Below are positions 1 to 64,000 of a stretch of 64,000 bases of DNA, in pieces (position 1 is the first letter of the stretch; the number at the start of each line of letters is the position of its first letter). The position numbers and the translations under genes are program-made. The DNA is from Bacteroidaceae bacterium (GTDB lineage: Bacteria; Bacteroidota; Bacteroidia; Bacteroidales; Bacteroidaceae): contig JAFTUK010000056.1 of assembly GCA_017466325.1 (NCBI GenBank), forward strand, positions 1 through 64,000, given 5' to 3'. The notes under the pieces were generated by a model, which was given only the letters and a program-made list of their open reading frames with translations, ran no database searches and was not told the origin of the DNA.

Positions 1-1466
1 GTGCCTGTGCCAAGGTCCTTAGCGCTTACGTTAACGATACCGTTAGCGTCGATGTCGAAAGTAACCTCAATCTGAGGTACACCGCGACGTGCAGGAGCAA
101 TACCGTCCAGGTTGAACTGGCCTACGCTCTTGTTCTGACTGGCCATGGGGCGCTCGCCCTGAAGAACGTGGATGGTAACGGCAGTCTGGTTGTCGGCTGC
201 GGTAGAGAACACCTCGCTCTTCTTGCAGGGGATGGTAGAGTTGGCATCGATGAGTTTGGTCATAACACCGCCCATGGTTTCGATACCCATAGAGAGGGGA
301 GTTACGTCGAGCAGTACGATGTCGCTCTTCTCGCCAGAGAGAGAAGCACCCTGGATAGCAGCACCGAGAGCCACAACCTCGTCGGGGTTAACGCCCTTTG
401 AAGGCTCCTTGCCGAAGAAGTCGGCAACCATCTTCTGCACGGCGGGGATACGGGTAGAACCGCCCACGAGGATTACCTCGTTGATGTCGCTGTTTGAGAG
501 ACCTGCATCACGCATAGCGTTCTGGCAGGGAACCTTACAAGCCTGGATGAGGCTATCAGCAAGACGTTCGAACTCGCTGCGGCTCAGTGTCTTAACCAAG
601 TGCTTGGGCACACCGCCGTCGGCAGTGATGTAGGGGAGGTTGATTTCGGTAGATGTTGTGCTTGACAACTCTATCTTGGCCTTCTCGGCAGCCTCCTTGA
701 GGCGCTGCAGTGCCATGGGGTCCTTGGAAAGGTCGATACCCTCCTCGGCCTTGAAGCCGCTTACCAGCCAGTCGATGATAACCTGGTCGAAGTCGTCACC
801 ACCCAGGTGGGTGTCACCGTTGGTAGAGAGAACCTCGAACACACCGCTACCGAACTCAAGGATGGAGATATCGAAAGTACCGCCACCGAGGTCGAACACG
901 GCAATCTTCATGTCCTTGTCGCCCTTGTCCACACCATAAGCCAGAGCGGCTGCTGTGGGCTCGTTGACGATACGCTTTACCTCGAGACCTGCAATCTGGC
1001 CGGCCTCCTTGGTGGCCTGACGCTGAGAGTCTGAGAAGTAGGCGGGCACGGTGATAACGGCCTCTGTAACCTCCTGACCGAGATAGTCCTCGGCGGTCTT
1101 CTTCATCTTCTGCAGAATCATGGCGCTGATCTCCTGGGGAGTGTACTGACGGCCGTCAATGTCAACACGGGGAGTGTTGTTGTCGCCCTTTACCACGCTG
1201 TAAGGTACGCGACCGATTTCCTTGCTGACCTGGTCGTAGGTTTCACCCATGAAGCGCTTGATAGAGAAGATGGTCTTCTTGGGGTTGGTGATAGCCTGAC
1301 GCTTGGCAGGGTCGCCCACCTTGCGCTCGCCACCATCCACGAATGCAACGATAGAGGGAGTGGTGCGCTTGCCCTCGCTGTTGGTAATAACAACGGGCTC
1401 GTTGCCCTCAAATACGGATACACAAGAGTTTGTTGTACCCAAGTCAATTCCAATAATCTTTCCCAT
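1..1466 (-). CDS. dnaK: Molecular chaperone DnaK (Hsp70), 3' end outside window
   Basis: Hsp70 chaperone that binds exposed hydrophobic segments of client proteins in an ATP cycle with DnaJ and GrpE in the cytoplasm. The reverse strand is open from an ATG at 1466 to the left edge, giving about 488 residues. The N-terminus reads [14 protein letters not shown] (phosphate-binding loop at residues 6-14). Further in are the second nucleotide-binding motif FDLGGGTFD, the adenosine motif [10 protein letters not shown], the linker with [13 protein letters not shown], and the start of the substrate-binding beta domain. The lid and C-terminal tail lie beyond the edge. No CIRCE element or clear Bacteroidetes promoter is visible in the 186 bases upstream. 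Identity is certain. Confidence 0.98.
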
Positions 1467-1580
1467 AGTTGTATGTATTTTTATTTATATTCCTTATTAT
1501 ATATGAACGATGACTTGCGAAGCTTGATGAGCTTGCGAATAACGTTTAATGTTGAACGATGAACGATTAGCGTTCGCTAT

Positions 1581-1626
1581 ATAATACGCAAGGCCCGTGC
1601 CATGGAGTGCACGAGCCTTGCATTAT
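1581..1626 (-). terminator. Hairpin downstream of recA
   Basis: A GC-rich inverted repeat lies between the recA stop and the dnaK start: GCAAGGC(C)CGTGC (1588-1600) pairs with GCACG(A)GCCTTGC (1609-1621), one mismatch and an 8-base loop. Flanking ATAAT and ATTAT extend the stem. It is probably the recA terminator, and would separate recA from dnaK; the T-tract on the minus strand is weak. Confidence 0.6.
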
Positions 1627-1652
1627 GCAGTTAATATGTCAGTTTGTCAGTA

Positions 1653-2681
1653 TCAGTCCTTTTTCTCTGCCAGTCTTTCAGTCACCTTGGCAGTAATTTC
1701 CTCCATAAGTTCCGGATTGTCGCGAACTATGCCCTTGACGGCCTCGGCGCCCTGTCCGAGTTTGCTGTCATTGTAACTGAACCAGCTGCCGCTCTTCTTT
1801 ATGATGCCCATATCCACGGCAAGATTGAAGATTTCGGACACACGGCTGATGCCTTCGCCGAAGATAACCTCGAACTCTGCCTTGCGGAATGGAGGAGCCA
1901 CCTTGTTCTTTACTACCTTCACCTTGGTAAGGTGACCGAGAATCTCTTCGCCTTCCTTGACGGGAGTGGACTTGCGGATGTCCAGTCGTACGCTGGCATA
2001 GAACTTGAGGGCGTTACCGCCGGTAGTGGTTTCGGGATTGCCGAACATCACACCTATCTTCTCGCGCAACTGGTTGATGAAGATGCACGTGGTGTTTGTC
2101 TTGGAGATGGTGGAAGTGAGTTTGCGCAGGGCCTGGCTCATGAGGCGAGCCTGCAGACCCACCTTGTTCTCGCCCATATCACCTTCTATCTCGGCCTTGG
2201 GTGTGAGGGCTGCCACAGAGTCAACTACAACAATGTCCACCGCTGCCGAACGGATGAGTTGCTCTGCTATCTCCAGCGCCTGCTCGCCATTGTCGGGCTG
2301 TGAAATAAGCAGGTTGTCCACGTCCACACCCAGCTTCTCTGCATAGAAACGGTCGAAAGCATGCTCGGCATCAATGAATGCCGCAATGCCACCCATCTTC
2401 TGTGCCTCGGCTATGGCATGTATGGCCAGTGTGGTCTTTCCGGAACTTTCTGGACCGTAGATTTCTATGATTCTTCCTTTGGGATAACCACCCACACCAA
2501 GAGCATGGTCCAGGGTAATGGAGCCAGTGGGAATCACCTCCAGTTCCTCCACCTTCTGTTCGCCCATCCTCATTATACTGCCCTTGCCGAAGTCCTTCTC
2601 TATCTTGCCTAACGCAGCTTCCAGAGCCTTCAGTTTCGCTGCTTTCTCGTCTATTTCTACTGGTTGCTTTTCTTTTGCCAT
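1653..2681 (-). CDS. recA: Recombinase RecA
   Basis: RecA forms ATP-dependent filaments on single-stranded DNA for homologous recombination and for induction of LexA-type responses. The product has 342 residues, the normal length. Walker [10 protein letters not shown] is at residues 76-84, Walker B-like [12 protein letters not shown] is near 145-155, and the L2 DNA-binding loop around [17 protein letters not shown] follows. The C-terminus ends ERLAEKKD and lacks the long acidic tail of the E. coli protein. The start [13 protein letters not shown] is the family start. The gene is followed by a hairpin and then dnaK. A possible -7 element (TAccTTCG) lies near 2796-2803 on this strand but without a convincing -33 box. 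Identity is certain. Confidence 0.98.
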
Positions 2682-2839
2682 AAGAATATTTATACGTAAT
2701 TATCTATAGAAGTATAACTTAGAGCATCCCGTTCCCCTCTGAGATTTTGATATTCGCATACTCTCGTAAGATTGGCCGCTGGAATCAAAACGTCACGAAG
2801 GTAGTCCAGTATCAGTATATACTCCGTTTGTGTGGTATC

Positions 2840-4075
2840 TTAGAGTTCCAGGTCACCGTCGTGAATCTCGTGCCAAGGCAGGCCGTGCTTGTTGAGTTCG
2901 TCCATGAACGGATCGGGATCGAACTCTTCCACGTTGTGTACACCGGGCTTGCTCCAGATGCCCTTCAGGAACATCATGGCGCCAATCATGGCCGGAACGC
3001 CGGTGGTGTAACTTACACCCTGCATGCCGGTCTCCTCGTAGGCCGCCTGATGGGAGCAATTGTTGTAAACGTAGTATGTGTGCTCCTTACCATCGTTGCC
3101 TATACCACGGATGCGGCAACCTATTGAAGTCTCGCCGTCGTAGTTCTGACCAAGGTCCTGAGGATTGGGCAGGACGGCCTTGAGGAACTGCAGGGGAACA
3201 ATCTTCACAACCTCCTCGCCAGTACCGTCGGCCTTGGGAGCCTTGTACTCCACCTCGTCAATGCGGGCCATGCCGATGTTCTGTATTACGTCCAGATAGT
3301 TGAGATACTGCTGGCCGAAGGTCATCCAGAAACGTGCACGCTTGATGGTGGGGAAGTTGATTACCAAAGACTCTATCTCCTCATGGTGCAGCAAATAACT
3401 CTCCTTGGGACCTATGCCGGGATATGTCAGAGGCTGGTGTATCTCCATCGGTTCAGTCTCGATGTACTTGCCGTTCTCATAGTAGAGACCCTTCTGTGTA
3501 ATCTCGCGGATGTTGATTTCGGGGTTGAAGTTGGTGGCGAAAGCCTTGTGGTGGTTGCCTGCATTGCAGTCCACGATGTCCAGATAGTGCATCTCCTTGA
3601 AGTGGTGCTTGGCGGCATAGGCGGTGTAGATGCTTGTCACGCCGGGGTCGAAACCGCAACCCAAGATGGCACAGAGTCCGGCCTGCTCGAAACGCTCGCG
3701 GTAAGCCCACTGCCATGAGTATTCGAAGTGAGCCTCATCCTTGGGTTCATAGTTGGCAGTGTCCAGATAGTTGCAACCTGTCTGCAAGCAAGCCTCCATA
3801 ATGGTGAGGTCCTGATAAGGCAGGGCCAGGTTCATCACTATTTCGGGTTTGTACTCGGAGAGCAGGGCAACGAGTTCCTCCACGCTGTCGGCATCCACCT
3901 GGGCGGTGGTAACGTTGGTGCCGTATTTCTTATTGAGCACATCTGCCAGCGCATCGCACTTTGCCTTTGTACGGCTGGCTATCTTAATCTCTGTGAACAC
4001 ATCCTTGTTCTGGCACACCTTGTGGGCGGCCACAGTAGCGACGCCACCGGCGCCGATGATAAGAACTTTTCCCAT
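2840..4075 (-). CDS. Saccharopine dehydrogenase-family enzyme, probable carboxynorspermidine/carboxyspermidine dehydrogenase
   Basis: Predicted NAD(P)H-dependent oxidoreductase of 411 residues. The N-terminus MGKVLIIGAGGVATVAAHKV is a Rossmann nucleotide-binding site. Motifs such as LPYQDLTIMEACLQTGCNYLDT and GCGFDPGV are typical of the saccharopine dehydrogenase-like group that Bacteroidales use as CASDH, which condenses aspartate semialdehyde with a diamine in the alternative spermidine pathway. That pathway is established in Bacteroides; assignment here rests on family resemblance. The decarboxylase partner (CASDC) is not in this window. The gene sits 158 bases upstream of recA on the same strand and has its own promoter at 4103-4135. 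A lysine-pathway role is the main alternative. Confidence 0.85.
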   Translation of the reverse strand: MGKVLIIGAGGVATVAAHKVCQNKDVFTEIKIASRTKAKCDALADVLNKKYGTNVTTAQVDADSVEELVALLSEYKPEIVMNLALPYQDLTIMEACLQTGCNYLDTANYEPKDEAHFEYSWQWAYRERFEQAGLCAILGCGFDPGVTSIYTAYAAKHHFKEMHYLDIVDCNAGNHHKAFATNFNPEINIREITQKGLYYENGKYIETEPMEIHQPLTYPGIGPKESYLLHHEEIESLVINFPTIKRARFWMTFGQQYLNYLDVIQNIGMARIDEVEYKAPKADGTGEEVVKIVPLQFLKAVLPNPQDLGQNYDGETSIGCRIRGIGNDGKEHTYYVYNNCSHQAAYEETGMQGVSYTTGVPAMIGAMMFLKGIWSKPGVHNVEEFDPDPFMDELNKHGLPWHEIHDGDLEL

Positions 4076-4102
4076 ATTGCTTTTTCTGTTTATTTCCGAC
4101 TA

Positions 4103-4135
4103 CAAAACTACAAAAAAAAGAGCAAATGCCAAAAA
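4103..4135 (-). promoter_or_regulatory. Bacteroidetes promoter for the CASDH-like gene
   Basis: Read on the minus strand, a TTTTTG -33 element (4130-4135) is followed after 19 bases by TAgtTTTG (-7, 4103-4110). The predicted start is about 20 bases before the ATG at 4075. Confidence 0.7.
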
Positions 4136-4230
4136 GAATGCCTTCTTTAATTTTTCAAATTGAGAATTTAGGCATGTTCGAAGGTGGTTGCCCGGATAAA
4201 ACCGAAGCGGTCTATGTGTCCATGTGTTGA

Positions 4231-4335
4231 GTCCTCGACGGCGATGGAATTTACCGCCCTCGGCGATTCGTCTCGTCGCCAGTGGCGGTAAAGTTTGCCG
4301 CCAGTGGCGGTGAATTTTGTCGTTACCGAAGGCGA
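4231..4335. repeat. Mosaic extragenic palindrome, copy A (divergent)
   Basis: The element starts with GTCCTCGACGGCGATGG and contains the modules CCCTCGGCGAT and CGCCAGTGGCGGTAAA, the second of which occurs twice in tandem (the second time as CGCCAGTGGCGGTGAA). The same modules build copies B (21323-21402) and C (42309-42389). This copy is longer and more degenerate than the other two. The core CCGCCAGTGGCGG is itself a palindrome. Confidence 0.7.
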
Positions 4336-4474
4336 GTATGTTCTGTCACGGGGGCAAAAGGAGTTCCGACAATAATTGAATTGTGGTTAAACCTTCTGTG
4401 TGTATATGTGTCGTTTTGTATTGATACTTGGAAATGGCATATGTGTGTTCTTTAACACAAAATTTGACGGGAAG

Positions 4475-4506
4475 TTGTATTAGATGAGAAAAAATTATAA
4501 CTTTGC
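4475..4506 (+). promoter_or_regulatory. Bacteroidetes promoter for the WecA-like gene
   Basis: TTG at 4475-4477, a 20-base spacer, then TAacTTTGC at 4498-4506. Transcription would start around 4512, leaving a leader of only about 10-20 bases before ATG 4521. Confidence 0.75.
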
Positions 4507-4520
4507 GCTCAAGAAAATAA

Positions 4521-5804
4521 ATGATAACTATGAATTATTATGTTCTTGTTACAGTGCTGTTGTCTGCAATTGTTGCATTTACAGCGGTAAAATGGGTATA
4601 CTTCAAGGTTCTGAAGATAGCAAAGGAGAAGAACCTGGTTGATAACCCGGATGCTCGCAAATTACAGAAGAGTCCTGTGCCTGTTGTTGGTGGTCTCGCT
4701 GTTTTTTTTGGAGTTGTGTTCGGTTTGCTGATGGGTATAGTGATATATTATGCATTTAATCAGGATGTGACTGGTAGTGCCACTCTGTTCACGTCTACCC
4801 GTTTGCTGCCAGTCGTACTCGGCATGGTTATAATGCTTTATGTGGGAACTTTGGATGATATTCTGGGACTGACCCCCAAGTCAAGGTTTATTATAGAAAT
4901 CCTTGTTGTCCTTGGGTTGATTTTTGCTTCGGGTTCATGCATAGACTCTCTGCACGGTTTGTGGGGTGTCTACCAGTTCTCATGGTGGATTGCGGTTCCT
5001 TTGACTGTGTTTGCCGGTGTAGGTATCATCAATGCTATTAATATGGTTGATGGCGTAAACGGCTTGTCTTCAGGCTTGTGTGTGACGTGCAGCCTGTTGT
5101 TTGGACTCGCTTTTTTGAATGCGAAGGATGTTACAAATGCGATTCTCGCGTTTTCCATGTCTGCGGCATTGTTGCCGTTCTTTGTTCACAATGTCTTTGG
5201 CAAATCCAGTCGTATGTTCATAGGAGATGCCGGCACCATGGTCATGGGTGTGCTTATGACATGGTTTGTCATTTGTACAATGCATGATGGCGGTTACATA
5301 TATGCAACCAGTGGCAATTATTGTATGACTGCCTTTGTCCTCGCATTTCTGGCAGTGCCTGTTGCAGATACATTGCGTGTGATGACGATGCGCATGATGC
5401 AAGGCAAGAGTCCTTTTGAACCGGATAAGACACACCTGCACCATGCTTTCGTAGGTCTGGGAATAAGTCACAGCATAACTGCACTGACCGAGATTTTTAT
5501 CAATCTCTTGGTTGTGGGGGTCTGGTATTTGCTGGTCTTGCTGGGTATGTCTGTTGAATGCCAACTCTATGTGGTAATCCTGGTGGCAGCCGTCTTGGTA
5601 TGGGGAACTTATTTCTTCCTGTTGCATGAGCAGAAATCGGCAAGCCGTAAGGCACAGTGGCTGCGCAGATTCTCTGTTAAGACTCATTTAGGAAGCACCG
5701 AGTGGTGGCAACGTTTGAGTCTTTGGCTTGATGCTCCGGAGTACGATGAAGTAGAGTTGAGGAATTTGCGCGAAAGATTGAAACGTAAGTTTACAAATAA
5801 TTAG
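4521..5804 (+). CDS. WecA/TagO-like undecaprenyl-phosphate sugar-1-phosphate transferase
   Basis: Integral membrane enzyme of the glycosyltransferase 4 (MraY/WecA) family, 427 residues with about ten membrane segments. It transfers a UDP-activated amino-sugar phosphate to undecaprenyl phosphate to start surface-glycan synthesis on the inner face of the membrane. Conserved cytoplasmic motifs are visible: GTLDDILGL, NAINMVDGVNGL (Mg2+ and nucleotide), MFIGDAGTM and the basic HLHHAFVGLG loop of WecA-type enzymes. The last 75 residues form a soluble tail ending LRERLKRKFTNN. ATG at 4521 or 4530 could be used. It has its own promoter and a terminator at 5814, and opens the glycan region to 13.5 kb. 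The exact sugar cannot be told. Confidence 0.9.
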   Translation: MITMNYYVLVTVLLSAIVAFTAVKWVYFKVLKIAKEKNLVDNPDARKLQKSPVPVVGGLAVFFGVVFGLLMGIVIYYAFNQDVTGSATLFTSTRLLPVVLGMVIMLYVGTLDDILGLTPKSRFIIEILVVLGLIFASGSCIDSLHGLWGVYQFSWWIAVPLTVFAGVGIINAINMVDGVNGLSSGLCVTCSLLFGLAFLNAKDVTNAILAFSMSAALLPFFVHNVFGKSSRMFIGDAGTMVMGVLMTWFVICTMHDGGYIYATSGNYCMTAFVLAFLAVPVADTLRVMTMRMMQGKSPFEPDKTHLHHAFVGLGISHSITALTEIFINLLVVGVWYLLVLLGMSVECQLYVVILVAAVLVWGTYFFLLHEQKSASRKAQWLRRFSVKTHLGSTEWWQRLSLWLDAPEYDEVELRNLRERLKRKFTNN

Positions 5805-5813
5805 AATACCGAG

Positions 5814-5849
5814 AAATGGACCGATACTTTTTGTAATGGTCCATTTTTT
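5814..5849 (+). terminator. Intrinsic terminator after the WecA-like gene
   Basis: AAATGGACC (5814-5822) pairs perfectly with GGTCCATTT (5838-5846) around a 15-base loop, and a T-run follows to 5849. It starts 10 bases after the stop codon. Confidence 0.8.
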
Positions 5850-5852
5850 GCG

Positions 5853-5911
5853 CAAATAGGTCATTGGCGTTATTATGATAATAGTTTCATTGGCGCGAAC
5901 AGTATAGTGAC
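5853..5911. repeat. Degenerate copy of a 3'-end repeat
   Basis: CAAATAGGTCATTGGCG (5853-5869) and TTCATTGGCGCGAACAG (from 5886) resemble the perfect hairpin at 42638-42679, which carries AAATCGGTCATTAG and CACGAACAGT. It lies directly after the terminator. Confidence 0.45.
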
Positions 5912-5963
5912 TTATTCCGGATTATTCCACCCGGATTTCTGGTGTTGGAATATGTTTGTGGTA

Positions 5964-5995
5964 TTTGGTGGTATCGGAGAATTTCTGTATATTTG
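5964..5995 (+). promoter_or_regulatory. Bacteroidetes promoter for the ABC exporter gene
   Basis: TTTG at 5964-5967, a 20-base spacer, then TAtaTTTG at 5988-5995. The leader would be about 60 bases to ATG 6061. Confidence 0.75.
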
Positions 5996-6060
5996 CATGC
6001 ATTAACGGTAAGGGGGTGAGCGGATAACGTAAACCGATTATTAAATAAAGTAAAATAGAT

Positions 6061-7896
6061 ATGCTGAAGCATTTTCTGAAGATAATGGGCCGATACCTGA
6101 GACCGTACAGGAAGTATCTGGCGGGGGCGGTGTTGCTGAACTTTTTCTCACAATGGATGAACGTCTTCTCCTTTGTGGTGCTGATACCTATACTGAACAT
6201 TCTGTTCAAGATAGACCAGACGGTATATACCTATCAGGAATGGACATGGGACACATTGTCTAAGGACGTGGTGGTGAACAACGGTTATGCCTTTGTGCAG
6301 CAACTGATAAGCGAGCACGGGGCGTTCCTGACGCTGGTTATCATGGGCGTAGCATTGGTGCTGATGACAGGAATAAAGACCTTCGGCTACTTCGCTTCCA
6401 GTGCTGTGATGGTGCCTTTGCGTACCGGAGTGGTCAGGGACATCCGCACGCAGTTGTATGACAAGGTGCTGAGGCTTCCTTTGAGTTTCTTCTCCGAGGA
6501 GAGGAAGGGAGACATCATTGCACGCATGAGTGCCGATGTGCAGTGTGTGGAAACGGCAGTGATGTCGTCTGTGGACATGATGATACGCCAGCCTATTGCC
6601 ATAGTGGTTTGCTTCGTGACCCTGTTCACGGTGAGTTGGCAACTGACGCTGTTTGTCTTCATAGTTGCTCCCTTGGCAGGATGGGTGATGGGCAAGGTGA
6701 GCAGAAAACTGAAAAGCCAGTCGGCCAGTGTGCAGAGCCGTTGGGGCGATATTATTGCCCATCTGGACGAGACTCTGGGAGGATTGCGCATCATAAAGGC
6801 TTTCATTGCAGAGAAGAAGATGTCGCAGCGCTTCTATGAGAAGAACAACGAATACCGCAGGGAGATGACAGAGATGGTGGTAAGGCAGAATGCCGCTCAC
6901 CCGATGTCGGAGTTTCTGGGCACGGCTATAATAGTGGTGGTGTTGTGGTTTGGCGGTTGGCTCATACTGAACGGCACAAATTTGATAGATGCCTCTACCT
7001 TCATCTTCTATATGGTGATACTCTACAGCGTGATAAATCCTCTGAAGGACTTGTCCAAGGCATCATACCAGATACCTCACGGCTTGGCTTCCATGGACCG
7101 TATAGACTTTATCCTGAAAGCAGACAATCCTATCAAGGAACTTACCAAACCGGAGGAACTCCATTCGTTTGAAAAGGATGTAGAGTTGCGCGATGTAAGT
7201 TTCCATTATCAGGAGGGTAGGGATGTGCTGAAGCATATCAACCTGACCATTCCGAAGGGCAAGACCATTGCTCTGGTAGGTCAGTCGGGCAGCGGCAAGT
7301 CGACTCTTGTTGACCTGATTCCCAGATACCATGATGTGAGCAGCGGACAGATACTGATAGACGGCAAGGATGTCAAGAACGTAGGGATACGCAATCTGCG
7401 TTCGCTGATAGGTAATGTAAATCAGGAGGCTATCCTGTTCAACGATACATTCTACAACAACATAACCTTCGGAGTGGAGAATGCCACTATGGAGCAGGTT
7501 ATCGAGGCGGCCAGGATTGCCAATGCGCATGACTTCATCATGGAAAGCGAGAACGGCTATGATACAATGATCGGCGACCGTGGCGGACGTCTCTCCGGCG
7601 GCCAGCGTCAGAGAATAAGCATAGCGCGTGCCATACTGAAGAATCCTCCCATACTGATATTGGATGAGGCTACTTCCGCTTTGGACACAGAGTCCGAACG
7701 CCTTGTACAGGAGGCTTTGGAACGCTTGATGAAGAGCCGTACAACCATAGCCATAGCCCATCGCCTGTCCACCATCAAGAATGCCGACGAGATATTCGTC
7801 CTCTACGAAGGCGAGATTGTGGAGCGTGGCGGTCACGACGAACTGATTGCAAAGAACGGGTACTATAAGCGTCTGTATGATATGCAGCAGTTGTAG
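6061..7896 (+). CDS. MsbA-like ABC exporter, fused membrane and ATPase domains
   Basis: Homodimeric exporter half-transporter of 611 residues. Residues 1 to about 330 form the six-helix ABC membrane domain; the rest is the ATPase, with Walker A GQSGSGKST near 405, LSGGQRQR signature near 511, Walker B ILILDEATSALD near 535 and the switch histidine in AIAHRLST. The family includes MsbA, which flips lipid A-core, and peptide or drug exporters. Its place between a WecA-like initiator and glycosyltransferases supports a lipid-linked substrate, but this is inference. It has its own promoter. A 220-base spacer rich in C-tract hairpins separates it from the next gene. Confidence 0.9.
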   Translation: MLKHFLKIMGRYLRPYRKYLAGAVLLNFFSQWMNVFSFVVLIPILNILFKIDQTVYTYQEWTWDTLSKDVVVNNGYAFVQQLISEHGAFLTLVIMGVALVLMTGIKTFGYFASSAVMVPLRTGVVRDIRTQLYDKVLRLPLSFFSEERKGDIIARMSADVQCVETAVMSSVDMMIRQPIAIVVCFVTLFTVSWQLTLFVFIVAPLAGWVMGKVSRKLKSQSASVQSRWGDIIAHLDETLGGLRIIKAFIAEKKMSQRFYEKNNEYRREMTEMVVRQNAAHPMSEFLGTAIIVVVLWFGGWLILNGTNLIDASTFIFYMVILYSVINPLKDLSKASYQIPHGLASMDRIDFILKADNPIKELTKPEELHSFEKDVELRDVSFHYQEGRDVLKHINLTIPKGKTIALVGQSGSGKSTLVDLIPRYHDVSSGQILIDGKDVKNVGIRNLRSLIGNVNQEAILFNDTFYNNITFGVENATMEQVIEAARIANAHDFIMESENGYDTMIGDRGGRLSGGQRQRISIARAILKNPPILILDEATSALDTESERLVQEALERLMKSRTTIAIAHRLSTIKNADEIFVLYEGEIVERGGHDELIAKNGYYKRLYDMQQL

Positions 7897-7942
7897 CCTC
7901 GCGCGTATATATTATATAAGGTGAGCGGGTGAGTTGTATCAT

Positions 7943-8065
7943 CCCCCCCTCCCCCCCTTCGGGGTACTTCCCCTATCTTAGGGGGAGAGAGGAGTGGGTG
8001 AGCGGTGAGCGGATATCTCATACCCCCTCCCCCCTTTCGGGGTACCCCCCCTATCTTAGGGGGAG
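7943..8065. repeat. Tandem pair of C-rich double-hairpin units
   Basis: Two units of about 43-45 bases (7943-7987 and 8023-8065) share the layout C-tract, CCCCTTTCGGGGTAC, CCCCTATCTTAGGGGGAG. Each can form two small hairpins (CCCC/GGGG and CCCCTA/TAGGGG). Each is preceded by a GGTGAGCGG-containing stretch, so the duplicated block is about 80 bases. It fills the gap between the ABC gene and the regulator gene. Confidence 0.75.
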
Positions 8066-8116
8066 AATGTAGCGGGTGATAGTGTAGAGAATATTGAATA
8101 ACGAATAAAAGAGAAG

Positions 8117-8731
8117 ATGCATCCACATATACATCCTATGCAATTCAAGATTGCCATAGTAGATTCCAATATACTGGCATGTATGGGCCTGGAGAGGATA
8201 TTGGAGGAACTGATACCTGTGGCCGAGGTCGTGGCGTGCGAATCCTTCGAGGAGTTGCAGGCAAAGGATGAGGCGGAGTTTATCCATTATTTCGTGTCCT
8301 CCCGTATATATTTCGAGCATACGGCATACTTCCGTGCCAAGAGAGGTCGCAGCATAGTGATGGTGGGGGGCGAAATGTCCATAAATGGTGTGGCAACGCT
8401 GAACGTTTGCCAGGGTGAGGCGGCACTGATACGCGATCTGTTGTCTTTGCAACGTCGTGGACACCATGACACCATGCCACTCCATACAGGAGGGCATGGC
8501 ATGGAACATACTCATGCCGCATCGACCAGGGAAACCTTGCTCTCTTCCAGAGAAATGGAAGTGGCCCTGCTTCTGTGTCAGGGATGTATCAACAAGGAGG
8601 TTGCCGACAAACTGAATATCAGTGTCACCACCGTCATCACGCACAGAAAGAATATAATGGAGAAACTTGGAGCACGCTCTTTGGCTGATGTCATTGTCTA
8701 CTGTGTGATGAACGGGATATATGATGTGTAG
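8117..8731 (+). CDS. LuxR/NarL-type DNA-binding regulator with degenerate receiver
   Basis: Predicted cytoplasmic transcription factor, 204 residues from ATG 8117 (ATG 8138, giving MQFKIAIVDSN, is equally likely). Residues about 8-125 resemble a response-regulator receiver: the first strand keeps IAIVDSN, but the expected phospho-acceptor aspartate and the later lysine are not evident. The C-terminus has a GerE/LuxR helix-turn-helix, LSSREMEVALLLCQG to KNIMEKLGARSLADV. No histidine kinase is nearby. It sits between the exporter and glycosyltransferase genes and may regulate the glycan region, which is inference. Binding sites are unknown. Confidence 0.85.
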   Translation: MHPHIHPMQFKIAIVDSNILACMGLERILEELIPVAEVVACESFEELQAKDEAEFIHYFVSSRIYFEHTAYFRAKRGRSIVMVGGEMSINGVATLNVCQGEAALIRDLLSLQRRGHHDTMPLHTGGHGMEHTHAASTRETLLSSREMEVALLLCQGCINKEVADKLNISVTTVITHRKNIMEKLGARSLADVIVYCVMNGIYDV

Positions 8732-8752
8732 GTCTGGCAATATGATGCATAT

Positions 8753-9937
8753 ATGATAAGGATTGCTTTTGTGCATAATCGTTTTCCTGCAGGAGGTGCA
8801 GAACGAGTGACGATGGATATAGCTTCCTACCTGAAATCGTATGGAGGCTATGAAGTGTTTGTCTATGCATCAAGGATTTCTAAAACATTGTTGAATGATG
8901 CTATGTTGAGCAACTTCACTTTACGTAAGATCCCAACACAGCTTATATCCAACGGCAGGGCCAAGCAAATAGAACGTAATATTCTTAAGGATGAAATAGA
9001 CATACTTGTTCAGTTAGGTAAGGCTATTCCCGGAATAAAGAAAATAAAGGAGAGGACTGGTGTGAAGACAATTGTTGCATGTCATGGAGAGCCATTCTGG
9101 CAGCGACATGCAATAGCGCATCGTAGGCAGAAAGGATTTTTTCGAAAACTAATGTGGCATCTCTTTAATAAACGAAGATTTGAGGATGGAACGTTGGCAT
9201 TGAGAATGGCAGTGGCACGTACGAGGAGAGATTACGAAACTTCAGATGCATACACAGTCCTTTGTAGACCATACGTGCAGGAAACGCTTTCTGGTTTAGG
9301 TGTTGAGGAGGTTTCTTCTCATATATATGCCATTGAAAATTCGGAGCCTCCTGTTGAGAATGTAAATTACAATAAGGAAAATATAATCCTTTTTGTAGGA
9401 AGATTTGAAAATTGGTCCAAACGTATTGACCGGCTTTTAAGGATATGGCGTTCCGTACAGAATCGGATGCAGGACTGGAAACTGGTTCTTGTGGGTGATG
9501 GTGCTGACTGGCACAGGATTCAGAGGTTGGCCGAAGACATGCATCTGCAGCGTATATATTTTGAGGGCAGACAAAACAATGTGTCAGAATATTATCAAAG
9601 GGCATCTGTAGTGGCATTGACTTCCGATACCGAAGGGTGGCCCCTAGCATTGACAGAGGGACAGTCTCATGGATGTATATGCGTGGCTTTTGGATGCACG
9701 GCGGGTGTCAGGGAAGTTCTTGCTCCTGATGGAGTGTGTGGGTTTATTGTTCCGGCCTTTGACGAACAAAAGTATGCTGAAGCCTTGTTGAAGATTGCGA
9801 TAATGGATGATGAGGAGAAGTTGGGTATACGGAAGAAATCTGTGGCCAAGAGATCGATGTATGCACCGGAAACAGTTTCGGAGAAGTGGAGACTCCTTTT
9901 TGACAAATTATATAATAATAAAAATAACGTAAGATGA
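8753..9937 (+). CDS. Glycosyltransferase family 4
   Basis: Predicted retaining GT-B glycosyltransferase, 394 residues. The N-terminal acceptor domain begins MIRIAFVHNRFPAGGAERVTMDIA, typical of GT4. The donor-binding half has LFVGRFENWSKRIDRLL, LVLVGDGADWHRIQ and the EX7E-like region DTEGWPLALTEGQSHGC. It would add a sugar to a lipid-linked surface glycan on the cytoplasmic side. The gene follows the regulator by 21 bases and its stop overlaps the LicD start (ATGA), so the two are translationally coupled. Codon use is more AT-rich than in neighbouring housekeeping genes, as common for glycan loci exchanged between strains. Sugar specificity is unknown. Confidence 0.9.
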   Translation: MIRIAFVHNRFPAGGAERVTMDIASYLKSYGGYEVFVYASRISKTLLNDAMLSNFTLRKIPTQLISNGRAKQIERNILKDEIDILVQLGKAIPGIKKIKERTGVKTIVACHGEPFWQRHAIAHRRQKGFFRKLMWHLFNKRRFEDGTLALRMAVARTRRDYETSDAYTVLCRPYVQETLSGLGVEEVSSHIYAIENSEPPVENVNYNKENIILFVGRFENWSKRIDRLLRIWRSVQNRMQDWKLVLVGDGADWHRIQRLAEDMHLQRIYFEGRQNNVSEYYQRASVVALTSDTEGWPLALTEGQSHGCICVAFGCTAGVREVLAPDGVCGFIVPAFDEQKYAEALLKIAIMDDEEKLGIRKKSVAKRSMYAPETVSEKWRLLFDKLYNNKNNVR

Positions 9938-10731
9938 GATTATATAACCCCGAAGGTTCGGTGCTAAGGAGGGACCAAAAGGAAATGCTCAAGGTTTTGG
10001 TAGTCTTCGCTGAAATCTGCAAGGAGCATGATATACAATGGTGGTTGTGTTCTGGAACTCTGTTGGGCGCAGCCCGTCACAAGGGGTTCATTCCTTGGGA
10101 TGACGATTTGGATGTGTCCATGCTCGAAGAAGACTACAGGAAATTGGAGAAAATTCTTGTTGGAATGGAAAGTGAAGAGTATTTTTTTCAGTGTACAAAG
10201 ACAGATCCCGACTATGTGAATGTTTTCGGTAAGTTCCGCAAGAAAATAGGGTCAGTGGAAACGACTGATTTTCGGGCACAATATTTTAAGTTTCAAGGTA
10301 TTGGGCTTGATGTGTTCTATATAGAAAAGGCCACTATGTTTGCTGCCCATCTTGCCAAATTCTTCTATCTGAACATGCAGCATCCTACCCAATATATCAA
10401 GAACCGCTTGCTGAGACATCTGGCTATAAAGGTGGTGTGTGTGATAAATTTTGTCCTGCTTATCCCTTTGGCACACCTAATTGGACTCTTCAATCCGAGG
10501 GACGAGTATCGTGTATGTCTCGGTTCTGGCTTTTACAAGAGCAGGTTTTTCAAGAAGGACATTTTCCCTCTGTCCAAAATGGAATTTGAGGGCATAGAGT
10601 TTCCTGTGCCAGGAAATGTAGACTCTTATTTAAGTAACATTTATGGCGATTGGAGAAAATTGCCTTCAGACGAACAGATAAGACGATCCATGCACAGCCC
10701 TGTTTATATCAAGGAGATATTTGGTGAGTAG
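9934..10731 (+). CDS. LicD-family phosphotransferase
   Basis: The 265-residue product has the LicD nucleotidyltransferase-fold signature: WWLCSGTLLGAARHKGFIPWDDD followed by LDVSM, with the metal-binding aspartates. LicD proteins move phosphocholine or other phospho-substituents onto surface sugars. A hydrophobic stretch near residues 165-190 (VVCVINFVLLIPLAHLIGLF) suggests membrane association. The ATG overlaps the GT4 stop by four bases. It converges on the GT2 gene with only 19 bases between stops. No choline kinase or CDP-choline genes are in this window, so the transferred group could be something other than phosphocholine. Confidence 0.88.
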   Translation: MRLYNPEGSVLRRDQKEMLKVLVVFAEICKEHDIQWWLCSGTLLGAARHKGFIPWDDDLDVSMLEEDYRKLEKILVGMESEEYFFQCTKTDPDYVNVFGKFRKKIGSVETTDFRAQYFKFQGIGLDVFYIEKATMFAAHLAKFFYLNMQHPTQYIKNRLLRHLAIKVVCVINFVLLIPLAHLIGLFNPRDEYRVCLGSGFYKSRFFKKDIFPLSKMEFEGIEFPVPGNVDSYLSNIYGDWRKLPSDEQIRRSMHSPVYIKEIFGE

Positions 10732-10750
10732 AAAAACTTGTAACACGGCA

Positions 10751-11698
10751 TTAGTGAAAAGGTCGTATGCCCAGCAATACTGCCAATTTCACGACAATCT
10801 GTATAGGGATACATGCTTGATACCTGATGTCTACATGTGCATTTCGTATGGCATTTTTTAACCAGGGGTATTCGGGTGAGAAATTGTATTGGTGCAACAA
10901 GGAATGCCAGCCTGCACGCAGTACTATACCTCCAGCCACATCTTTGATGGGACTGTTGGGAATGTTGTCCATATAGTTCTGGTATAGGTTCAGCAGGTTG
11001 CGTGATGAGGCTATGTGTCGTGTGGCCATGCTTTGAGAGCACATGGAACCTTTATTGGTCTTGCGATAATGATATAGCACCTGTGGTATGTGCACAATGC
11101 TCTTGGCATGGTATATTATCTGTGCCATCAGATAAATGTCCTCGTGCATTCCCAGAATGGGAGTGTAGATGTGGTTTTCTGTATACAGGGTACGGCGGAA
11201 ACATTTGGTGACGCAATAGCCGAATGACTTGTAGTTGAAGATGTTCTCAATCCACAGTTCTTTGGAGGAAACCGTGTATTCCTTTTCGCGCTTTATGCTT
11301 TGTCTGTGTCCGTACTCCTTGACGAGGTTGAAGTAGACAATGTCGGCGTTACTTTCTTTTATCGTTTTCAGGATTGTATCAAAGGCGTTTTGTTCCAGCC
11401 AATCGTCGGGGTCGGCAAACAATATATGTTCTCCACTGGCGTGCTCTATGCCGGTCTTGCGGGCAATTGGCAGACCTTGGTTCTCCTGATTCAATATGAC
11501 GATATTTTTACGTAGGTTTGCATATCGTTCGTTGATTACCCTTTCGAGTATCTGCATGGACTTGTCCTTCGTCCCGTCATTGACAAAGACATACTCGATA
11601 TCTGTGCAGGTCTGTGAGAAGATGCTGTGGGCATATTGCTCCATATACTCCTCCACACCATACACACAGGTGACAAGCGAAAGTGTGTGTGTACTCAT
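10751..11698 (-). CDS. Glycosyltransferase family 2
   Basis: Predicted inverting GT-A glycosyltransferase, 315 residues. It starts MSTHTLSLVTCVYGVEEYME; the nucleotide-binding part follows with IEYVFVNDGTKDKS and the metal-binding DxD-type motif is LFADPDDWLEQ near residue 100. The C-terminal part has YHYRKTNKGSM. It probably adds a sugar in surface-glycan assembly. Its ATG overlaps the stop of the upstream Stealth gene by four bases, so it is the last gene of a three-gene minus-strand operon (acyltransferase, Stealth protein, GT2). Donor and acceptor unknown. Confidence 0.9.
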   Translation of the reverse strand: MSTHTLSLVTCVYGVEEYMEQYAHSIFSQTCTDIEYVFVNDGTKDKSMQILERVINERYANLRKNIVILNQENQGLPIARKTGIEHASGEHILFADPDDWLEQNAFDTILKTIKESNADIVYFNLVKEYGHRQSIKREKEYTVSSKELWIENIFNYKSFGYCVTKCFRRTLYTENHIYTPILGMHEDIYLMAQIIYHAKSIVHIPQVLYHYRKTNKGSMCSQSMATRHIASSRNLLNLYQNYMDNIPNSPIKDVAGGIVLRAGWHSLLHQYNFSPEYPWLKNAIRNAHVDIRYQACIPIQIVVKLAVLLGIRPFH

Positions 11699-12576
11699 GC
11701 TATTTCGTATTTAGACCTCTCGGGCAGGATTTTGTCGAATGCCGAGAGGAGTGTAGTGCGCAGTTCTTCGTAGCGCGCTTCGGTCAGTTGTACATCGTTG
11801 ATGCAGGTCAGTTTGTGTGTGGGATGCTCTATGAATTCTCTGAGTTTCTGTGCAGAGACTATTCCTACAGAGAAATGCTTCTTCGACAATCTCTCGTTGA
11901 TAAGCTTTCCCTTCAGGAACATATAGTCAAGATACAGGTATTGGTTCAGGTTCTTGTCCGTACGGGTGGTTGACATTGTTGAGAGTATCTCTTCTTTTGC
12001 AGCATTGTATACCTGTTGTACTTCGCTTTTAAGCATAGGAGAGCAAATGTGTTGTGGACGTAAGAAGCTTATGGGGACTTTCTTTCCGCAAATGCGATAG
12101 GCCAATGTGCTGGAATTTCTGCAAATTTTTCGGAACATTCCAAATGTAAAGATATGGTGACTCATGCCAAGAACTCCTTTCCCATTACGAAAGAAGTCTG
12201 TAGGCGAACAGGGCTGCAAAGGAAAAAAGTCGTCATTAAAATACAGATACTCTTCATCTAGATCCTCAATGTTGTGCAAGTGCATTTCAATGGGATTGCA
12301 ATTGAAAGTCGGTAGAAACTGTTTGGGAATGATATCTTTGTGTAGTACCACATTTACAGTTTCTCTGTTCAGCCACTCTGGCACCTGACTCTCGCCCGAA
12401 ACAACAAGATGCACCTTACGTATGAAGGGCATGTGCTTCTCTATGCCACGGAACAGGTATTTCAGTGTGCCCCAGTCTCGGAATCGCTTTTCCAGGATAG
12501 GGGTGTTGGTATGCTTTTCGTATTCCTTTTGCCATACGGGATCAAGTCCGTTGACGTATGTGATGACAATGTCCAT
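11695..12576 (-). CDS. Stealth-family sugar-phosphate transferase
   Basis: The product matches the Stealth family, whose members transfer hexose-1-phosphate (sometimes N-acetylglucosamine-1-phosphate) to make phosphodiester-linked surface polysaccharides. Visible blocks are CR1 MDIVITYVNGLDPVWQKEY, CR2 RDWGTLKYLFRGIEKHMPF with VHLVVSG, and the CR3-like region LPTFNCNPIEMHLHNIEDL then EYLYFNDDFF. ATG at 12576 is chosen because CR1 starts there; the 30 codons upstream are not family-like. This gives 293 residues. It starts 8 bases after the acyltransferase stop and overlaps the GT2 start. With LicD across the convergent junction it suggests phosphate in the surface glycan. Confidence 0.88.
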   Translation of the reverse strand: MDIVITYVNGLDPVWQKEYEKHTNTPILEKRFRDWGTLKYLFRGIEKHMPFIRKVHLVVSGESQVPEWLNRETVNVVLHKDIIPKQFLPTFNCNPIEMHLHNIEDLDEEYLYFNDDFFPLQPCSPTDFFRNGKGVLGMSHHIFTFGMFRKICRNSSTLAYRICGKKVPISFLRPQHICSPMLKSEVQQVYNAAKEEILSTMSTTRTDKNLNQYLYLDYMFLKGKLINERLSKKHFSVGIVSAQKLREFIEHPTHKLTCINDVQLTEARYEELRTTLLSAFDKILPERSKYEIA

Positions 12577-12584
12577 AGTGTGTG

Positions 12585-13520
12585 TTATTTTTCCAAAGTG
12601 CTTGTGCCAAAATATTTTGCTTGTTTTTCTGGTGTGTGCTTCCAGCGCTTGTGTGACCACATCCACAGTTCAGGCTGATCCTTTATCATTTCCTCCAGTC
12701 GGGTGGCATAGCGTTGTGTTATCTCATGCTGGGGCACATCCTCCTTGCCGTCATAGATTTCTTCCAGCATTACCTCGTATTTGCCCGGAGCAACACGTTT
12801 TGTATAGGCAAAAAGAATGGGTATCTTGAATTTTGTGGCAATGCTCTCTGCGCCATCAATGAATGCCGTGTCCTGATTGAGGAAGCGGAACCAATGGCTG
12901 TCTGCTCTCAGGTTCGGACTCTGGTCGGACAGTAGGCCCAAAATGATACCCTTGCCCTTGTTGCGATTTCTTAGATAATAGGTGATGGTGCTTTTCATGG
13001 GCACAGTGGTTATGTTTTCCGAATATTTTCGCAGACGCAGGAAGAGATAGTCGAAAACCACATTGCTCATCGGATGGTACACGCTCATGAACGTGTTGCA
13101 CATCTGTTGCCTGCTCCATAGGGGCAGGTATTCCCAGCACCCGTAGTGAGCACCTACCGCTATCCAGTCCTTGCCGTCCAGCTTTTCGGCCACTTCCTTG
13201 GCGTTTACCCAATTGACTACTCTGTCCTTGCGCCTTTCGCTTGCACCAACTAGACTGATGATGTCCACCGCTACCTCTCCCAGATGCGTGTAGTATCTGT
13301 GTACCAGTCTTCTTATCTCCTGCTTGCTCTTTTCTGGGAACGATTTTGCCATGTTCTCAGCAATCACCTTATGCCTGTAATGCGAAAGGATAAGAAGCAA
13401 TGCCAGGAAGGTTTTCAATATATAGTATCTGAAGCATCTGGGTGTGATGCTGATAAAAAGGAAGAACCACCAAAGCAGTTCCATGCAGATATGCTGATAC
13501 CATTTCATTTGTGTTTCCAT
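12585..13520 (-). CDS. LpxL/HtrB-like lysophospholipid acyltransferase
   Basis: Inner-membrane acyltransferase family that adds secondary acyl chains to lipid A or related lipids, 311 residues from ATG 13520 (an in-frame TTG at 13544 is possible). One N-terminal membrane anchor is seen at about residues 15-45. The catalytic HX4E box is GAHYGCWE with His125 and Glu130, and LLSDQSPN is the second block. In Bacteroidales such genes are lipid A or aminolipid acyltransferases; lying first in an operon with Stealth and GT2 genes, it may acylate a lipid carrier, which is inference. A strong promoter is at 13570-13602. Confidence 0.87.
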   Translation of the reverse strand: METQMKWYQHICMELLWWFFLFISITPRCFRYYILKTFLALLLILSHYRHKVIAENMAKSFPEKSKQEIRRLVHRYYTHLGEVAVDIISLVGASERRKDRVVNWVNAKEVAEKLDGKDWIAVGAHYGCWEYLPLWSRQQMCNTFMSVYHPMSNVVFDYLFLRLRKYSENITTVPMKSTITYYLRNRNKGKGIILGLLSDQSPNLRADSHWFRFLNQDTAFIDGAESIATKFKIPILFAYTKRVAPGKYEVMLEEIYDGKEDVPQHEITQRYATRLEEMIKDQPELWMWSHKRWKHTPEKQAKYFGTSTLEK

Positions 13521-13569
13521 AGCAATAATGTGTTTGCTTTTCAAAACCTTGACAACTTCATTTGAAGTT

Positions 13570-13602
13570 CAAAGGTAGTAAAATAAAACCTTAATCGCAA
13601 AA
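13570..13602 (-). promoter_or_regulatory. Bacteroidetes promoter of the acyltransferase-Stealth-GT2 operon
   Basis: On the minus strand TTTTG (13598-13602) is followed after 20 bases by TAccTTTG (13570-13577), 50 bases before ATG 13520. The match to consensus is complete. Confidence 0.8.
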
Positions 13603-13693
13603 TTTCAGTGTAAATGTATAATAAATATAGTGTTTGCTCCCCAATATCTGCATTTTTTTCGTATCTTCGCACATAATTTTAATATAATTCCAA

Positions 13694-14677
13694 ATGCTAT
13701 ATCCATTATTATTTGAAACCAGTCTGTTTCCCATCGTATGGGGTGGCACTCGTTTGAGGCAGATGAAGGGAATGCCCCCCAGCAACGAGCCTATAGGCGA
13801 GAGTTGGGAGGTCAGCGCTGTGCCAGGCAAGGAGTCTGTTGTGCTCAATGGTGAGCTTGCAGGCAGGAACCTGCGCGAATTGTGTGCAGAGTATGGAGCA
13901 GACCTTTTGGGCAAGGCCGTTCAGGAGAAATTCGGAAGCGAGTTCCCCATGCTGGTCAAGTTCATCGATGCCGAGAGCGACCTGAGCATTCAGGTGCATC
14001 CTGACGATGCCGTTGCCATGCAGCGCCATGGCAGCATGGGCAAGACAGAGATGTGGTACGTGGTGGATGCCAAGCCCGGAACATACCTTTATGCCGGTTT
14101 TGCCAAGAGCATAACCAGCGAGGAGTACCGCCGCAGGGTGGAGGACGGCACCATTTGCGAGGTCCTTGCCAAGCATCCCATCCGTATGGGCGATGCATTC
14201 TTCATACCGGCCGGCCGTGTGCATGCCATCTGTGGAGGTGCGCTGATTGCCGAAGTTCAGCAGAGCAGCGACATCACTTATCGTATTTATGACTACGGCA
14301 GAATGGGAATGGACGGCAAACCCCGTGAACTGCACACGGAACTTGCGGCAGATGTACTGGACTATACCGTGCACAAGGAGTATTCCATCAGTTACCCCAT
14401 GGTGCTGAACAAGTCCAACCTGGTGTGCGAGTGCGAGTTCTTCACCGTGAGGATGCAACGCCTTAATACTGCTGTTGCCCGCGACCTGAAGCACAAGGAC
14501 TCTTTCGTTGTATACGTATGTATGCGTGGCGAGTGTATGATAGGCGACTCCGTCCACATGAAGCAGGGATTCAGTTGCCTTGTGCCTGCCGCCTGTGCCG
14601 ATATAGAAATTACCCCAATGGGCGAGAAGGGAATGGTAGAACTTCTGGAGGTATTCGTGGACAACGAGAAGTTTTAG
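13694..14677 (+). CDS. manA: Mannose-6-phosphate isomerase, class I type
   Basis: Zinc enzyme interconverting fructose-6-phosphate and mannose-6-phosphate, feeding GDP-mannose and GDP-fucose for surface glycans or allowing mannose use. The product has 327 residues, the short bacterial form. Zinc ligands are Gln100 and His102 in SIQVHPDD and Glu119 in KTEMWY; the later HAICGGALIAEVQQSSD carries the next ligand and active-site loop. A -7-like TAtcTTCG lies at 13662-13669 without a well-spaced -33. The gene converges on the GH84 gene with a strong hairpin between. Identity is firm. Confidence 0.95.
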   Translation: MLYPLLFETSLFPIVWGGTRLRQMKGMPPSNEPIGESWEVSAVPGKESVVLNGELAGRNLRELCAEYGADLLGKAVQEKFGSEFPMLVKFIDAESDLSIQVHPDDAVAMQRHGSMGKTEMWYVVDAKPGTYLYAGFAKSITSEEYRRRVEDGTICEVLAKHPIRMGDAFFIPAGRVHAICGGALIAEVQQSSDITYRIYDYGRMGMDGKPRELHTELAADVLDYTVHKEYSISYPMVLNKSNLVCECEFFTVRMQRLNTAVARDLKHKDSFVVYVCMRGECMIGDSVHMKQGFSCLVPAACADIEITPMGEKGMVELLEVFVDNEKF

Positions 14678-14708
14678 CCAGGTAGCGTAACAAGAACAAA
14701 CTGGTATA

Positions 14709-14752
14709 ATAACAATAATGGAGGGCATCGTGATGCCCTCCATTATTGTTAT
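14709..14752. terminator. Bidirectional terminator between manA and GH84 gene
   Basis: A perfect inverted repeat with 21-bp arms and a 2-base loop; the core is AATGGAGGGCATC and its complement. The outer arm is A/T-rich on both sides, so it can end transcription from either convergent gene. Confidence 0.88.
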
Positions 14753-14768
14753 CACTCATTGCAGGGTG

Positions 14769-17700
14769 TTATGGTGCAATGATTTTCTTTCCATTCATTA
14801 TATAAATACCGTTATGTTCGGGGTGTTTTACACGCTGTCCCTTTAGGTTATACAAGACCTTCTTGCTGTTGTTGGACTCTTGTCCAATGGTATCTTCAAT
14901 ACCGGAGGGAATAACTCCAAACACCTTGTACATAAACGCATCATAGGCCTCTTGCAGGGCTTTCAGGTCCTCTTCGGTAGCTTCAGAGGGTAGTGGCTCT
15001 GTGGCATCAAAAAGCGCATCTGCTTCTGCTTGGGCATTCTTTAGTTTGTAGTACTCTGTGGTGGAATACAATTGCAGTTCTCCTATATGAAAGAATCCTG
15101 CACTAACTCCAGAGGTGTTGCCCGTGGTTCTTTGTTCCATAAGACGTATGGCAGGATATGGCTTCTGCAAAGTAAACGATGTCTTTACCGTTTCTCTTTG
15201 GTTGGAATATGGGAAAGTCACGTTTGCCACCAACTCTGTTTCCGCCGAGATTCCGCTTCCACTTGTCACGCCTATTATCTGGGCCTCTATGAGGTGGTGG
15301 CCATCTGTGTTGCTGCGTCTTCCCATGTGCATTATTACCTTGCCAATGTTTTTTCCCGGTAATGCAATCTCCAGATAATGTACTCCGTCTGCCACAGCTC
15401 CTCCGCTCCATGCGGAATGCCAGTAGGTACTTTGGTCGCCATCCAGAAGGTTATTTAGAGAACCTTCACTGGGTTCGGTATAGGGAGAACTGAACTGACT
15501 GTTCTGCGTAATGAGTTTGTCCCCTTGGCCACAGGAATCCAATGCATTCAGTGCTTTGGCCTTCAGCAAGGCAAATGCTTGGGCAAGTTCGCTGTCGCCC
15601 TGAGGCAGTGAAGAGGTGTTGGGGTCGTATTCTGGTGTGATTTCATAGATGGCAGGCGCATCGGAACCCTCCCATTCCAGACGCACAGCACGGGCCTTTG
15701 GATGGGATTGCAGGTCTACTGTCTGACATGCTTCGGTCAGTGAACCCACACTTTCCCATTGTGTTCCATCCGTGGTTACGCTGATGGTGGGCTGTACGGA
15801 TGTGGGGAGACTATAGAAGGTTATGCCCTTTATGTCGTAGTGCCTGTTGATGGAATATGTGAGAGGGCTGCTTGCACTGGCAGGAAGTCCGGTCTGTGCC
15901 TTATGGTCGGTAAGTTGTCTGACAGCTGTGCCATTGCCTTCGGTACATGCTGCCAGAGTGCCGTTTTCTGCATATTGGCGGTTTACCTCTATTTCATAAA
16001 GACGCATCCACTTGCTGGTATTGGCAGAGATAAGTCTAAGGCGGACATAGCGTGCGGAAACTCCGGCACCGTCAAAGTCGCAATAAACCATCTCGTCGTT
16101 ATACTTTACGTTCTGTCCCAAATCAATGCTCCAGTTGTATGTGTCGTTTCCTTTTACTTTCAGGTTGGCCCATTTCTTTCCGTCAGCAGAATATTGTATT
16201 CTGCCAGAATGTGGATAGTCGCCGTTTACGATACCCATGCAAAGGCGCACGTCATGCAGTATGGTTTCCGTTCCAAGGTCGAGAGTGTACAGGTCGCCGG
16301 TCTGCTGGTTGCGGTTCAGACAGGTGTAGGTGTCGTAGTTGCCGTCCACCATCTTGTCGGCTGTGTGTCCTTCGTAGATATTCCCGTCCGGAATGGTTAT
16401 GGATGTTGCCTTGGCCTGTTTGGCAAGGTATATGGAGAACGACTCTGCCTTGATTTCAAAATCCTTGATCCCTTGTGCACCTTCATTCAGGAAAATGAAA
16501 TAACCGGCATATTGCTGTACAGCATCATCGGCAGCGTCCAGTTTCTTCCACTCCTTGCCGTCGGTGCTGAATTTTGCGTAGGGCAGGATATCATCCTGGA
16601 TGATAACCTTTTCAATCAGCGAAGGTTCGGGGAGTGCAACACCAACGTATTTGTTGATGTCCAGATTGCTTGCCTGCAGGCTGAGACCTATCCTGTTGCC
16701 TGTTGTCTGCAGGGAGGCATTCAGAAGCGGAGAGTTGGTGATGATAGAAGGCTCGGTAATAGCGTCAGTGTTTTGGAAATATGTGTCGATGGCCTTTTCC
16801 TTCAGGTATGCAATGAAGGGATAGAGGTATCTCCTTGAGAGTTGTGCCTGACGTTGGCTCACGCTGATACCGTTTCCCATTCCCTCCAGTGCGTATGCGG
16901 TGTAAAGTGTGCTGTTTTCCAGTGCATCGAGGCTGTCGCACACTTCCTTTACTTTGGGCCAGTTTTCCTTATGTCCGTTTATGGGATTGTCCAGAATGTC
17001 CAGCATCTTCCCTATAACAATGGAATAGGTGTGCAGGGTGTGCACCCATGGAGCAATGTCCGCATACAGGAGCCTGTCGCTCTGTGTTTCAGAGTCTTTC
17101 AGTGTGATGACCTTCTCGCTATCACCCTTTATCTTCTGTATGGTGGCCTTGAGGTTTGCCGAGTTCGGCGAATTGGCTGCCAATGTGTTCTTGTAGTTGT
17201 TTATCAATGTCTGCATACTCTCAGGTTCGTTCCAACGCAGGTAGTATGTGATGTCGTGGTAAGCCTGGCGCACCTGTTCGTCTGATATGATGGTCTTGAA
17301 ACTTGCCTCCCAACTTGCTTCGTTCTTGAAACCGGCGTTGTTCCAGGCATAGTCCGCAATGGAGAACAGTGAGGTCTTGGCCACCTGACCCTGTTGCATG
17401 GGGTTGGCCACTATGCCCTGGCAATTGTTCAACTTTGAGGGAAGGCGCTCACCGTTGCCCACGGCTGGCATGTCCACGAAGTTGCTGTACATGTCCATGG
17501 GATAGATCTGGCCGTCGGCGTTGTCATTGCAGGGGTAGTTCCACCACCATCCCATGGCACGTCCGAACTCCTGCATCACGGTGATGGTATGGTCGTTGTT
17601 GGGTACAGACCACACACCCTGGCCGGTGGAGTATACGGTTATGTACGAAGGTACCTTGCTGAGTGCCGCCATGAAACGCTTTCTCTGATCCGCACTGCTG

Positions 17701-18755
17701 GCAAAACTGTTGCAATAGATCTGCGGAACAAAGTGAAGGGGGCGGACTGTGTCTTCCGGGGCAGACCCCTCGGTGTTCCACTTTTCCTCTATCCTCTTTT
17801 GCAGGGCGGTCAGGCGGTCGGCATTCTTCTTCATGTCGGCATCCGAGGATGGTATGCCCACATCGTCGACAAAAACTCCGAAGTGTCTTATGCCAAGACT
17901 GTACATTTTCTCAAACTTGCTCATGATGTCGTCGATGACGGTGTTGCTGCCCAGGAACTCATTGCCGGGATGTATGGCCCAGATGAAATTCACCTTGGTC
18001 TCCCCGCTCACCTTGGCCAGGTCGCGCAACATGTCCTGTGTCAACCAACCGTTCTTCTCCTGTTCTTCAGAAATCTTGGTGGGGTAGGCGTCCTTCCACA
18101 TCTGTGAGTGGTAGGGGTCACTCTTGGCACCGAACATATAAGTGTTCATCTTGAAGCGCATCATGTATCGCATCAGGTCCTTCTTCACCTCCACGCTGTA
18201 GGGATAGCCATAGTAGCCCTCCACAAGACCACGGTTCTGTTGGTCGGCGCGGTCATAGATGGTGGTGAAGGGCAGAGTGTTCTCCTCCTTCTGTTCCAGC
18301 ATCTGCTCCAGGGATGCCAAAGCATAGAAGACGGCATTGGTATGCTCTCCTAAAATGGTTACGCCATGCCGGGAAACCTTTATGGCGTGGCGGTCGAAGG
18401 TTTTGGAAACCATTATCTTGCTGATGCCCAGTTTCAAACTGTCTACGGCATAAGCCTCCACTTCCTCGCCACTGCCCACAGTGCCCAGACGGAAGGTGGT
18501 GCGGCTCTCGTCAGTGCCGTCAAAGACTGCTTCCATGCCATGTGTGGCCAGTACGGATGCCAGGCGTTCCTGTGTGGTGCGATCGATGGTACTTTCGCAC
18601 ATAACATTCACCTTTTCTGTCAGGGTAAGGCTGCCGCTGTTCATCGTCAAGGAACGGGGAACGGGATAAATGACATACTTGGCCGCCCATGCGGAAATGC
18701 CGGACAGAGCAAATGTCAGGGCAAGGATACTTGCTTTCAGTAATGTTTTTCTCAT
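14769..18755 (-). CDS. Secreted GH84 beta-N-acetylhexosaminidase with F5/8C-type domains
   Basis: Predicted exported exo-beta-N-acetylglucosaminidase/hyaluronidase-like enzyme of 1328 residues from ATG 18755, where a signal peptide starts (MRKTLLKASILALTFALS). An N-terminal GH20b-like domain precedes the GH84 barrel: NRGLVEGYYGYPYSVE opens it and the catalytic aspartate pair is in FGVFVDDVG. Substrate-assisted catalysis via the N-acetyl group is the family mechanism. Downstream are at least two discoidin (F5/8C)-like regions (KMVDGNYDTYTCLNRN and NNLLDGDQSTYWHSAW). The end GIYIMNGKKIIAP is the C-terminal tail common in secreted Prevotella proteins. Likely substrates are host mucin or N-glycans. 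No SusC/D pair is adjacent. Confidence 0.9.
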   Translation of the reverse strand: MRKTLLKASILALTFALSGISAWAAKYVIYPVPRSLTMNSGSLTLTEKVNVMCESTIDRTTQERLASVLATHGMEAVFDGTDESRTTFRLGTVGSGEEVEAYAVDSLKLGISKIMVSKTFDRHAIKVSRHGVTILGEHTNAVFYALASLEQMLEQKEENTLPFTTIYDRADQQNRGLVEGYYGYPYSVEVKKDLMRYMMRFKMNTYMFGAKSDPYHSQMWKDAYPTKISEEQEKNGWLTQDMLRDLAKVSGETKVNFIWAIHPGNEFLGSNTVIDDIMSKFEKMYSLGIRHFGVFVDDVGIPSSDADMKKNADRLTALQKRIEEKWNTEGSAPEDTVRPLHFVPQIYCNSFASSADQRKRFMAALSKVPSYITVYSTGQGVWSVPNNDHTITVMQEFGRAMGWWWNYPCNDNADGQIYPMDMYSNFVDMPAVGNGERLPSKLNNCQGIVANPMQQGQVAKTSLFSIADYAWNNAGFKNEASWEASFKTIISDEQVRQAYHDITYYLRWNEPESMQTLINNYKNTLAANSPNSANLKATIQKIKGDSEKVITLKDSETQSDRLLYADIAPWVHTLHTYSIVIGKMLDILDNPINGHKENWPKVKEVCDSLDALENSTLYTAYALEGMGNGISVSQRQAQLSRRYLYPFIAYLKEKAIDTYFQNTDAITEPSIITNSPLLNASLQTTGNRIGLSLQASNLDINKYVGVALPEPSLIEKVIIQDDILPYAKFSTDGKEWKKLDAADDAVQQYAGYFIFLNEGAQGIKDFEIKAESFSIYLAKQAKATSITIPDGNIYEGHTADKMVDGNYDTYTCLNRNQQTGDLYTLDLGTETILHDVRLCMGIVNGDYPHSGRIQYSADGKKWANLKVKGNDTYNWSIDLGQNVKYNDEMVYCDFDGAGVSARYVRLRLISANTSKWMRLYEIEVNRQYAENGTLAACTEGNGTAVRQLTDHKAQTGLPASASSPLTYSINRHYDIKGITFYSLPTSVQPTISVTTDGTQWESVGSLTEACQTVDLQSHPKARAVRLEWEGSDAPAIYEITPEYDPNTSSLPQGDSELAQAFALLKAKALNALDSCGQGDKLITQNSQFSSPYTEPSEGSLNNLLDGDQSTYWHSAWSGGAVADGVHYLEIALPGKNIGKVIMHMGRRSNTDGHHLIEAQIIGVTSGSGISAETELVANVTFPYSNQRETVKTSFTLQKPYPAIRLMEQRTTGNTSGVSAGFFHIGELQLYSTTEYYKLKNAQAEADALFDATEPLPSEATEEDLKALQEAYDAFMYKVFGVIPSGIEDTIGQESNNSKKVLYNLKGQRVKHPEHNGIYIMNGKKIIAP

Positions 18756-18875
18756 AAAAAAAGATTGAAATGTAATCGTCAGGTTAATCCGCACAAAGTT
18801 AATAAAAAAAATGAAAAGGACAATCCATTTGCCGCTCTTTTGCATTGCGAGGTTAAATTGCAGATGTTAAAGGCA

Positions 18876-18904
18876 TTTGTTGTTATGGATATTGCCTATA
18901 TTTG
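18876..18904 (+). promoter_or_regulatory. Possible promoter of the SGNH-MBOAT operon
   Basis: TAtaTTTG at 18897-18904 is a good -7; the nearest TTTG (18876-18879) leaves only 17 bases, shorter than usual. Confidence 0.5.
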
Positions 18905-18957
18905 TGCAGATATTGGACAAAATGTACGCAGAAAAAAGTGCAGGAAACATATAGTAC

Positions 18958-19788
18958 ATGAAGGAATATGCCCGTTTGATACTCATCCTCCTGATACCAT
19001 TGCTGATGGTGTCGGCATATTCCCTTAGCGGACACAGGATAGCCTTCAACGGATGGACTGTGGCCAAGGCACGTGCGTGGGAGAAGGTCCTGGCAGACGT
19101 GTTGTCCGAGGACTCCCTGCCTTCTTCCGTGAGTGGGGAGGCATGTGCCTCCCTGTGCCCCGACACCCTGTCCCCGGTGATGGAGGAGAAGGCTGATACG
19201 GTATTCTCCCCTGACACCTGCAGGAAGAACATCCTCTTTTTCGGAGATTCCATGGTGGAGGGACTTTCCATGCGCTTTGCCGATTATGCCAGGGAAAACG
19301 GACACATTCTGTACTCTGTATGCTGGTATGGCTCTTCAACCTATGCTTGGGCCAACAATCCGGACACGTTGCAGAGTTTCCTCCGATGGTCGGAGGCAGA
19401 TTATGTGGTCGTGTCGCTCGGAGGAAATGAATTGAAGGTGAAGGACTTGGAAAACAGGGCCGCATACATCCGAACCATACAGTCCCAACTGGGCAGCCGC
19501 CCCACCGTGTGGATAGCCCCGCCAAGTTGGGTGAAGAACCCCACCATCACTGAGGTGATACGCTCCGTGGTGGGCGACAGAAGATACTTTGACAGTACCC
19601 GTCTGGCCTTTACCCGTGGTTCGGACAAGATGCACCCCACATTCAACTCGGCATCCAAGTGGATGGACAGCATAGCGGTGTGGATGGCATCTCCGGAAAC
19701 CGCGCATCCCATAGTAATGGATGTGCCTGTACAGAAATATCCACGCAAGTGGAAGAAACGTTTCATCTTCCCCAACAAAACCATGTAA
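18958..19788 (+). CDS. Membrane-anchored SGNH-hydrolase-like protein
   Basis: Predicted periplasmic protein of 276 residues with one N-terminal membrane segment (ARLILILLIPLLMVSAYSL). The SGNH/GDSL fold is shown by block I NILFFGDSMVEGL (nucleophile Ser), block III VVSLGGNELK and the C-terminal block SDKMHPT with the Asp-x-x-His pair. The next gene, six bases on, is an MBOAT acyltransferase; such pairs (as AlgI with AlgJ/AlgX, or PatA/PatB) move acetyl groups across the membrane onto polysaccharide. This protein is therefore probably the periplasmic O-acetyltransferase or esterase partner. The polymer is unknown; peptidoglycan and a surface glycan are both possible. Confidence 0.82.
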   Translation: MKEYARLILILLIPLLMVSAYSLSGHRIAFNGWTVAKARAWEKVLADVLSEDSLPSSVSGEACASLCPDTLSPVMEEKADTVFSPDTCRKNILFFGDSMVEGLSMRFADYARENGHILYSVCWYGSSTYAWANNPDTLQSFLRWSEADYVVVSLGGNELKVKDLENRAAYIRTIQSQLGSRPTVWIAPPSWVKNPTITEVIRSVVGDRRYFDSTRLAFTRGSDKMHPTFNSASKWMDSIAVWMASPETAHPIVMDVPVQKYPRKWKKRFIFPNKTM

Positions 19789-19794
19789 GCGGAT

Positions 19795-21210
19795 ATGCTC
19801 TTCAATACAATACCATTCTACGCCGTATTCATTGTCTTCCTGACGATTTATGCCGTACTGCAAAGGACGAGCAGGACGCTGATGATGCTATATGTGGTTC
19901 TGTTTTCCCTGCTCTTCTTCAGCAGGATGAACCCCGAGGTGTCCATGCTCCTGCCCTTAACCGCCCTGCTCAGTTGGAGCATGACACGCAGGATGAACGA
20001 GTGCAAGGGTGTGTTGCGCAAGAGGTGGCTATGGTTCATTGTGGTGGTGGAACTGTTGCCGTTGCTGTATTTCAAGTACACCAATTTCGGCATAGATGTG
20101 ATAAACTCCCTGTTGCGCGACAATCTGCCCATGCTGGACCTTGTCCTGCCGGTGGGCATATCCTTCTATACATTCCAGGCCATAGCCCATACCGTGGAGG
20201 TGTACAAGCGCCGCCTGCGCCTGAAGATGGATTTTCTGGAATATATCTTCTATCTCAGTTTCTTCCCCTTGCTTCTGGCGGGTCCGATAACACGTCCTGC
20301 CACCATGCTCCAGCAGATGAGGGAGAATACGGAGGTGAACCCGCGCCTGCTCTACACGGGCCTTTGGCTGGTGATGATGGGCATCCTGAAGAAATGCGTG
20401 GTAGCCGACTATATAGCCCAGTTCAATAATTGGGCTTTCGACGAACCGATGCTCTACAATGGTTTTGAGTTGCTGATGGCCGTGGCTGGTTTCAGCGTGC
20501 AGATATATTGCGATTTCTCCGGCTATAGCGATATGAGCATAGGCATTGCCGCCATGATGGGATTCAGGTTGAGGGAGAATTTCAATTTCCCCTACCAGTC
20601 CTTGAACATAACGGAATTCTGGCGCCGTTGGCACATCTCTCTGTCCACATGGTTCCGCGACTATCTCTATATCCCTATGGGAGGCAACAGGGTGGGGCGT
20701 GCCCGGATGTACTTCAACAATTTCATCACCATGGTGGTGGCGGGCTTGTGGCATGGCAGTACGCTGATGTTTGTCCTGTGGGGCGCCATGCATGGCACTG
20801 CCCTGGTGGTCCACAAGTTCTGCAACAGGCTGTTCCTTCACCGTCTGCCCTCCAGCCGATTGTGGGTGAAGATTCCCAGTTGGCTGCTTTTCCAGAGTTT
20901 CCTGATGCTCACGTGGGTGTTTTTCCGTTCGGCGGACATGTCCACGGCCTTGGCCTTCCTGCAAAGGATGGTAACGGATTTCGACACGGAGTGTATTCCG
21001 GCTTTCTTTGTACAGCGTCCCTTGTGGTTGGTCATGGTGACAGTGTCCATGCTTGTGCATTGCATACGCGAACGTTGGTTCTATCGTCTGCAGGAGACAT
21101 TTATCTCACTGCCATGGCTTGTGAAGTCGTTGCTGTTCCTTGTTGTCCTGCAAATGGCCATCGAGTTCAGCAATAGCGAGGTGCAGCCTTTCCTGTACTA
21201 TAAGTTCTGA
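19795..21210 (+). CDS. MBOAT-family O-acyltransferase (AlgI/DltB-like)
   Basis: Integral membrane protein of 471 residues with about ten membrane segments. MBOAT hallmarks are SLNITEFWRRWHISLSTWFR followed by DYLYIPMGG, and the catalytic histidine in VVAGLWHGSTLMFVLWG. It also has FYTFQAIAHTVEVYKRR near residue 120. It would carry acetyl from cytoplasmic acetyl-CoA through the membrane to the partner encoded just upstream. ATG at 19795 follows the SGNH stop by six bases. AlgI-like rather than DltB because no D-alanine ligation genes are near. Confidence 0.9.
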   Translation: MLFNTIPFYAVFIVFLTIYAVLQRTSRTLMMLYVVLFSLLFFSRMNPEVSMLLPLTALLSWSMTRRMNECKGVLRKRWLWFIVVVELLPLLYFKYTNFGIDVINSLLRDNLPMLDLVLPVGISFYTFQAIAHTVEVYKRRLRLKMDFLEYIFYLSFFPLLLAGPITRPATMLQQMRENTEVNPRLLYTGLWLVMMGILKKCVVADYIAQFNNWAFDEPMLYNGFELLMAVAGFSVQIYCDFSGYSDMSIGIAAMMGFRLRENFNFPYQSLNITEFWRRWHISLSTWFRDYLYIPMGGNRVGRARMYFNNFITMVVAGLWHGSTLMFVLWGAMHGTALVVHKFCNRLFLHRLPSSRLWVKIPSWLLFQSFLMLTWVFFRSADMSTALAFLQRMVTDFDTECIPAFFVQRPLWLVMVTVSMLVHCIRERWFYRLQETFISLPWLVKSLLFLVVLQMAIEFSNSEVQPFLYYKF

Positions 21211-21322
21211 ATGCGTCCTTTCCATCTGATAGGATGGATCTGCCAGATGAACCTTAAACCCTATATTCGACACCAATAATTTTTCAGGTCTCCGTGATTC
21301 TCCTCCCGAGTCTCCTGATTTT

Positions 21323-21402
21323 GTCCTCGGTGGCGGTAAAACGAGCCGCCACTGGCGGTGAACTTTATCGCCGAGGGCGGCTCATTTTACCGCCACCGAC
21401 GG
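21323..21402. repeat. Mosaic extragenic palindrome, copy B
   Basis: Arms at 21330-21350 and 21376-21396 (21 bases, one mismatch; left arm begins GTGGCGGTAAAACGAG) enclose ACTGGCGGTGAACTTTATCG. The whole element closely matches the reverse complement of copy C at 42309-42389, so the two lie in opposite orientation. Confidence 0.8.
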
Positions 21403-21683
21403 CTCGGCGAGGGTTCCTGTATGCCAGAAGCATGGAAACCATAGCCCATTTCTACTTTCCGGTGTCTTTTGTTCAAATCGGCTCATTAGTGTTTTGATGA
21501 AGATAGGCTATATTTTTGATCGGATGATTTGCCGTTTTTGAGGGAGTAACATTCTATCGAGTGTTTTTGTTTTAACGGATAAGTTGGAAACGTACTCTTT
21601 AGAGGAAGGAGTTTCCATACAGAGAAATATAAGGATAGACGGTGTGCTGAATCATCGGACTCACGTAAATAAATAATGTATAG

Positions 21684-21784
21684 TACTACGATTGTAGTTG
21701 GTTATCGTGTTTTTTTCATCCAAATACTATGATTATAGTTAAAACTTATGTGCTGACAAATGATTTTGTACTACATTTGCAGTA
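21684..21784 (+). promoter_or_regulatory. Three BlaI/MecI-type operators and promoter
   Basis: Three dyads precede the BlaI gene: TACTACGATTGTAGTT (21684-21699), TACTATGATTATAGTT (21725-21740) and TACTACATTTGCAGTA (21769-21784). They resemble the known BlaI box TACTACATATGTAGTA. Centre-to-centre spacings are 41 and 44 bases. The third covers the -7 element TAcaTTTG (21772-21779), so a bound repressor would block the promoter; autoregulation of the BlaI/M56 pair is likely. Confidence 0.75.
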
Positions 21785-21846
21785 GAAAAGCATGGCGACA
21801 TATACTTTTTGATATCAAATGCAATAAATATAATACTTACGGCAAT

Positions 21847-22215
21847 ATGGAAAACAAGAAATCTCTAACCAAGGCTGAACTAAATGTGATGAACATTCTG
21901 TGGAGCAAGAACGAAGCCACCGTGAACGAGATAATCGAAGTGATGAGCGAACCCAAACCTGCCTACACAACGGTGCTGACCGTGATGCAGGTACTTACCC
22001 GCAAGGGAATAGTCTCTCCTGAGCGCAGGGGCAAGGCGCACGTGTTTCGTCCTCTGCTCTCTCGCGAAGAATACATCGATACTTTTATGCAGGAAACCCG
22101 CAACGTTCTCTTTCAGGGTTCTTTGCGCAGTCTCTTCTCCTATTTCGTGAAGAGCGAAAAACTGAGCAAGGAAGAACTGAATAAGATCCTTGACGAAATC
22201 AATGACGAGGAGTAA
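21847..22215 (+). CDS. BlaI/MecI-family winged-helix repressor
   Basis: Cytoplasmic dimeric repressor of 122 residues. ATG 21847 is chosen because MENKKSLTKAELNVMNILW is the family start; upstream in-frame codons cover the promoter. The winged helix runs through ATVNEIIEVM, PAYTTVLTVMQVLTRKGIV and RRGKAHVFRPL, and the C-terminal helices (LFSYFVKSEKLSKEELNKIL) dimerise. In the family, proteolysis initiated by a membrane M56 peptidase inactivates the repressor; that partner is encoded next. In Bacteroidales such pairs are common and usually not tied to beta-lactam resistance. Confidence 0.93.
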   Translation: MENKKSLTKAELNVMNILWSKNEATVNEIIEVMSEPKPAYTTVLTVMQVLTRKGIVSPERRGKAHVFRPLLSREEYIDTFMQETRNVLFQGSLRSLFSYFVKSEKLSKEELNKILDEINDEE

Positions 22216-22259
22216 TCCTGTTACATGAAATTCCAATCACTTAACCCCCTTCACACCTT

Positions 22260-24263
22260 ATGACAAACTTTGATCCCCTTATCCCCGTGCTGCAAGGCTA
22301 TGGCAGTATCCTGCTGGTATCAACTATGCTGATGGCATTCTACTTATTGGTGATGTCGCGCAAGCAATCGTTTCGGTTTCAGCGCATGTACTTGCTGGCT
22401 ATCCCTGCGGTATGTTTCATGCAGATTATAGCATTGGCCGTTCTGCCTAAAATTATGCCTCAAAGAGAGGTCGAGGTTATTACTCTCACCCAGGAAGAGG
22501 CCAGGCGATACCAATATGAGAATCCTGATACGAAGGTGATTGCTGAGGAAATGCCAGCCGCAGAAGCAGAGGGCATATCCACTCCAACGCCCTTGCCCGA
22601 AGAAGAACAATTTGTAATATCTGCCAGCACTATCCAAAAATGTATCTACCTTGGCATTCCCATAGTGTCAGCACTGCTCTTGCTCATAATACTCATCCCT
22701 CTTGTGCAAATCTTGCTTCGTACACGTGCTATCAGGCTCTCAAACATGGAGGGTTCCTGCACCATCGTACGGAAACCATGGGTCAGCACTCCCTTCTCCA
22801 TGGGACGCATCATATTTCTGCCCATGGGAAAGAGCAAGGAGGCAGAAGATATTTTTATCAAGCATGAAGAGGCTCACATCCAGAGTTTGCACTACATTGA
22901 TGTGTGGTGCATAGAGGTGATGGTAAGACTACTATGGTTCAACCCCATGCTATGGGTGGTACGCAAGCACTTGCGCGACTTGCACGAATTTGAAGCCGAC
23001 CGCCTGGTTCTTGCACAAGGTGTGGATGCACATTCTTATCAGTGCCTGTTGTTGGAAGTGGCTTCAGGCGAATGTTCCATCCTTACCAATGGTTTCAACC
23101 AATCCTTTATTCGTCGTCGCATCAGGGAAATGAAGCGCAAGGGTGTCGCCGTTCTTGGACATTGGGGTAAAACCGCGGCCATATTGTGGGGCGTTACACT
23201 GGTAGGTGCTTCTACCATATTTGCCCTGCCGGAGCAAAAAGCAGTAGTAATACATATCGAGAAGCAGATAACCGCAACTGGCGATACCATCTATTCGGAT
23301 GCAGAGATAAAAGACAGGGTTCGCCAATTATGCCCAGAAGGAAGAGTTGCATTAGTAAATGAAATTGTCGAAGATTTAGAAGCAGACATTAATGTCACCA
23401 AGGTTGTTTTTGTTTCTCCACATGATACAATATGTTTTGATGAGAAGACCATACAAATCATTGCCCAGATGTACCGCAATAATCCAAAGGCCCTCTATGA
23501 AGTGCTTGGACGTCCTCAGCCAACAGAGGAAGAATTGGTAAAGAAGAGAATTAAGGCAAAAGAGGAAGAAAACAAACATCTTTACTCGCGTAGATTGAGG
23601 AAACATTTAGGAATTTCCAAGTTTCTACCTGCCAAATCGCTAAAGTTTGTCGACACCTTTATGCTAACATACTCGTTTGGAGACTTACAAAAGCAGCAAG
23701 GTTCACCTGTCTTCAATGTGGGAGCAATATGTACTTCCTTATTCGATAACTTCCTTGTACTGACAATGACAATGGATACTACTATAGTTCTCAGGCATGA
23801 ACAGTACAGGTACGCCCCCAACAATTTTCCCACCATCACCGGTTGGATGCTCAAGAATTGTGATACCTATTGGAGGGAAGGACAAATAGAGTATAACGGT
23901 GGTGTGGATGCTGACACAGACGACAAGAATAGTGCCCCTCTCTCTGCTAAAGAGCGTGCTAAGGTAAAAAGTACCATAAAGCAACTTCGCGCCAAGTACG
24001 AGCGTACATTCACTTCTGGCGAATTCATAGAGAATAGCAATGCCGACAAAATCTTCGTTGTTCAGTTGCCTCATATAGAAGAAATCAAAAATGCAGGTAC
24101 ATTGAATGACCGAATTTTCCGGGAGAAGGCAAAGAAATGTTATGCCATCGAGTTCTACAAGAAGGGACGCAAAGATGCCATGCGCATGCTCATCTTTACA
24201 TACGAAGAAGTCAGCATAGAAACCATTCTCGGCAAGATTTCAAAATACATCCGATTCGAATAG
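22260..24263 (+). CDS. BlaR1/MecR1-like M56 membrane metallopeptidase
   Basis: Predicted signal-transducing zinc protease of 667 residues. Membrane segments lie at about 12-30, 42-62 and 125-150, and a fourth near 295-315. The zinc motif HEEAH (residues about 202-206, in FIKHEEAHIQSLHYIDVWC) and HEFEADRLVL are M56 hallmarks. The extracytoplasmic part from about 320 on has no penicillin-binding motifs that I can see, so the signal is probably not a beta-lactam. It contains a KRIKAKEEENKHL coiled stretch and a SFGDLQKQQGSPVFNVG region I do not recognise. It starts 44 bases after the BlaI stop, same operon. Base composition in the C-terminal half is more AT-rich. Confidence 0.88.
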   Translation: MTNFDPLIPVLQGYGSILLVSTMLMAFYLLVMSRKQSFRFQRMYLLAIPAVCFMQIIALAVLPKIMPQREVEVITLTQEEARRYQYENPDTKVIAEEMPAAEAEGISTPTPLPEEEQFVISASTIQKCIYLGIPIVSALLLLIILIPLVQILLRTRAIRLSNMEGSCTIVRKPWVSTPFSMGRIIFLPMGKSKEAEDIFIKHEEAHIQSLHYIDVWCIEVMVRLLWFNPMLWVVRKHLRDLHEFEADRLVLAQGVDAHSYQCLLLEVASGECSILTNGFNQSFIRRRIREMKRKGVAVLGHWGKTAAILWGVTLVGASTIFALPEQKAVVIHIEKQITATGDTIYSDAEIKDRVRQLCPEGRVALVNEIVEDLEADINVTKVVFVSPHDTICFDEKTIQIIAQMYRNNPKALYEVLGRPQPTEEELVKKRIKAKEEENKHLYSRRLRKHLGISKFLPAKSLKFVDTFMLTYSFGDLQKQQGSPVFNVGAICTSLFDNFLVLTMTMDTTIVLRHEQYRYAPNNFPTITGWMLKNCDTYWREGQIEYNGGVDADTDDKNSAPLSAKERAKVKSTIKQLRAKYERTFTSGEFIENSNADKIFVVQLPHIEEIKNAGTLNDRIFREKAKKCYAIEFYKKGRKDAMRMLIFTYEEVSIETILGKISKYIRFE

Positions 24264-24677
24264 GAGATACTAAACACGGGTGTCAAAAATATAATAACAA
24301 AGGTAAATGCGAAAGTTGGCATGCTATGCCCTTGCTTAACCTTAGCATCTTGAGACATCATCCTCCAGTTCATCGGTTCGAAGAAATCCGTTATCATTTG
24401 ACATCGTATAGGAAACTCGTGCTCAACATAAAAGTGGACTTTTCTGTATTTGTTTGATTCTATTCTTGCTTTTTCGCTCACTTAATCGTACCCTTGAGAC
24501 TGTGTCTCGAAGGTACTTACACTCGGAAATCCTCAAACAAGTTTGGTATTTACCTCGCTTATTCGTACCTTTGACCTGCCGGTCGAAGGTACTCACGTTC
24601 GGAAAATTGCAAACAAGTTTGCATTTTCGCTCACTTAATCGTACCTTTGTGCGGAAGAATAACGTAGGAACAAGGAC
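24264..24677. other. Intergenic region with tandem mirror promoters
   Basis: Of this 414-base gap, 24466-24649 is the repeated promoter array described separately. The first 190 bases contain no gene or repeat that I can support, only an isolated CAAAGGTA (minus-strand -7 type) near 24298. Confidence 0.6.
24466..24649. promoter_or_regulatory. Tandem array of bidirectional Bacteroidetes promoters
   Basis: Three plus-strand promoters: TTG 24466-24468 with TAccCTTG 24489-24496; TTTG 24542-24545 with TAccTTTG 24566-24573; TTTG 24618-24621 with TAccTTTG 24642-24649, all with 20-base spacers. Two minus-strand promoters overlap them: TTTG at 24534-24537 and TAccTTCG at 24508-24515; TTTG at 24610-24613 and TAccTTCG at 24584-24591, with 18-base spacers. 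The -7 boxes lie in hairpins of 13 and 12 bp (24488-24516, 24565-24592) and the -33 boxes in the palindrome CAAACAAGTTTG. The last forward promoter would drive pepT, 29 bases on. Confidence 0.75.
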
Positions 24678-25922
24678 ATGATGAAAAAGGAAATAGTAGA
24701 AAGATTCTTGAAGTATGTAGGTTTCGACACCCAGTCAAGCGAGGAGGCAGAGGGCAAGTGTCCAAGTACAGAGAAGCAGTTGCGTCTGGCGGAATATCTG
24801 GTGGAGGAACTGAAGGAGATGGGTATGCAGGAGGTGGAGATGGACGCCCATGGCTATGTCTATGCCACTCTGCCTTCAAGCGAGGGTTTGGAGGAAGTGC
24901 CTGTGGTGGGATTCATTGCACACATGGACACCAGTCCTGATTGCTCGGGTGCTGATGTAAAACCGCGCATCATAGAGAACTACGACGGCACGGACATCGT
25001 GTTGGACGAAGCGGAAGGTATCGTGACACGTGTCAGCCAGTTCCCCGAACTCCTTGCGCACAAGGGCGAGGACCTCATCGTTACCGACGGTCATACCCTG
25101 CTCGGCGCCGACGACAAGGCAGGCATTGCCGAGATAATGACGGCAATGTCGTACCTGTTGACCCATCCCGAGGTGAAGCACGGCAAGGTGCGTGTTTGCT
25201 TCAATCCCGACGAGGAAATCGGTTGTGGCGCACACCTCTTCGATGTGGAGAAGTTCGGATGCCAGTGGGCCTACACTATGGACGGTAGCGAGGTGGGCGA
25301 ACTGGAGTACGAGAACTTCAATGCCGCCAGTGCCAAGATTGTTGTGAACGGCGTGAGCGTGCATCCCGGCTATGCCAAGGACAAGATGGTGAATGCCGCC
25401 CTGTTGGCTACGGAATTTGCCCAGCAGATGCCGGAGAACGAGGTGCCAGAACGCACCACCGGTTACGAAGGCTTCTTCCACCTGTACCAGATGCAGGGTG
25501 GGGTGGAGCAGGCCACACTGACCTACATAATCCGCGACCACAACACGCAGATGTTCCAGATGCGCAAGCGTCTTATCCTGGACATGTGCGAGAGGATGAA
25601 CGACAAGTACGGGCACGGCACATTCCTGCCCGAGGTGAAGGACACCTATTATAATATGCACACCCAGTTGGTAGACAAGCCCCACATCACCGACATTGCC
25701 CTGCGTGCCATTGAGGAGGCATGCGGATTCTCCAAGGTAGTGCCCATCCGTGGCGGTACAGACGGAGCGCAGTTGTCATTCAAGGGGTTGCCCTGTCCTA
25801 ATATCTTTGCCGGCGGACTCAACTTCCACGGCCGTCACGAGTTCCTGCCCGTGCAGAGCATGGAGAAGGCCATGCATACGGTGGTGAACATCTGCCGTAT
25901 CGTTTCCGAGAAGTACGCTTAA
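24678..25922 (+). CDS. pepT: Peptidase T (tripeptide aminopeptidase)
   Basis: Cytosolic M20 metallopeptidase that removes the N-terminal residue of tripeptides. The product has 414 residues, the family length. Di-zinc site motifs are visible: [11 protein letters not shown] (His, catalytic Asp), [14 protein letters not shown] (bridging Asp), [14 protein letters not shown] (catalytic Glu and next ligand), [17 protein letters not shown] and, near the end, [10 protein letters not shown] PepT dimerisation domain lies between. ATG at 24678 or 24681 could be used. It has an elaborate promoter array upstream and is followed after 18 bases by a DUF454 gene, possibly co-transcribed. Identity is firm. 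Confidence 0.96.
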
Positions 25923-25940
25923 AGGTCAGTACAGGCAGGG

Positions 25941-26306
25941 ATGAAGAATGTTTGCATGAAGGTGATGGGACTGGTGGCCGTAGGCTTGGGCTTGCTGGGC
26001 ATGTTTCTGCCCCTGCTCCCCACCACGCCTTTTCTGTTGCTGGCCGCGGCATTGTTCTTCCGCAGTTCCCCCCGGCTTTATGCCTGGCTCCTGGGGCATC
26101 GCACCCTCGGACCGTATATCCGCAACTTCCGTGAGTACAAGGCCATTCCCCTGCATACCAAGGTAGTCTCGGTGTCACTGGTGTGGATTACTCTCTTGTA
26201 TTGCGCTTTCGGTATGGGATTGCCCCTATGGGCGGCTGCTCTATTCCTGTTGCTGGCCACTGCTATCACTTGGCATATTCTCTCGTACAAGACACTTAGG
26301 AAATAA
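25941..26306 (+). CDS. DUF454/YbaN-family small membrane protein
   Basis: Small inner-membrane protein of 121 residues. The first segment (LVAVGLGLLGMFLPLLPTTP followed by FLLLAAALFF) and the motif SPRLYAWLLGHRTLGPYIRNFREYKAIP are the DUF454 signature; two more membrane helices follow. No molecular function is established for the family. The start is 18 bases after pepT. Confidence 0.88.
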   Translation: MKNVCMKVMGLVAVGLGLLGMFLPLLPTTPFLLLAAALFFRSSPRLYAWLLGHRTLGPYIRNFREYKAIPLHTKVVSVSLVWITLLYCAFGMGLPLWAAALFLLLATAITWHILSYKTLRK

Positions 26307-26332
26307 GAACAACCATATAGTACTAATATATC

Positions 26333-27208
26333 ATGAAAAAGTATTTGTTATCAATATTTGTGAGTCAGTTCCTTTTGGCCGCCCATTCTCAGATAATCGG
26401 CGAAAGTTGGAAGATATCTTATATGGAATCTGCCAGCGGGAAATATGCTGCACAGACAGAGAACCTTCCTCCATTTGAAAAGGAAAACCTTTTGGTCTTG
26501 GGTGTGGACGGTGAGGGTAAATTTTCTGTAATGTCACAGTCCGGTACAAGTGTCGCAACAGGTACAACGAGCATTGAGAAGGTCAAGCCTGTGTATATTT
26601 GTATGGTTCAGGATGGTGATGCGCCTTTGGATTCAGTAAATAAGGTGGCAGATATGATTCACGCCTATTTCATCAAGCATTCTTCAGCGCAGAATCCTGT
26701 GTTGTTCTACAGAAAAGTCGTTGACTTTAAGAATATGGCCTACAGTAAGGTCGTTGACATTTTTGAAAACAACCTTGATTTTTATCAAAAGAAGGACATT
26801 TCTGTACCGATAAATAAACATGAGTATAAACCCGTTATTCTGTATGGTGCTAATGGTGGGCAGTCGCAAGGTATGAAGGTGGCTGCTAAGAGAAATCCCA
26901 ATGTCTTGCTGTTTGAACGCTCAACTTTTATGGGAGGAGAGGTTGAGTGTGACAGATGGATAACTGAGAATCTCGTTTATCCACATAAGTGCAGGGATAA
27001 AGGAATACAGGGATTGGTTGTGGTAATATGCACAGTAGATACTGACGGAAGTATCAGTGGTGTGAAGGCTATTCAGAGTTCGCATAAATTGTTTGCAAAG
27101 GAGGCTGTACGCCTGGTAAGGCAAATGCCACGCTGGGCTCCTGCCAAGGTGAACGGACAAGAAGTTAAGTCGGTGATAACGATACCTGTACAATTTTCTT
27201 TGGAATGA
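26333..27208 (+). CDS. Exported protein with C-terminal TonB_C domain
   Basis: Product of 291 residues with a signal peptide (MKKYLLSIFVSQFLLAAHS). Residues about 20-200 match nothing I recognise. The last 90 residues are a TonB C-terminal-type domain: MGGEVECDRWITENLVYPHK, CRDKGIQGLVVVICTVDTDG, and EAVRLVRQMPRWAPAKVNGQ. Unlike true TonB it has no N-terminal membrane anchor with proline-rich stalk, so it probably does not energise an outer-membrane receptor. The same domain ends the BspA-like protein at 40-41.8 kb. A radical SAM gene follows after 13 bases; whether they work together is unknown. Confidence 0.75.
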   Translation: MKKYLLSIFVSQFLLAAHSQIIGESWKISYMESASGKYAAQTENLPPFEKENLLVLGVDGEGKFSVMSQSGTSVATGTTSIEKVKPVYICMVQDGDAPLDSVNKVADMIHAYFIKHSSAQNPVLFYRKVVDFKNMAYSKVVDIFENNLDFYQKKDISVPINKHEYKPVILYGANGGQSQGMKVAAKRNPNVLLFERSTFMGGEVECDRWITENLVYPHKCRDKGIQGLVVVICTVDTDGSISGVKAIQSSHKLFAKEAVRLVRQMPRWAPAKVNGQEVKSVITIPVQFSLE

Positions 27209-27221
27209 ACCAGTTTGTGGT

Positions 27222-28064
27222 ATGATATCCCGTTGCTACCTTGAAATAACCAACGTATGCAATTTAGAATGCCTCTTCTGCCCCAAGACGGAGCGGAAGG
27301 GACACTCTCTGTCTTTGGAGGAGTTTGACCTGCTAACAGAAAGGTTGAAAGGCAGGATAAAGTTCCTGTATTTTCATCTGATGGGCGAACCGCTTCTGCA
27401 CCGTCATTTGCCTGAGTTTGTCACGATGGCAAAGGAGAAGGGGTTTATTCCCGTGTTGACAACTAACGGAACTCTGTTGGATAGGGCCGGGGATACTCTG
27501 TTAGAGGCCTTGCCCCACAAGGTGCAGATATCCCTGCACTCGCACGAAGGTAACGGCAAGGATGCCCCCGAGGAATACATGCGTCAGGTAATGACATTCG
27601 CGCAGAAGGCCGCAAGTCTTGGAGTAATAGTAGTTCTGCGCCTTTGGAATCAGGGTGGATATGATTCTGCCAACGAACGTCTTCTTGACTTGGCATCAGG
27701 GTATGTGCCACGTCCGTGGACGGAACGTTATGATGGTTGGAAGATGTCTGACAAGATATATTTGGAGTTTGACCACATATTCGAATGGCCAGATGAGGAA
27801 CGTGAGGCCATTGAAACCCGGGAAGTCTTCTGCTATGCGTTGCGCAACCAAATAGGTGTTCTTGTTGACGGAACTGTGGTCCCTTGTTGTTTGGACCATG
27901 ATGGCAACATCGCTTTAGGTAATCTTTTTCAGCAGACCTTAGATGAAATATTAGAATCTCCACGTGCCCGTGCTCTTTATGACGGTTTCACTCGACATTT
28001 GGCTACAGAATCGCTATGCCGACGATGTGGATATGCCGCGGTGACGAAAAGATTCCGTAAATAG
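27222..28064 (+). CDS. Radical SAM/SPASM-domain protein
   Basis: Iron-sulfur enzyme of 280 residues using S-adenosylmethionine radicals. The cluster motif CxxxCxxC is Cys13, Cys17 and Cys20 in ITNVCNLECLFCPKTER; FHLMGEPLLH is the GGEP-like SAM site. A C-terminal SPASM-type region has GTVVPCCLDHDGN and ESLCRRCGYAAV for an auxiliary cluster. Related proteins modify peptides or metabolites; the substrate is unknown. I see no short precursor-peptide gene beside it, and the upstream TonB_C gene is not an obvious substrate. Confidence 0.87.
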   Translation: MISRCYLEITNVCNLECLFCPKTERKGHSLSLEEFDLLTERLKGRIKFLYFHLMGEPLLHRHLPEFVTMAKEKGFIPVLTTNGTLLDRAGDTLLEALPHKVQISLHSHEGNGKDAPEEYMRQVMTFAQKAASLGVIVVLRLWNQGGYDSANERLLDLASGYVPRPWTERYDGWKMSDKIYLEFDHIFEWPDEEREAIETREVFCYALRNQIGVLVDGTVVPCCLDHDGNIALGNLFQQTLDEILESPRARALYDGFTRHLATESLCRRCGYAAVTKRFRK

Positions 28065-28156
28065 TTTTTTTTCCTGCACGTTTCCCTTTTTTGCTATCTT
28101 ATATAATTGTCGTTGTCCGGTAAACTTTATATATCAACAATTGATAACCTTATTTG

Positions 28157-29635
28157 TTACTTCACCCATTCCTCGTGCCTCTTTATCTTCCAGCCGAAGG
28201 CGGCGTGGATGATGGACATCAGTGGGGAGAGCAGACAGAAGAAGGTGTAGGGCAGGTAGGTGAGTGTGGCCACACCAAGCACGGTGGCTTGTGTCATTCC
28301 GCAGGTGTTCCATGGGATGAGGACGGACACCACGGTGGCACTGTCCTCGGTGGAGCGTGAGAGCAGTCGTGATTCATACCCCTGGCGGGTGTACTCGTCC
28401 TTGAACATGTTGCTTGAAAGAATGATGGAGATGTATTGGTCGCCGGTCATCAGATTCATGGCTATGCCATTGAACACGGTGGAGCAGACAAGGCCCAGGC
28501 GTGTTTTCATGAAACGACGGAATATGGCCTCCAGGAAACTCTTCAGCATGCCGCACGATGTCATGGCGCCTCCGAACACCATGGCAGAGAGAATCAGCCA
28601 AATGGTGTCCATCATTCCGCCCATGCCTCTGGTGGAGACAAGGTCGTTAAGGAGCGCATTGCCCGTGTCTACCGATGTGGAGTTGGCAAAAGTGGTGATG
28701 ATGCCACGGAGCAGTGCCTCGAAGGAAAATGAGCCGTCGGCAGAACCTCCGATTTGCATGAGTATGTTCCCCTGAAAGGCTATTGCCAGGATAATGGCCA
28801 TGATGGAGGAAAGGAAAAGTACGATGAGGGTGGGCACTTTCCTGTAAATGAGCACTCCGGTTATTATGGGCACGACGAGCAGCCAGGGCGAGATGTGGAA
28901 GGTGTTGTCCAGGGCCTCGGTGTATGTGTCTACCGATTCCGTCAGGTTGCCGCTTCCTATCCAAATGCCTGCTATTCCGAAAATTATCAAGGTGATGAAC
29001 ATGCTTGGCATGGTGGTAAGCAGCATGTATCGGATATGTTGGAAGAGCGGCGTGCCGCTACTTGAACTTGCCAGTACGGTGGTGTCGGAGAGCGGAGATA
29101 TCTTGTCTCCGAAATAGGCGCCGGAAATGATGGCGCCGGCTGTCCATCCGTCTTCAAATCCCAATGCCCGTCCTATGCCTATGAGTGCTATGCCTATGGT
29201 GGCTATGGTTGTCCACGACGAGCCCGACATCAATGACACCAAGGCGCATATCAGGCATGAGGAGAGGAGGAAAACCGCAGGGTGTATCATCTGGATGCCA
29301 TAGCAGATGAGTGTGGGTACAATGCCAGATATCATCCACGATGCAGAAAGCATGCCTATGAGCAAGAGTATGCAGATGGCAATGGCACTTTCCTGTAACT
29401 TCTCTGAAATGCTTTTTTCGATGGTGCTCCACTTTACGCGGCATACTCCCATGCCCAGTGCAATGCATATACCGCTGGCGGTGAGCAGTACAATCTGCGA
29501 GGGGCCGCCAAGAGAATCACTCCCATAGACATACAATGTGCATGAGAGAAGGGTTATGAGAGAGACGAAAGGAATGGCGCTGAGCCAGGCAGATGGCTTT
29601 ATGGGGGTGGTGTCGTTTGGCTGCTTGTTGGACAT
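28157..29635 (-). CDS. nhaC: NhaC-family Na+/H+ antiporter
   Basis: Inner-membrane antiporter of 492 residues with about twelve membrane segments. ATG 29635 (MSNKQPNDTTPIKPSAWLSA) is preferred over an in-frame start 33 bases upstream, since 29635 follows better the family's short cytoplasmic N-terminus. Motifs typical of NhaC are GSSWTTIATIGIALIGIG, GAYFGDKISPLSDTT, and near the C-terminus STEDSATVVSVLIPWNTCG. It would export sodium or exchange a carboxylate. No partner gene is adjacent; trmB lies upstream on the same strand with a 117-base gap. Confidence 0.9.
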   Translation of the reverse strand: MSNKQPNDTTPIKPSAWLSAIPFVSLITLLSCTLYVYGSDSLGGPSQIVLLTASGICIALGMGVCRVKWSTIEKSISEKLQESAIAICILLLIGMLSASWMISGIVPTLICYGIQMIHPAVFLLSSCLICALVSLMSGSSWTTIATIGIALIGIGRALGFEDGWTAGAIISGAYFGDKISPLSDTTVLASSSSGTPLFQHIRYMLLTTMPSMFITLIIFGIAGIWIGSGNLTESVDTYTEALDNTFHISPWLLVVPIITGVLIYRKVPTLIVLFLSSIMAIILAIAFQGNILMQIGGSADGSFSFEALLRGIITTFANSTSVDTGNALLNDLVSTRGMGGMMDTIWLILSAMVFGGAMTSCGMLKSFLEAIFRRFMKTRLGLVCSTVFNGIAMNLMTGDQYISIILSSNMFKDEYTRQGYESRLLSRSTEDSATVVSVLIPWNTCGMTQATVLGVATLTYLPYTFFCLLSPLMSIIHAAFGWKIKRHEEWVK

Positions 29636-29752
29636 GTTCAGTGTATTATACAAGTAGGGACGCGGCATGCCGCGTCCGCATGTTTATGGGTATTTGTCAG
29701 ATTTCCGGATGCAGTGTGACGCATCCTTACGGGTAAGACGTGGATTCGGGGA

Positions 29753-30508
29753 TTACTTGCCGCTATCGTTTCCGCTACGCTTGTTGCGTCCGTAACTGCG
29801 GTATTCATCAAAGGGGATCTCTACGTCAGGTTCTACGAGTCCCCCCTCCTGTGGCAGACGGAACGACAGGTACTTGATGTCTATGCCACGCGAACGCCAC
29901 ATTTCCTCGTAGTAGGTCTGTCGGGAGCGTGCCTCGGCCGTTTCCTCGCTTGTCTCGGCATAGAGGCTGCGTGTGCATATCATGGGGACGAGATTGTTGG
30001 CCTTGAGCATCTCCTCGGTGTAGGTGAAGAGGAAGTTGGAGTCCGTCTTCAGGTGTATGATGCCTCCGTCCTTGAGGATATGGCGGTAGCGTTGTAGGAA
30101 GTAAGTGGAGGTAAGGCGCTTTGTTGCCTTCTTCATCTGGGGGTCGGAGAAGGTGAGCCATATCTCCGAAACCTCGCCGGGAGAGAAGAACTTGTCAATG
30201 AACTCTATGTTGGTACGCAGGAATCCCACATTTTTCATGCCCTCGTGCATGGCCTCCTGTGCTCCCGTCCACATGCGTGCCCCCTTGATGTCCACGCCTA
30301 TGTAGTTGTTGTGCGGATACAGGCGGCCCATTCCCACGGTGTATTCGCCACGTCCGCATCCGAGTTCCAGGATAATGGGGTTGTCGTTGTGGAAGAACTC
30401 CTCGTGCCAGTCCATGCGCACGGGTTCGTCCCCCGGGCGGTATGGGCGTTCCACTACCAGCGGATTGGCCGCCATGTCGGCGAATTTGGCAAGTTTACCT
30501 TTTCCCAT
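29753..30508 (-). CDS. trmB: tRNA (guanine-N7-)-methyltransferase
   Basis: SAM-dependent enzyme making m7G46 in the tRNA variable loop. The product has 251 residues. The SAM-binding GxGxG is [16 protein letters not shown], followed by [18 protein letters not shown]. The catalytic-loop region reads [18 protein letters not shown], the Bacteroidetes variant of the usual PDPWPKKRH. The C-terminal tail KRSGNDSGK is basic and disordered. The start is five bases after the stop of the upstream coiled-coil gene, so the two form an operon. Confidence 0.93.
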
Positions 30509-30513
30509 CTTCC

Positions 30514-31389
30514 TTATTCCATTTCAAATGTTGTGGTACCTATGTTCTGTCCGTCGGAAAAGATGTCCACACGGTACTGGCCTGCCGAGAGGCTTTCGGC
30601 TATATCCCAGTATACGGTGACGGGAAGTTCCTCGCCGTTGTATTCCACATCCTTCAGTATACTGTACTGGAGGTCGCGGTTCTCGTACTGGAAGGTACCG
30701 CCGTTGGTCAGTATTGAGCCTGTGGGTGTGGCAATGCGAACGTAGATGCTGCGCATGCCTGTCTCGGTGGTGACGTTGCGTGCCAGGGTGAAGGAGATGA
30801 CGAACTTCTTGGCCTTCTTTATCTTGTCCGTGTCCCTTCCACGCTTGTTGTGCGCTACGGCAGAGATGCCGGTGGCATTGAGTTGGCTGGCTATGGCCAC
30901 CTTGTCCACCAGTTCCTCGTTCTGTGTGGACAGTGTGGTGATGTGCTCTTTGGCCTGCTGGTTCTGGTTGCGGAGTTTGTCGTTGTCCACCTTCAGGGCC
31001 ATGTTCTCGCGGTTCAGCGAGTCAATCTGCATGACATAGTCCTTCAGGATAGCACGCAGGGTGGCCAGTTCTTTCTTCAGGCGCATTATCTCGCGGGCAT
31101 TTTCGGCCTTTGTCTGCTTCAGTTCTGCGAGGAGTTTCTGCACACGCTCCTGCTCCAGGGAGAGTTGTTCGACGAGCGAGTCGTTGTTTATCTGTGCCAT
31201 CATCTCGTTGTACTGCATGGCGAACTGCTCGTACTCGTTCTCCATCTCGGCCTTGTCCATCTTCAGAACCTCTATCATCTGTTCGTTCTCCTCCTGACGG
31301 GCTTTCATCTTTGTGTTCATGTATATGAGCAGGCCCACAAGGATTATACCTGCCACGGAGGCGGCAATGATTGCTGTTTTCTTGTTCAT
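30514..31389 (-). CDS. Membrane-anchored coiled-coil protein of unknown function
   Basis: Product of 291 residues with one N-terminal membrane helix ([19 protein letters not shown]). Residues about 28-175 are a continuous coiled coil rich in E, K, Q and L ([37 protein letters not shown]). The last 100 residues form a beta-rich domain ([34 protein letters not shown]) that looks extracytoplasmic. It is found as a conserved Bacteroidales protein, but I know no function. It is co-transcribed with trmB. A minus-strand -7 box TAccTTTG lies at 31428-31435. Confidence 0.75.
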
Positions 31390-31427
31390 GTCGTGTATTT
31401 TTTAAGCATAGGATGACTATTTGCGTG

Positions 31428-31435
31428 CAAAGGTA
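31428..31435 (-). promoter_or_regulatory. -7 element upstream of coiled-coil gene and trmB
   Basis: TAccTTTG read on the minus strand. At the -33 distance is TTTAT rather than TTTG, so the match is partial. Confidence 0.5.
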
Positions 31436-31510
31436 CGAATATTTCCTTAGATAAAGGGCGGCATGCGGTATTTTGTTATGCCGGTAATTATGTCGCTTAA
31501 ACAATTTTAT

Positions 31511-31518
31511 TATCTTTG
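31511..31518 (+). promoter_or_regulatory. -7 element of the GH31 gene
   Basis: TAtcTTTG, 41 bases before ATG 31559. No -33 box is well spaced. Confidence 0.5.
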
Positions 31519-31558
31519 CATGCGTAGATAAGATAACTTAACAAAACAGATAACAATA

Positions 31559-34500
31559 ATGCTTATGCGTAAACTGATCCTGTTGACTGCAGCGCTTATA
31601 GGTGTGGCCGGTATTTCTTGGGCAGACGGAATTCGTATGCTCAACAAGACTACTGCCGAGGTGACTCTTGAAGGTGGCAGACGCATGTATGTGGATTTCT
31701 ATGCCCCACATATCTTCCGTGTGTTCCAAGATCCCAATGGTGGTATAATTCGTGACCCTCAGGCCACTCCAGAGGCACAGATTCTGGTGGACAACCCGCG
31801 CCGTGAGGTAGGCGAGGTGGTGCTGGACAGTGAGACAACCACTCTTACCACGGAGGCCATAGCCGTAAAGGTAAACACTGCTACCGGCCAGATTCAGGCA
31901 CTGAAGGACGGTAGGGTCATCGTTGACCAGACTGTCCCTACCGATTTCGGCAAGAAGCGTACAACGGTGAAGTTCGCCCAGGACGCTGACGACTACTTCT
32001 ACGGGGGCGGTGTGCAGAACGGCCGTTTCTCGCACAAGGACAAGTTCATAGCCATCGTGAACACCAACAACTGGGTGGACGGCGGTGTGTGCAGCCCCAC
32101 ACCTTATTACTGGAGTACCGCCGGTTACGGAGTGATGTGGCACACCTTCAAGCCCGGTGGCTATGATTTCGGCGTTGCCGAGGTTGGCAATACCGTGCTG
32201 TATCACGAAACGGACTATCTGGACATCTTCGTGATGGTGAACGATGGTGCCGTTGCCCTGCTTAACGACTTCTACCAGTTGACCGGCAATCCCGTCCTCC
32301 TGCCCAAGTTCGGTTTCTATCAGGGACACCTGAATGCCTACAACCGCGACTTCTGGACGGAAGAGCCGAAGAACGAGAAGAGGATACAGATGCCCTACGA
32401 GGACGGCAAGTTCTATAAGGAGAGCCAGAAGGATAATGGCGGTGTGCAGGAAACGCTGAACGGTGAGAAGAACAACTACCAGTTCTCTGCCCGCGCCGCC
32501 CTTGACCGTTATCTGGACAACGACTTCCCTCTGGGTTGGTTCCTCCCCAACGACGGTTATGGTGCAGGCTATGGTCAGACAGGCTCTTTGGACGGCAACA
32601 TTCAGAACCTGAAGGAGTTCGGCGACTATGCCCGTAGCCGTGGCGTGGAAATAGGCCTCTGGACACAGAGCGACCTGCATCCCAAGGAAGGTGTCGACCC
32701 CCTGCTCCAGCGCGACATAGTGAAGGAGGTTGGCGTGGCCGGCGTGCGTGTCCTCAAGACCGATGTGGCATGGGTTGGCGCAGGCTATTCCTTCGGTCTG
32801 AACGGTGTGGCCGATGTGGCGCAGATTATGCCTTATTATGGCAACGATGCACGCCCCTTCATCATCTCTCTGGACGGTTGGGCAGGTACCCAGCGCTATG
32901 CCGGCATATGGTCGGGCGACCAGACGGGTGGCGAATGGGAGTATATCCGTTTCCACATCCCCACTTACATCGGTGCGGGTCTGGCTGGTCAGCCCAACAT
33001 TACCAGCGATACCGATGGTATCTTCGGCGGACAGAACCTTCTGGTCAACGTGCGTGACTTCCAGTGGAAGACCTACGGCCCCATGCAGTTGAATATGGAC
33101 GGATGGGGTTCAAGCCCCAAGTATCCTCAGGCTCTCGGCCCCAAGGCTGCCGACCTGAACAGGTACTACCTCAGACTGAAGTCAAAGATACTTCCTTACC
33201 AGTACACCATTGCACGTGAGGCCGTGGACGGAAAACCCATGATCCGTGCCATGTTCCTGGAGGAGGAGAATCCCTACACTCTGGGCAAGCGCACCGAGTA
33301 TCAGTACATGTTCGGTCCCAGCATCCTGGTGGCGCCTATATATGAGGAAACGCGTATTGACAAGGAGGGCAACGATGTCCGCGACGGCATCTACCTGCCC
33401 AAGGGCGAGTGGGTGGACTACTTCACCGGCGATGTGTACCAGGGCGGACGCATCATCAACAACTTTCCTGCTCCCCTGTGGAAACTGCCTGTGCTCATAA
33501 AACGTGGTGCCATCATCCCCGTGCATAAGACAACAAACACTCCTGTGGAGATAGACCCCAAGATGCGTGCTTACGAAATATATCCCTTGGGCAGCACCTC
33601 GTTCACAGAGTATGACGATGACGCCAAGACCCAGGCATATCTCCAGGGCGAGAGCACTACAACGAAGGTGAACTGCAATTTGGACGGGAAAGGTAACCTT
33701 ACCGTTACGGTGGAGCCTACCAAGGGCAGTTTCAAGGGCTTTGAAAAGCAGAAGTTCACTCACCTGACCGTGTTCTGCAGCCAGAAGCCCGGCAAGGTGG
33801 CTGCCAAGGTTGGTGGCAAGAAAGTCAAACTCGTTGAGGTTTATGACTATGCTGCGTGGAAGGCAACCCCCAACAGTTACTACTATGGCCAAAATGCCGA
33901 GGACAAGTACATGAAGGTTCCTGCCCTGATGGTGAATGTGGCAGAAACCGATGTCGTTGCCAACGAGGTTGTCGTGACCGCTTCCAAGGTGGTTGTGGAC
34001 AATGCCGACAAACTCCTGGCCAATACTGGTGCTCTGCTGGCTCCCAAAGCCCAGATGGAGGGCAACGATGCCTACACCCTGACACCTGTATGGGAGGCTG
34101 TAGAGAATGCCGACTACTACGAACTGGAGTTCGAGGGACAGATATATAGCACCATTGCCGCCACGGAGTACACCATCGACGGACTTGCCTCTTCTACCTC
34201 CTACGAAGTGAAGGTACGTTGCGTGAACAAGGACGGTGTTAGCGGCTGGACCTCTCTGAAGGCTACCACGGCAGCCGATCCTCTGCGCTTTGCCATACGT
34301 GGAATCAGTGCAGAAACTACTTGCGCAAACCAGGGCGGACAGGGCATCGACAAGATGTTCGACTTCGACGAGACAAGCATCTGGCACACCGCATGGGGAC
34401 AGTCTGCCGTTCCGTTCGATATTGTGATAGACCTGAGAAGCATCAATATACTTGACAAGATGCAGTACATGCCACGTCCCGATGGCGGCAACGGCACAAT

Positions 34501-35299
34501 ACTGAAAGCCTCCTATGAGGTGAGCATGGACCGCATGAACTGGAGCGCCCCCGTTGCTCTCGACTGGGCACGCAGCGGTGACGTGAAGGAGGTTGTGTTC
34601 AAGGATGCCCCCAAGGCGCGCTTCGTCCGCATAAAGGTGACCGAGGCTCTGGGCAACTTCGGTTCCGGTCACGAATTGTATATCTTCCGTCAGCCCGATT
34701 CCGAATACTACATCCCTGGAGACATCAATCTGGACGGTAAGTTGGACGAGAACGACCTCACCTCTTACATGAACTATACCGGCCTGCGCAAGGGCGACGG
34801 CGACTTTGACTATGTGAGCAAGGGCGACCTGAACGGCAACGGTCTGTTGGATGCGTATGACATTATGGCCGTAGCAGTGGCATTGAACGATGGTGTGAGT
34901 CCCGGCAAGATCGCTCCTGTGGCAGGTGAGGTCAGCATCAAGGCCGACAAGGTTCTGTACAATGCCGGTGACATTGCAAGCATTACCATCAGTGGCAAGG
35001 GACTGCAAAGCGTGAACGGCCTGAGCCTGGCCCTTCCTTATAACGCTCAGGATTGGGAATATGTAGGTGTCGAGGCTCCTGTGCTTGCCGGAATGTATAA
35101 TATGACATACGACCGTCTGCACACCAATGGCGACAAGGTGCTGTATCCCACCTTTGTCAATCTGGGCGAAAAGCAGAACATCAAGGGCGATACTACCCTT
35201 ATGGTCGTGAAGATGAAGTCCAAGAAGAAGCAGAAATTCACCTTGAAGCACACGGATGGAATGCTTGTTGACAAGCAACAGAACGTAGCGAAATTCTAA
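31559..35299 (+). CDS. Secreted GH31 glycosidase with FN3, F5/8C, dockerin-like and cohesin-like modules
   Basis: Exported alpha-glycosidase of 1246 residues; signal peptide MLMRKLILLTAALIGVAGIS (ATG 31565 is an alternative). An N-terminal beta-sandwich precedes the GH31 barrel, with probable nucleophile Asp in VLKTDVAWVG (about 401) and acid/base Asp in WSGDQTGGEWEYI (about 453). Then come a proximal beta domain, an FN3-like module (YYELEFEGQIYST), an F5/8C-like module (MFDFDETSIWHTAWG), a dockerin-like double EF repeat (GDINLDGKLDENDLTSY, GDLNGNGLLDAYDIMAV) and a cohesin-like end. This set resembles GH31 alpha-N-acetylgalactosaminidases, but glucosidase or xylosidase activity is possible. 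Own promoter and terminator, no SusC/D. Confidence 0.88.
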   Translation: MLMRKLILLTAALIGVAGISWADGIRMLNKTTAEVTLEGGRRMYVDFYAPHIFRVFQDPNGGIIRDPQATPEAQILVDNPRREVGEVVLDSETTTLTTEAIAVKVNTATGQIQALKDGRVIVDQTVPTDFGKKRTTVKFAQDADDYFYGGGVQNGRFSHKDKFIAIVNTNNWVDGGVCSPTPYYWSTAGYGVMWHTFKPGGYDFGVAEVGNTVLYHETDYLDIFVMVNDGAVALLNDFYQLTGNPVLLPKFGFYQGHLNAYNRDFWTEEPKNEKRIQMPYEDGKFYKESQKDNGGVQETLNGEKNNYQFSARAALDRYLDNDFPLGWFLPNDGYGAGYGQTGSLDGNIQNLKEFGDYARSRGVEIGLWTQSDLHPKEGVDPLLQRDIVKEVGVAGVRVLKTDVAWVGAGYSFGLNGVADVAQIMPYYGNDARPFIISLDGWAGTQRYAGIWSGDQTGGEWEYIRFHIPTYIGAGLAGQPNITSDTDGIFGGQNLLVNVRDFQWKTYGPMQLNMDGWGSSPKYPQALGPKAADLNRYYLRLKSKILPYQYTIAREAVDGKPMIRAMFLEEENPYTLGKRTEYQYMFGPSILVAPIYEETRIDKEGNDVRDGIYLPKGEWVDYFTGDVYQGGRIINNFPAPLWKLPVLIKRGAIIPVHKTTNTPVEIDPKMRAYEIYPLGSTSFTEYDDDAKTQAYLQGESTTTKVNCNLDGKGNLTVTVEPTKGSFKGFEKQKFTHLTVFCSQKPGKVAAKVGGKKVKLVEVYDYAAWKATPNSYYYGQNAEDKYMKVPALMVNVAETDVVANEVVVTASKVVVDNADKLLANTGALLAPKAQMEGNDAYTLTPVWEAVENADYYELEFEGQIYSTIAATEYTIDGLASSTSYEVKVRCVNKDGVSGWTSLKATTAADPLRFAIRGISAETTCANQGGQGIDKMFDFDETSIWHTAWGQSAVPFDIVIDLRSINILDKMQYMPRPDGGNGTILKASYEVSMDRMNWSAPVALDWARSGDVKEVVFKDAPKARFVRIKVTEALGNFGSGHELYIFRQPDSEYYIPGDINLDGKLDENDLTSYMNYTGLRKGDGDFDYVSKGDLNGNGLLDAYDIMAVAVALNDGVSPGKIAPVAGEVSIKADKVLYNAGDIASITISGKGLQSVNGLSLALPYNAQDWEYVGVEAPVLAGMYNMTYDRLHTNGDKVLYPTFVNLGEKQNIKGDTTLMVVKMKSKKKQKFTLKHTDGMLVDKQQNVAKF

Positions 35300-35410
35300 C
35301 ACCCTGATGCTCAGCCCTAAATAACTACGGAGAGTCGGTTTTGGAAAACTTTTTCTTTAACGCAGAGAAAAAGACGCCTGATTATCAGTGGTATAGAAAA
35401 TAAAGCTGAC

Positions 35411-35461
35411 AACTTTCCCGTTTTGACGCAATAAAAAGTTTGCCAAAACGGGAAAGTTTTT
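35411..35461 (+). terminator. Intrinsic terminator after the GH31 gene
   Basis: AACTTTCCCGTTTTG (35411-35425) pairs perfectly with CAAAACGGGAAAGTT (35444-35458), followed by T residues. It lies about 110 bases after the stop codon and just before the nrdD promoter. Confidence 0.85.
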
Positions 35462-35472
35462 ATGTTAAATCC

Positions 35473-35503
35473 TTGTCTCGTATTTCCTATTGTCGTATAT
35501 TTG
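35473..35503 (+). promoter_or_regulatory. Bacteroidetes promoter of nrdD
   Basis: TTG at 35473-35475, a 20-base spacer and TAtaTTTG at 35496-35503. The leader to ATG 35599 is about 85 bases. Confidence 0.75.
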
Positions 35504-35598
35504 CAACGCTTTCGCTCGAAAAAAAACACCACGGGCAAAGGCATGGAGAGAATACACCTTATATAATATTAGAAACACATTATCACCATTATCCCTGT

Positions 35599-37806
35599 AT
35601 GATACAGACAGTACTTAAAAGAGACGGACGCATCGTTGGTTTCAACGAGCAGAAGATAGCCGCCGCTATCCGTAAGGCCATGCTTACCACCGATGCTGGA
35701 GAGGACAACGAGTTGATATCAAAGATCACCGACCGTGTCACCATGCGAGGCAAATCGCAGATGACCGTGGAGGAGATTCAGGATATGGTCGAGGACGAGT
35801 TGATGAAGTCCAGCCGCCCCGACGTTGCCAAGATATACATCAAGTACCGTAGTGCCCGTACCATAGCCCGTAAGGCCAAGACGCGCGACATCTTCCTGGA
35901 GATTATCAACATCAAGAACAATGATGTTACACGCGAGAATGCCAACATGAATGCCGACACCCCTGCCGGCATGATGATGAAGTTCTCCAGCGAGACCACA
36001 AAGCCTTTCGTGGACGACTACCTGCTGAGCGATGAGGTGAAGGAGGCCGTAAGCAACAACTACCTGCACATCCACGACAAGGACTACTATCCCACCAAGT
36101 CATTGACCTGCGTGCAGCATCCTCTGGACCGTATCCTGAAGTACGGTTTCCAGGCAGGCCATGGCGAGAGCCGTCCTGCAAAGCGTATCGAGACCGCTTC
36201 AATTTTGGGTTGTATCAGCATGGAGACCGTGCAGAACGAGATGCACGGCGGTCAGGCCATTCCTGCCTTCGACTTCTATCTGGCCCCCTATGTGCGCAAG
36301 AGTTTTATCGAAGAGGTGAAGGTGCTGGAAGACCTCAATGCCGAGGACTATAGCGAACTGTACAATTGCGACATTGAGGACTTCATCGAGACTCCTCTCG
36401 CAGGTCTGGTAGGTCGTGAGCGTGTGCGCCAGCATGCCATCAACAAGACTGTGGAACGTGTGCACCAGTCCATGGAAGCGTTCATCCACAACATGAACAC
36501 CATACATTCACGTGGCGGTAACCAGGTGGTATTCTCCTCCATCAACTACGGCACAGACACCAGTGCCGAGGGACGTTGCATCATCCGCGAGTTGCTGAAG
36601 AGTACCTACGAGGGTGTCGGCAATGGCGAAACTGCCATCTTCCCCATACAGATATGGAAGAAGAAACGTGGTGTAAGTTATCTGCCCACCGACCGCAACT
36701 ACGACCTCTACAAGTATGCATGTCAGGTGACGGCACGCCGTTTCTTCCCCAACTTCATCAACCTTGATGCCCCCTACAACTATCACGAGAAGTGGGACAT
36801 CAACGACCCCGAGCGCTACAAGTACGAGTGTGCCACCATGGGTTGCCGCACACGTGTGTTCGAGAACCGTTTCGGTCCCAAGACCAGTATCGGACGTGGC
36901 AATCTCTCCTTCTCCACCATCAACATCGTGCGCCTTGCCATCGAGTGCATGAACATCAAGGACAAGGAAGATCGCATAGCCGCCTTCTTTGCCAAGTTGG
37001 ACAACCTGCTGGAGGTTACCGCCAAGCAACTGCATGACCGTATGGAGTTCCAGAAGACAGCCTTCGCCAAGCAGTTCCCCCTGCTCATGCGCGGTCTGTG
37101 GATCGGTAGCGAGAACCTATCTCCAAACGAGACCATCGCTCCCGTCATCAACCAGGGTACATTGGGTATCGGCTTCATCGGCTTGGCAGAGTGCCTTATC
37201 GCCCTCACCGGCAAGCACCATGGCGAGAGCGAAGAAAGCCAGGAACTGGGTCTGAAGATTATCACCTACATGCGCGACCGCGTTTTGGAGTTCTGCGACC
37301 GCTACCAGCATAACTATAGCGTGCTGGCCACCCCTGCCGAGGGACTTTCAGGCCGCTTCACCAAGTTCGACAAGAAGAAGTTCGGCATCATACCAGGCAT
37401 TACCGACAAGGACTATTACACCAACTCCAACCACGTGCCCGTCTACTACAAGTGCTCTGCCCTGCACAAGGCACAGGTAGAGGCCCCATACCATGCACTG
37501 ACCGGTGGCGGCCATATCTTCTACGTGGAGATAGACGGCGATGCCACACACAACCCCGAGGCCGTGATGAACATCGTGGACATGATGGACAAGTTCAACA
37601 TCGGTTACGGTTCCGTAAACCACACCCGCAACCGCTGCATGGATTGCGGTTACGAGAATGCCGAGAAGGTTATGGACGAATGTCCCAGTTGCGGCAGCCA
37701 CAACATAGACCGTCTCCAGCGCATCACAGGTTACCTCGTGGGAACTACCGACCGTTGGAACAAGGCCAAGTTGGCAGAGTTGAACGACCGTGTCATACAT
37801 AAGTAA
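35599..37806 (+). CDS. nrdD: Anaerobic ribonucleoside-triphosphate reductase
   Basis: Glycyl-radical class III reductase that makes dNTPs without oxygen, 735 residues. ATG 35599 starts the ATP-cone (MIQTVLKRDGRIVGFNEQKI, residues 1 to about 95); the upstream in-frame codons cover the promoter and are not coding. The catalytic barrel includes ILGCISMETVQNEMHGGQ and the FFPNFINLDAPYN region. A four-cysteine zinc site (CMDCGYEN, ECPSCGSHN) precedes the glycyl-radical loop RITGYLVGTTDRWN. Its activase NrdG is encoded next, but an intrinsic terminator lies between them. Identity is firm; the anaerobic lifestyle fits. Confidence 0.97.
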   Translation: MIQTVLKRDGRIVGFNEQKIAAAIRKAMLTTDAGEDNELISKITDRVTMRGKSQMTVEEIQDMVEDELMKSSRPDVAKIYIKYRSARTIARKAKTRDIFLEIINIKNNDVTRENANMNADTPAGMMMKFSSETTKPFVDDYLLSDEVKEAVSNNYLHIHDKDYYPTKSLTCVQHPLDRILKYGFQAGHGESRPAKRIETASILGCISMETVQNEMHGGQAIPAFDFYLAPYVRKSFIEEVKVLEDLNAEDYSELYNCDIEDFIETPLAGLVGRERVRQHAINKTVERVHQSMEAFIHNMNTIHSRGGNQVVFSSINYGTDTSAEGRCIIRELLKSTYEGVGNGETAIFPIQIWKKKRGVSYLPTDRNYDLYKYACQVTARRFFPNFINLDAPYNYHEKWDINDPERYKYECATMGCRTRVFENRFGPKTSIGRGNLSFSTINIVRLAIECMNIKDKEDRIAAFFAKLDNLLEVTAKQLHDRMEFQKTAFAKQFPLLMRGLWIGSENLSPNETIAPVINQGTLGIGFIGLAECLIALTGKHHGESEESQELGLKIITYMRDRVLEFCDRYQHNYSVLATPAEGLSGRFTKFDKKKFGIIPGITDKDYYTNSNHVPVYYKCSALHKAQVEAPYHALTGGGHIFYVEIDGDATHNPEAVMNIVDMMDKFNIGYGSVNHTRNRCMDCGYENAEKVMDECPSCGSHNIDRLQRITGYLVGTTDRWNKAKLAELNDRVIHK

Positions 37807-37829
37807 TATACCTTATATATAATATATAG

Positions 37830-37877
37830 GCAGACAGACCAAGCATGTCATAAAGTGCCGTCTGTCTGCTTTTTTTC
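37830..37877 (+). terminator. Intrinsic terminator between nrdD and nrdG
   Basis: GCAGACAGAC (37830-37839) and GTCTGTCTGC (37860-37869) form a perfect 10-bp stem with a 20-base loop, directly followed by eight T residues. The nrdG ATG is at 37886, only nine bases after the T-run. Confidence 0.88.
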
Positions 37878-37885
37878 TTGCAGAT

Positions 37886-38383
37886 ATGAACTTGCGTGTA
37901 TTGGATATTTTAGAGGACACCACGGTGGACGGACCCGGTTTCCGCACAAGCATCTATCTGGCGGGATGCCGTCACCGTTGCCCCGGTTGCCATAATCCCG
38001 AGTCGTGGAACGAGGGTGGGGGAGAGGAGGTCTCCGTGGACGAACTGATGCGTGTCATTGTCAACGACCCCTTTGCCCACGTTACCCTTTCCGGAGGTGA
38101 CCCGCTCCTTCAGGCATCCGGTTGTGCCGAACTGGCCCGTAGGGTAAAGACGGAGACAGACAAAACCATCTGGTGCTACACCGGCTACACATGGGAACAA
38201 CTCCTGGCGGAAGGTGATACCGGCGTGATGTCTCTCTTGCAGAACCTTGATGTCCTTGTGGACGGACCCTTTGTCCAGGCCCTGCGCAATACCGACCTTC
38301 TTTTCCGAGGTTCTTCCAACCAAAGGCTCATAGACGTGCAGAAGTCGCTCCATGCGGGCGAGGTTGTGCCATGGGAAAGATAG
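37886..38383 (+). CDS. nrdG: Anaerobic ribonucleotide reductase-activating protein
   Basis: Radical SAM activase that generates the glycyl radical on NrdD, 165 residues. The cluster motif CxxxCxxC is Cys28, Cys32 and Cys35 in LAGCRHRCPGCHNPES, preceded by the family sequence EDTTVDGPGFRTSIY. The SAM site is VTLSGGDPLLQ. No ribosome-binding site is visible; the start is just beyond the terminator T-run. Expression must come from read-through or from a promoter inside nrdD, neither evident. Confidence 0.95.
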   Translation: MNLRVLDILEDTTVDGPGFRTSIYLAGCRHRCPGCHNPESWNEGGGEEVSVDELMRVIVNDPFAHVTLSGGDPLLQASGCAELARRVKTETDKTIWCYTGYTWEQLLAEGDTGVMSLLQNLDVLVDGPFVQALRNTDLLFRGSSNQRLIDVQKSLHAGEVVPWER

Positions 38384-38432
38384 CACAAACTATCCGTGTC
38401 TGTGCAGAATAATCTATAAAGTTTGTATCTTT

Positions 38433-38464
38433 TTTGTGCGTTTGGATAAAAAGTGTTAACTTTG
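38433..38464 (+). promoter_or_regulatory. Bacteroidetes promoter of the CDP-alcohol transferase gene
   Basis: TTTG at 38433-38436, a 20-base spacer and TAacTTTG at 38457-38464, about 100 bases before ATG 38567. Confidence 0.75.
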
Positions 38465-38566
38465 CACCCGAAATCCAAGACATGACTTATGGGAATCGTC
38501 ATTGCCGTGTTCCCGTAGGGAATGTTTACGTGTGTATATACATAAGTACGAACAAAACAAGAGATT

Positions 38567-39274
38567 ATGAGTAGCAAAGAAAATTCGGTTCGCATACAGA
38601 CATCTATTTTGAACCCCTATGAGAAGAAGGCCCTCATCTGGATGGCCGAGCGCTTGCCCCGTTGGGTGACATCCGACATGCTCACATGGTTCAGCCTGTT
38701 CGGCGCCGTGGTTATAGCATTGGGTTATCTCCTGACCAACTATCACCCCGCATGGCTCTGGCTTTCCTCCCTGGGCTTCGTGCTCCACTGGGTGGGTGAC
38801 TCTCTGGACGGAACCATCGCCCGTGTTCGCAACCAGTCACGCCCCCTGTATGGTTTCTACATTGACCACAATATGGATTGCGTGGCAGAGTTCTTCATAT
38901 TCGGCGGTATGGGCCTGTCGGCCTACATGCACTTCTGGATGGGTCTGCTGCTGTTCTGCGTATACCTCGGCATGGAGGTGTATGTGATGATATGCGCCCA
39001 CCTGAAGAACGAGTTCAAACTGACCTATGGAAAATTCGGTCCTACGGAGTTGCGTGTGCTGATGATTCTGCTCAACACCATCTGGTTCTCCATAGAACCT
39101 CTGCATACCTTCAGCCTGCCCGTAAAGGTTGGTCCTCTTGCTGGTGAACTGCTCAGTCTGGACCTTGCCGGTGTGGTGGTGTTCGCTATCCTGTGCTTTA
39201 CCTATTTCGGCAGCCTTATCAAGGACGGCAAGTATTTCGCCAAGATAGATCCGCTTGTAAAGAAGAACAAGTAA
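38567..39274 (+). CDS. CDP-alcohol phosphatidyltransferase-family membrane protein
   Basis: Integral membrane enzyme of 235 residues with about six helices. The catalytic signature is DSLDGTIARVRNQSRPLYG followed by FYIDHNMD, the metal-binding aspartate set of the family, which joins a CDP-activated lipid or polyol to an alcohol. The alcohol is not evident: phosphatidylinositol-phosphate-like and other headgroups are possible. Its good promoter and the following GtrA gene (88 bases on) suggest a small envelope-lipid operon. Confidence 0.88.
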   Translation: MSSKENSVRIQTSILNPYEKKALIWMAERLPRWVTSDMLTWFSLFGAVVIALGYLLTNYHPAWLWLSSLGFVLHWVGDSLDGTIARVRNQSRPLYGFYIDHNMDCVAEFFIFGGMGLSAYMHFWMGLLLFCVYLGMEVYVMICAHLKNEFKLTYGKFGPTELRVLMILLNTIWFSIEPLHTFSLPVKVGPLAGELLSLDLAGVVVFAILCFTYFGSLIKDGKYFAKIDPLVKKNK

Positions 39275-39362
39275 TTTTGGAATATATTTGAGGGAGGAGG
39301 GCAGGCACGTCCCTCCTCTTTTGTTTTCATGCATATTATCAGACGGTTGCCCGTCAGCATCA

Positions 39363-39809
39363 ATGCTAAGGAAAATGGAAAAGTTGGTCAGATATCTTAA
39401 ATTCATGGTCTCCACCCTTGGCGGCACGGCCGTAGATTGCGGTGTGATGTGGCTTTTGGCGGAGGTGTTCTTTGCCGATTACGAATTTGTAGGTCTCTTT
39501 GTCGCCCCCGCGGTATCTTTCGAGTGTGCCGTCTTCACCAACTATACCCTTGCATATTTCTTCGTGTGGAAGGACAGGGTAGGCGAGCGCTCTTCCCGTG
39601 GATTCTGGATACGTTTCCTGCCCTACAACGTGTCCTGCATAGCGGCCTTCCTAATCAAGATGGTTCCCTTCATCCTCATCCGACATTTTGCCGGGCTTAA
39701 TGTTGTCGTCTGCAATCTCATCGCCCTCATCTTCTCCGGCATCTTCAACTTCGTGATGAACGAATGGGTGATATTCCGGAAGAAGGAAAATCCTGTAAAA
39801 CGGGGATAA
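39363..39809 (+). CDS. GtrA-family membrane protein
   Basis: Small four-helix membrane protein, 148 residues from ATG 39363 (ATG 39375, MEKLVRYLKFMVSTLGGTAV, is equally plausible). The GtrA/DPMS signature is FKMVSTLGG-like at the N-terminus, FTNYTLAYFFVWKD in the middle and IFSGIFNFVMNEWVIFRKK at the end. Family members help flip polyprenyl-linked sugars or modify glycans. No glycosyltransferase is adjacent; the CDP-alcohol transferase upstream is the closest envelope gene. Confidence 0.87.
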   Translation: MLRKMEKLVRYLKFMVSTLGGTAVDCGVMWLLAEVFFADYEFVGLFVAPAVSFECAVFTNYTLAYFFVWKDRVGERSSRGFWIRFLPYNVSCIAAFLIKMVPFILIRHFAGLNVVVCNLIALIFSGIFNFVMNEWVIFRKKENPVKRG

Positions 39810-39827
39810 AAGTAGAAGAAGGATGGC

Positions 39828-39921
39828 TCGTCGCTTCCCAACTGGACATACAATAAACAGGAGAAATGATGAGATTAAGGATATTTCGCAATCTATGTTA
39901 ATTGTAACAGAGAAGCGACGA
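39828..39921. repeat. Inverted repeat in the GtrA/BspA intergenic region
   Basis: TCGTCGCTTC (39828-39837) and GAAGCGACGA (39912-39921) are perfect inverted arms around 74 bases. A small AGGCA/TGCCT hairpin follows at 39925-39940. Confidence 0.5.
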
Positions 39922-39944
39922 AACAGGCAAAAGGATGCCTAACT

Positions 39945-39965
39945 CTGTCTATTGAACGATTTGGG
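39945..39965. repeat. 3'-end repeat fragment
   Basis: CTGTCTATTGAACGATTTGG matches CTGTCTATTGGCCGATTTGG at 42540 with two differences. Both stand near terminator hairpins. Confidence 0.55.
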
Positions 39966-39970
39966 ATAAA

Positions 39971-40004
39971 TTAGGCTGATACCTGTCACGAGGTATCAGC
40001 CTAA
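39971..40004. terminator. Hairpin terminator between GtrA and BspA-like genes
   Basis: TTAGGCTGATACCT (39971-39984) pairs perfectly with AGGTATCAGCCTAA (39991-40004), loop GTCACG. It stands seven bases after the stop of the minus-strand BspA-like gene and can also serve the converging plus-strand genes. Confidence 0.8.
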
Positions 40005-40011
40005 ACATGAA

Positions 40012-41793
40012 TTATCCTAACCTAAACATAATGGGAAGATTATAACGAGTTCGGACTATTTTTCCTTTTTCAACTGCTGGTTCCCATTTTGGCATAATAT
40101 TTACAAGACGAAGTGCTTCTTCTGAAAGATGTTGGCTTGGAGAACGGACAACCTTCACGTCTACGACAGAACCATCTGTGTCAACAATAAATGATAATAT
40201 TACCCTACCTTGAACACCCTGCGCCTGACAGATTGGTGGATACTTGATGTTTTTCCGCAGCCAATTCATACATTCTGCATCCCCACCGGGGAAAGAGGCG
40301 TTTGCTGTTACATAGAACAAAATATCCGTAGACTGTATTTCATAGCAAATTAAACCACCTACCATCTTTCTGCCAAGTTGCGAACATCCTAAAAACACTT
40401 CCAAACCGACATATTCCAAAGAGTCTGGAACTATCGCCTTACGCAATGAAGAACAATCACAGAATGCCAAATCTCCGATATATCTTACTGAATTGGGGAT
40501 ATTTATTTCTGCTAAAGAAGAACATCGCTCAAATGCCAAATCTCCGATATATCTTACTGAATTGGGGATATTTATTTCTGTCAATGAAGGACACCGCCCA
40601 AATGCCATATCTCCGATATACTCTACTGAATTGGGAATATTTATCTTTGTCAATGGACATTCGTAGAATGTTTTTTCTCCGATAATTTTAACGCTTTGGG
40701 GGATATTAATAGTTTTCAGATTCTTACATCTTGCAAAAGTACCGGCTAATCCTACTGTATTTTCTTGCAATTTGTATTTAGCAAGTGTGCAGTCTGCTAC
40801 ATCCACAGCCCAATTTCCTGCATACAAAACGTTATTTTTCTTCGGAAGTTTTTTACAACCCTTAAATGCAGTACTGCTTATCTTAATAACGCTCTCTGCA
40901 ATGGAAATATCGGAAAGAGAAGTACAACCACTAAATGTACCGTCATCTATATATTTTAAACCTTCAGGCAAACATATTGATTCGAGATTAGAACAGAAAG
41001 AAAAAGTACCAGACAATCCTATAGTATTTTCACGTATAATATAAGTTTTACATTTATTGTCCGCAACGCCAACAGCCCAATTGCCTGCATAACGAATTGC
41101 ATTTTCGACAGGTAGAGCATTGCAACCATAAAATGCAGTAGCATCCATTTTGGAAACACTCTCAGGAATATCTATCTCCGAAAGAGAAGTGCAACCCTCA
41201 AATGCACTTTTACCAATTTTTATAAGTCCATCAGGTAATGCTATGGATTTAAGTTGCGAGTTGTTTAAAAAAGCCCCCGAACCAATAACTTTGACATAGT
41301 TTGGTATAACTGATGTACTGCAACCAAGTACCAAAGTACTGTCATATATAGAAATGAGACAGTTTCCCTCTGAAAAATAAAACTTGTTTTCACTGTCAAT
41401 ATTTATTTGAGACAAATTGCTGCAGCCATTAAAAGCACTATATGCAATATAGGCGAGAGAATCAGGTAGAGTTACTGAGTTTAAAAGAGTAAAGTTTTTA
41501 AATGCATTACTACCGATATACGTTATTCCTTCTGCGATCTCTACTGATTTTGCTTTATCACGATAACTATACCATGGTGCGTGTGTCCTCATCTTTATAG
41601 TTTCAAAATTTTCAATTCTACCATTTCCTGTAATACTCAATTTCCCCGTACTTTCATCAAAAGACCATTTGATGCCTTTCTCGGGATCAAATGAGCATGT
41701 CATTCCCGTACCACAATCACCAGTAATAACCTTTGCATTTAGCAAACAAACGAATGCTACTACATAAAGTAGTAAAATTGAAAATCTTTTCAT
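40012..41793 (-). CDS. BspA-type leucine-rich repeat protein with C-terminal TonB_C domain
   Basis: Exported protein of 593 residues: signal peptide MKRFSILLLYVVAFVCLLNA, a short beta domain (GKLSITGNGRIENFE, typical of BspA starts), about 17 LRR_5 repeats of roughly 23 residues (for example INIPNSVRYIGDLAFERCSSLAE), then a TonB C-terminal-type domain (WLRKNIKYPPICQAQGVQGR, FIVDTDGSVVDVKVV, MPKWEPAVEKGK). BspA repeats bind host proteins in Tannerella and Treponema; TonB_C normally contacts outer-membrane receptors. Both modules together are odd. There is no membrane anchor and no sorting tail. AT-rich codon use and near-identical repeats suggest recent acquisition or expansion. Confidence 0.85.
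   Translation of the reverse strand: MKRFSILLLYVVAFVCLLNAKVITGDCGTGMTCSFDPEKGIKWSFDESTGKLSITGNGRIENFETIKMRTHAPWYSYRDKAKSVEIAEGITYIGSNAFKNFTLLNSVTLPDSLAYIAYSAFNGCSNLSQINIDSENKFYFSEGNCLISIYDSTLVLGCSTSVIPNYVKVIGSGAFLNNSQLKSIALPDGLIKIGKSAFEGCTSLSEIDIPESVSKMDATAFYGCNALPVENAIRYAGNWAVGVADNKCKTYIIRENTIGLSGTFSFCSNLESICLPEGLKYIDDGTFSGCTSLSDISIAESVIKISSTAFKGCKKLPKKNNVLYAGNWAVDVADCTLAKYKLQENTVGLAGTFARCKNLKTINIPQSVKIIGEKTFYECPLTKINIPNSVEYIGDMAFGRCPSLTEINIPNSVRYIGDLAFERCSSLAEINIPNSVRYIGDLAFCDCSSLRKAIVPDSLEYVGLEVFLGCSQLGRKMVGGLICYEIQSTDILFYVTANASFPGGDAECMNWLRKNIKYPPICQAQGVQGRVILSFIVDTDGSVVDVKVVRSPSQHLSEEALRLVNIMPKWEPAVEKGKIVRTRYNLPIMFRLG
40463..40649 (-). repeat. 69-base tandem repeats inside the BspA-like gene
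   Basis: A 49-base block starting AATGCCAAATCTCCGATA is identical at 40463-40511 and 40532-40580, and diverged at 40601. The period is 69 bases, one 23-residue LRR. The identity at DNA level points to recent duplication or slippage. Confidence 0.85.
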
Positions 41794-41830
41794 AGTTATA
41801 GATATTTATTGTTGGATCCGTTGATGAGTA

Positions 41831-41838
41831 CAAATTTA
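41831..41838 (-). promoter_or_regulatory. -7 element of the BspA-like gene
   Basis: TAaaTTTG on the minus strand, 38 bases before the start codon. No clear -33 box. Confidence 0.45.
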
Positions 41839-41970
41839 GTATGTGCCAATTCTATGTTCAGTGTAAATTGGATTTCGTTAATTGATACAAGAAAAGCGTA
41901 AGGACTTGTCTTGTTTATTGAATAAGTGGTATCGCCAAACACCATGTAAGAATAAACAGAAACAAATACC

Positions 41971-42009
41971 CCACGCTGTTGTATACATTTTGCAAAGCAC
42001 AGCGTGGGC
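41971..42009. repeat. Perfect hairpin upstream of the BspA-like gene
   Basis: CCCACGCTGT and ACAGCGTGGG form a 10-bp perfect stem with a 19-base loop. Role unknown. Confidence 0.6.
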
Positions 42010-42187
42010 TGTACGCGTACAATCATATACATACAGAATGGACGTATATCTGTCTCTATCCTCTTACAGAATTTAGGCGATTTTCTTATTCAGGATAAAG
42101 CAAGAAACGCATTATTGATCCGAGGATTTCTCCCCTCGGATGTTGCACAGATACGAATAAGATTTGGAATGGCAACCAAATGTCACA

Positions 42188-42207
42188 AATATATTGCGCA
42201 ATATATT
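42188..42207. promoter_or_regulatory. 20-base perfect palindrome, operator-like
   Basis: AATATATTGCGCAATATATT is perfectly self-complementary. Its size suits a dimeric repressor site, but no regulator gene is adjacent. Confidence 0.45.
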
Positions 42208-42308
42208 GCTATTCCCCAAAAACGAAATATTACACTAAAAATTTCCTCATAGTTCACCAATGCAATTTTCGAGCCTATCAAGCTTTTCCCTCGGGAGACC
42301 TTGTTTTT

Positions 42309-42389
42309 GTCCTCGATGGCGGTAAAATGAATCGCCCTCGGCGATAAAGTTCACCGCCAGTGGCGGCTCATTTTACCGCCACCGAGGAC
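42309..42389. repeat. Mosaic extragenic palindrome, copy C
   Basis: Left arm 42309-42336 (GTCCTCGATGGCGGTAAAAT...) and right arm 42362-42389 (...ATTTTACCGCCACCGAGGAC) are complementary at 25 of 28 positions and enclose the core CGATAAAGTTCACCGCCAG. It is the inverse of copy B. Confidence 0.8.
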
Positions 42390-42539
42390 TGGTTGAGGCT
42401 TCGTGAAGTCTATGCTTTTTTCTATAGAAGATATTTGCTTTAGGGTATAGGCGGACACCAATAGTTTTTCAAATAAAAGGCGACCTGTTTCGGATGCTTG
42501 CAAAAAAAGTTTTTAACGCAAATGGTTATTCGCGTGTAC

Positions 42540-42679
42540 CTGTCTATTGGCCGATTTGGGTTAAAACAATTAAAACAGGAAACGGAAAGGTGAAGGACTA
42601 CACAATTAATTTTTCACTTTTCCGTTTCCTGTTTAATCCAAATCGGTCATTAGCACGAACAGTCTAATGACCGATTTGG
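42540..42679 (-). terminator. folE 3' region with two alternative hairpins
   Basis: Hairpin 1: CCAAATCGGTCATTAG (42638-42653) with CTAATGACCGATTTGG (42664-42679), perfect 16 bp. Hairpin 2: 42571-42594 (AAACAGGAAACGGAAAGG within) with 42613-42636, 24 bp with one mismatch and one wobble. A third segment CCGATTTGGG (42551-42560) can pair with the left arm of hairpin 1, so the structures may compete. The first hairpin is 11 bases after the folE stop. Confidence 0.75.
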
Positions 42680-42689
42680 TTTTAATCAA

Positions 42690-43283
42690 CTACCCTCTCA
42701 TTCTGATGAGGGAAAGGAATTCTTCGCGGGTCTTGTGCTGATTGAAGGCACCGCAGAAGTCGCTTGTGGTGGTGATGCTGCCTTGCTTCTCCACGCCTCG
42801 CATCTGCATGCACATGTGCTGGGCCTCTACTACCACCATCACTCCCTGGGGATGAAGTGCCTCGTGGATAGCTTCACGGATTTGCTTGGTCAGGCGTTCC
42901 TGCAACTGCAGGCGGTGGCTGAATACGTCCACCACACGGGGAATCTTGCTTAGGCCGGTAACCTCACCGTTGGGAATGTATGCAACATGCACACGTCCGT
43001 AGAAGGGAAGCATGTGATGCTCGCAGAGAGAATAAAAATTGATGTCCTTGACGATAACCATCTGATTGCAACCTTCCTCGTGAAAGATTGCGCTCTTCAG
43101 TATGGCAACGGGGTCCTGCTGATAGCCTCGGGTAAGGTCAGTCATGGCTCTCGCCACGCGCAACGGAGTCCTCAGCAACCCCTCCCTCGACGGGTCCTCG
43201 CCCAGCAACTCCAGTATTCGCGCAACATGCTGCTGTATCTCTTCTTGCACAGGAGTCAGTAGGTTCTTCTCTTCTGAGTTCAT
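42690..43283 (-). CDS. folE: GTP cyclohydrolase I
   Basis: Zinc enzyme converting GTP to dihydroneopterin triphosphate, first step of folate and pterin synthesis; 197 residues. Zinc ligands are Cys87 and His90 in [14 protein letters not shown] and Cys158 in [10 protein letters not shown]. The N-terminal helix region [20 protein letters not shown] with [14 protein letters not shown] is family-like, supporting ATG 43283, which lies 146 bases inside the upstream SPOR gene in another frame. Last gene of the operon that includes tpiA. Confidence 0.96.
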
Positions 43284-43704
43284 CTTCTGTAATGTTTATC
43301 TTGCTCTTTACAATAATGGCACGTGGAAATCTGCCGGATTCCCTCATGGCCGTGAGCACTTCCATGGCCTCCTCGCGTGTCTGGAAATCACCTACACGGC
43401 ATATCCAGTGGGGTGAGGAGAATGTTGTGTATACAGACAGGTCTTCGAACCATATCTTCACTCTCTGTGCCATCTGGCGTGCCTGGAGTTTGGACTTCTG
43501 GTTGTTTCCGCCGTAGTATACTTGAACGCGGAATCCGTTCACGCGGATACGCTTGGGAGGTACACTATCCTTCTTGACCTTTGTATGGACATCGTTGTCC
43601 TGTATGGTGCGTATAATGCTGTCCATTGTTATATCCTGCTGTGCATGAGCAAAGGATGCACCAAAGGTGGCAAGGAGGAATATGATGAATAATGTCCTCG
43701 TCAT
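43138..43704 (-). CDS. SPOR-domain exported protein
   Basis: Periplasmic protein of 188 residues with signal peptide [24 protein letters not shown] 43704 is chosen for it over an upstream in-frame start. The SPOR (peptidoglycan-binding) domain spans about [20 protein letters not shown] to [14 protein letters not shown]. The last ~45 residues ([20 protein letters not shown] onward) overlap folE in a different frame, have low-complexity composition and are not SPOR-like. The gene lies between tpiA and folE, an arrangement known in Bacteroidales, but the overlap is unusually long. Confidence 0.85.
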
Positions 43705-43785
43705 AAAAAACGGTTTTGGTTTGACAATGTGTTGATGGGGCAGCACAATTGCATGCCCCATGCAACACTGTCTGTTTACATCTGA

Positions 43786-44544
43786 TTAGTTCCAAGCGTC
43801 GATGATGCCCTTGAAGTCAGCAGCCTTCAGAGAAGCGCCACCAATCAGGCCACCGTCGATATTGGGCTTGCCGAAGAGTTCGGGAGCATTGCTTGCCTTG
43901 CAAGAACCACCATACAGGATGCTGGTCTCATCGGCAACCTCAGCGCCGTAAACCTCAGCAACGCAAGAACGGATGAAGGCGTGGATTTCCTCAGCCTGCT
44001 CAGCAGTAGCGGTCTTGCCGGTACCGATAGCCCAGATAGGCTCGTAAGCGATAACGACGTTCTTCCACTGCTCTGCGGTCAGGTGGAATACGCTGCCTGC
44101 CAACTCTGCCTTACATACAGCCTCCTGCTCGTTAGCCTCGCGCTCTGCCAGGCTCTCGCCGATGCAGAAGATAACCTTCAGACCGTTTGCCAGAGCCAGG
44201 TCAACCTTCTCCTTCAGAATCTCAGGAGTCTCGTGGTAGTACTCACGACGCTCTGAGTGACCGAGGATAACGTACTCGGCGCCAGTGCTCTTAACCATAG
44301 AAGCGCTAACCTCACCGGTGTATGCACCGCTCTCCTTGTCAGCACAGTTCTCTGCGCTAACGGCGATAACGCTGTCCTTCAGCAACTCGCTAACGGTAGC
44401 CAAGTGGATGAAGGGAGTACCGATGATAACCTCGCAATTGGGCTTCTCGGCAGCCAACATGTCCTTCAGTTCAGTAGCCAGTGCTACACCCTCCTGCAGG
44501 CTCTTGTTCATCTTCCAGTTACCTGCTACAATGTGCTTTCTCAT
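43786..44544 (-). CDS. tpiA: Triosephosphate isomerase
   Basis: Glycolytic TIM-barrel enzyme interconverting dihydroxyacetone phosphate and glyceraldehyde-3-phosphate; 252 residues. Catalytic Lys11 is in GNWKMNKS, His96 in [10 protein letters not shown], and Glu168 in [14 protein letters not shown], which is also the mobile loop. The phosphate site is YGGSCKASN. It sits in the middle of the DUF1599-DoxX-tpiA-SPOR-folE operon, 20 bases after the DoxX stop. Confidence 0.98.
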
Positions 44545-44564
44545 TTTAATTTGTTTTTAAAGGT

Positions 44565-45722
44565 TTATGTATCTTGTTTCTTTCTCTCTCTCAACATCCT
44601 TATCCCAAGCCATATCTTGTCCAGAATGGTGAGGACGAGCAATGGAATCAGGTACCACGACAACAGGATGAAGAACCTTTGTGTATAGGTTGACTGAGGT
44701 TTCTGCATCCATGGCATCTCGTCCAGAGGGGCAACCAACTCGTCCTGTCCAGGTATCTGTGACGATGCCCATTTGTTGGCCACCACACTGCCATTGAGCA
44801 GAATGACACCGGGATTGCTCCTGATCATCGTCTTCAGAGGTATCTCGTCGGCCACGAGGAACCGGTATTCCGCACCCGTTATGTCGCGCCAGTATTCTAT
44901 CAGGCTGTCGCTGCTTGCCGTCAGTGCCACAAGAGGGTAGCCATAGTCTTCGCAATACTCGGTCAGTTCGGCCAGTCTGTCCATCACGCCGTCGTCGGCA
45001 TTTTCCAGTCTTGGTGCCACGATGAGGAACTTCCATCCCTGGTCAGATACGATACTGTCCGTCATGTCCTCTCCTGTAACAGGGTCGGATATTACCAGGT
45101 CCGTTATGGGCGGTATCCTGTCCGTGTCGTCCCATTGCATTTTGGCATAGATGTCTGCACCAATATGGTAAGGGCGGAAGTCTATAACCGGCAGGGTGTA
45201 CACACAATAGAGCGTCAGCGTAAAGGCATACATCCAATTATAGAGCGACACGAGCCATTGTGCATGTTCGCTGATCAGGCGTGTCTGCAACTTGTAATAT
45301 ATGCACACCAGGATGGCGCAGGTCAGCAGTAGTACGTTCTTGCCGAATGTCTGCCAGTTGGTTAGCACCCAGGCATCGCCGAAGCATCCGCAATCGCTGA
45401 CAGGGTTCTCTATTGCCAGATATAGCGTAAACGGAGTGAACAGCATGAAGAACAGTAGCACCACGCGTGATGTCCATCGCCTGTTACTCCCGAAGAGGAG
45501 GTTCACTCCCAAGCAGAACTCTGCCAGTGCCAGTGCCATGCTGAGCAGGAGTGGCATGTATAGTCCCAGAAGATCATCCAATCCGAAGGCCACGGCATAG
45601 TCCTTGATCTTGTACTCTGTGCCACGCGGGTCAATCATCTTTACTGCACCCGAGAATATCAGGGATGCGGAAAGGGTCATGCGGCATGCATTGACCAGAA
45701 ACCAGCGCAATACGGAGAACAT
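44565..45722 (-). CDS. DoxX-like membrane protein with extracytoplasmic thioredoxin-like region
   Basis: Membrane protein of 385 residues from ATG 45722 (an in-frame GTG at 45737 is possible). The N-terminal four helices resemble DoxX/MauE (FSGAVKMIDPRGTEYKIKDY, ENPVSDCGCFGDAW with two cysteines). Residues about 190-340 form a soluble domain like a thioredoxin-fold region (WKFLIVAPRLENADDGVMDR, NPGVILLNGSVVANKW) but without a CxxC. A last helix follows. It is a conserved neighbour of tpiA in Bacteroidales; MauE-like proteins take part in thiol redox, but the role is unproven. Confidence 0.82.
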   Translation of the reverse strand: MFSVLRWFLVNACRMTLSASLIFSGAVKMIDPRGTEYKIKDYAVAFGLDDLLGLYMPLLLSMALALAEFCLGVNLLFGSNRRWTSRVVLLFFMLFTPFTLYLAIENPVSDCGCFGDAWVLTNWQTFGKNVLLLTCAILVCIYYKLQTRLISEHAQWLVSLYNWMYAFTLTLYCVYTLPVIDFRPYHIGADIYAKMQWDDTDRIPPITDLVISDPVTGEDMTDSIVSDQGWKFLIVAPRLENADDGVMDRLAELTEYCEDYGYPLVALTASSDSLIEYWRDITGAEYRFLVADEIPLKTMIRSNPGVILLNGSVVANKWASSQIPGQDELVAPLDEMPWMQKPQSTYTQRFFILLSWYLIPLLVLTILDKIWLGIRMLRERKKQDT

Positions 45723-45726
45723 TCTG

Positions 45727-46272
45727 CTATTCTTCACCGAATGTCAATTTTATCAAACCGAACACGGCATAGTTGAGCATGTCCATGTAATTGGCGTCTA
45801 TGCCCTCTGACACCAGTGTCTCTCCGCTGAGAGATTCGATTTGCTTTGTCCTGAATATCTTCATCAGTATGAGGTCTGTGTAACTGCTGATGCGCATCGA
45901 GCGCCAGGCCTCGTCGTAGTCATGGTTCTTGCGCAGCATCAGTTCAAAACACTCCTGTGCGTGGCGGTCGTACTCTGCCAAGGCACGTTCGGGACTCATG
46001 TCGTCCGTCACCTCCGCCGCTCCAAGTTCCAACTGAATCAAACCGATAAGGGCATAGTTCACAATGCCTATGAATTCGGGACGTATTCCCTCACCCACCA
46101 TTGTCACGCCCTTGGTCTCTATGCTACGGATGCGGTTTGCCTTGATATATATCTGGTCGGTCACCGACTCGGGGCGCATTATGCGCCACGCTGCTCCGTA
46201 GTCGTGGAGTTTCTTGGAAAACAGGGTGCGGCATTCCTGCATCACCGCTTCAAACTGTTCGCGCGTGTTCAT
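45727..46272 (-). CDS. DUF1599 protein with duplicated domain
   Basis: Cytoplasmic protein of 181 residues from ATG 46272 (MNTREQFEAVMQECRTLFSK). Two tandem copies of the same ~70-residue unit are visible: KKLHDYGAAWRIMRPESVTD to NYALIGLIQLELG, and RKNHDYDEAWRSMRISSYTD to NYAVFGLIKLTFG. The shared HDYxxAW and MxxSSxTD motifs could bind a ligand or metal; the fold is probably related to all-alpha NTP pyrophosphatases, which is inference. First gene of the tpiA-folE operon; the next ATG is four bases beyond its stop. Confidence 0.85.
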   Translation of the reverse strand: MNTREQFEAVMQECRTLFSKKLHDYGAAWRIMRPESVTDQIYIKANRIRSIETKGVTMVGEGIRPEFIGIVNYALIGLIQLELGAAEVTDDMSPERALAEYDRHAQECFELMLRKNHDYDEAWRSMRISSYTDLILMKIFRTKQIESLSGETLVSEGIDANYMDMLNYAVFGLIKLTFGEE

Positions 46273-46418
46273 TATATATTTATATATACAGGGGAGTCGC
46301 CCCCTTATACGATAAAGAACCAATCCCCGGCCGGGGACCGGTTCTTCCTATTTCCTTTTATCCTTTGTTGCCATGCTCATGCCCTCCGAGAACAATCCGA
46401 AGGAATGGCAACAACCCA

Positions 46419-47399
46419 TTAGCACTTCAAGATCTGGCCTACACGAAGGACAGTCTTGGTTGTAATGTTGTTCAACTGGCACAGGCGCTTGACTGTAGTG
46501 CCACGCTTGCGGGCTATGACGGAAAGACTTTCTCCCTTCCTTACCTTATGCACCTGAGCGCGGAGAGATTCGCGACGCTCCTCCTGGAACTTCTTGCTCT
46601 GTGCAGCCTTGTCTGCCTCGAATGTGGGACCTCCTACGGATGCCAAAACCTTGTTGTCGGGCAACTGCTTGCTCTCCTCTGATGTGAGCAGGCGGCTGCG
46701 TCCAACTGAAGAGAACAGGTAATAGTCGGCCAGAACGTCCTGAGCGGTGAAGTCAAACAACTTCTCGGGGTCAATGAACTGGCCCAGGAAGCGTGTTTCG
46801 AAGTGCAGGTGACTACCGGTAGAACGGCCTGTATTGCCTCCCAAACCTATGGGCTCGCCGGCCTTTACCTCCTGGTCCTCTACAACCAGCTGCTTGCTCA
46901 AATGTCCATAAACGGTCTCCAAACCGTTGTGGTGGCGGATTACCACATACTTGCCATAACCTTTCCTTCTGCCCTGATTGGCCACAATACGTATCTTGCC
47001 GGAAAAGGCAGAACGGATAGTGTCGCCTACATATACCTTGATGTCAGTGCCGTAGTGCTTGCGGCGGAAGGAGCGGCGGTAACCGTAACTGCTTGTCACG
47101 CGACGGCTTTCGCAGGGGAAGTGGAAGGCACGCAGGTCAATCTTGTATTCCTTGGGCATCTCCACGCCATAGTTTGTGGTGTATTTGTTGTTCCACTCAG
47201 GGTAGAGTGAGGAAGCGGGATCGCCCAGAGTCTCCTTCTCCAGCATCTTTGCTATGCTGACGGAGTCTATGGCGCGCATGCGTTTGTCAATGGGAGCCAC
47301 GCTGGCCAGCTGGTCCTGTGCCATTGTTACAAGGGAGAACATGGCCAGGATGGATAACATCAGTGTTCTCTTCTTTTCGGTGGTCTTTAAGAAGTGCAT
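46419..47399 (-). CDS. M23-family murein endopeptidase with LysM domain
   Basis: Exported cell-wall hydrolase, 326 residues; signal-like segment LMLSILAMFSLVTMAQ (ATG 47360 also possible). The LytM/M23 zinc site is shown by RKHYGTDIKVYVGDTIRSAF (His-Asp pair), YVVIRHHNGLETVYGHL and GRSTGSHLHFETRF. A C-terminal LysM (HKVRKGESLSVIARKRGTTV to LRVGQILKC) binds peptidoglycan. Linker KKFQEERRESLRAQ is charged. It is followed by the DUF1599 operon and preceded by ndk. Probably cuts peptide cross-links during growth or division. Confidence 0.92.
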   Translation of the reverse strand: MHFLKTTEKKRTLMLSILAMFSLVTMAQDQLASVAPIDKRMRAIDSVSIAKMLEKETLGDPASSLYPEWNNKYTTNYGVEMPKEYKIDLRAFHFPCESRRVTSSYGYRRSFRRKHYGTDIKVYVGDTIRSAFSGKIRIVANQGRRKGYGKYVVIRHHNGLETVYGHLSKQLVVEDQEVKAGEPIGLGGNTGRSTGSHLHFETRFLGQFIDPEKLFDFTAQDVLADYYLFSSVGRSRLLTSEESKQLPDNKVLASVGGPTFEADKAAQSKKFQEERRESLRAQVHKVRKGESLSVIARKRGTTVKRLCQLNNITTKTVLRVGQILKC

Positions 47400-47466
47400 T
47401 GGTGTATAAAGTCGTTTAAGTGGTTAGTCTTTTGGGGGTGTTCTCGGCGTTTCCTGACCGTCCGGA

Positions 47467-47931
47467 TTAAATCTCGTCTACGGCATAGAGACGGCTCAGG
47501 TTCATGTCCTTCAGGTCGAAAATCTCTTCGGGGCGGAAGAATCTCTTCAGTTCTGCCTCTGCAGCCTCGGGAGAATCGGATGCGTGGACAATGTTCTGCT
47601 GGTTGCTCATGCAATAGTCACCGCGGATGGTACCGGGATCTGCCTTACGGCCGTTTGTGTAACCAGTGATGTATCTTACTACGGCAATGGCATCCACGCC
47701 TTCCAGGCACATTGCCACTACGGGGGTCTTCATCATTGAAGCCTTCAGGATTCCGAAGAAAGGCTTGTTGACCAAATGAGCATAGTGCTCGGCCAAAATG
47801 TCGTCATCCAACTGTAGCATCTTCATGCCGGCAATGCGCAGTCCTTTCTTCTCAAAACGGTTTATAATCTCGCCTATCAGTGCTCTTTCCACTGTGCTTG
47901 GTTTCAGCAGTACTAAGGTTCTTTCCAACAT
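47467..47931 (-). CDS. ndk: Nucleoside diphosphate kinase
   Basis: Transfers the gamma-phosphate of ATP to NDPs through a phosphohistidine. The product has 154 residues, the Bacteroidetes length. The active-site His116 is in NIVHASDSPEAAE; TLVLLKPSTVERALIG is the N-terminal nucleotide-binding part. A good promoter is at 47987-48016. Confidence 0.97.
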   Translation of the reverse strand: MLERTLVLLKPSTVERALIGEIINRFEKKGLRIAGMKMLQLDDDILAEHYAHLVNKPFFGILKASMMKTPVVAMCLEGVDAIAVVRYITGYTNGRKADPGTIRGDYCMSNQQNIVHASDSPEAAEAELKRFFRPEEIFDLKDMNLSRLYAVDEI

Positions 47932-47986
47932 CTGTCTAATCGTTATTCAATGGTCATGTATAGGCACACGCGTGCCATAATCGCGA

Positions 47987-48016
47987 CAAAGGTACAACAT
48001 TTATTTGAAAATCCAA
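47987..48016 (-). promoter_or_regulatory. Bacteroidetes promoter of ndk
   Basis: On the minus strand TTG (48014-48016), 19 bases, TAccTTTG (47987-47994), 56 bases before the ATG. A GGCAC/GTGCC hairpin lies in the leader near 47963-47976. Confidence 0.7.
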
Positions 48017-48138
48017 TACTTATATAGCACATAAATTGCCTAAACGTGCCATTTTTGACTATAAAAGTGTCCAAAGAACACAATTAGGGTGTCATGAGGC
48101 CGTGCAGAGATGCATTGCAGGGTGCTTTCAGGGGCATT

Positions 48139-49065
48139 TCAGAGTTTTATTGAAAACTTCCTTAGTCTTTCGTGAATCATGTCTTGTGGAATGACTGCCT
48201 TTATTGCATCTGCCAGGATGTTGAGCAAGCGTTCCCGCACATAGTCGCGTCGTATGACAAAGGCTATTTCACGTGTGGGCTGAGGGTTCTGTAAATGGCG
48301 GATGTTGTCTTGCCGCTTGCCATGGAGCAACGGAACATGCAGTTCGGGTATAATCGTGTATCCTCCGTTTTCGTCAACAATCCTGACAAGTGTCTCTATG
48401 CTGCCAGCCTCATATATTGCACGCTTTTCCATATTGGCATGACAGAAGGGGAAAATGCCCCTGTTCGGGCAGTATCCTTCGCGCAACACCCAAACACTTT
48501 CTGCCGGCAGAGAAGATGTCTCCAACACCTTATGGCGGTACATTTCCTCGCTTGGCGAGACGTATGCCACAAAGCGTTCCGTGTATATGGGTATTTCCAG
48601 CAACTCGCTGTTATCCAACGGTGTGGCCAATATGGCTATGTCCAATTCGGCCCGTTCCAACTTTTGTATGATGGTTGCTATGCGGGCCTCCTCCACATAC
48701 AGGTCTATGCCGGGGTGCTCCTTGGAAAGATGCTTGAACATCTTGGGCAGTATATACGGCGCTATGGTTGACGCTATGCCCATGCGCACTTTGCCTACGG
48801 TCTTGCCTTTGTGCGCTGATACAAGTTCTTCTATCTGCGAGGCATTGAACAGCAGGACTTTCGCCTGATTGATGATTTCTTTCCCTAATTTGGTTGGCTT
48901 TATCGGGTGGCTGCTGCGGTCGAATATGGTCACGTCCAGTTCCGCTTCCAATTTCTGTATCAGTGAAGACAATGTGGATTGGGTGATGCCACACGATTCG
49001 GCGGCTCGTGCAAAGTGGCGGTATTTGGCTACTGCCACGATATATTCCATCTGCTGGAGTGTCAT
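48139..49065 (-). CDS. oxyR: OxyR, peroxide-sensing LysR-type regulator
   Basis: LysR-family transcription factor, 308 residues from ATG 49065 (MTLQQMEYIVAVAKYRHFAR, the start of the helix-turn-helix). The ligand domain has Cys199 and Cys208 in VLREGYCPNRGIFPFCHA, the same numbers and spacing as the redox cysteines of E. coli OxyR. On oxidation the family activates catalase, Dps and thioredoxin-type genes. It lies downstream of trxA and the multidomain thiol protein on the same strand, with its own possible -7 box at 49240-49247. Peroxide sensing is a strong inference. Confidence 0.93.
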   Translation of the reverse strand: MTLQQMEYIVAVAKYRHFARAAESCGITQSTLSSLIQKLEAELDVTIFDRSSHPIKPTKLGKEIINQAKVLLFNASQIEELVSAHKGKTVGKVRMGIASTIAPYILPKMFKHLSKEHPGIDLYVEEARIATIIQKLERAELDIAILATPLDNSELLEIPIYTERFVAYVSPSEEMYRHKVLETSSLPAESVWVLREGYCPNRGIFPFCHANMEKRAIYEAGSIETLVRIVDENGGYTIIPELHVPLLHGKRQDNIRHLQNPQPTREIAFVIRRDYVRERLLNILADAIKAVIPQDMIHERLRKFSIKL

Positions 49066-49239
49066 AACTGCTGTAGTGTTTGGACCTTGTCCTGATTTTT
49101 TTCTGTTGTCTGTTATTGCTTGCGTACGATAGCGAGCAGACATCCTTTCTTGTCCTGTTTGCGGCAATCAAACCGCTTTTTGGAAGACAACGAAAGAATG
49201 TCTACCCGATAACCGGTCCGCATGGACCGAAGCATGTTG

Positions 49240-49247
49240 CAAATATA
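49240..49247 (-). promoter_or_regulatory. -7 element upstream of oxyR
   Basis: TAtaTTTG on the minus strand, 175 bases before the oxyR ATG; no matching -33 seen. Confidence 0.4.
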
Positions 49248-49291
49248 ACTATTTTTCCTGAAAGAAGCCTAAGGACATGCCGATTTGTTTG

Positions 49292-51763
49292 TCAGATGAA
49301 CAGGTTCACGTTGGCCTGTTCGGCTCTGTCCATATAGGTGGCAACACCTCCTACGGTGACTTCGTCGAGCAGTTCTTCGCGCTTTACTCCCATCACATCC
49401 ATCGACATCTGGCATGCAATGAACTCCACTCCGTTGTCAATGGCCTGCTGGCGGAGACTTTCAAGCGAGTCCACACTTTTGCGCTTCATTATGAAACGCA
49501 TCAGTTTGGCGCCGATCCCCATCATGTTCATCTGCGAGAGAGGCAACTTCGTGGAGTCGGAAGGCAGCATCAGACCAAACATGCGTCCCCAGAAGTCTTT
49601 CTTAACCTTGGGTTTGTGCGACTTCTTTATTGCGTTCAGTCCCCAGAAGGTAAAGAAGATAGACACCTTCTTGCCTGTGGCTGCCGCTCCGTTTGCCAGA
49701 ACGAAGGTGGCCAGTGTCTTGTCAAGGTCATCGCTGAAGAGGATAAAGGTCTTGCCCTTGTCTTCACTTGCCACGCTCACATTCCCTGCACCGCAGGATG
49801 CCTGTTTCTCTATCAGCACATAGTGTATGCCCCTTTCGGAACGCTTTTGTATGAACTTGTGCCCGGTTGTATGACACCATGACTCGGCATCGTTGGGGAA
49901 TCCGGCATCCGTAGAACGCACCTCAACCTTTTGCCCCGGTTGCAGTGAGTCCATGCTTTTCTTCAGTTTCAGGATGGGTCCCGGGCATTGGATACCGCAA
50001 GCGTCTATCTGGATGACAGCAGTATCTGTCTCCTGCAGGGATGCAGCACTGCAACAGGTCTCCTTTGTCCCATTCTCATTTGCGCTTGGAACAGGCACGG
50101 GACTTGTGGCTGCCTTGTATGTCTTGAGGCCTCCTATAAGATTGCGCACATCCTTGTAGCCATGTCCTTTCAGTATATTGGAGGCTAAGTAGCCGCGCAA
50201 GCCCACCTCGCAGAAGAGGTATATCGGCCGGTCTTTGGGGATTTCGCCCATTCGTTCGCGCAGGTCGTCCAGCGGAATGTTGACCGCCCCGGGAACGGCA
50301 CTTAGTGCAGATTCTTCAGGCGTCCGCACATCTACAAGCATCACCTTGGAAAGGTCGGCATCCTGCAACTCGCGCCAATAGAGCGGAGTCATCTTGCCGC
50401 AAAGGATGTTCCCGGCCACATATCCCGATATAGCCACCGGGTCTTTTGCCGAAGAAAAGGGTGGCGCGTAGGCATGTTCCAGATTGGTGAGTCTTTCCAC
50501 CGTGTATCCGTTCTTGATGGCCATGGCATACTGGTCTATACGCTTGTCCACTCCGTCATAGCCGACAATCTGTGCGCCATACAAACGTCCTCCGTCTGGC
50601 GAGAACGTGATTTTGATGTCCATTTGCAAAGACTCCGGATAGTACCCTGCGTGCGAACCGGAATGAATGGTCGAGGACAGATAAGGAATATTCATCTGCT
50701 TCAACCGCTTGGCAGGAAGACCGGTAGATGCAACAGTTAGGTCAAACACCTTGGCTATGGATGTGCCTACGGAGCCTTCGTAAGTCTGGATATTGTTGAA
50801 AACCATATTGTCTGCAACTATGCGTGCCTGACGGTTGGCTGGTCCGGCAAGAAAGTTCAACCATGGCTTTCCGGTGATGGGATGGGGATATTCTATGGCA
50901 TCGCCTACGGCATAGATGTGCTCATCCGAAGTCTGCAGGTATTCATTCACATATATACCCTGCATCTCTCCCAATTTCAGGCCTGCATCCTTTGCCAGTT
51001 GGGTCTGTGCCCTCACGCCTATGGAGAGCAGTACGAAGTCGGCGTCCAACTTGATGCCTGACTGGAAATGCACTCTCAGCATCCCGTCATGGCGTGTGAA
51101 AGACTCTACTTTTTGGTCAAGATACAGTTGCACGCCTTTCTCCTGCAGATGCTGGTGCACGATGGACGCCATAGAGAAGTCAATGGGCGTCATTACTTGA
51201 TTGGCCATCTCCACTACCGTAACCTGCGCACCTGTGCGGTGGATGTTTTCCGCCATTTCCAAACCGATGAAGCCGCCGCCCACGATTACTGCATGCCTGA
51301 CATGGTGTCGGAGTATATGGTCCTTGATCCTGTCGGTATCTGCCACGCTGCGCAAGGTAAATATTCCCTCGCTGTCAATGCCAGGCAAGGGCGGACGTAC
51401 CGGAGTGGCACCCGGAGACAGCAGCAGTTTGTCGTACGATTCCGTATATTCACGCCCGTCGGATGTGCGTACACGCACCGATTTCTTGTCGGGATATATG
51501 CCCACAACTTCGCTATTGACCCTTACGTCTATGTTGAAGCGTCTGCCGAATGCCTCTGGAGTTTGTACAAAAAGGCGTTCGCGTTCCTCTATGACGCCTC
51601 CGATGTAATATGGAAGTCCGCAATTAGCGTACGAGATATGCTCGCCCTTTTCAAACAGGATTATCTCCGCCTGTTCGCTGTTACGGCGTATGCGTGCCGC
51701 TGCGGTGGCACCACCGGCCACACCGCCTACTATAACATATTTTTGATTGGTCTTTGCTTTCAT
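49292..51763 (-). CDS. Multidomain CoA-disulfide reductase-rhodanese-TusA-DsrE protein
   Basis: Cytoplasmic flavoprotein fusion of 823 residues. Residues 1 to about 450 are a CoA-disulfide reductase/NADH oxidase: FAD site VIVGGVAGGATAAARIRR, redox Cys48 in YANCGLPYY, and FAD site EHIYAVGDAIEY. A rhodanese domain follows (VDVRTPEESAL, catalytic Cys in YLFCEVGLRGY), then a TusA/SirA domain (IDACGIQCPGPILKLKKSMD), then a DsrE/DsrF-like domain (LFSDDLDKTLATFVLANGAA, FIACQMSMDVMG). Together these parts suggest persulfide handling linked to NAD(P)H. It starts 45 bases after trxA and precedes oxyR, so a thiol-stress role fits. Confidence 0.93.
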   Translation of the reverse strand: MKAKTNQKYVIVGGVAGGATAAARIRRNSEQAEIILFEKGEHISYANCGLPYYIGGVIEERERLFVQTPEAFGRRFNIDVRVNSEVVGIYPDKKSVRVRTSDGREYTESYDKLLLSPGATPVRPPLPGIDSEGIFTLRSVADTDRIKDHILRHHVRHAVIVGGGFIGLEMAENIHRTGAQVTVVEMANQVMTPIDFSMASIVHQHLQEKGVQLYLDQKVESFTRHDGMLRVHFQSGIKLDADFVLLSIGVRAQTQLAKDAGLKLGEMQGIYVNEYLQTSDEHIYAVGDAIEYPHPITGKPWLNFLAGPANRQARIVADNMVFNNIQTYEGSVGTSIAKVFDLTVASTGLPAKRLKQMNIPYLSSTIHSGSHAGYYPESLQMDIKITFSPDGGRLYGAQIVGYDGVDKRIDQYAMAIKNGYTVERLTNLEHAYAPPFSSAKDPVAISGYVAGNILCGKMTPLYWRELQDADLSKVMLVDVRTPEESALSAVPGAVNIPLDDLRERMGEIPKDRPIYLFCEVGLRGYLASNILKGHGYKDVRNLIGGLKTYKAATSPVPVPSANENGTKETCCSAASLQETDTAVIQIDACGIQCPGPILKLKKSMDSLQPGQKVEVRSTDAGFPNDAESWCHTTGHKFIQKRSERGIHYVLIEKQASCGAGNVSVASEDKGKTFILFSDDLDKTLATFVLANGAAATGKKVSIFFTFWGLNAIKKSHKPKVKKDFWGRMFGLMLPSDSTKLPLSQMNMMGIGAKLMRFIMKRKSVDSLESLRQQAIDNGVEFIACQMSMDVMGVKREELLDEVTVGGVATYMDRAEQANVNLFI

Positions 51764-51808
51764 ACCTTACTCTTGTTTATCAGTTGTCTGTTGTCATTTG
51801 TCCGGAGG

Positions 51809-52174
51809 TTACTTCCCTTTAAGCAGGAAGTCCTCAATAACCGTTCGCAGTTGCTGCTTGGTTGGTGCTCCGCTTGCCTTTTGTGGTGCATCGTGCAATG
51901 GGATGAAAAGCAACGTGGGGACACTTCTTATTCCGAACAAGGCCGAAAGTTCTTCTTCGCTATCTACATTTACCTTATATATGTCTACCTTCCCGGCATA
52001 CTCTTCCGACAAATCTTCCAGTATCGGGGAGAGCATCTTGCAGGGACCGCACCACGGAGCATAGAAATCTATCACTGCCGGCTTGTCACCCAAATATTCC
52101 CACTTGCTTTTTAACGTCTCAATGCTGGATATCCTTCTCTCAAAGCCTTCTCTTGTCAAATTGATTGTTGCCAT
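51809..52174 (-). CDS. trxA: Thioredoxin
   Basis: Small cytosolic disulfide reductase, 121 residues. The active site WCGPC is at residues 41-45 in VIDFYAPWCGPCKMLSPILE, with the cis-proline region RSVPTLLFIP. A central insert and the tail QLRTVIEDFLLKGK are ordinary. It has a consensus promoter at 52212-52243 and is probably co-transcribed with the multidomain reductase downstream. Confidence 0.95.
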   Translation of the reverse strand: MATINLTREGFERRISSIETLKSKWEYLGDKPAVIDFYAPWCGPCKMLSPILEDLSEEYAGKVDIYKVNVDSEEELSALFGIRSVPTLLFIPLHDAPQKASGAPTKQQLRTVIEDFLLKGK

Positions 52175-52211
52175 AATCTGTAGTATTTAATTGGTTTGTC
52201 TTTCTTTGTGG

Positions 52212-52243
52212 TGCAAAGGTAAGTCTTATTCTTTATTTGTCAA
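52212..52243 (-). promoter_or_regulatory. Bacteroidetes promoter of trxA
   Basis: On the minus strand TTTTG (52239-52243), 19 bases, TAccTTTG (52212-52219), 38 bases before the ATG. Confidence 0.78.
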
Positions 52244-52250
52244 AACGATT

Positions 52251-52270
52251 AAATCAATCGGCCGATTGAT
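52251..52270. promoter_or_regulatory. Palindrome between trxA and M48 promoters
   Basis: ATCAATCGG (52251-52259) and CCGATTGAT (52262-52270) are perfect inverted arms separated by two bases. The site sits just upstream of the trxA -33 box and 84 bases before the divergent promoter. Confidence 0.45.
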
Positions 52271-52353
52271 GGTGACGATTGAACTTAGATGACAGTTCCC
52301 CACACAATGTAGATGCTAACATCAGTACTGACATCATTATTTTCCTTCATTCG

Positions 52354-52385
52354 TTGGCATATTTCAGAGAGAATTCTTATTTTTG
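52354..52385 (+). promoter_or_regulatory. Bacteroidetes promoter of the M48 gene
   Basis: TTG 52354-52356, 21 bases, TAttTTTG 52378-52385. The leader to ATG 52417 is about 25 bases. Confidence 0.7.
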
Positions 52386-52416
52386 TGCAGGACAAACCCC
52401 AAAAGGAAAGCATATT

Positions 52417-53691
52417 ATGGACACCTTTACTAACAGCCTATGGCACTGGTTCAAGGGAACCGACAAGGATGACCGACAGGCGGACGGACGCTTTTCCGCA
52501 TCTATTGAGTTGGAGAAGAAGATCGGAGAACAGATATACAATGCATTGCAAGGTTCGGTCGTGGAGGAAGTCCTTCGCAAGATAAAGACCACCAATACCG
52601 ATGCCTATTGGCGCAGTGCCATGGAAGGACACAGCCTGAAGGTGGAGGAGGACCTGCTCAAGGACTTCTACGACCTGTGCCACGAAGTGTGCGGAAAACT
52701 GGACTTCAAGGAAAAGGTCGATTTCTACATTACCGGCGACTCCACGGTGAATGCCTTTTCGGTAGCAGCCGAGAACGAGGAAGAACCGCACATTGTGAAC
52801 ATCAATTCGGCGCTCTTCGGACTCATGACCCAGGACGAACTGAGGTTTGTTGTCGGGCACGAGTTGGGACATCTCATCAATAGGGACACAGCCCTGGCCA
52901 GGCTCATAAACTTTGTGTTTCCTCCGAATTCCGATGTGCCCGTGACCCTGCAATACAAGATACGCCTGCACGAACAGTTGGCAGAACTTGTTGCCGACCG
53001 ATACGGCTATCTGGCTGTGGAGAACCTTGATGCCTGCGTGACAGCCTTCTTCAAGATGGCGTCAGGGCTGGATCTCATGAAGATGAACGTGAGCATAGAG
53101 GCCCTCATTGCCGACAACAACCGGCGCTTGGACTATTTCCTCAAGGACAAGGGCATGAGCCGCGCCTCACATCCCGTAAACCCTATCAGGGTACAGGCGC
53201 TGAACCTCTTTGCTACGGCCAAGGACAAGGAAGAACTGGACAACGGCATGAAGGAACTGATATCCATACTGCTGAAGGTGGGCGACAGCGACCTGGACGA
53301 GCACACCGCACGCTTCATCGCTTCTGCCGGTCTGCTTGTGGCCAGCACCGACGAGGATATCAACAAGGAGGAGTATGACAAGATCATACAGTCGCTTGCT
53401 GCCTTGAAGATATTTCCTAAGGAGTTCCTGGACGAGATAATAAAGGGTGATGTGGCCGAAATCTTCAACGAATCTGTGCAGAAGATGCTGGAGATAAATC
53501 CCGGCCTTAAGGAAGGGATGCTGCAGTATATGATACAGATAGTCCTCTCCGACAAGATCATAGCCAAGGAAGAAGTGGAACTGATATACCAGTTCGGCAA
53601 CAGCATAGGCCTGAGCGACATGGAGGTTGCCACCGCCATTGCGGAGTCCATACAGCAGTGCTACGTGCCAAGTCTTGACGCAATCTGTTAG
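52417..53691 (+). CDS. M48-family zinc metallopeptidase with TerB-like C-terminal domain
   Basis: Product of 424 residues from ATG 52417; upstream in-frame codons cover the promoter and were excluded. The peptidase part has HELGH at 148-152 (RFVVGHELGHLINRD) and the third-ligand region LAELVADRYGYL near 188. Residues about 285-424 are a helical, acidic TerB-like domain (AGLLVASTDEDINKEEYDKI, IQIVLSDKIIAKEEVELIYQ). No signal peptide or membrane segment is visible, so it should be cytoplasmic, unlike HtpX or BepA. The substrate is unknown. It is transcribed divergently from trxA. Confidence 0.87.
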   Translation: MDTFTNSLWHWFKGTDKDDRQADGRFSASIELEKKIGEQIYNALQGSVVEEVLRKIKTTNTDAYWRSAMEGHSLKVEEDLLKDFYDLCHEVCGKLDFKEKVDFYITGDSTVNAFSVAAENEEEPHIVNINSALFGLMTQDELRFVVGHELGHLINRDTALARLINFVFPPNSDVPVTLQYKIRLHEQLAELVADRYGYLAVENLDACVTAFFKMASGLDLMKMNVSIEALIADNNRRLDYFLKDKGMSRASHPVNPIRVQALNLFATAKDKEELDNGMKELISILLKVGDSDLDEHTARFIASAGLLVASTDEDINKEEYDKIIQSLAALKIFPKEFLDEIIKGDVAEIFNESVQKMLEINPGLKEGMLQYMIQIVLSDKIIAKEEVELIYQFGNSIGLSDMEVATAIAESIQQCYVPSLDAIC

Positions 53692-53755
53692 CAGGCCAGT
53701 ACCGACACGAGAGTACTCCAGTACCGATTCGGCATTACAAAAACCGGTACTGAGT

Positions 53756-55861
53756 TCAACTGATGTTGCTCCAGTCCATCTCGTCGCGTTTGAGATAGCG
53801 TAGGCGTTCCACCATTATGCGGTGCTGTGGTTGGGACAGGGTGGGGTCTTCGTCCAGGATGGCAGAGGCCGTCTCGCGTGCCAACTGGACAATCTGGCCG
53901 TCTCGGGCAAGGTTGGCAAGTTTCAGGTCGAAGGCTATGCCGCTCTGTTGCGTGCCCTCCAGGTCGCCGGGACCGCGGAAACGCAGGTCGGCTTCGGCAA
54001 TCTCGAAACCGTCGTTCGTCTCGGTCATTATGTCTATGCGCCGGCGAGTGTCGGAGGAAAGTTCGTATTTCGTCACCAGTATGCAATAACTTTGGCTTGC
54101 GCCACGTCCCACACGTCCGCGCAACTGATGCAGTTGGGACAGGCCGAAGCGCTCGGCATTCTGTATCACCATCACCGAGGCGTTGGGTACGTTCACACCC
54201 ACTTCTATCACCGTGGTGGCCACCAGGATTTGCGTCTCTCCGCTTACAAAGCGCTGCATTTCCGCATCCTTGTCGGCAGGTTTCATCTGGCCGTGCACCA
54301 TGCTTATCTTGTACTGGGGGAATATCTTCTGCAAGTGTACGTATGCCGCCTCCACGTTCTTCAGGTCAAGTTTCTCGCTCTCCTTCACCAGAGGGTACAC
54401 CATGTACACCTGCCGTCCCTCCTGAATCTGCTGGTTTATGCCTCGATAGAGTTTGTCGGGATTGTTGTCGTACATGTGCATGGTCTGTATGGGCTTTCTG
54501 CCTGGCGGAAGTTCGTCTATCACGGAGACGTCCAGGTCGCCGTACAGGGTCATGGCCAGTGTGCGCGGTATGGGCGTGGCGGTCATCACAAGCACATGCG
54601 GCGGTGTGAGGTTCTTTTCCCACAACTTGGCACGCTGTGCCACACCGAAGCGGTGCTGTTCGTCTATGACCACAAGGCCGAGGTTGCGGAAAAGCACATT
54701 GTCCTCTATCACGGCATGAGTGCCTACGAGTATCTGCACCTCTCCCGTCTGCAGGCCCTCCATCACAACCTTGCGCCTCTTGCCCTTGACCATGCCGGTG
54801 AGCAGTTCCACACGCACCGGCATGTCGCCCAACATCTTGCGGAAGGTTGCGAAGTGCTGTTCGGCAAGGATTTCGGTGGGTGCCATGATGCACGCCTGAT
54901 AACCGTTGTCCAAGGCAATGAGCATGGTCATCAGTGCCACCATGGTCTTGCCCGAGCCTACATCGCCCTGCACCAGACGGTTCATCTGCCTGCCCGACTT
55001 CATGTCGGCATGCATCTCGCGTATCACGCGCTTCTGCGCTTCTGTCAGTTGGAATGGCAGGTGGTGGGAATAGAAGGTATTGAAGTAGTCTCCCACTCTG
55101 GAGAAGACGTGTCCCCGGATTGTCCCTTGGCGCAGACGTGCATAGCGGAGCACAGACAACTGCACATAGAAGAGTTCTTCAAACTTCAGGCGGTAGTTGG
55201 CTTGGGTGAGCCCGTTGGCCGACGAGGGATAGTGGGCGGCCCTCAGTGCCTCGTCCCTCGACACCATGCAAAGGCGCTCCAGCATGTGGCGTGGCAGGGT
55301 CTCAGGAATACTTCCTTCGGGAAGATGCCTTATCAGTGTGCTCGTGAACCTCTCCAGAGTGCGCGACACCAGGCCCGCCTTCTTCATGCGCTCCGTTGTC
55401 TGGTAGTACGGTTGCATGCTCATCTTGCTCAGCACCAGAGTGTCGGCCGGGTCTATGTCGGGATGCGAGAGGTTTATCCTGTCCTTGAATAGCGAAGGTC
55501 TGCCGAACAAAATATAGTCGGAGTGCAACTTCACCGTTTTCAATATAATATATTGTTGCGAGTTGAACCACACGCAGTCCACCCAGCCGTATCCGTCCGT
55601 GAAGTGCCCTATCAGGCGCTTCTTCCTGCCTTCGCCCATCTGCTCGAAACTGATGAACTGCCCCCGTATCTGCACGAAGGGCATGTCGGAGGTCAGTTCC
55701 GACGTGCGGTACAGACGGCTTCTGTCTATGTGCTTGTAGGGGAAATAGTACAACAGGTCGCCCCAGGTCTTAAGACCCAGTTCCTTCTGCAGGAGTTCGG
55801 CACGCTTGGGACCGATCCCCGGCAGGTAAGTAAGTTCTGTGTCGAGAATGGGGGCGCTCAC
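53756..55861 (-). CDS. recG: ATP-dependent DNA helicase RecG
   Basis: Remodels stalled replication forks and Holliday junctions; 701 residues. The N-terminal wedge starts with LTYLPGIGPKRAELLQKELG and includes the OB fold. Helicase motifs: Walker A LVQGDVGSGKTMVALM, DEQH box LVVIDEQHRFGV, motif III MTATPIPRTLAMT, motif VI QLRGRVGRG. The C-terminal LRDEMDWSNIS is normal. The start is a GTG at 55861, since a stop lies just upstream in frame and the preceding codons are not family-like. The DJ-1 gene ends 25 bases upstream on the same strand. Confidence 0.96.
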   Translation of the reverse strand: MSAPILDTELTYLPGIGPKRAELLQKELGLKTWGDLLYYFPYKHIDRSRLYRTSELTSDMPFVQIRGQFISFEQMGEGRKKRLIGHFTDGYGWVDCVWFNSQQYIILKTVKLHSDYILFGRPSLFKDRINLSHPDIDPADTLVLSKMSMQPYYQTTERMKKAGLVSRTLERFTSTLIRHLPEGSIPETLPRHMLERLCMVSRDEALRAAHYPSSANGLTQANYRLKFEELFYVQLSVLRYARLRQGTIRGHVFSRVGDYFNTFYSHHLPFQLTEAQKRVIREMHADMKSGRQMNRLVQGDVGSGKTMVALMTMLIALDNGYQACIMAPTEILAEQHFATFRKMLGDMPVRVELLTGMVKGKRRKVVMEGLQTGEVQILVGTHAVIEDNVLFRNLGLVVIDEQHRFGVAQRAKLWEKNLTPPHVLVMTATPIPRTLAMTLYGDLDVSVIDELPPGRKPIQTMHMYDNNPDKLYRGINQQIQEGRQVYMVYPLVKESEKLDLKNVEAAYVHLQKIFPQYKISMVHGQMKPADKDAEMQRFVSGETQILVATTVIEVGVNVPNASVMVIQNAERFGLSQLHQLRGRVGRGASQSYCILVTKYELSSDTRRRIDIMTETNDGFEIAEADLRFRGPGDLEGTQQSGIAFDLKLANLARDGQIVQLARETASAILDEDPTLSQPQHRIMVERLRYLKRDEMDWSNIS

Positions 55862-55886
55862 GCAAAGTCGTCAGTTTCTCACGCTA

Positions 55887-56471
55887 CTAAAATCCCTTGT
55901 ACAGTTCCACCAGTTTGTCCTTAAACAACTGATTGTATATCATGCCCTCGCGCAGGGGAGCAACCGCCTCTTCACCCAGGAAGTGCTCGGCAATGGCATA
56001 GCCGAAGGCCATGGCGGCGCCAGGACCGCGGCCGGTGATGAACTGACCGTCCTTGGTGACAATCTCGCCCGTGTACTCAGCGCCCTTCAACTGGCCCTGC
56101 ACACCGGGATAGCATGTTGCCTTCACTCCCTCCATTATGCCCAGATGTCCGTACACCATGGGGGCGGCGCAGATGGCGGCCAGGGGCTTGCCCTCGGCAT
56201 GGTGCTTCAGTATGGCCTGGCGCAGGGGTTCGCACTCGTCCAGATTGGTGCTGCCGGGCAGACCGCCAGGCAACACGAGCATGTCCGCTCCGCTCAGCTC
56301 CACATCGGCCAGGATGGCATCGGCCACCACGCCCACGCCATGTGCACTATAGACGATCTTCTCGTTGGTAATGCTTACCGTGGTGATGTCCAGACTTGCA
56401 CGTCTGATGATGTCCAGAGGAGCCAATGCCTCGATGTCTTCAAATCCGGTTGCTAAAAACAGGTATATCAT
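55887..56471 (-). CDS. DJ-1/PfpI-family protein (YajL-like)
   Basis: Cytosolic protein of 194 residues with the flavodoxin-like DJ-1 fold. The nucleophile-elbow cysteine Cys101 is in KPLAAICAAPMVYG and the supporting Glu11 in TGFEDIEALAPLDI, as in YajL and DJ-1. Members act as oxidative-stress chaperones or glyoxalase/deglycase enzymes; the activity is debated. Probably co-transcribed with recG. A -7 box (TAtaTTTG) lies at 56502-56509. Confidence 0.9.
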   Translation of the reverse strand: MIYLFLATGFEDIEALAPLDIIRRASLDITTVSITNEKIVYSAHGVGVVADAILADVELSGADMLVLPGGLPGSTNLDECEPLRQAILKHHAEGKPLAAICAAPMVYGHLGIMEGVKATCYPGVQGQLKGAEYTGEIVTKDGQFITGRGPGAAMAFGYAIAEHFLGEEAVAPLREGMIYNQLFKDKLVELYKGF

Positions 56472-56501
56472 AGTTGTGTCGTTTTATAATGTTCTATGGC
56501 A

Positions 56502-56509
56502 CAAATATA
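56502..56509 (-). promoter_or_regulatory. -7 element of the DJ-1/recG operon
   Basis: TAtaTTTG on the minus strand, 31 bases before the ATG; -33 not clear. Confidence 0.5.
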
Positions 56510-56563
56510 CATAAAAAATATGCATTTTCAGCCCGGTCAGCACAAAAACTAAAATAAATCATG

Positions 56564-56571
56564 TAACTTTG
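56564..56571 (+). promoter_or_regulatory. -7 element of the NAD kinase gene
   Basis: TAacTTTG, 24 bases before ATG 56595; -33 not clear. It is back to back with the DJ-1 promoter. Confidence 0.5.
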
Positions 56572-56594
56572 CCCGCATAAAGACTCATACACGA

Positions 56595-57476
56595 ATGAAG
56601 AAACTCCGCTTTGCCATATTCGGCAATACATACCAGGCAAAGAAGTCGGCCTGCGTGCAGCGTCTCATCAGTATACTGGAGGAGCATGGTGCATCGCTGC
56701 TCATCGACAAGGCCTTCTACGGCTATCTGACCGACGGACTCGGCATATCCGTAAAGCCGGAGGCACTGATAGAGGGAAGCGACTTCCAGGCAGACTTTGT
56801 CATATCCATGGGTGGCGACGGCACCTTCCTGGAGGCGGCACGCCACGTGGGCGACAAGGGCACTCCCATCCTGGGCATAAACATGGGGCGCCTGGGCTTC
56901 CTGTCCGATTATCAGGCAGAGGACATACCTTCTGCCATAGAGCACATATACAACGGCACGTACCGCATAGAGGAGCGCACCGTGCTGATGGTGGAGGACG
57001 ACAGGCACTCCATACAGGGGCATCCCTATGCCCTGAACGAGGTGGCGGTGCTGAAGCACGACAATTCCTCCATGATAAGCATCGACGTGGAGGTGAACGG
57101 CGAGTTCCTCACCACCTACCAGGCCGACGGACTCATAGTGAACACATCTACGGGAAGTACGGGTTATGCCCTCTCCGTGGGAGGCCCCATCATAGGTCCG
57201 GGCAGCAACATCATAGGCTTGGTGCCCGTGGCTCCCCACTCGCTGACGGTAAGGCCCCTTACCATTTCCGCCGACGCCACGGTAAGGATGAAGGTGAAGA
57301 GCCGCTCGCACAACTTCCTCCTGTCTTTGGACGGACGCAGCGAATCCTCGCAGGAGGGCATCACGCTGACCATCCGCAAGGCACCATACACCATCAACGT
57401 GCTCAAACGTAGCGAGGGAAGTTTCTTCCGCACGCTCCGCGAGAAACTCATGTGGGGCGCGGATTCAAGAGAGTAA
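56595..57476 (+). CDS. nadK: NAD kinase
   Basis: Phosphorylates NAD+ to NADP+. The product has 293 residues. The kinase motif GGDGT is at 73-77 (FVISMGGDGTFLEA), and the substrate-binding NTSTGSTGYALSVGGP follows; FLLSLDGRSE is near the C-terminus. The gene is monocistronic or runs toward the ABC exporter gene after a 146-base spacer that contains a nested hairpin. Confidence 0.96.
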   Translation: MKKLRFAIFGNTYQAKKSACVQRLISILEEHGASLLIDKAFYGYLTDGLGISVKPEALIEGSDFQADFVISMGGDGTFLEAARHVGDKGTPILGINMGRLGFLSDYQAEDIPSAIEHIYNGTYRIEERTVLMVEDDRHSIQGHPYALNEVAVLKHDNSSMISIDVEVNGEFLTTYQADGLIVNTSTGSTGYALSVGGPIIGPGSNIIGLVPVAPHSLTVRPLTISADATVRMKVKSRSHNFLLSLDGRSESSQEGITLTIRKAPYTINVLKRSEGSFFRTLREKLMWGADSRE

Positions 57477-57524
57477 GGATAAAGACCCACCCCCAACCCA
57501 GTCCGCGCGTCGAACTGGAAAGTT

Positions 57525-57595
57525 CTCCCCTCACAAGGTACAGAAGCACACCAGTGCTTCTTCTGAAGACCTTGCTCGCCCTTTATGGAGGGGAG
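57525..57595. repeat. Nested hairpin between nadK and the ABC gene
   Basis: Three nested stems share one axis: CTCCCCTC (57525-57532) with GGAGGGGAG (57587-57595), CAAGGT (57534-57539) with ACCTTG (57569-57574), and AGAAGCAC (57542-57549) with GTGCTTCT (57554-57561). It could end nadK transcription or be a small extragenic repeat. Confidence 0.55.
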
Positions 57596-57622
57596 TAGTC
57601 ACTACCGAAGTATCCCTCTGTT

Positions 57623-59380
57623 ATGGAGGCGGCATTTATGAATACAACCGACAAACACTTGCACGAAGCCAAACGTCACCCCCGACTTCCTAAGGAAGAG
57701 CAAGATAGTACAGTCCCTGTTGGAGGCAGGTTTCCACATGGCATACTCCACTCCCTCGCATGGTTCTGGCACACCAGCCGCGGTATCAGGATGAAGTCCA
57801 TTGTGAACGTCATCCTGGGGCTGTTGGTCGTGGGCATGGACTTTGCCTTCATCTGGGCAACGAAGATGACCATTGACACGGCTACCGGCCAGGACGACCG
57901 CCCGTTGTGGGTAGGGTGCGCCCTGCTCGTTGGCATAGGGCTTGTGAATATTGGTATCTCCTTTGTGCGCCGGTGGACAAGTGCCATACTGGGAGTGAAA
58001 AGCCAGAACCTGATGCAGTTGAGGGCATTCTCGCGTCTGATGCATAGTGTGTGGACGGGCAAGGAGCAGTTCCATTCGGGCGACGTGATGAACCGCCTGA
58101 TACGTGATGCCAACGAGATAACCTCCGTCATCACCGACACCCTGCCTGCCGCCATCTGCGTGTCCGTCAGGCTGTTGCTGGCGTTCCTGTATCTGTTCCA
58201 TTTCGACTCATGGCTGGCAATGGTTGTTCTGGTGCTTGCTCCGGCCTTCTTCTTGCTCAGCAAGGTGTACATCCGAAAGATGCGCAGCCTGTCACGCGAG
58301 ATACGCACTACCGACAGCCGCATACATAGCATCCTGCAGGAGAGCATACAACACCGCATGGTGCTGAAGACTCTGGAACAGACCGGTGGGATGGTGGAGC
58401 GTCTGGAACGCACACAGGAGCATCTGCACGGACAGGTGCGCCATCGTACCCTCTTCTCCAGTTTCAGCAACCTGACCGTCAACTTCGGCTTCACCGCAGG
58501 CTACCTGCTCACCTTCATCTGGGGCGTGTACCGCATGGAAGCCGGCACCATAACCTATGGTACCATGCTGGCCTTCATCCAACTGGTGGGGCAGATACAG
58601 GGGCCCTTCCGCGACATGACACGCTTTGTGCCGGCCATCGTGGGTGCGCTGACGGCTGCCGAACGCATGGAGCAACTGGAGCAGACTCCGATGGAGGAAT
58701 CCGTCAGCCAGAAACTCTTCCCGCACGGGGCTGGTATCCGTTTCAGCAATGTCACATACCGCTACAATGACGGGCATCGCAATGTCCTTGACAAGTTTTC
58801 GTTTGATTTCGCACCCGGAAGCACCACGGCCATACTTGGCGAAACGGGCGCGGGCAAGACCACGCTGATACGTATGGTCCTGGCTCTGCTTTCCCCCACC
58901 CGGGGCAAGGTGGAGTTCTATGATGCCACAACTTCCGTTGCGGCCTCTCCCGACACACGTTGCAACCTTGTCTACGTGCCACAGGGCAATACGTTGCTGA
59001 GCGGTACCATCCGCGACAACCTTCTGCTGGGCAACCCTGATGCAACTGACGAGGACTTGCACCAGGCCCTGCGCATGGCATGCGCCGATTTCGTCTTTTC
59101 TTTGCCGGAAACGCTGGACACTGTATGTGGCGAGGGCGGCACAGGCCTGTCTGAAGGGCAGGCCCAGCGCATTGCCATAGCGCGTGCTCTTCTGCGCCAG
59201 GGCAATATCCTTCTTCTGGACGAGGCCACCAGTGCGTTGGACACGGATACGGAGCGCCAACTGATAGGGAATATCGCCAGTCAGGCCAGAGAAAGAAAGC
59301 AGACCATCCTATTCATAACTCACCGTTCTGCCGTGGTGGAGTATTGCGAGAATACATTGCGGCTTTACAGAAACGGATAG
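57623..59380 (+). CDS. ABC exporter, fused membrane and ATPase domains
   Basis: Half-transporter of 585 residues. The N-terminal ~55 residues are soluble; six membrane helices follow, then the ATPase with Walker A LGETGAGKTTLIRM, signature GLSEGQAQRIAIARAL (a variant of LSGGQ), Walker B ILLLDEATSALD and switch His in FITHRSAVVEY. It resembles the Bacteroidales lipid/peptide exporters of unknown substrate. The signature Ser-Glu-Gly rather than Ser-Gly-Gly is seen in some exporters. Compare the MsbA-like protein at 6.1 kb, which has the canonical motif. No peptidase or precursor gene is adjacent. Confidence 0.87.
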   Translation: MEAAFMNTTDKHLHEAKRHPRLPKEEQDSTVPVGGRFPHGILHSLAWFWHTSRGIRMKSIVNVILGLLVVGMDFAFIWATKMTIDTATGQDDRPLWVGCALLVGIGLVNIGISFVRRWTSAILGVKSQNLMQLRAFSRLMHSVWTGKEQFHSGDVMNRLIRDANEITSVITDTLPAAICVSVRLLLAFLYLFHFDSWLAMVVLVLAPAFFLLSKVYIRKMRSLSREIRTTDSRIHSILQESIQHRMVLKTLEQTGGMVERLERTQEHLHGQVRHRTLFSSFSNLTVNFGFTAGYLLTFIWGVYRMEAGTITYGTMLAFIQLVGQIQGPFRDMTRFVPAIVGALTAAERMEQLEQTPMEESVSQKLFPHGAGIRFSNVTYRYNDGHRNVLDKFSFDFAPGSTTAILGETGAGKTTLIRMVLALLSPTRGKVEFYDATTSVAASPDTRCNLVYVPQGNTLLSGTIRDNLLLGNPDATDEDLHQALRMACADFVFSLPETLDTVCGEGGTGLSEGQAQRIAIARALLRQGNILLLDEATSALDTDTERQLIGNIASQARERKQTILFITHRSAVVEYCENTLRLYRNG

Positions 59381-59561
59381 CATTCTGCATTTTAGCCATT
59401 TCTCTTCCAGAGACAAGCGTGATGGCCGGAGACACGGTTATGTGGACGGCTGTTCCGTTTTGTCATGTAATTTCAATATCTTCAAGTCCGTCAGTGCGTG
59501 GCAATGGGGGAGTGGCGGCCTGTGTCTCGCATTGTCCTGCATTTGCCTTCGTGAGGGCGTG

Positions 59562-59653
59562 TTTTTGTCCTCCCGATGACAAGGGCGTGTCATCAGTGGT
59601 GACAAGCCTTTGTCATCGGGACAACAAGGGCTCGTTCTCCGGGAGGACAAAAA
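59562..59653. repeat. Nested extragenic palindrome, copy D type
   Basis: Outer arms TTTTTGTCCTCCCG (59562-59575) and CGGGAGGACAAAAA (59640-59653) are perfect. Inside, GATGACAAGGGC (59575-59586) pairs with GCCTTTGTCATC (59606-59617) with one wobble, and GTCATC/GGTGAC forms the tip. The opening TTTTGTCCTC is shared with copies B and C. Confidence 0.75.
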
Positions 59654-59710
59654 TCCCCCAAAATGGAGGGTTTTTGGCTGCTTTCGGAGCAGATGTGCCG
59701 ATATGGCATG

Positions 59711-59768
59711 ATGACACCCCTTGAAGAGCATGGCTATGCCGCTTTCTTCAAGGGGTGTCATTATTTTT
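59711..59768. terminator. Bidirectional terminator between ABC exporter and dnaG
   Basis: ATGACACCCCTTGAAGA (59711-59727) pairs perfectly with TCTTCAAGGGGTGTCAT (59745-59761); TATTTTT follows on the plus strand. The dnaG stop lies 41 bases to the right. Confidence 0.85.
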
Positions 59769-59802
59769 GTGTTCATGTCATGTCCGGCTCTGCCTGATGA
59801 GG

Positions 59803-61851
59803 CTATACCAGCACCTTGTCGCCGCATTCCTTGGCAAGACGCTTTTCTGCGTCCTTCAGTTCCTTGTATTGGGCGAGTAATTTGAGTTGCTCTTCCTTGG
59901 GTATGGCAGAGTTAGTCAAATCAGCCTTCACCTTGTTGATCTTGCTTCTGACGATGGAAATCTTCATGTCGGCCAGAACGTGTGTGGTCACTTCCATGAG
60001 CCTGTCCCCGTCGGTGGTAAGTTGTTGTCCGCGGGTGTGGTACTTGCTCAGTTCCTCCTTGTCCATGCTGAGTTGGAAGGCAGCCTGCGAGAGTTGCGGG
60101 TTGTGGTGTCCAAGGAAATATTTCTCGGCCACGAAGCCCTCGTCGTGGATGTGCTCTATGGCTTTGTCCAGGATGACTTGTGCCGTGGGGTTGCTGAAGG
60201 TAAGGCCGTCCTGTGCCAGCGAGTAGAAGATGAACTCTGCCACTGACAAGGGGACGCTGTTGCCGTTTTCATCTTCGGCCTCGCATACAATCTTTTCTCC
60301 ATAGCGCACAATCAGTTGGGCCAGGAGCAACTCTGTGCCATGCGCTGACTTGCCCTGTATGTTGGCAACTTGTCGGGGCAGAGGTTGCGGAGTGGCTTGT
60401 TGGGTGAAACCTTGTGCGGGAATGTCCTTGTTTGCCTCAGGGGGGAGTGATGCTTCCGTGTCGGTATTCTCACCTTGCGAGGGTCCGATTTCGTTGGGCA
60501 GGTTTTGTGGAGAATTCCTGCGCTTGTATTCCTCCTCGCGGTTCTTGGACATCTGGTTCTGCACGGCACGGTGTATCATCTGTTCCTGCATCTGCATGGT
60601 CTGTGCCGTTTCGCGTATGTAGAGCGAGCGTGTTATCTCGTCGGGGATGAAGGAAATGCTCGTGACGATTTCTGCCACCAGTTGGCTCAGTTTGCGAGGG
60701 TCGTTCTGTGCCTGGGACATGAGCAGGTTGGTCTTGAACTTGAGGAAGTCCACCTGATGCTGCTCCACATAGCGCCGGAAGTCCTCGGCATTGTGCTTGC
60801 GTGCAAAACTGTCGGGGTCGTCGCCGTCGGGCAGAAGCAGTATTTTCACGTTCATGCCTGCCGCCAGAAGCATGTCCGTGCCTCGCTGGGCGGCATGTAT
60901 GCCGGCATCGTCGCCGTCGTAGAGCAGGGTGATGTTGTTGGTGAAACGGTGCAACAGGTGTATCTGCTCCTTGGTAAGTGCGGTGCCCGAGTTTGCCACC
61001 ACGTTCTCAATGCCGCACTGGTGCATGGAGATTACGTCGGTGTAGCCCTCCACCATATACACCTGGTCCATCTTCACTATCGCCTGCTTGGCATGGTAAA
61101 GGCCGTACAGTTCGCGGCGCTTGCTATATATGCTGGATTCGGGCGAGTTCTGGTATTTCACCGCCACACCCTTGGTGGCGGCATCCAATACACGTCCGCC
61201 AAAACCGGCCACCTTGCCGCCTATGTTGTACCAGGGGAACATGACGCGCCCCCAGAAACGGTCCACCACACTGCCGTCCTCGCGCTTGATGGACAGGCCT
61301 GTGCCCACGAGGTACTGCTCGCGATAGCCCTCTTTCAGGGCGGCGCGGGTCATGACGTCGCGCCCCTTGGGACAGAAGCCCAACTGGAACTTCTCTATGA
61401 TGTCGTCGCGGAAACCACGTTGGCGGAAGTAGGCAAGTCCAATGGCGCGACCGTCCATGGTGTTGTACATCTGGTCCTTGAACCACTTCAGCGCCCATTC
61501 GTTCAGGATGAACATGCTATCCCTCTCCATTTGTGCAGCACGTTCCTCGGCGGTCAGTTCCCTTTCCTCCACCTGAATGCCGTATTTCTTGGCCAGATAG
61601 CGAAGCGCATCAGGATAGGACAGTTGCTCGTGCTCCATGATGAAGCCGATAGGATTGCCACCTTTGCCACAGGCAAAGCATTGACAATAGTTTTTTGCTG
61701 GTGAAACATAGAACGACGGCGTGCGGTCATCGTGGAAAGGGCACAATCCCTTGTAGTTGGCACCGGACTTCTTCAGTGTGACGAAATCCGACACCACATC
61801 CACTATCTGTGCCGCCTCCTTTATCTTGTCTGTGGTAATCCTGTCTATCAT
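59803..61851 (-). CDS. dnaG: DNA primase
   Basis: Makes RNA primers at the replication fork; 682 residues. The CHC2 zinc ribbon is Cys37, His40, Cys58 and Cys61 (GLCPFHDDRTPSF, QCFACGKGG). The TOPRIM catalytic core shows MVEGYTDVISMHQCG and LLYDGDDAGIHAAQRG. A Gln/Pro-rich linker (QNLPNEIGPSQGENTDTEAS) leads to the C-terminal helicase-binding domain. The start MIDRITTDKIKEAAQIVDVV is the family start. It is not in the usual rpsU-dnaG-rpoD order. Confidence 0.96.
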   Translation of the reverse strand: MIDRITTDKIKEAAQIVDVVSDFVTLKKSGANYKGLCPFHDDRTPSFYVSPAKNYCQCFACGKGGNPIGFIMEHEQLSYPDALRYLAKKYGIQVEERELTAEERAAQMERDSMFILNEWALKWFKDQMYNTMDGRAIGLAYFRQRGFRDDIIEKFQLGFCPKGRDVMTRAALKEGYREQYLVGTGLSIKREDGSVVDRFWGRVMFPWYNIGGKVAGFGGRVLDAATKGVAVKYQNSPESSIYSKRRELYGLYHAKQAIVKMDQVYMVEGYTDVISMHQCGIENVVANSGTALTKEQIHLLHRFTNNITLLYDGDDAGIHAAQRGTDMLLAAGMNVKILLLPDGDDPDSFARKHNAEDFRRYVEQHQVDFLKFKTNLLMSQAQNDPRKLSQLVAEIVTSISFIPDEITRSLYIRETAQTMQMQEQMIHRAVQNQMSKNREEEYKRRNSPQNLPNEIGPSQGENTDTEASLPPEANKDIPAQGFTQQATPQPLPRQVANIQGKSAHGTELLLAQLIVRYGEKIVCEAEDENGNSVPLSVAEFIFYSLAQDGLTFSNPTAQVILDKAIEHIHDEGFVAEKYFLGHHNPQLSQAAFQLSMDKEELSKYHTRGQQLTTDGDRLMEVTTHVLADMKISIVRSKINKVKADLTNSAIPKEEQLKLLAQYKELKDAEKRLAKECGDKVLV

Positions 61852-61924
61852 TTAGCTTCACGAGAAAATTGTGCAAGAAATTGTCCAAGACTTGCCATAT
61901 GGTTTCCTATAATGTATACTTGCC

Positions 61925-62737
61925 TTATCCTTTCAGTTTATAGCATTCCTCCCTGAGCCATTGCGCCCATTGGGTGTCGGTTTTGGATTGGTTGAAGTGC
62001 TGGTAGGGGATGGGCTTGCCTATGTATATCTTGAAGTGCTTGCCACGGGCGGTCTTCATCATCTGGCGGGGCAGGAGGATGAGGCCTATGTTGAACTTCA
62101 TGCCCAGTTTGCGGCGTATCCATTCAAGGGCATAGAAGGGTGTGGAGTTGCGGCCGTCGAAGTACATGGGCACTATGTCGCGCTTTGCTTCCACGCTCTG
62201 CTTTATTACGCTCTTCTTCCATTCTATGTCCTGGATCTTGCCGTCGATGTAGCGCGAGCAGAAACCGGCAGGGAAACTGATCAGTTGGGTGTCGGGGTCG
62301 TTGTAGGCGCGTTGTACCCCCTCCATGTCGGCACGTTTCTGGCGTCCCATGGTATTGACGGGCAGGAAGACGCTTCTGAGGGGTTCGATGTACATGAGCA
62401 GGTCGTTGACGATGACCTTTATCTTGGGAAAGAAGTCGCCGAATACGGCTATGTAGGATATGCCGTCGAAGGCTCCCAGCGGATGGTTGCTGACGAGCAT
62501 GTAATGCCCTTGCTTGTCAAGGTTTTCCATGCCTTGCACGGTATATGTTACCTTCATGTCCTCGGACATGGCTTTGGCAAAGGCCGCCCCATCGTTGTGT
62601 CCCAGACGGGTGAGTATGTCGTTCATCTCCTTTTGGCAGATGAGGCGCTCCATCATGCGTATGACGAAGGCGGGAAGTTTCTTCCTTAGTTTGGGAGCCT
62701 TGTTGGTGATGACGGATTCGAGGTTGATGAGTTGCAT
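61925..62737 (-). CDS. PlsC-like acyltransferase
   Basis: Membrane-associated glycerolipid acyltransferase-like protein, 270 residues from ATG 62737 (MQLINLESVITNKAPKLRKK); an in-frame upstream start at 62770 reads through a palindromic spacer and is less likely. The HX4D motif is VSNHPLGAFDG, and the second block is NTMGRQKRADMEGVQRAYND then LISFPAGFCSRY. In Bacteroidales similar proteins belong to the hemolysin-like acyltransferases of ornithine or glycine lipid synthesis. The partner N-acyltransferase gene is not adjacent, so acceptor is uncertain. Confidence 0.85.
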   Translation of the reverse strand: MQLINLESVITNKAPKLRKKLPAFVIRMMERLICQKEMNDILTRLGHNDGAAFAKAMSEDMKVTYTVQGMENLDKQGHYMLVSNHPLGAFDGISYIAVFGDFFPKIKVIVNDLLMYIEPLRSVFLPVNTMGRQKRADMEGVQRAYNDPDTQLISFPAGFCSRYIDGKIQDIEWKKSVIKQSVEAKRDIVPMYFDGRNSTPFYALEWIRRKLGMKFNIGLILLPRQMMKTARGKHFKIYIGKPIPYQHFNQSKTDTQWAQWLREECYKLKG

Positions 62738-62838
62738 TTGAAAAAGAAAGGCCCTCCCCCTTGCCCCCATAGGGCGGGGAGTTCCGGAGGGTGTTTGTTA
62801 ATCGTTGTTCCGTAAATGTTGGTGGTGTTCAGAAGTAG

Positions 62839-62863
62839 CCGTTCCCCGTATTAAGGGGAGCGG
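62839..62863 (-). terminator. Hairpin after pfkA
   Basis: CCGTTCCCC (62839-62847) with GGGGAGCGG (62855-62863), one T-G wobble, starting 15 bases after the pfkA stop. Confidence 0.6.
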
Positions 62864-62878
62864 TATATGGCTGGGCTC

Positions 62879-63856
62879 TTAGGTTGAGAGTACTGCCAAG
62901 GCGTTGATGAGTTCCTTTTTCAAGGGTTTGTCGCTCTTTACGGCATTGGTGAAGGGCACGTAGACAATCTCGTCGTTGCGTATGCCTATCATCACGTTGC
63001 GCTGGCCTTCCATCAGTGCCTGAATGGCTCCCACGCCAAGGCGGCTGGCCAGGATGCGGTCCTGTGCGCTGGGGCGGCCTCCGCGTTGCAGGTGGCCAAG
63101 GATGGAAACTCGCACGTCGTATTCGGGGTATTCTTTTTTCACTCGCTCGGCATAGTACATGGCACCGCACTTGGGACTTTCGCTAACCAGCACGATGCAC
63201 GACTTCTTGCTCTTGCGGATGCCGTGTCCGATGAAGAGTTCCAATTGGTCGGCTCCGGTGCTGTCCTCGGGGATGATGGCTGCCTCAGCTCCGGCCGCTA
63301 TGGCGCTGTTCTGTGCCAGGAAACCGGCATCGCGTCCCATCACCTCAACGAAGAAGATGCGTTCGTGACTGTTGGCCGTGTCGCGGATTTTGTCCACGCA
63401 CTCCATGATTGTGTTCAGTGTGGTGTCGTAGCCTATGGTCAGGTCCGTGCCGTTCAGGTCGTTGTCTATTGTGCCGGGCAGACCTATGCATGGCACGTCA
63501 AACTCTTCGGCAAAGATGCGGGCGCCGGTAAGGCTTCCGTTGCCGCCAATTACCACCAGGGCGTCTATGTTGTTGGCCACCATGTTGTTGTAGGCCTTCT
63601 GTCTGCCCTCTGCCGTCTGGAACTCCTTGCTTCTTGCCGTCTTCAGTATGGTTCCGCCACGCTGGATTATGTTGCTCACGTTCTCTGTGGTGAACTCCTT
63701 TATCTCATTGTTCACCAGTCCTTCGTAGCCACGGTAGATGGCTTTCACCTTCATGTCGTTTGCTATGGCGGCACGTGTCACCGCACGTATTGCTGCATTC
63801 ATGCCTGGAGAGTCGCCTCCGGAGGTAAGAATGCCTATGGTCTTTATTCTTGGCAT
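62879..63856 (-). CDS. pfkA: 6-phosphofructokinase
   Basis: ATP-dependent glycolytic enzyme, 325 residues from ATG 63856 ([20 protein letters not shown]); an in-frame upstream start reads through the leader and was rejected. Nucleotide site GGDSPGMN (13-20), GGNGSLTGA, catalytic region [19 protein letters not shown], and substrate loop [16 protein letters not shown] in place of GGDGS is seen in several bacterial enzymes and affects donor preference (ATP or pyrophosphate), so the phosphoryl donor is not settled by sequence alone. Confidence 0.94.
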
Positions 63857-63905
63857 AGTATGTGTGTTAATTATTAATGTGTGTCTTTTGGCAGTTTTAC
63901 GCACA

Positions 63906-63913
63906 CAAAGATA
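63906..63913 (-). promoter_or_regulatory. -7 element of pfkA
   Basis: TAtcTTTG on the minus strand, 50 bases before ATG 63856; no well-spaced -33. Confidence 0.5.
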
Positions 63914-64000
63914 CTAAAAAAAAGTTTATGTGCAGATGCAAGTGTGTTTATAAAATTTAAATATGCACAAAACTCTGACAATTTCATGCCATGCCTTAAA

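Follow-up and report, generated by a model that had tools for sequence, protein, structure and literature searches.

What is the tandem, nearly mirror-symmetric repeat that lies directly upstream of a pepT-like gene in a Bacteroidaceae genome, and what is it doing at a promoter? The repeat was found in a window of 64,000 nucleotides (the whole stretch of DNA analysed, from contig JAFTUK010000056.1). In the initial annotation it was read as an expandable array in which forward and reverse promoters interlock and are mutually exclusive, or else as an RNA hairpin at the 5' end of the transcript. The comparisons reported here favour another answer: we consider it reasonably probable that the array consists of copies of a dispersed, non-coding, quasi-palindromic element that targets promoters, rebuilds them and expands in tandem.

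The array (24466-24649) is a tandem repeat with a period of 76 and 2.4 copies (TRF score 219). Its direct repeats are spaced 77 and 76, its units measure 76-77 bp, and its 3' end lies 28 nt upstream of the start of the pepT-like ORF at 24678. The two ORFs located 5' of the array (window positions 21760-24263) presumably resemble a BlaI/MecI-type repressor and a BlaR1/MecR1-type membrane peptidase. Elsewhere in the window, a 69-bp tandem repeat with 3.1 copies was observed at positions 40444-40655; on the minus strand it resembles what we take to be BspA-type leucine-rich repeats. The features of the region are as follows.

24412..24446, plus strand: possible degenerate relic of the second subfamily described below (ACTCGTGCTC...AAAAGTGGACTTTTCTG), 5' of the array; a weak likeness, judged by eye against loci L017 and L038.
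24466..24496, plus strand: leftmost right half, with TTG at -33, a 20-nt spacer and the imperfect box TACCCTTG; from the sequence and the direct repeats.
24497..24507, plus strand: linker 1, AGACTGTGTCT, top of hairpin A; from the sequence, with linkers of the same kind at other modules.
24508..24573, plus strand: module 1, with left end CGAAGGTAC, then TTACACTC, the -33 palindrome, the spacer and the right-end box TACCTTTG.
24534..24545, no strand: -33 palindrome CAAACAAGTTTG of module 1; from the sequence.
24574..24583, plus strand: linker 2, ACCTGCCGGT, top of hairpin A; from the sequence.
24584..24649, plus strand: module 2, gene-proximal, with left end CGAAGGTAC, the -33 palindrome CAAACAAGTTTG (24610-24621), the spacer (24622-24641) and the box TACCTTTG (24642-24649).
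24650..24677, plus strand: pepT leader, identical in genome G477, where no unit is present.
24678..25922, plus strand: pepT-like ORF of 414 aa; the name pepT is that of the initial annotation, made from sequence only.

The sigma-ABfr promoter of Bacteroidota is given as TAnnTTTG at -7 and TTTG at -33 in the available part of the source (PMC7366714). All three plus-strand promoters of the initial annotation indeed have 20-nt spacers, and two of them read TTTG, 20 nt and TACCTTTG on the plus strand (24542-24573 and 24618-24649), but the first departs from the consensus in both its box, TACCCTTG, and its -33 TTG. The two minus-strand promoters likewise have the 18-nt spacers described, but both of their boxes are TACCTTCG and not TAnnTTTG. 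The period, the copy number and the linker stems that stay paired with changed bases (GAGAC/GTCTC and GACC/GGTC) are confirmed, but the interpretation as bidirectional promoters is not.

The unit recurs at many other loci. In the 2.59 Mb genome to which the window belongs (G000, 88% complete), the 20-base promoter core CTCACTTAATCGTACCTTTG is matched at 75 places when up to 3 mismatches are allowed, and at none in the reversed control. Stretch L019 of G000 is almost the same as L161, from a 'Bacteroidaceae bacterium' assembled out of a water deer colon metagenome, and the host is accordingly regarded as an uncultured member of the gut Bacteroidales. Forty stretches around these matches, 101 kb in total, were examined (the core match C56:34871 was left out); they were found with a core that ends in TTTG and are therefore biased toward TTTG. 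The recurring unit starts with a short linker, itself a small hairpin, which is followed by a left end that typically reads C[G/T]AAGNNAC, by TCACGCTCGG or a relative of it, by a stem whose loop lies at the -33 palindrome, by the spacer CTCRCTTAWTC and by the box GTNNCTTTG. The part downstream of the linker, which we call the module, is quasi-palindromic and mostly 66-76 bp long, and linker plus module mostly measure 74-87 bp. Altogether 54 modules are found in the window and in 29 of the 40 stretches; among the other stretches there are lone right halves and degenerate copies. At L009, L022, L040 and L041 there are lone right halves located 5' of genes and lacking a left half, and these look like remnants left after the loss of all units, comparable to the pepT promoter of G477.

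Named genomes were searched with a 20-base left-half pattern, which favours the left spacer TCACGCTC and fixes part of the left end while leaving the covarying base free, and at least 118 stretches were obtained. Modules are present in 114 of the 118 named loci among the matches listed, in records of Prevotella, Prevotellaceae, Bacteroidaceae, Muribaculaceae and other Bacteroidales; four of these 118, both Palleniella loci included, hold none. The set used below comprises 233 distinct modules, 54 from the own genome and 179 from the named loci among the matches listed. The core is present in 26 of 36 congeners (1 to 67 matches each) and absent from all 24 genomes of other genera in the same draw, and an order-wide draw gave the core in 10 of 393 genomes, the own genome included. 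Prevotella sp. P5-50, a named isolate genome, has 31 left-half matches with up to 2 mismatches, and the isolate Tc2-24 has 4. A plasmid search returned no match to the repeat, and viral contigs gave a single match to the left-half motif, at 5805-5824 of an IMG/VR contig of 126 kb (L306). The literature search found no published description of the repeat; one motif string in a Yersinia paper was taken as chance. Dispersal is also seen in near-identical units at unrelated loci (72/74 and 71/74 identical), whose identity drops to 13/40 and 7/40 just past the right-end TTTG; in one such pair it also ends at the left (14/60).

Such recurrence could also be explained by a host cis-regulatory module in which the left half TACTCACGCTCGG and the spacer CTCRCTTAWTCG are binding sites for a regulator or a nucleoid protein. 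Ectopic gene conversion, with the common promoter half as its anchor, would have spread such modules between promoters, and selection would have kept them. The left half and the spacer do recur at unrelated loci, the spacer reads CTC[AG]CTTA[AT]TC in 191 of the 233 modules (own and among the matches listed), and the arrays are found at promoters, in a single orientation, before many different genes. A binding palindrome, however, should keep its bases, and here the arms vary while the pairing stays; the left spacer TCACGCTC is exact in just 15 of the 54 own modules (142 of the 179 from named loci among the matches listed, a figure inflated by the search pattern); congeners range from 0 to 67 core matches; and the second subfamily inserts into the module itself. 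We regard this combined account as rather improbable, although it is the best of the alternatives to the proposed element.

The two arms of the module covary. In 210 of the 233 modules (90%; own and among the matches listed), the left end carries the partner of the variable base in the right box, where independence would give 34%; the values are 52/54 against 35% for the own genome alone and 158/179 against 34% for the named loci among the matches listed. The stem positions adjoining the -33 palindrome covary likewise in the same 233 modules (own and among the matches listed). At the sequence level this covariation bears out the initial observation that the stems stay paired. Where the left end matches one possible partner only, 12 modules match the box across the -33 palindrome and one matches the upstream box, so that the centre of the symmetric unit lies at -33 and not in the -7 hairpin; the linker hairpin, too, is paired. 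In the 39 own units, the base opposite the third T of TTTG is never its Watson-Crick partner. The run CAAA, needed for a reverse TTTG box, is present in 2 of the 233 modules (own and among the matches listed), where the common forms are CGAA (118) and CTAA (47).

Paired stems raise the question of RNA function, namely whether read-through or upstream transcripts fold into two helices around a conserved internal loop and so control the downstream gene. The stems do covary, and the modules fold with a z of about -3.3 on the plus strand. The minus strand, however, folds at least as well (z about -3.5), with a lower folding energy in 206 of the 233 modules and an equal one in 2, and because its structure is at least as stable as that of the plus strand we claim no RNA function. 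In addition, no Rfam covariance model matched positions 24300-24800 up to E = 1, the inner boxes are degraded, and a start at the gene-proximal box, which is located downstream of the hairpins, would leave them out of the transcript. A plus-strand RNA device was rejected, the strand folding test having pointed the other way. RNA-level control in general appears quite unlikely, and the hairpin at the transcript 5' end proposed at first does not agree with such a start or with folding that does not favour the plus strand.

The arrays face genes in one direction. Among 118 distinct arrays with enough flank (own and among the matches listed), the start of an ORF of at least 150 aa lies within 60 nt of the right end in 92 and within 60 nt of the left end in 5. 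Of 160 own and named arrays among the matches listed, which include the duplicate records L115/L151 and L100/L121, 145 have a co-directional ORF (within 60 nt in 121), whose ATG follows the last box at a median distance of 26 nt. The downstream genes are diverse (132 proteins fall into 109 clusters), and the upstream neighbours of 109 arrays are mixed: 40 on the same strand, 36 divergent, 29 ambiguous and 4 with none. The boxes within an array differ as well: 144 of 154 terminal boxes retain TTTG, compared with just 21 of 79 inner boxes (own and among the matches listed; Fisher p 1.6e-26). The same decay of inner boxes is seen in the named loci among the matches listed, found with a pattern that does not contain TTTG (113/119 terminal, 14/60 inner). 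By sequence, the terminal boxes, ending in TTTG in the proportion just given, belong to the sigma-ABfr promoter class, and the gene-proximal module 2 (24584..24649) is on these grounds likely the pepT promoter. The gene-ward orientation, the restriction of TTTG to the last copy, the broken mirror box and the mixed upstream neighbours disfavour a device of many working promoters in both directions. Accordingly, bidirectional promoters were rejected on the broken reverse box and the gene orientation, and interlocked promoters excluding each other, which the common -33 palindrome and the mirror-like spacers had suggested, are very improbable given the two reverse TTTG boxes among 233 modules, the lack of an excess of divergent genes (36/109) and the loss of most inner forward boxes.

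Relatives show promoters with and without the element. The pepT-like protein has a match in 56 of the 61 searched genomes of the genus, the own genome included, and the pepT region was compared in nine genomes, four of which have a comparable leader; the other five are not comparable. An alignment of G000 with G004 is uninformative, there being no synteny, and the G475 stretch lies outside the promoter. There are no units before pepT in G477, two in G000 and two in G478, the first of the latter pair being of another kind. G477 is the closest relative read (98% protein identity at pepT), and in it a lone promoter half, to which the leftmost right half of our array (24466..24496) is similar, is joined directly to the leader. 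G472 has two units and a further insertion of about 70 bp. These counts, which differ at other orthologous promoters too, uphold the view of an expandable module contained in the initial annotation. The insertion of about 70 bp occurs at pepT and cysS in several genomes; at L119, L290, L305 and L303 it starts with TTGACCTTCGGTCTTCCTCC, ends with GCGCGTCGG and occupies the same spot in the left arm of the module, and it is another small dispersed element nested in modules.

At guaB, a plain promoter is found in G450 (98% identical to G001), G506, G017 and G484, and a filled one in G001 and G430. In G001, the anchor TTAAAAAGAA...CTTTTTG, which is common to G450 and G506, is followed by 21 nt, TATCTTTA, a linker and a module, after which come TATCTTTG and the homologous leader; G430 shows the same arrangement without the upstream anchor. 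The junctions between G001 and G450/G506 were placed by eye from the upstream anchor and the leader, since the alignments put the gap at the front, the lone promoter fitting either copy. G484 and G513 match over about 85 bp upstream, up to and including TATCTTTG, directly after which G513 is 188 bp longer and carries TATTTTTG before the leader. The guaB box is TACC in the group of G000 and TAAC in relatives without units, and TATT in G513 against TATC in G484. A survey of 43 guaB loci counted 6 as filled, a number that misses degenerate or unusual copies such as those of G026, G507 and G513. At glnS, five relatives (G473, G475, G458, G453 and G004) have a plain TAACTTTG promoter, and in G000, G477, G478 and G472 this box, with a similar leader after it, is preceded by one or two modules; in G472 the box ends in A and the module is cut at the left. 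It is important to mention that the synteny before pepT and guaB varies among many relatives, and that no near-identical strain pair differing by one fresh unit was seen among the relatives compared. As far as sequence can document it, filled and empty states, copy-number differences and a box on both sides of the element are found at orthologous promoters.

Nested copies also bear on the insertion site. A second subfamily, with right ends GTTTCTTTG or GCAAATTTG, sits within the -33 palindromes of modules. The search for nested copies accepted only elements that follow TTT[G/A] on the left and end in TTTG, and set no demand on the pairing of the outer stem halves; it listed 13 cases, of which 5 are ordinary modules and 8 are nested copies that start right after TTTG (4) or TTTA (4) and end in TTTG. 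The split outer stem pairs over at least 5 bp across the nested element in 6 of these 8, compared with 1 bp in the 5 ordinary modules. These nested second-subfamily copies are internal proofs of an empty site. When the demand on the left junction was dropped, a ninth copy was found after TTTG (L034), together with one after GTTG (L038) and one cut by a contig end (L260). A larger inverted repeat (TGTAGGGAC...GTCCCTAC) was observed in the middle of the second-subfamily copies at L034, L259 and L017. In the six nested copies with the end GCAAATTTG (L002, L025, L105, L297, L303 and L304), a TTTA flank goes with T in the linker (4) and a TTTG flank with C (2), and since the flank tracks the linker base, the linker hairpin seems to be kept paired after insertion.

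The left flanks of the arrays point the same way. TTTG lies within 22 nt before the left end in 41 of 94 leftmost modules (own and among the matches listed) compared with 10.9% of 4080 control windows, and TTTG, TTTA or TCTG in the same 22-nt window in 69 of these 94 (own and among the matches listed) compared with 25.5%. From these flanks and the nested copies we infer that the insertion target is probably TTTG. At the promoter distance of 19-21 nt upstream, TTTG is found for 12 of 115 boxes classed as leftmost (10%; some of the 115 are misplaced boxes from inside arrays), for 1.4% of the background and for 93 of 117 inner boxes; by this rule most left flanks are not intact promoters, many of them having eroded or never having been complete. 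The two variable bases of the left-flank box equal those of the right box in 44 of 75 leftmost modules (own and among the matches listed), against 18 expected, which suggests copying or a choice of site guided by pairing. In the same 75 modules the left end matches the variable bases of the right box in 66 and those of the left-flank box in 46, as would also be expected from structural selection; it is complementary to both boxes except at the third T, which is mismatched. Since the right box and the box of the empty site do not always agree, the former probably belongs to the element as its end and is not a simple duplication of the target. Mutation alone, that is, hairpin-templated correction of quasi-palindromes that matches the arms and slippage that multiplies units with no movement between loci, would account for arms that match at positions without obvious use and for the T/C correspondence in the linker hairpins of the six nested copies, but is scarcely credible given that the non-complementary left sequence recurs at unrelated loci and that near-identical, sharp-edged units stand at different loci.

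We thus return to the proposed promoter-rebuilding element. It would sit directly 3' of TTTG, preferably at the end of a -7 box (TAnnTTTG), would bring its own -33 TTTG and conserved 20-bp spacer, and would end in its own TAnnTTTG. Since the element supplies the -33 box, the spacer and the terminal box, the downstream gene would keep its leader and gain a complete new promoter, and since both promoter boxes and the element itself end in TTTG, with the element's own -33 box 20 bp before, each insertion would restore the promoter. The terminal copy would then drive transcription and the left copy of the box would be free to decay, while further units would be gained or lost in tandem, the probable route being recombination of the 32-bp right halves with each other. 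In being complementary to both the box on the left flank and the right box of the element, the left end resembles a guide sequence, which suggests movement by a dedicated mechanism that uses guide pairing.

A short sequence 5' of the palindrome that is able to pair with the cleavage site is a trait of the IS200/IS605 guide logic, according to the accessible part of PMC8266576, and the left end of the repeat is similar in this respect. REP/BIME sequences with their TnpA-REP (RAYT) and the ends of IS200/IS605 also resemble the repeat in their small imperfect palindromes, tandem arrays and conserved stem mismatch. However, no match to the Y1 transposase (Y1_Tnp, PF01797) was found in G000 (88% complete), and the domain is present in 4 of 18 congeneric carriers (own included) and in 6 of 14 carriers of another set; carriers without it include G001, G005, G006, G008, G014, G020, G025 and G033 (61-89% complete). 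As Y1 is absent from G000 and only some carriers have it, the resemblance to the guide logic is a likeness only, and mobilisation by Y1/RAYT was rejected on this patchy distribution. Most tested carriers thus differ from REP/RAYT systems in lacking the transposase. The REP/RAYT tags GTAG or CGTC were not found 5' of the palindrome, where the left end is mostly C[G/T]AAGNNACTCACGCTCGG. The location differs as well: REPs lie mostly near the 3' ends of upstream ORFs, as stated in the part of PMC3733652 at hand, whereas this repeat occupies promoters and is directed toward the gene.

Correia elements of Neisseria and other promoter-bearing MITEs are dispersed short repeats near gene starts that carry promoters, as far as the available text of PMC10969869 describes them. 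As judged from the descriptions, our repeat is set apart from them in that promoter boxes form both its flank and its end and the promoter is rebuilt in place, and in that it forms tandem arrays with the promoter kept at one end only. BrickBuilt of Porphyromonas gingivalis is, in the same portion of PMC10969869, a Bacteroidales MITE with tandem repeats and promoter-like sequence; compared by description only, its tandem part is, by its title, a minisatellite inside a MITE. MITEs of DDE transposons have inverted repeats at their ends and a target site duplication around them; here, a similar 8-bp box is found on both sides at guaB, inspection by eye showed no inverted repeats just within the boxes, and the right box may read differently from the box of the empty site. 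Symmetric bidirectional promoters have boxes in mirror symmetry (PMC10268837, in the part available), but almost every module of our repeat has a broken reverse -7 box.

It is possible, and we put this forward tentatively, that the repeat represents a minimal class of mobile DNA with one hairpin, in which a guide-like end pairs with a core promoter box and the element inserts 3' of TTTG in -7 and -33 boxes, bringing the matching -33 at the correct spacing, so that each insertion leaves a working promoter. Such a class would be a promoter parasite that mends its own damage and has given many genes of gut Bacteroidales tandem promoter arrays. If the proposed explanation is right, it would describe a bacterial repeat for which the core promoter is the landing site and which mends that promoter as it arrives, and would explain how a repeat can spread through dense genomes with little harm. 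Because a given promoter occurs naturally in plain form, with one unit and with several, array dynamics and consequences for expression would both be directly measurable.
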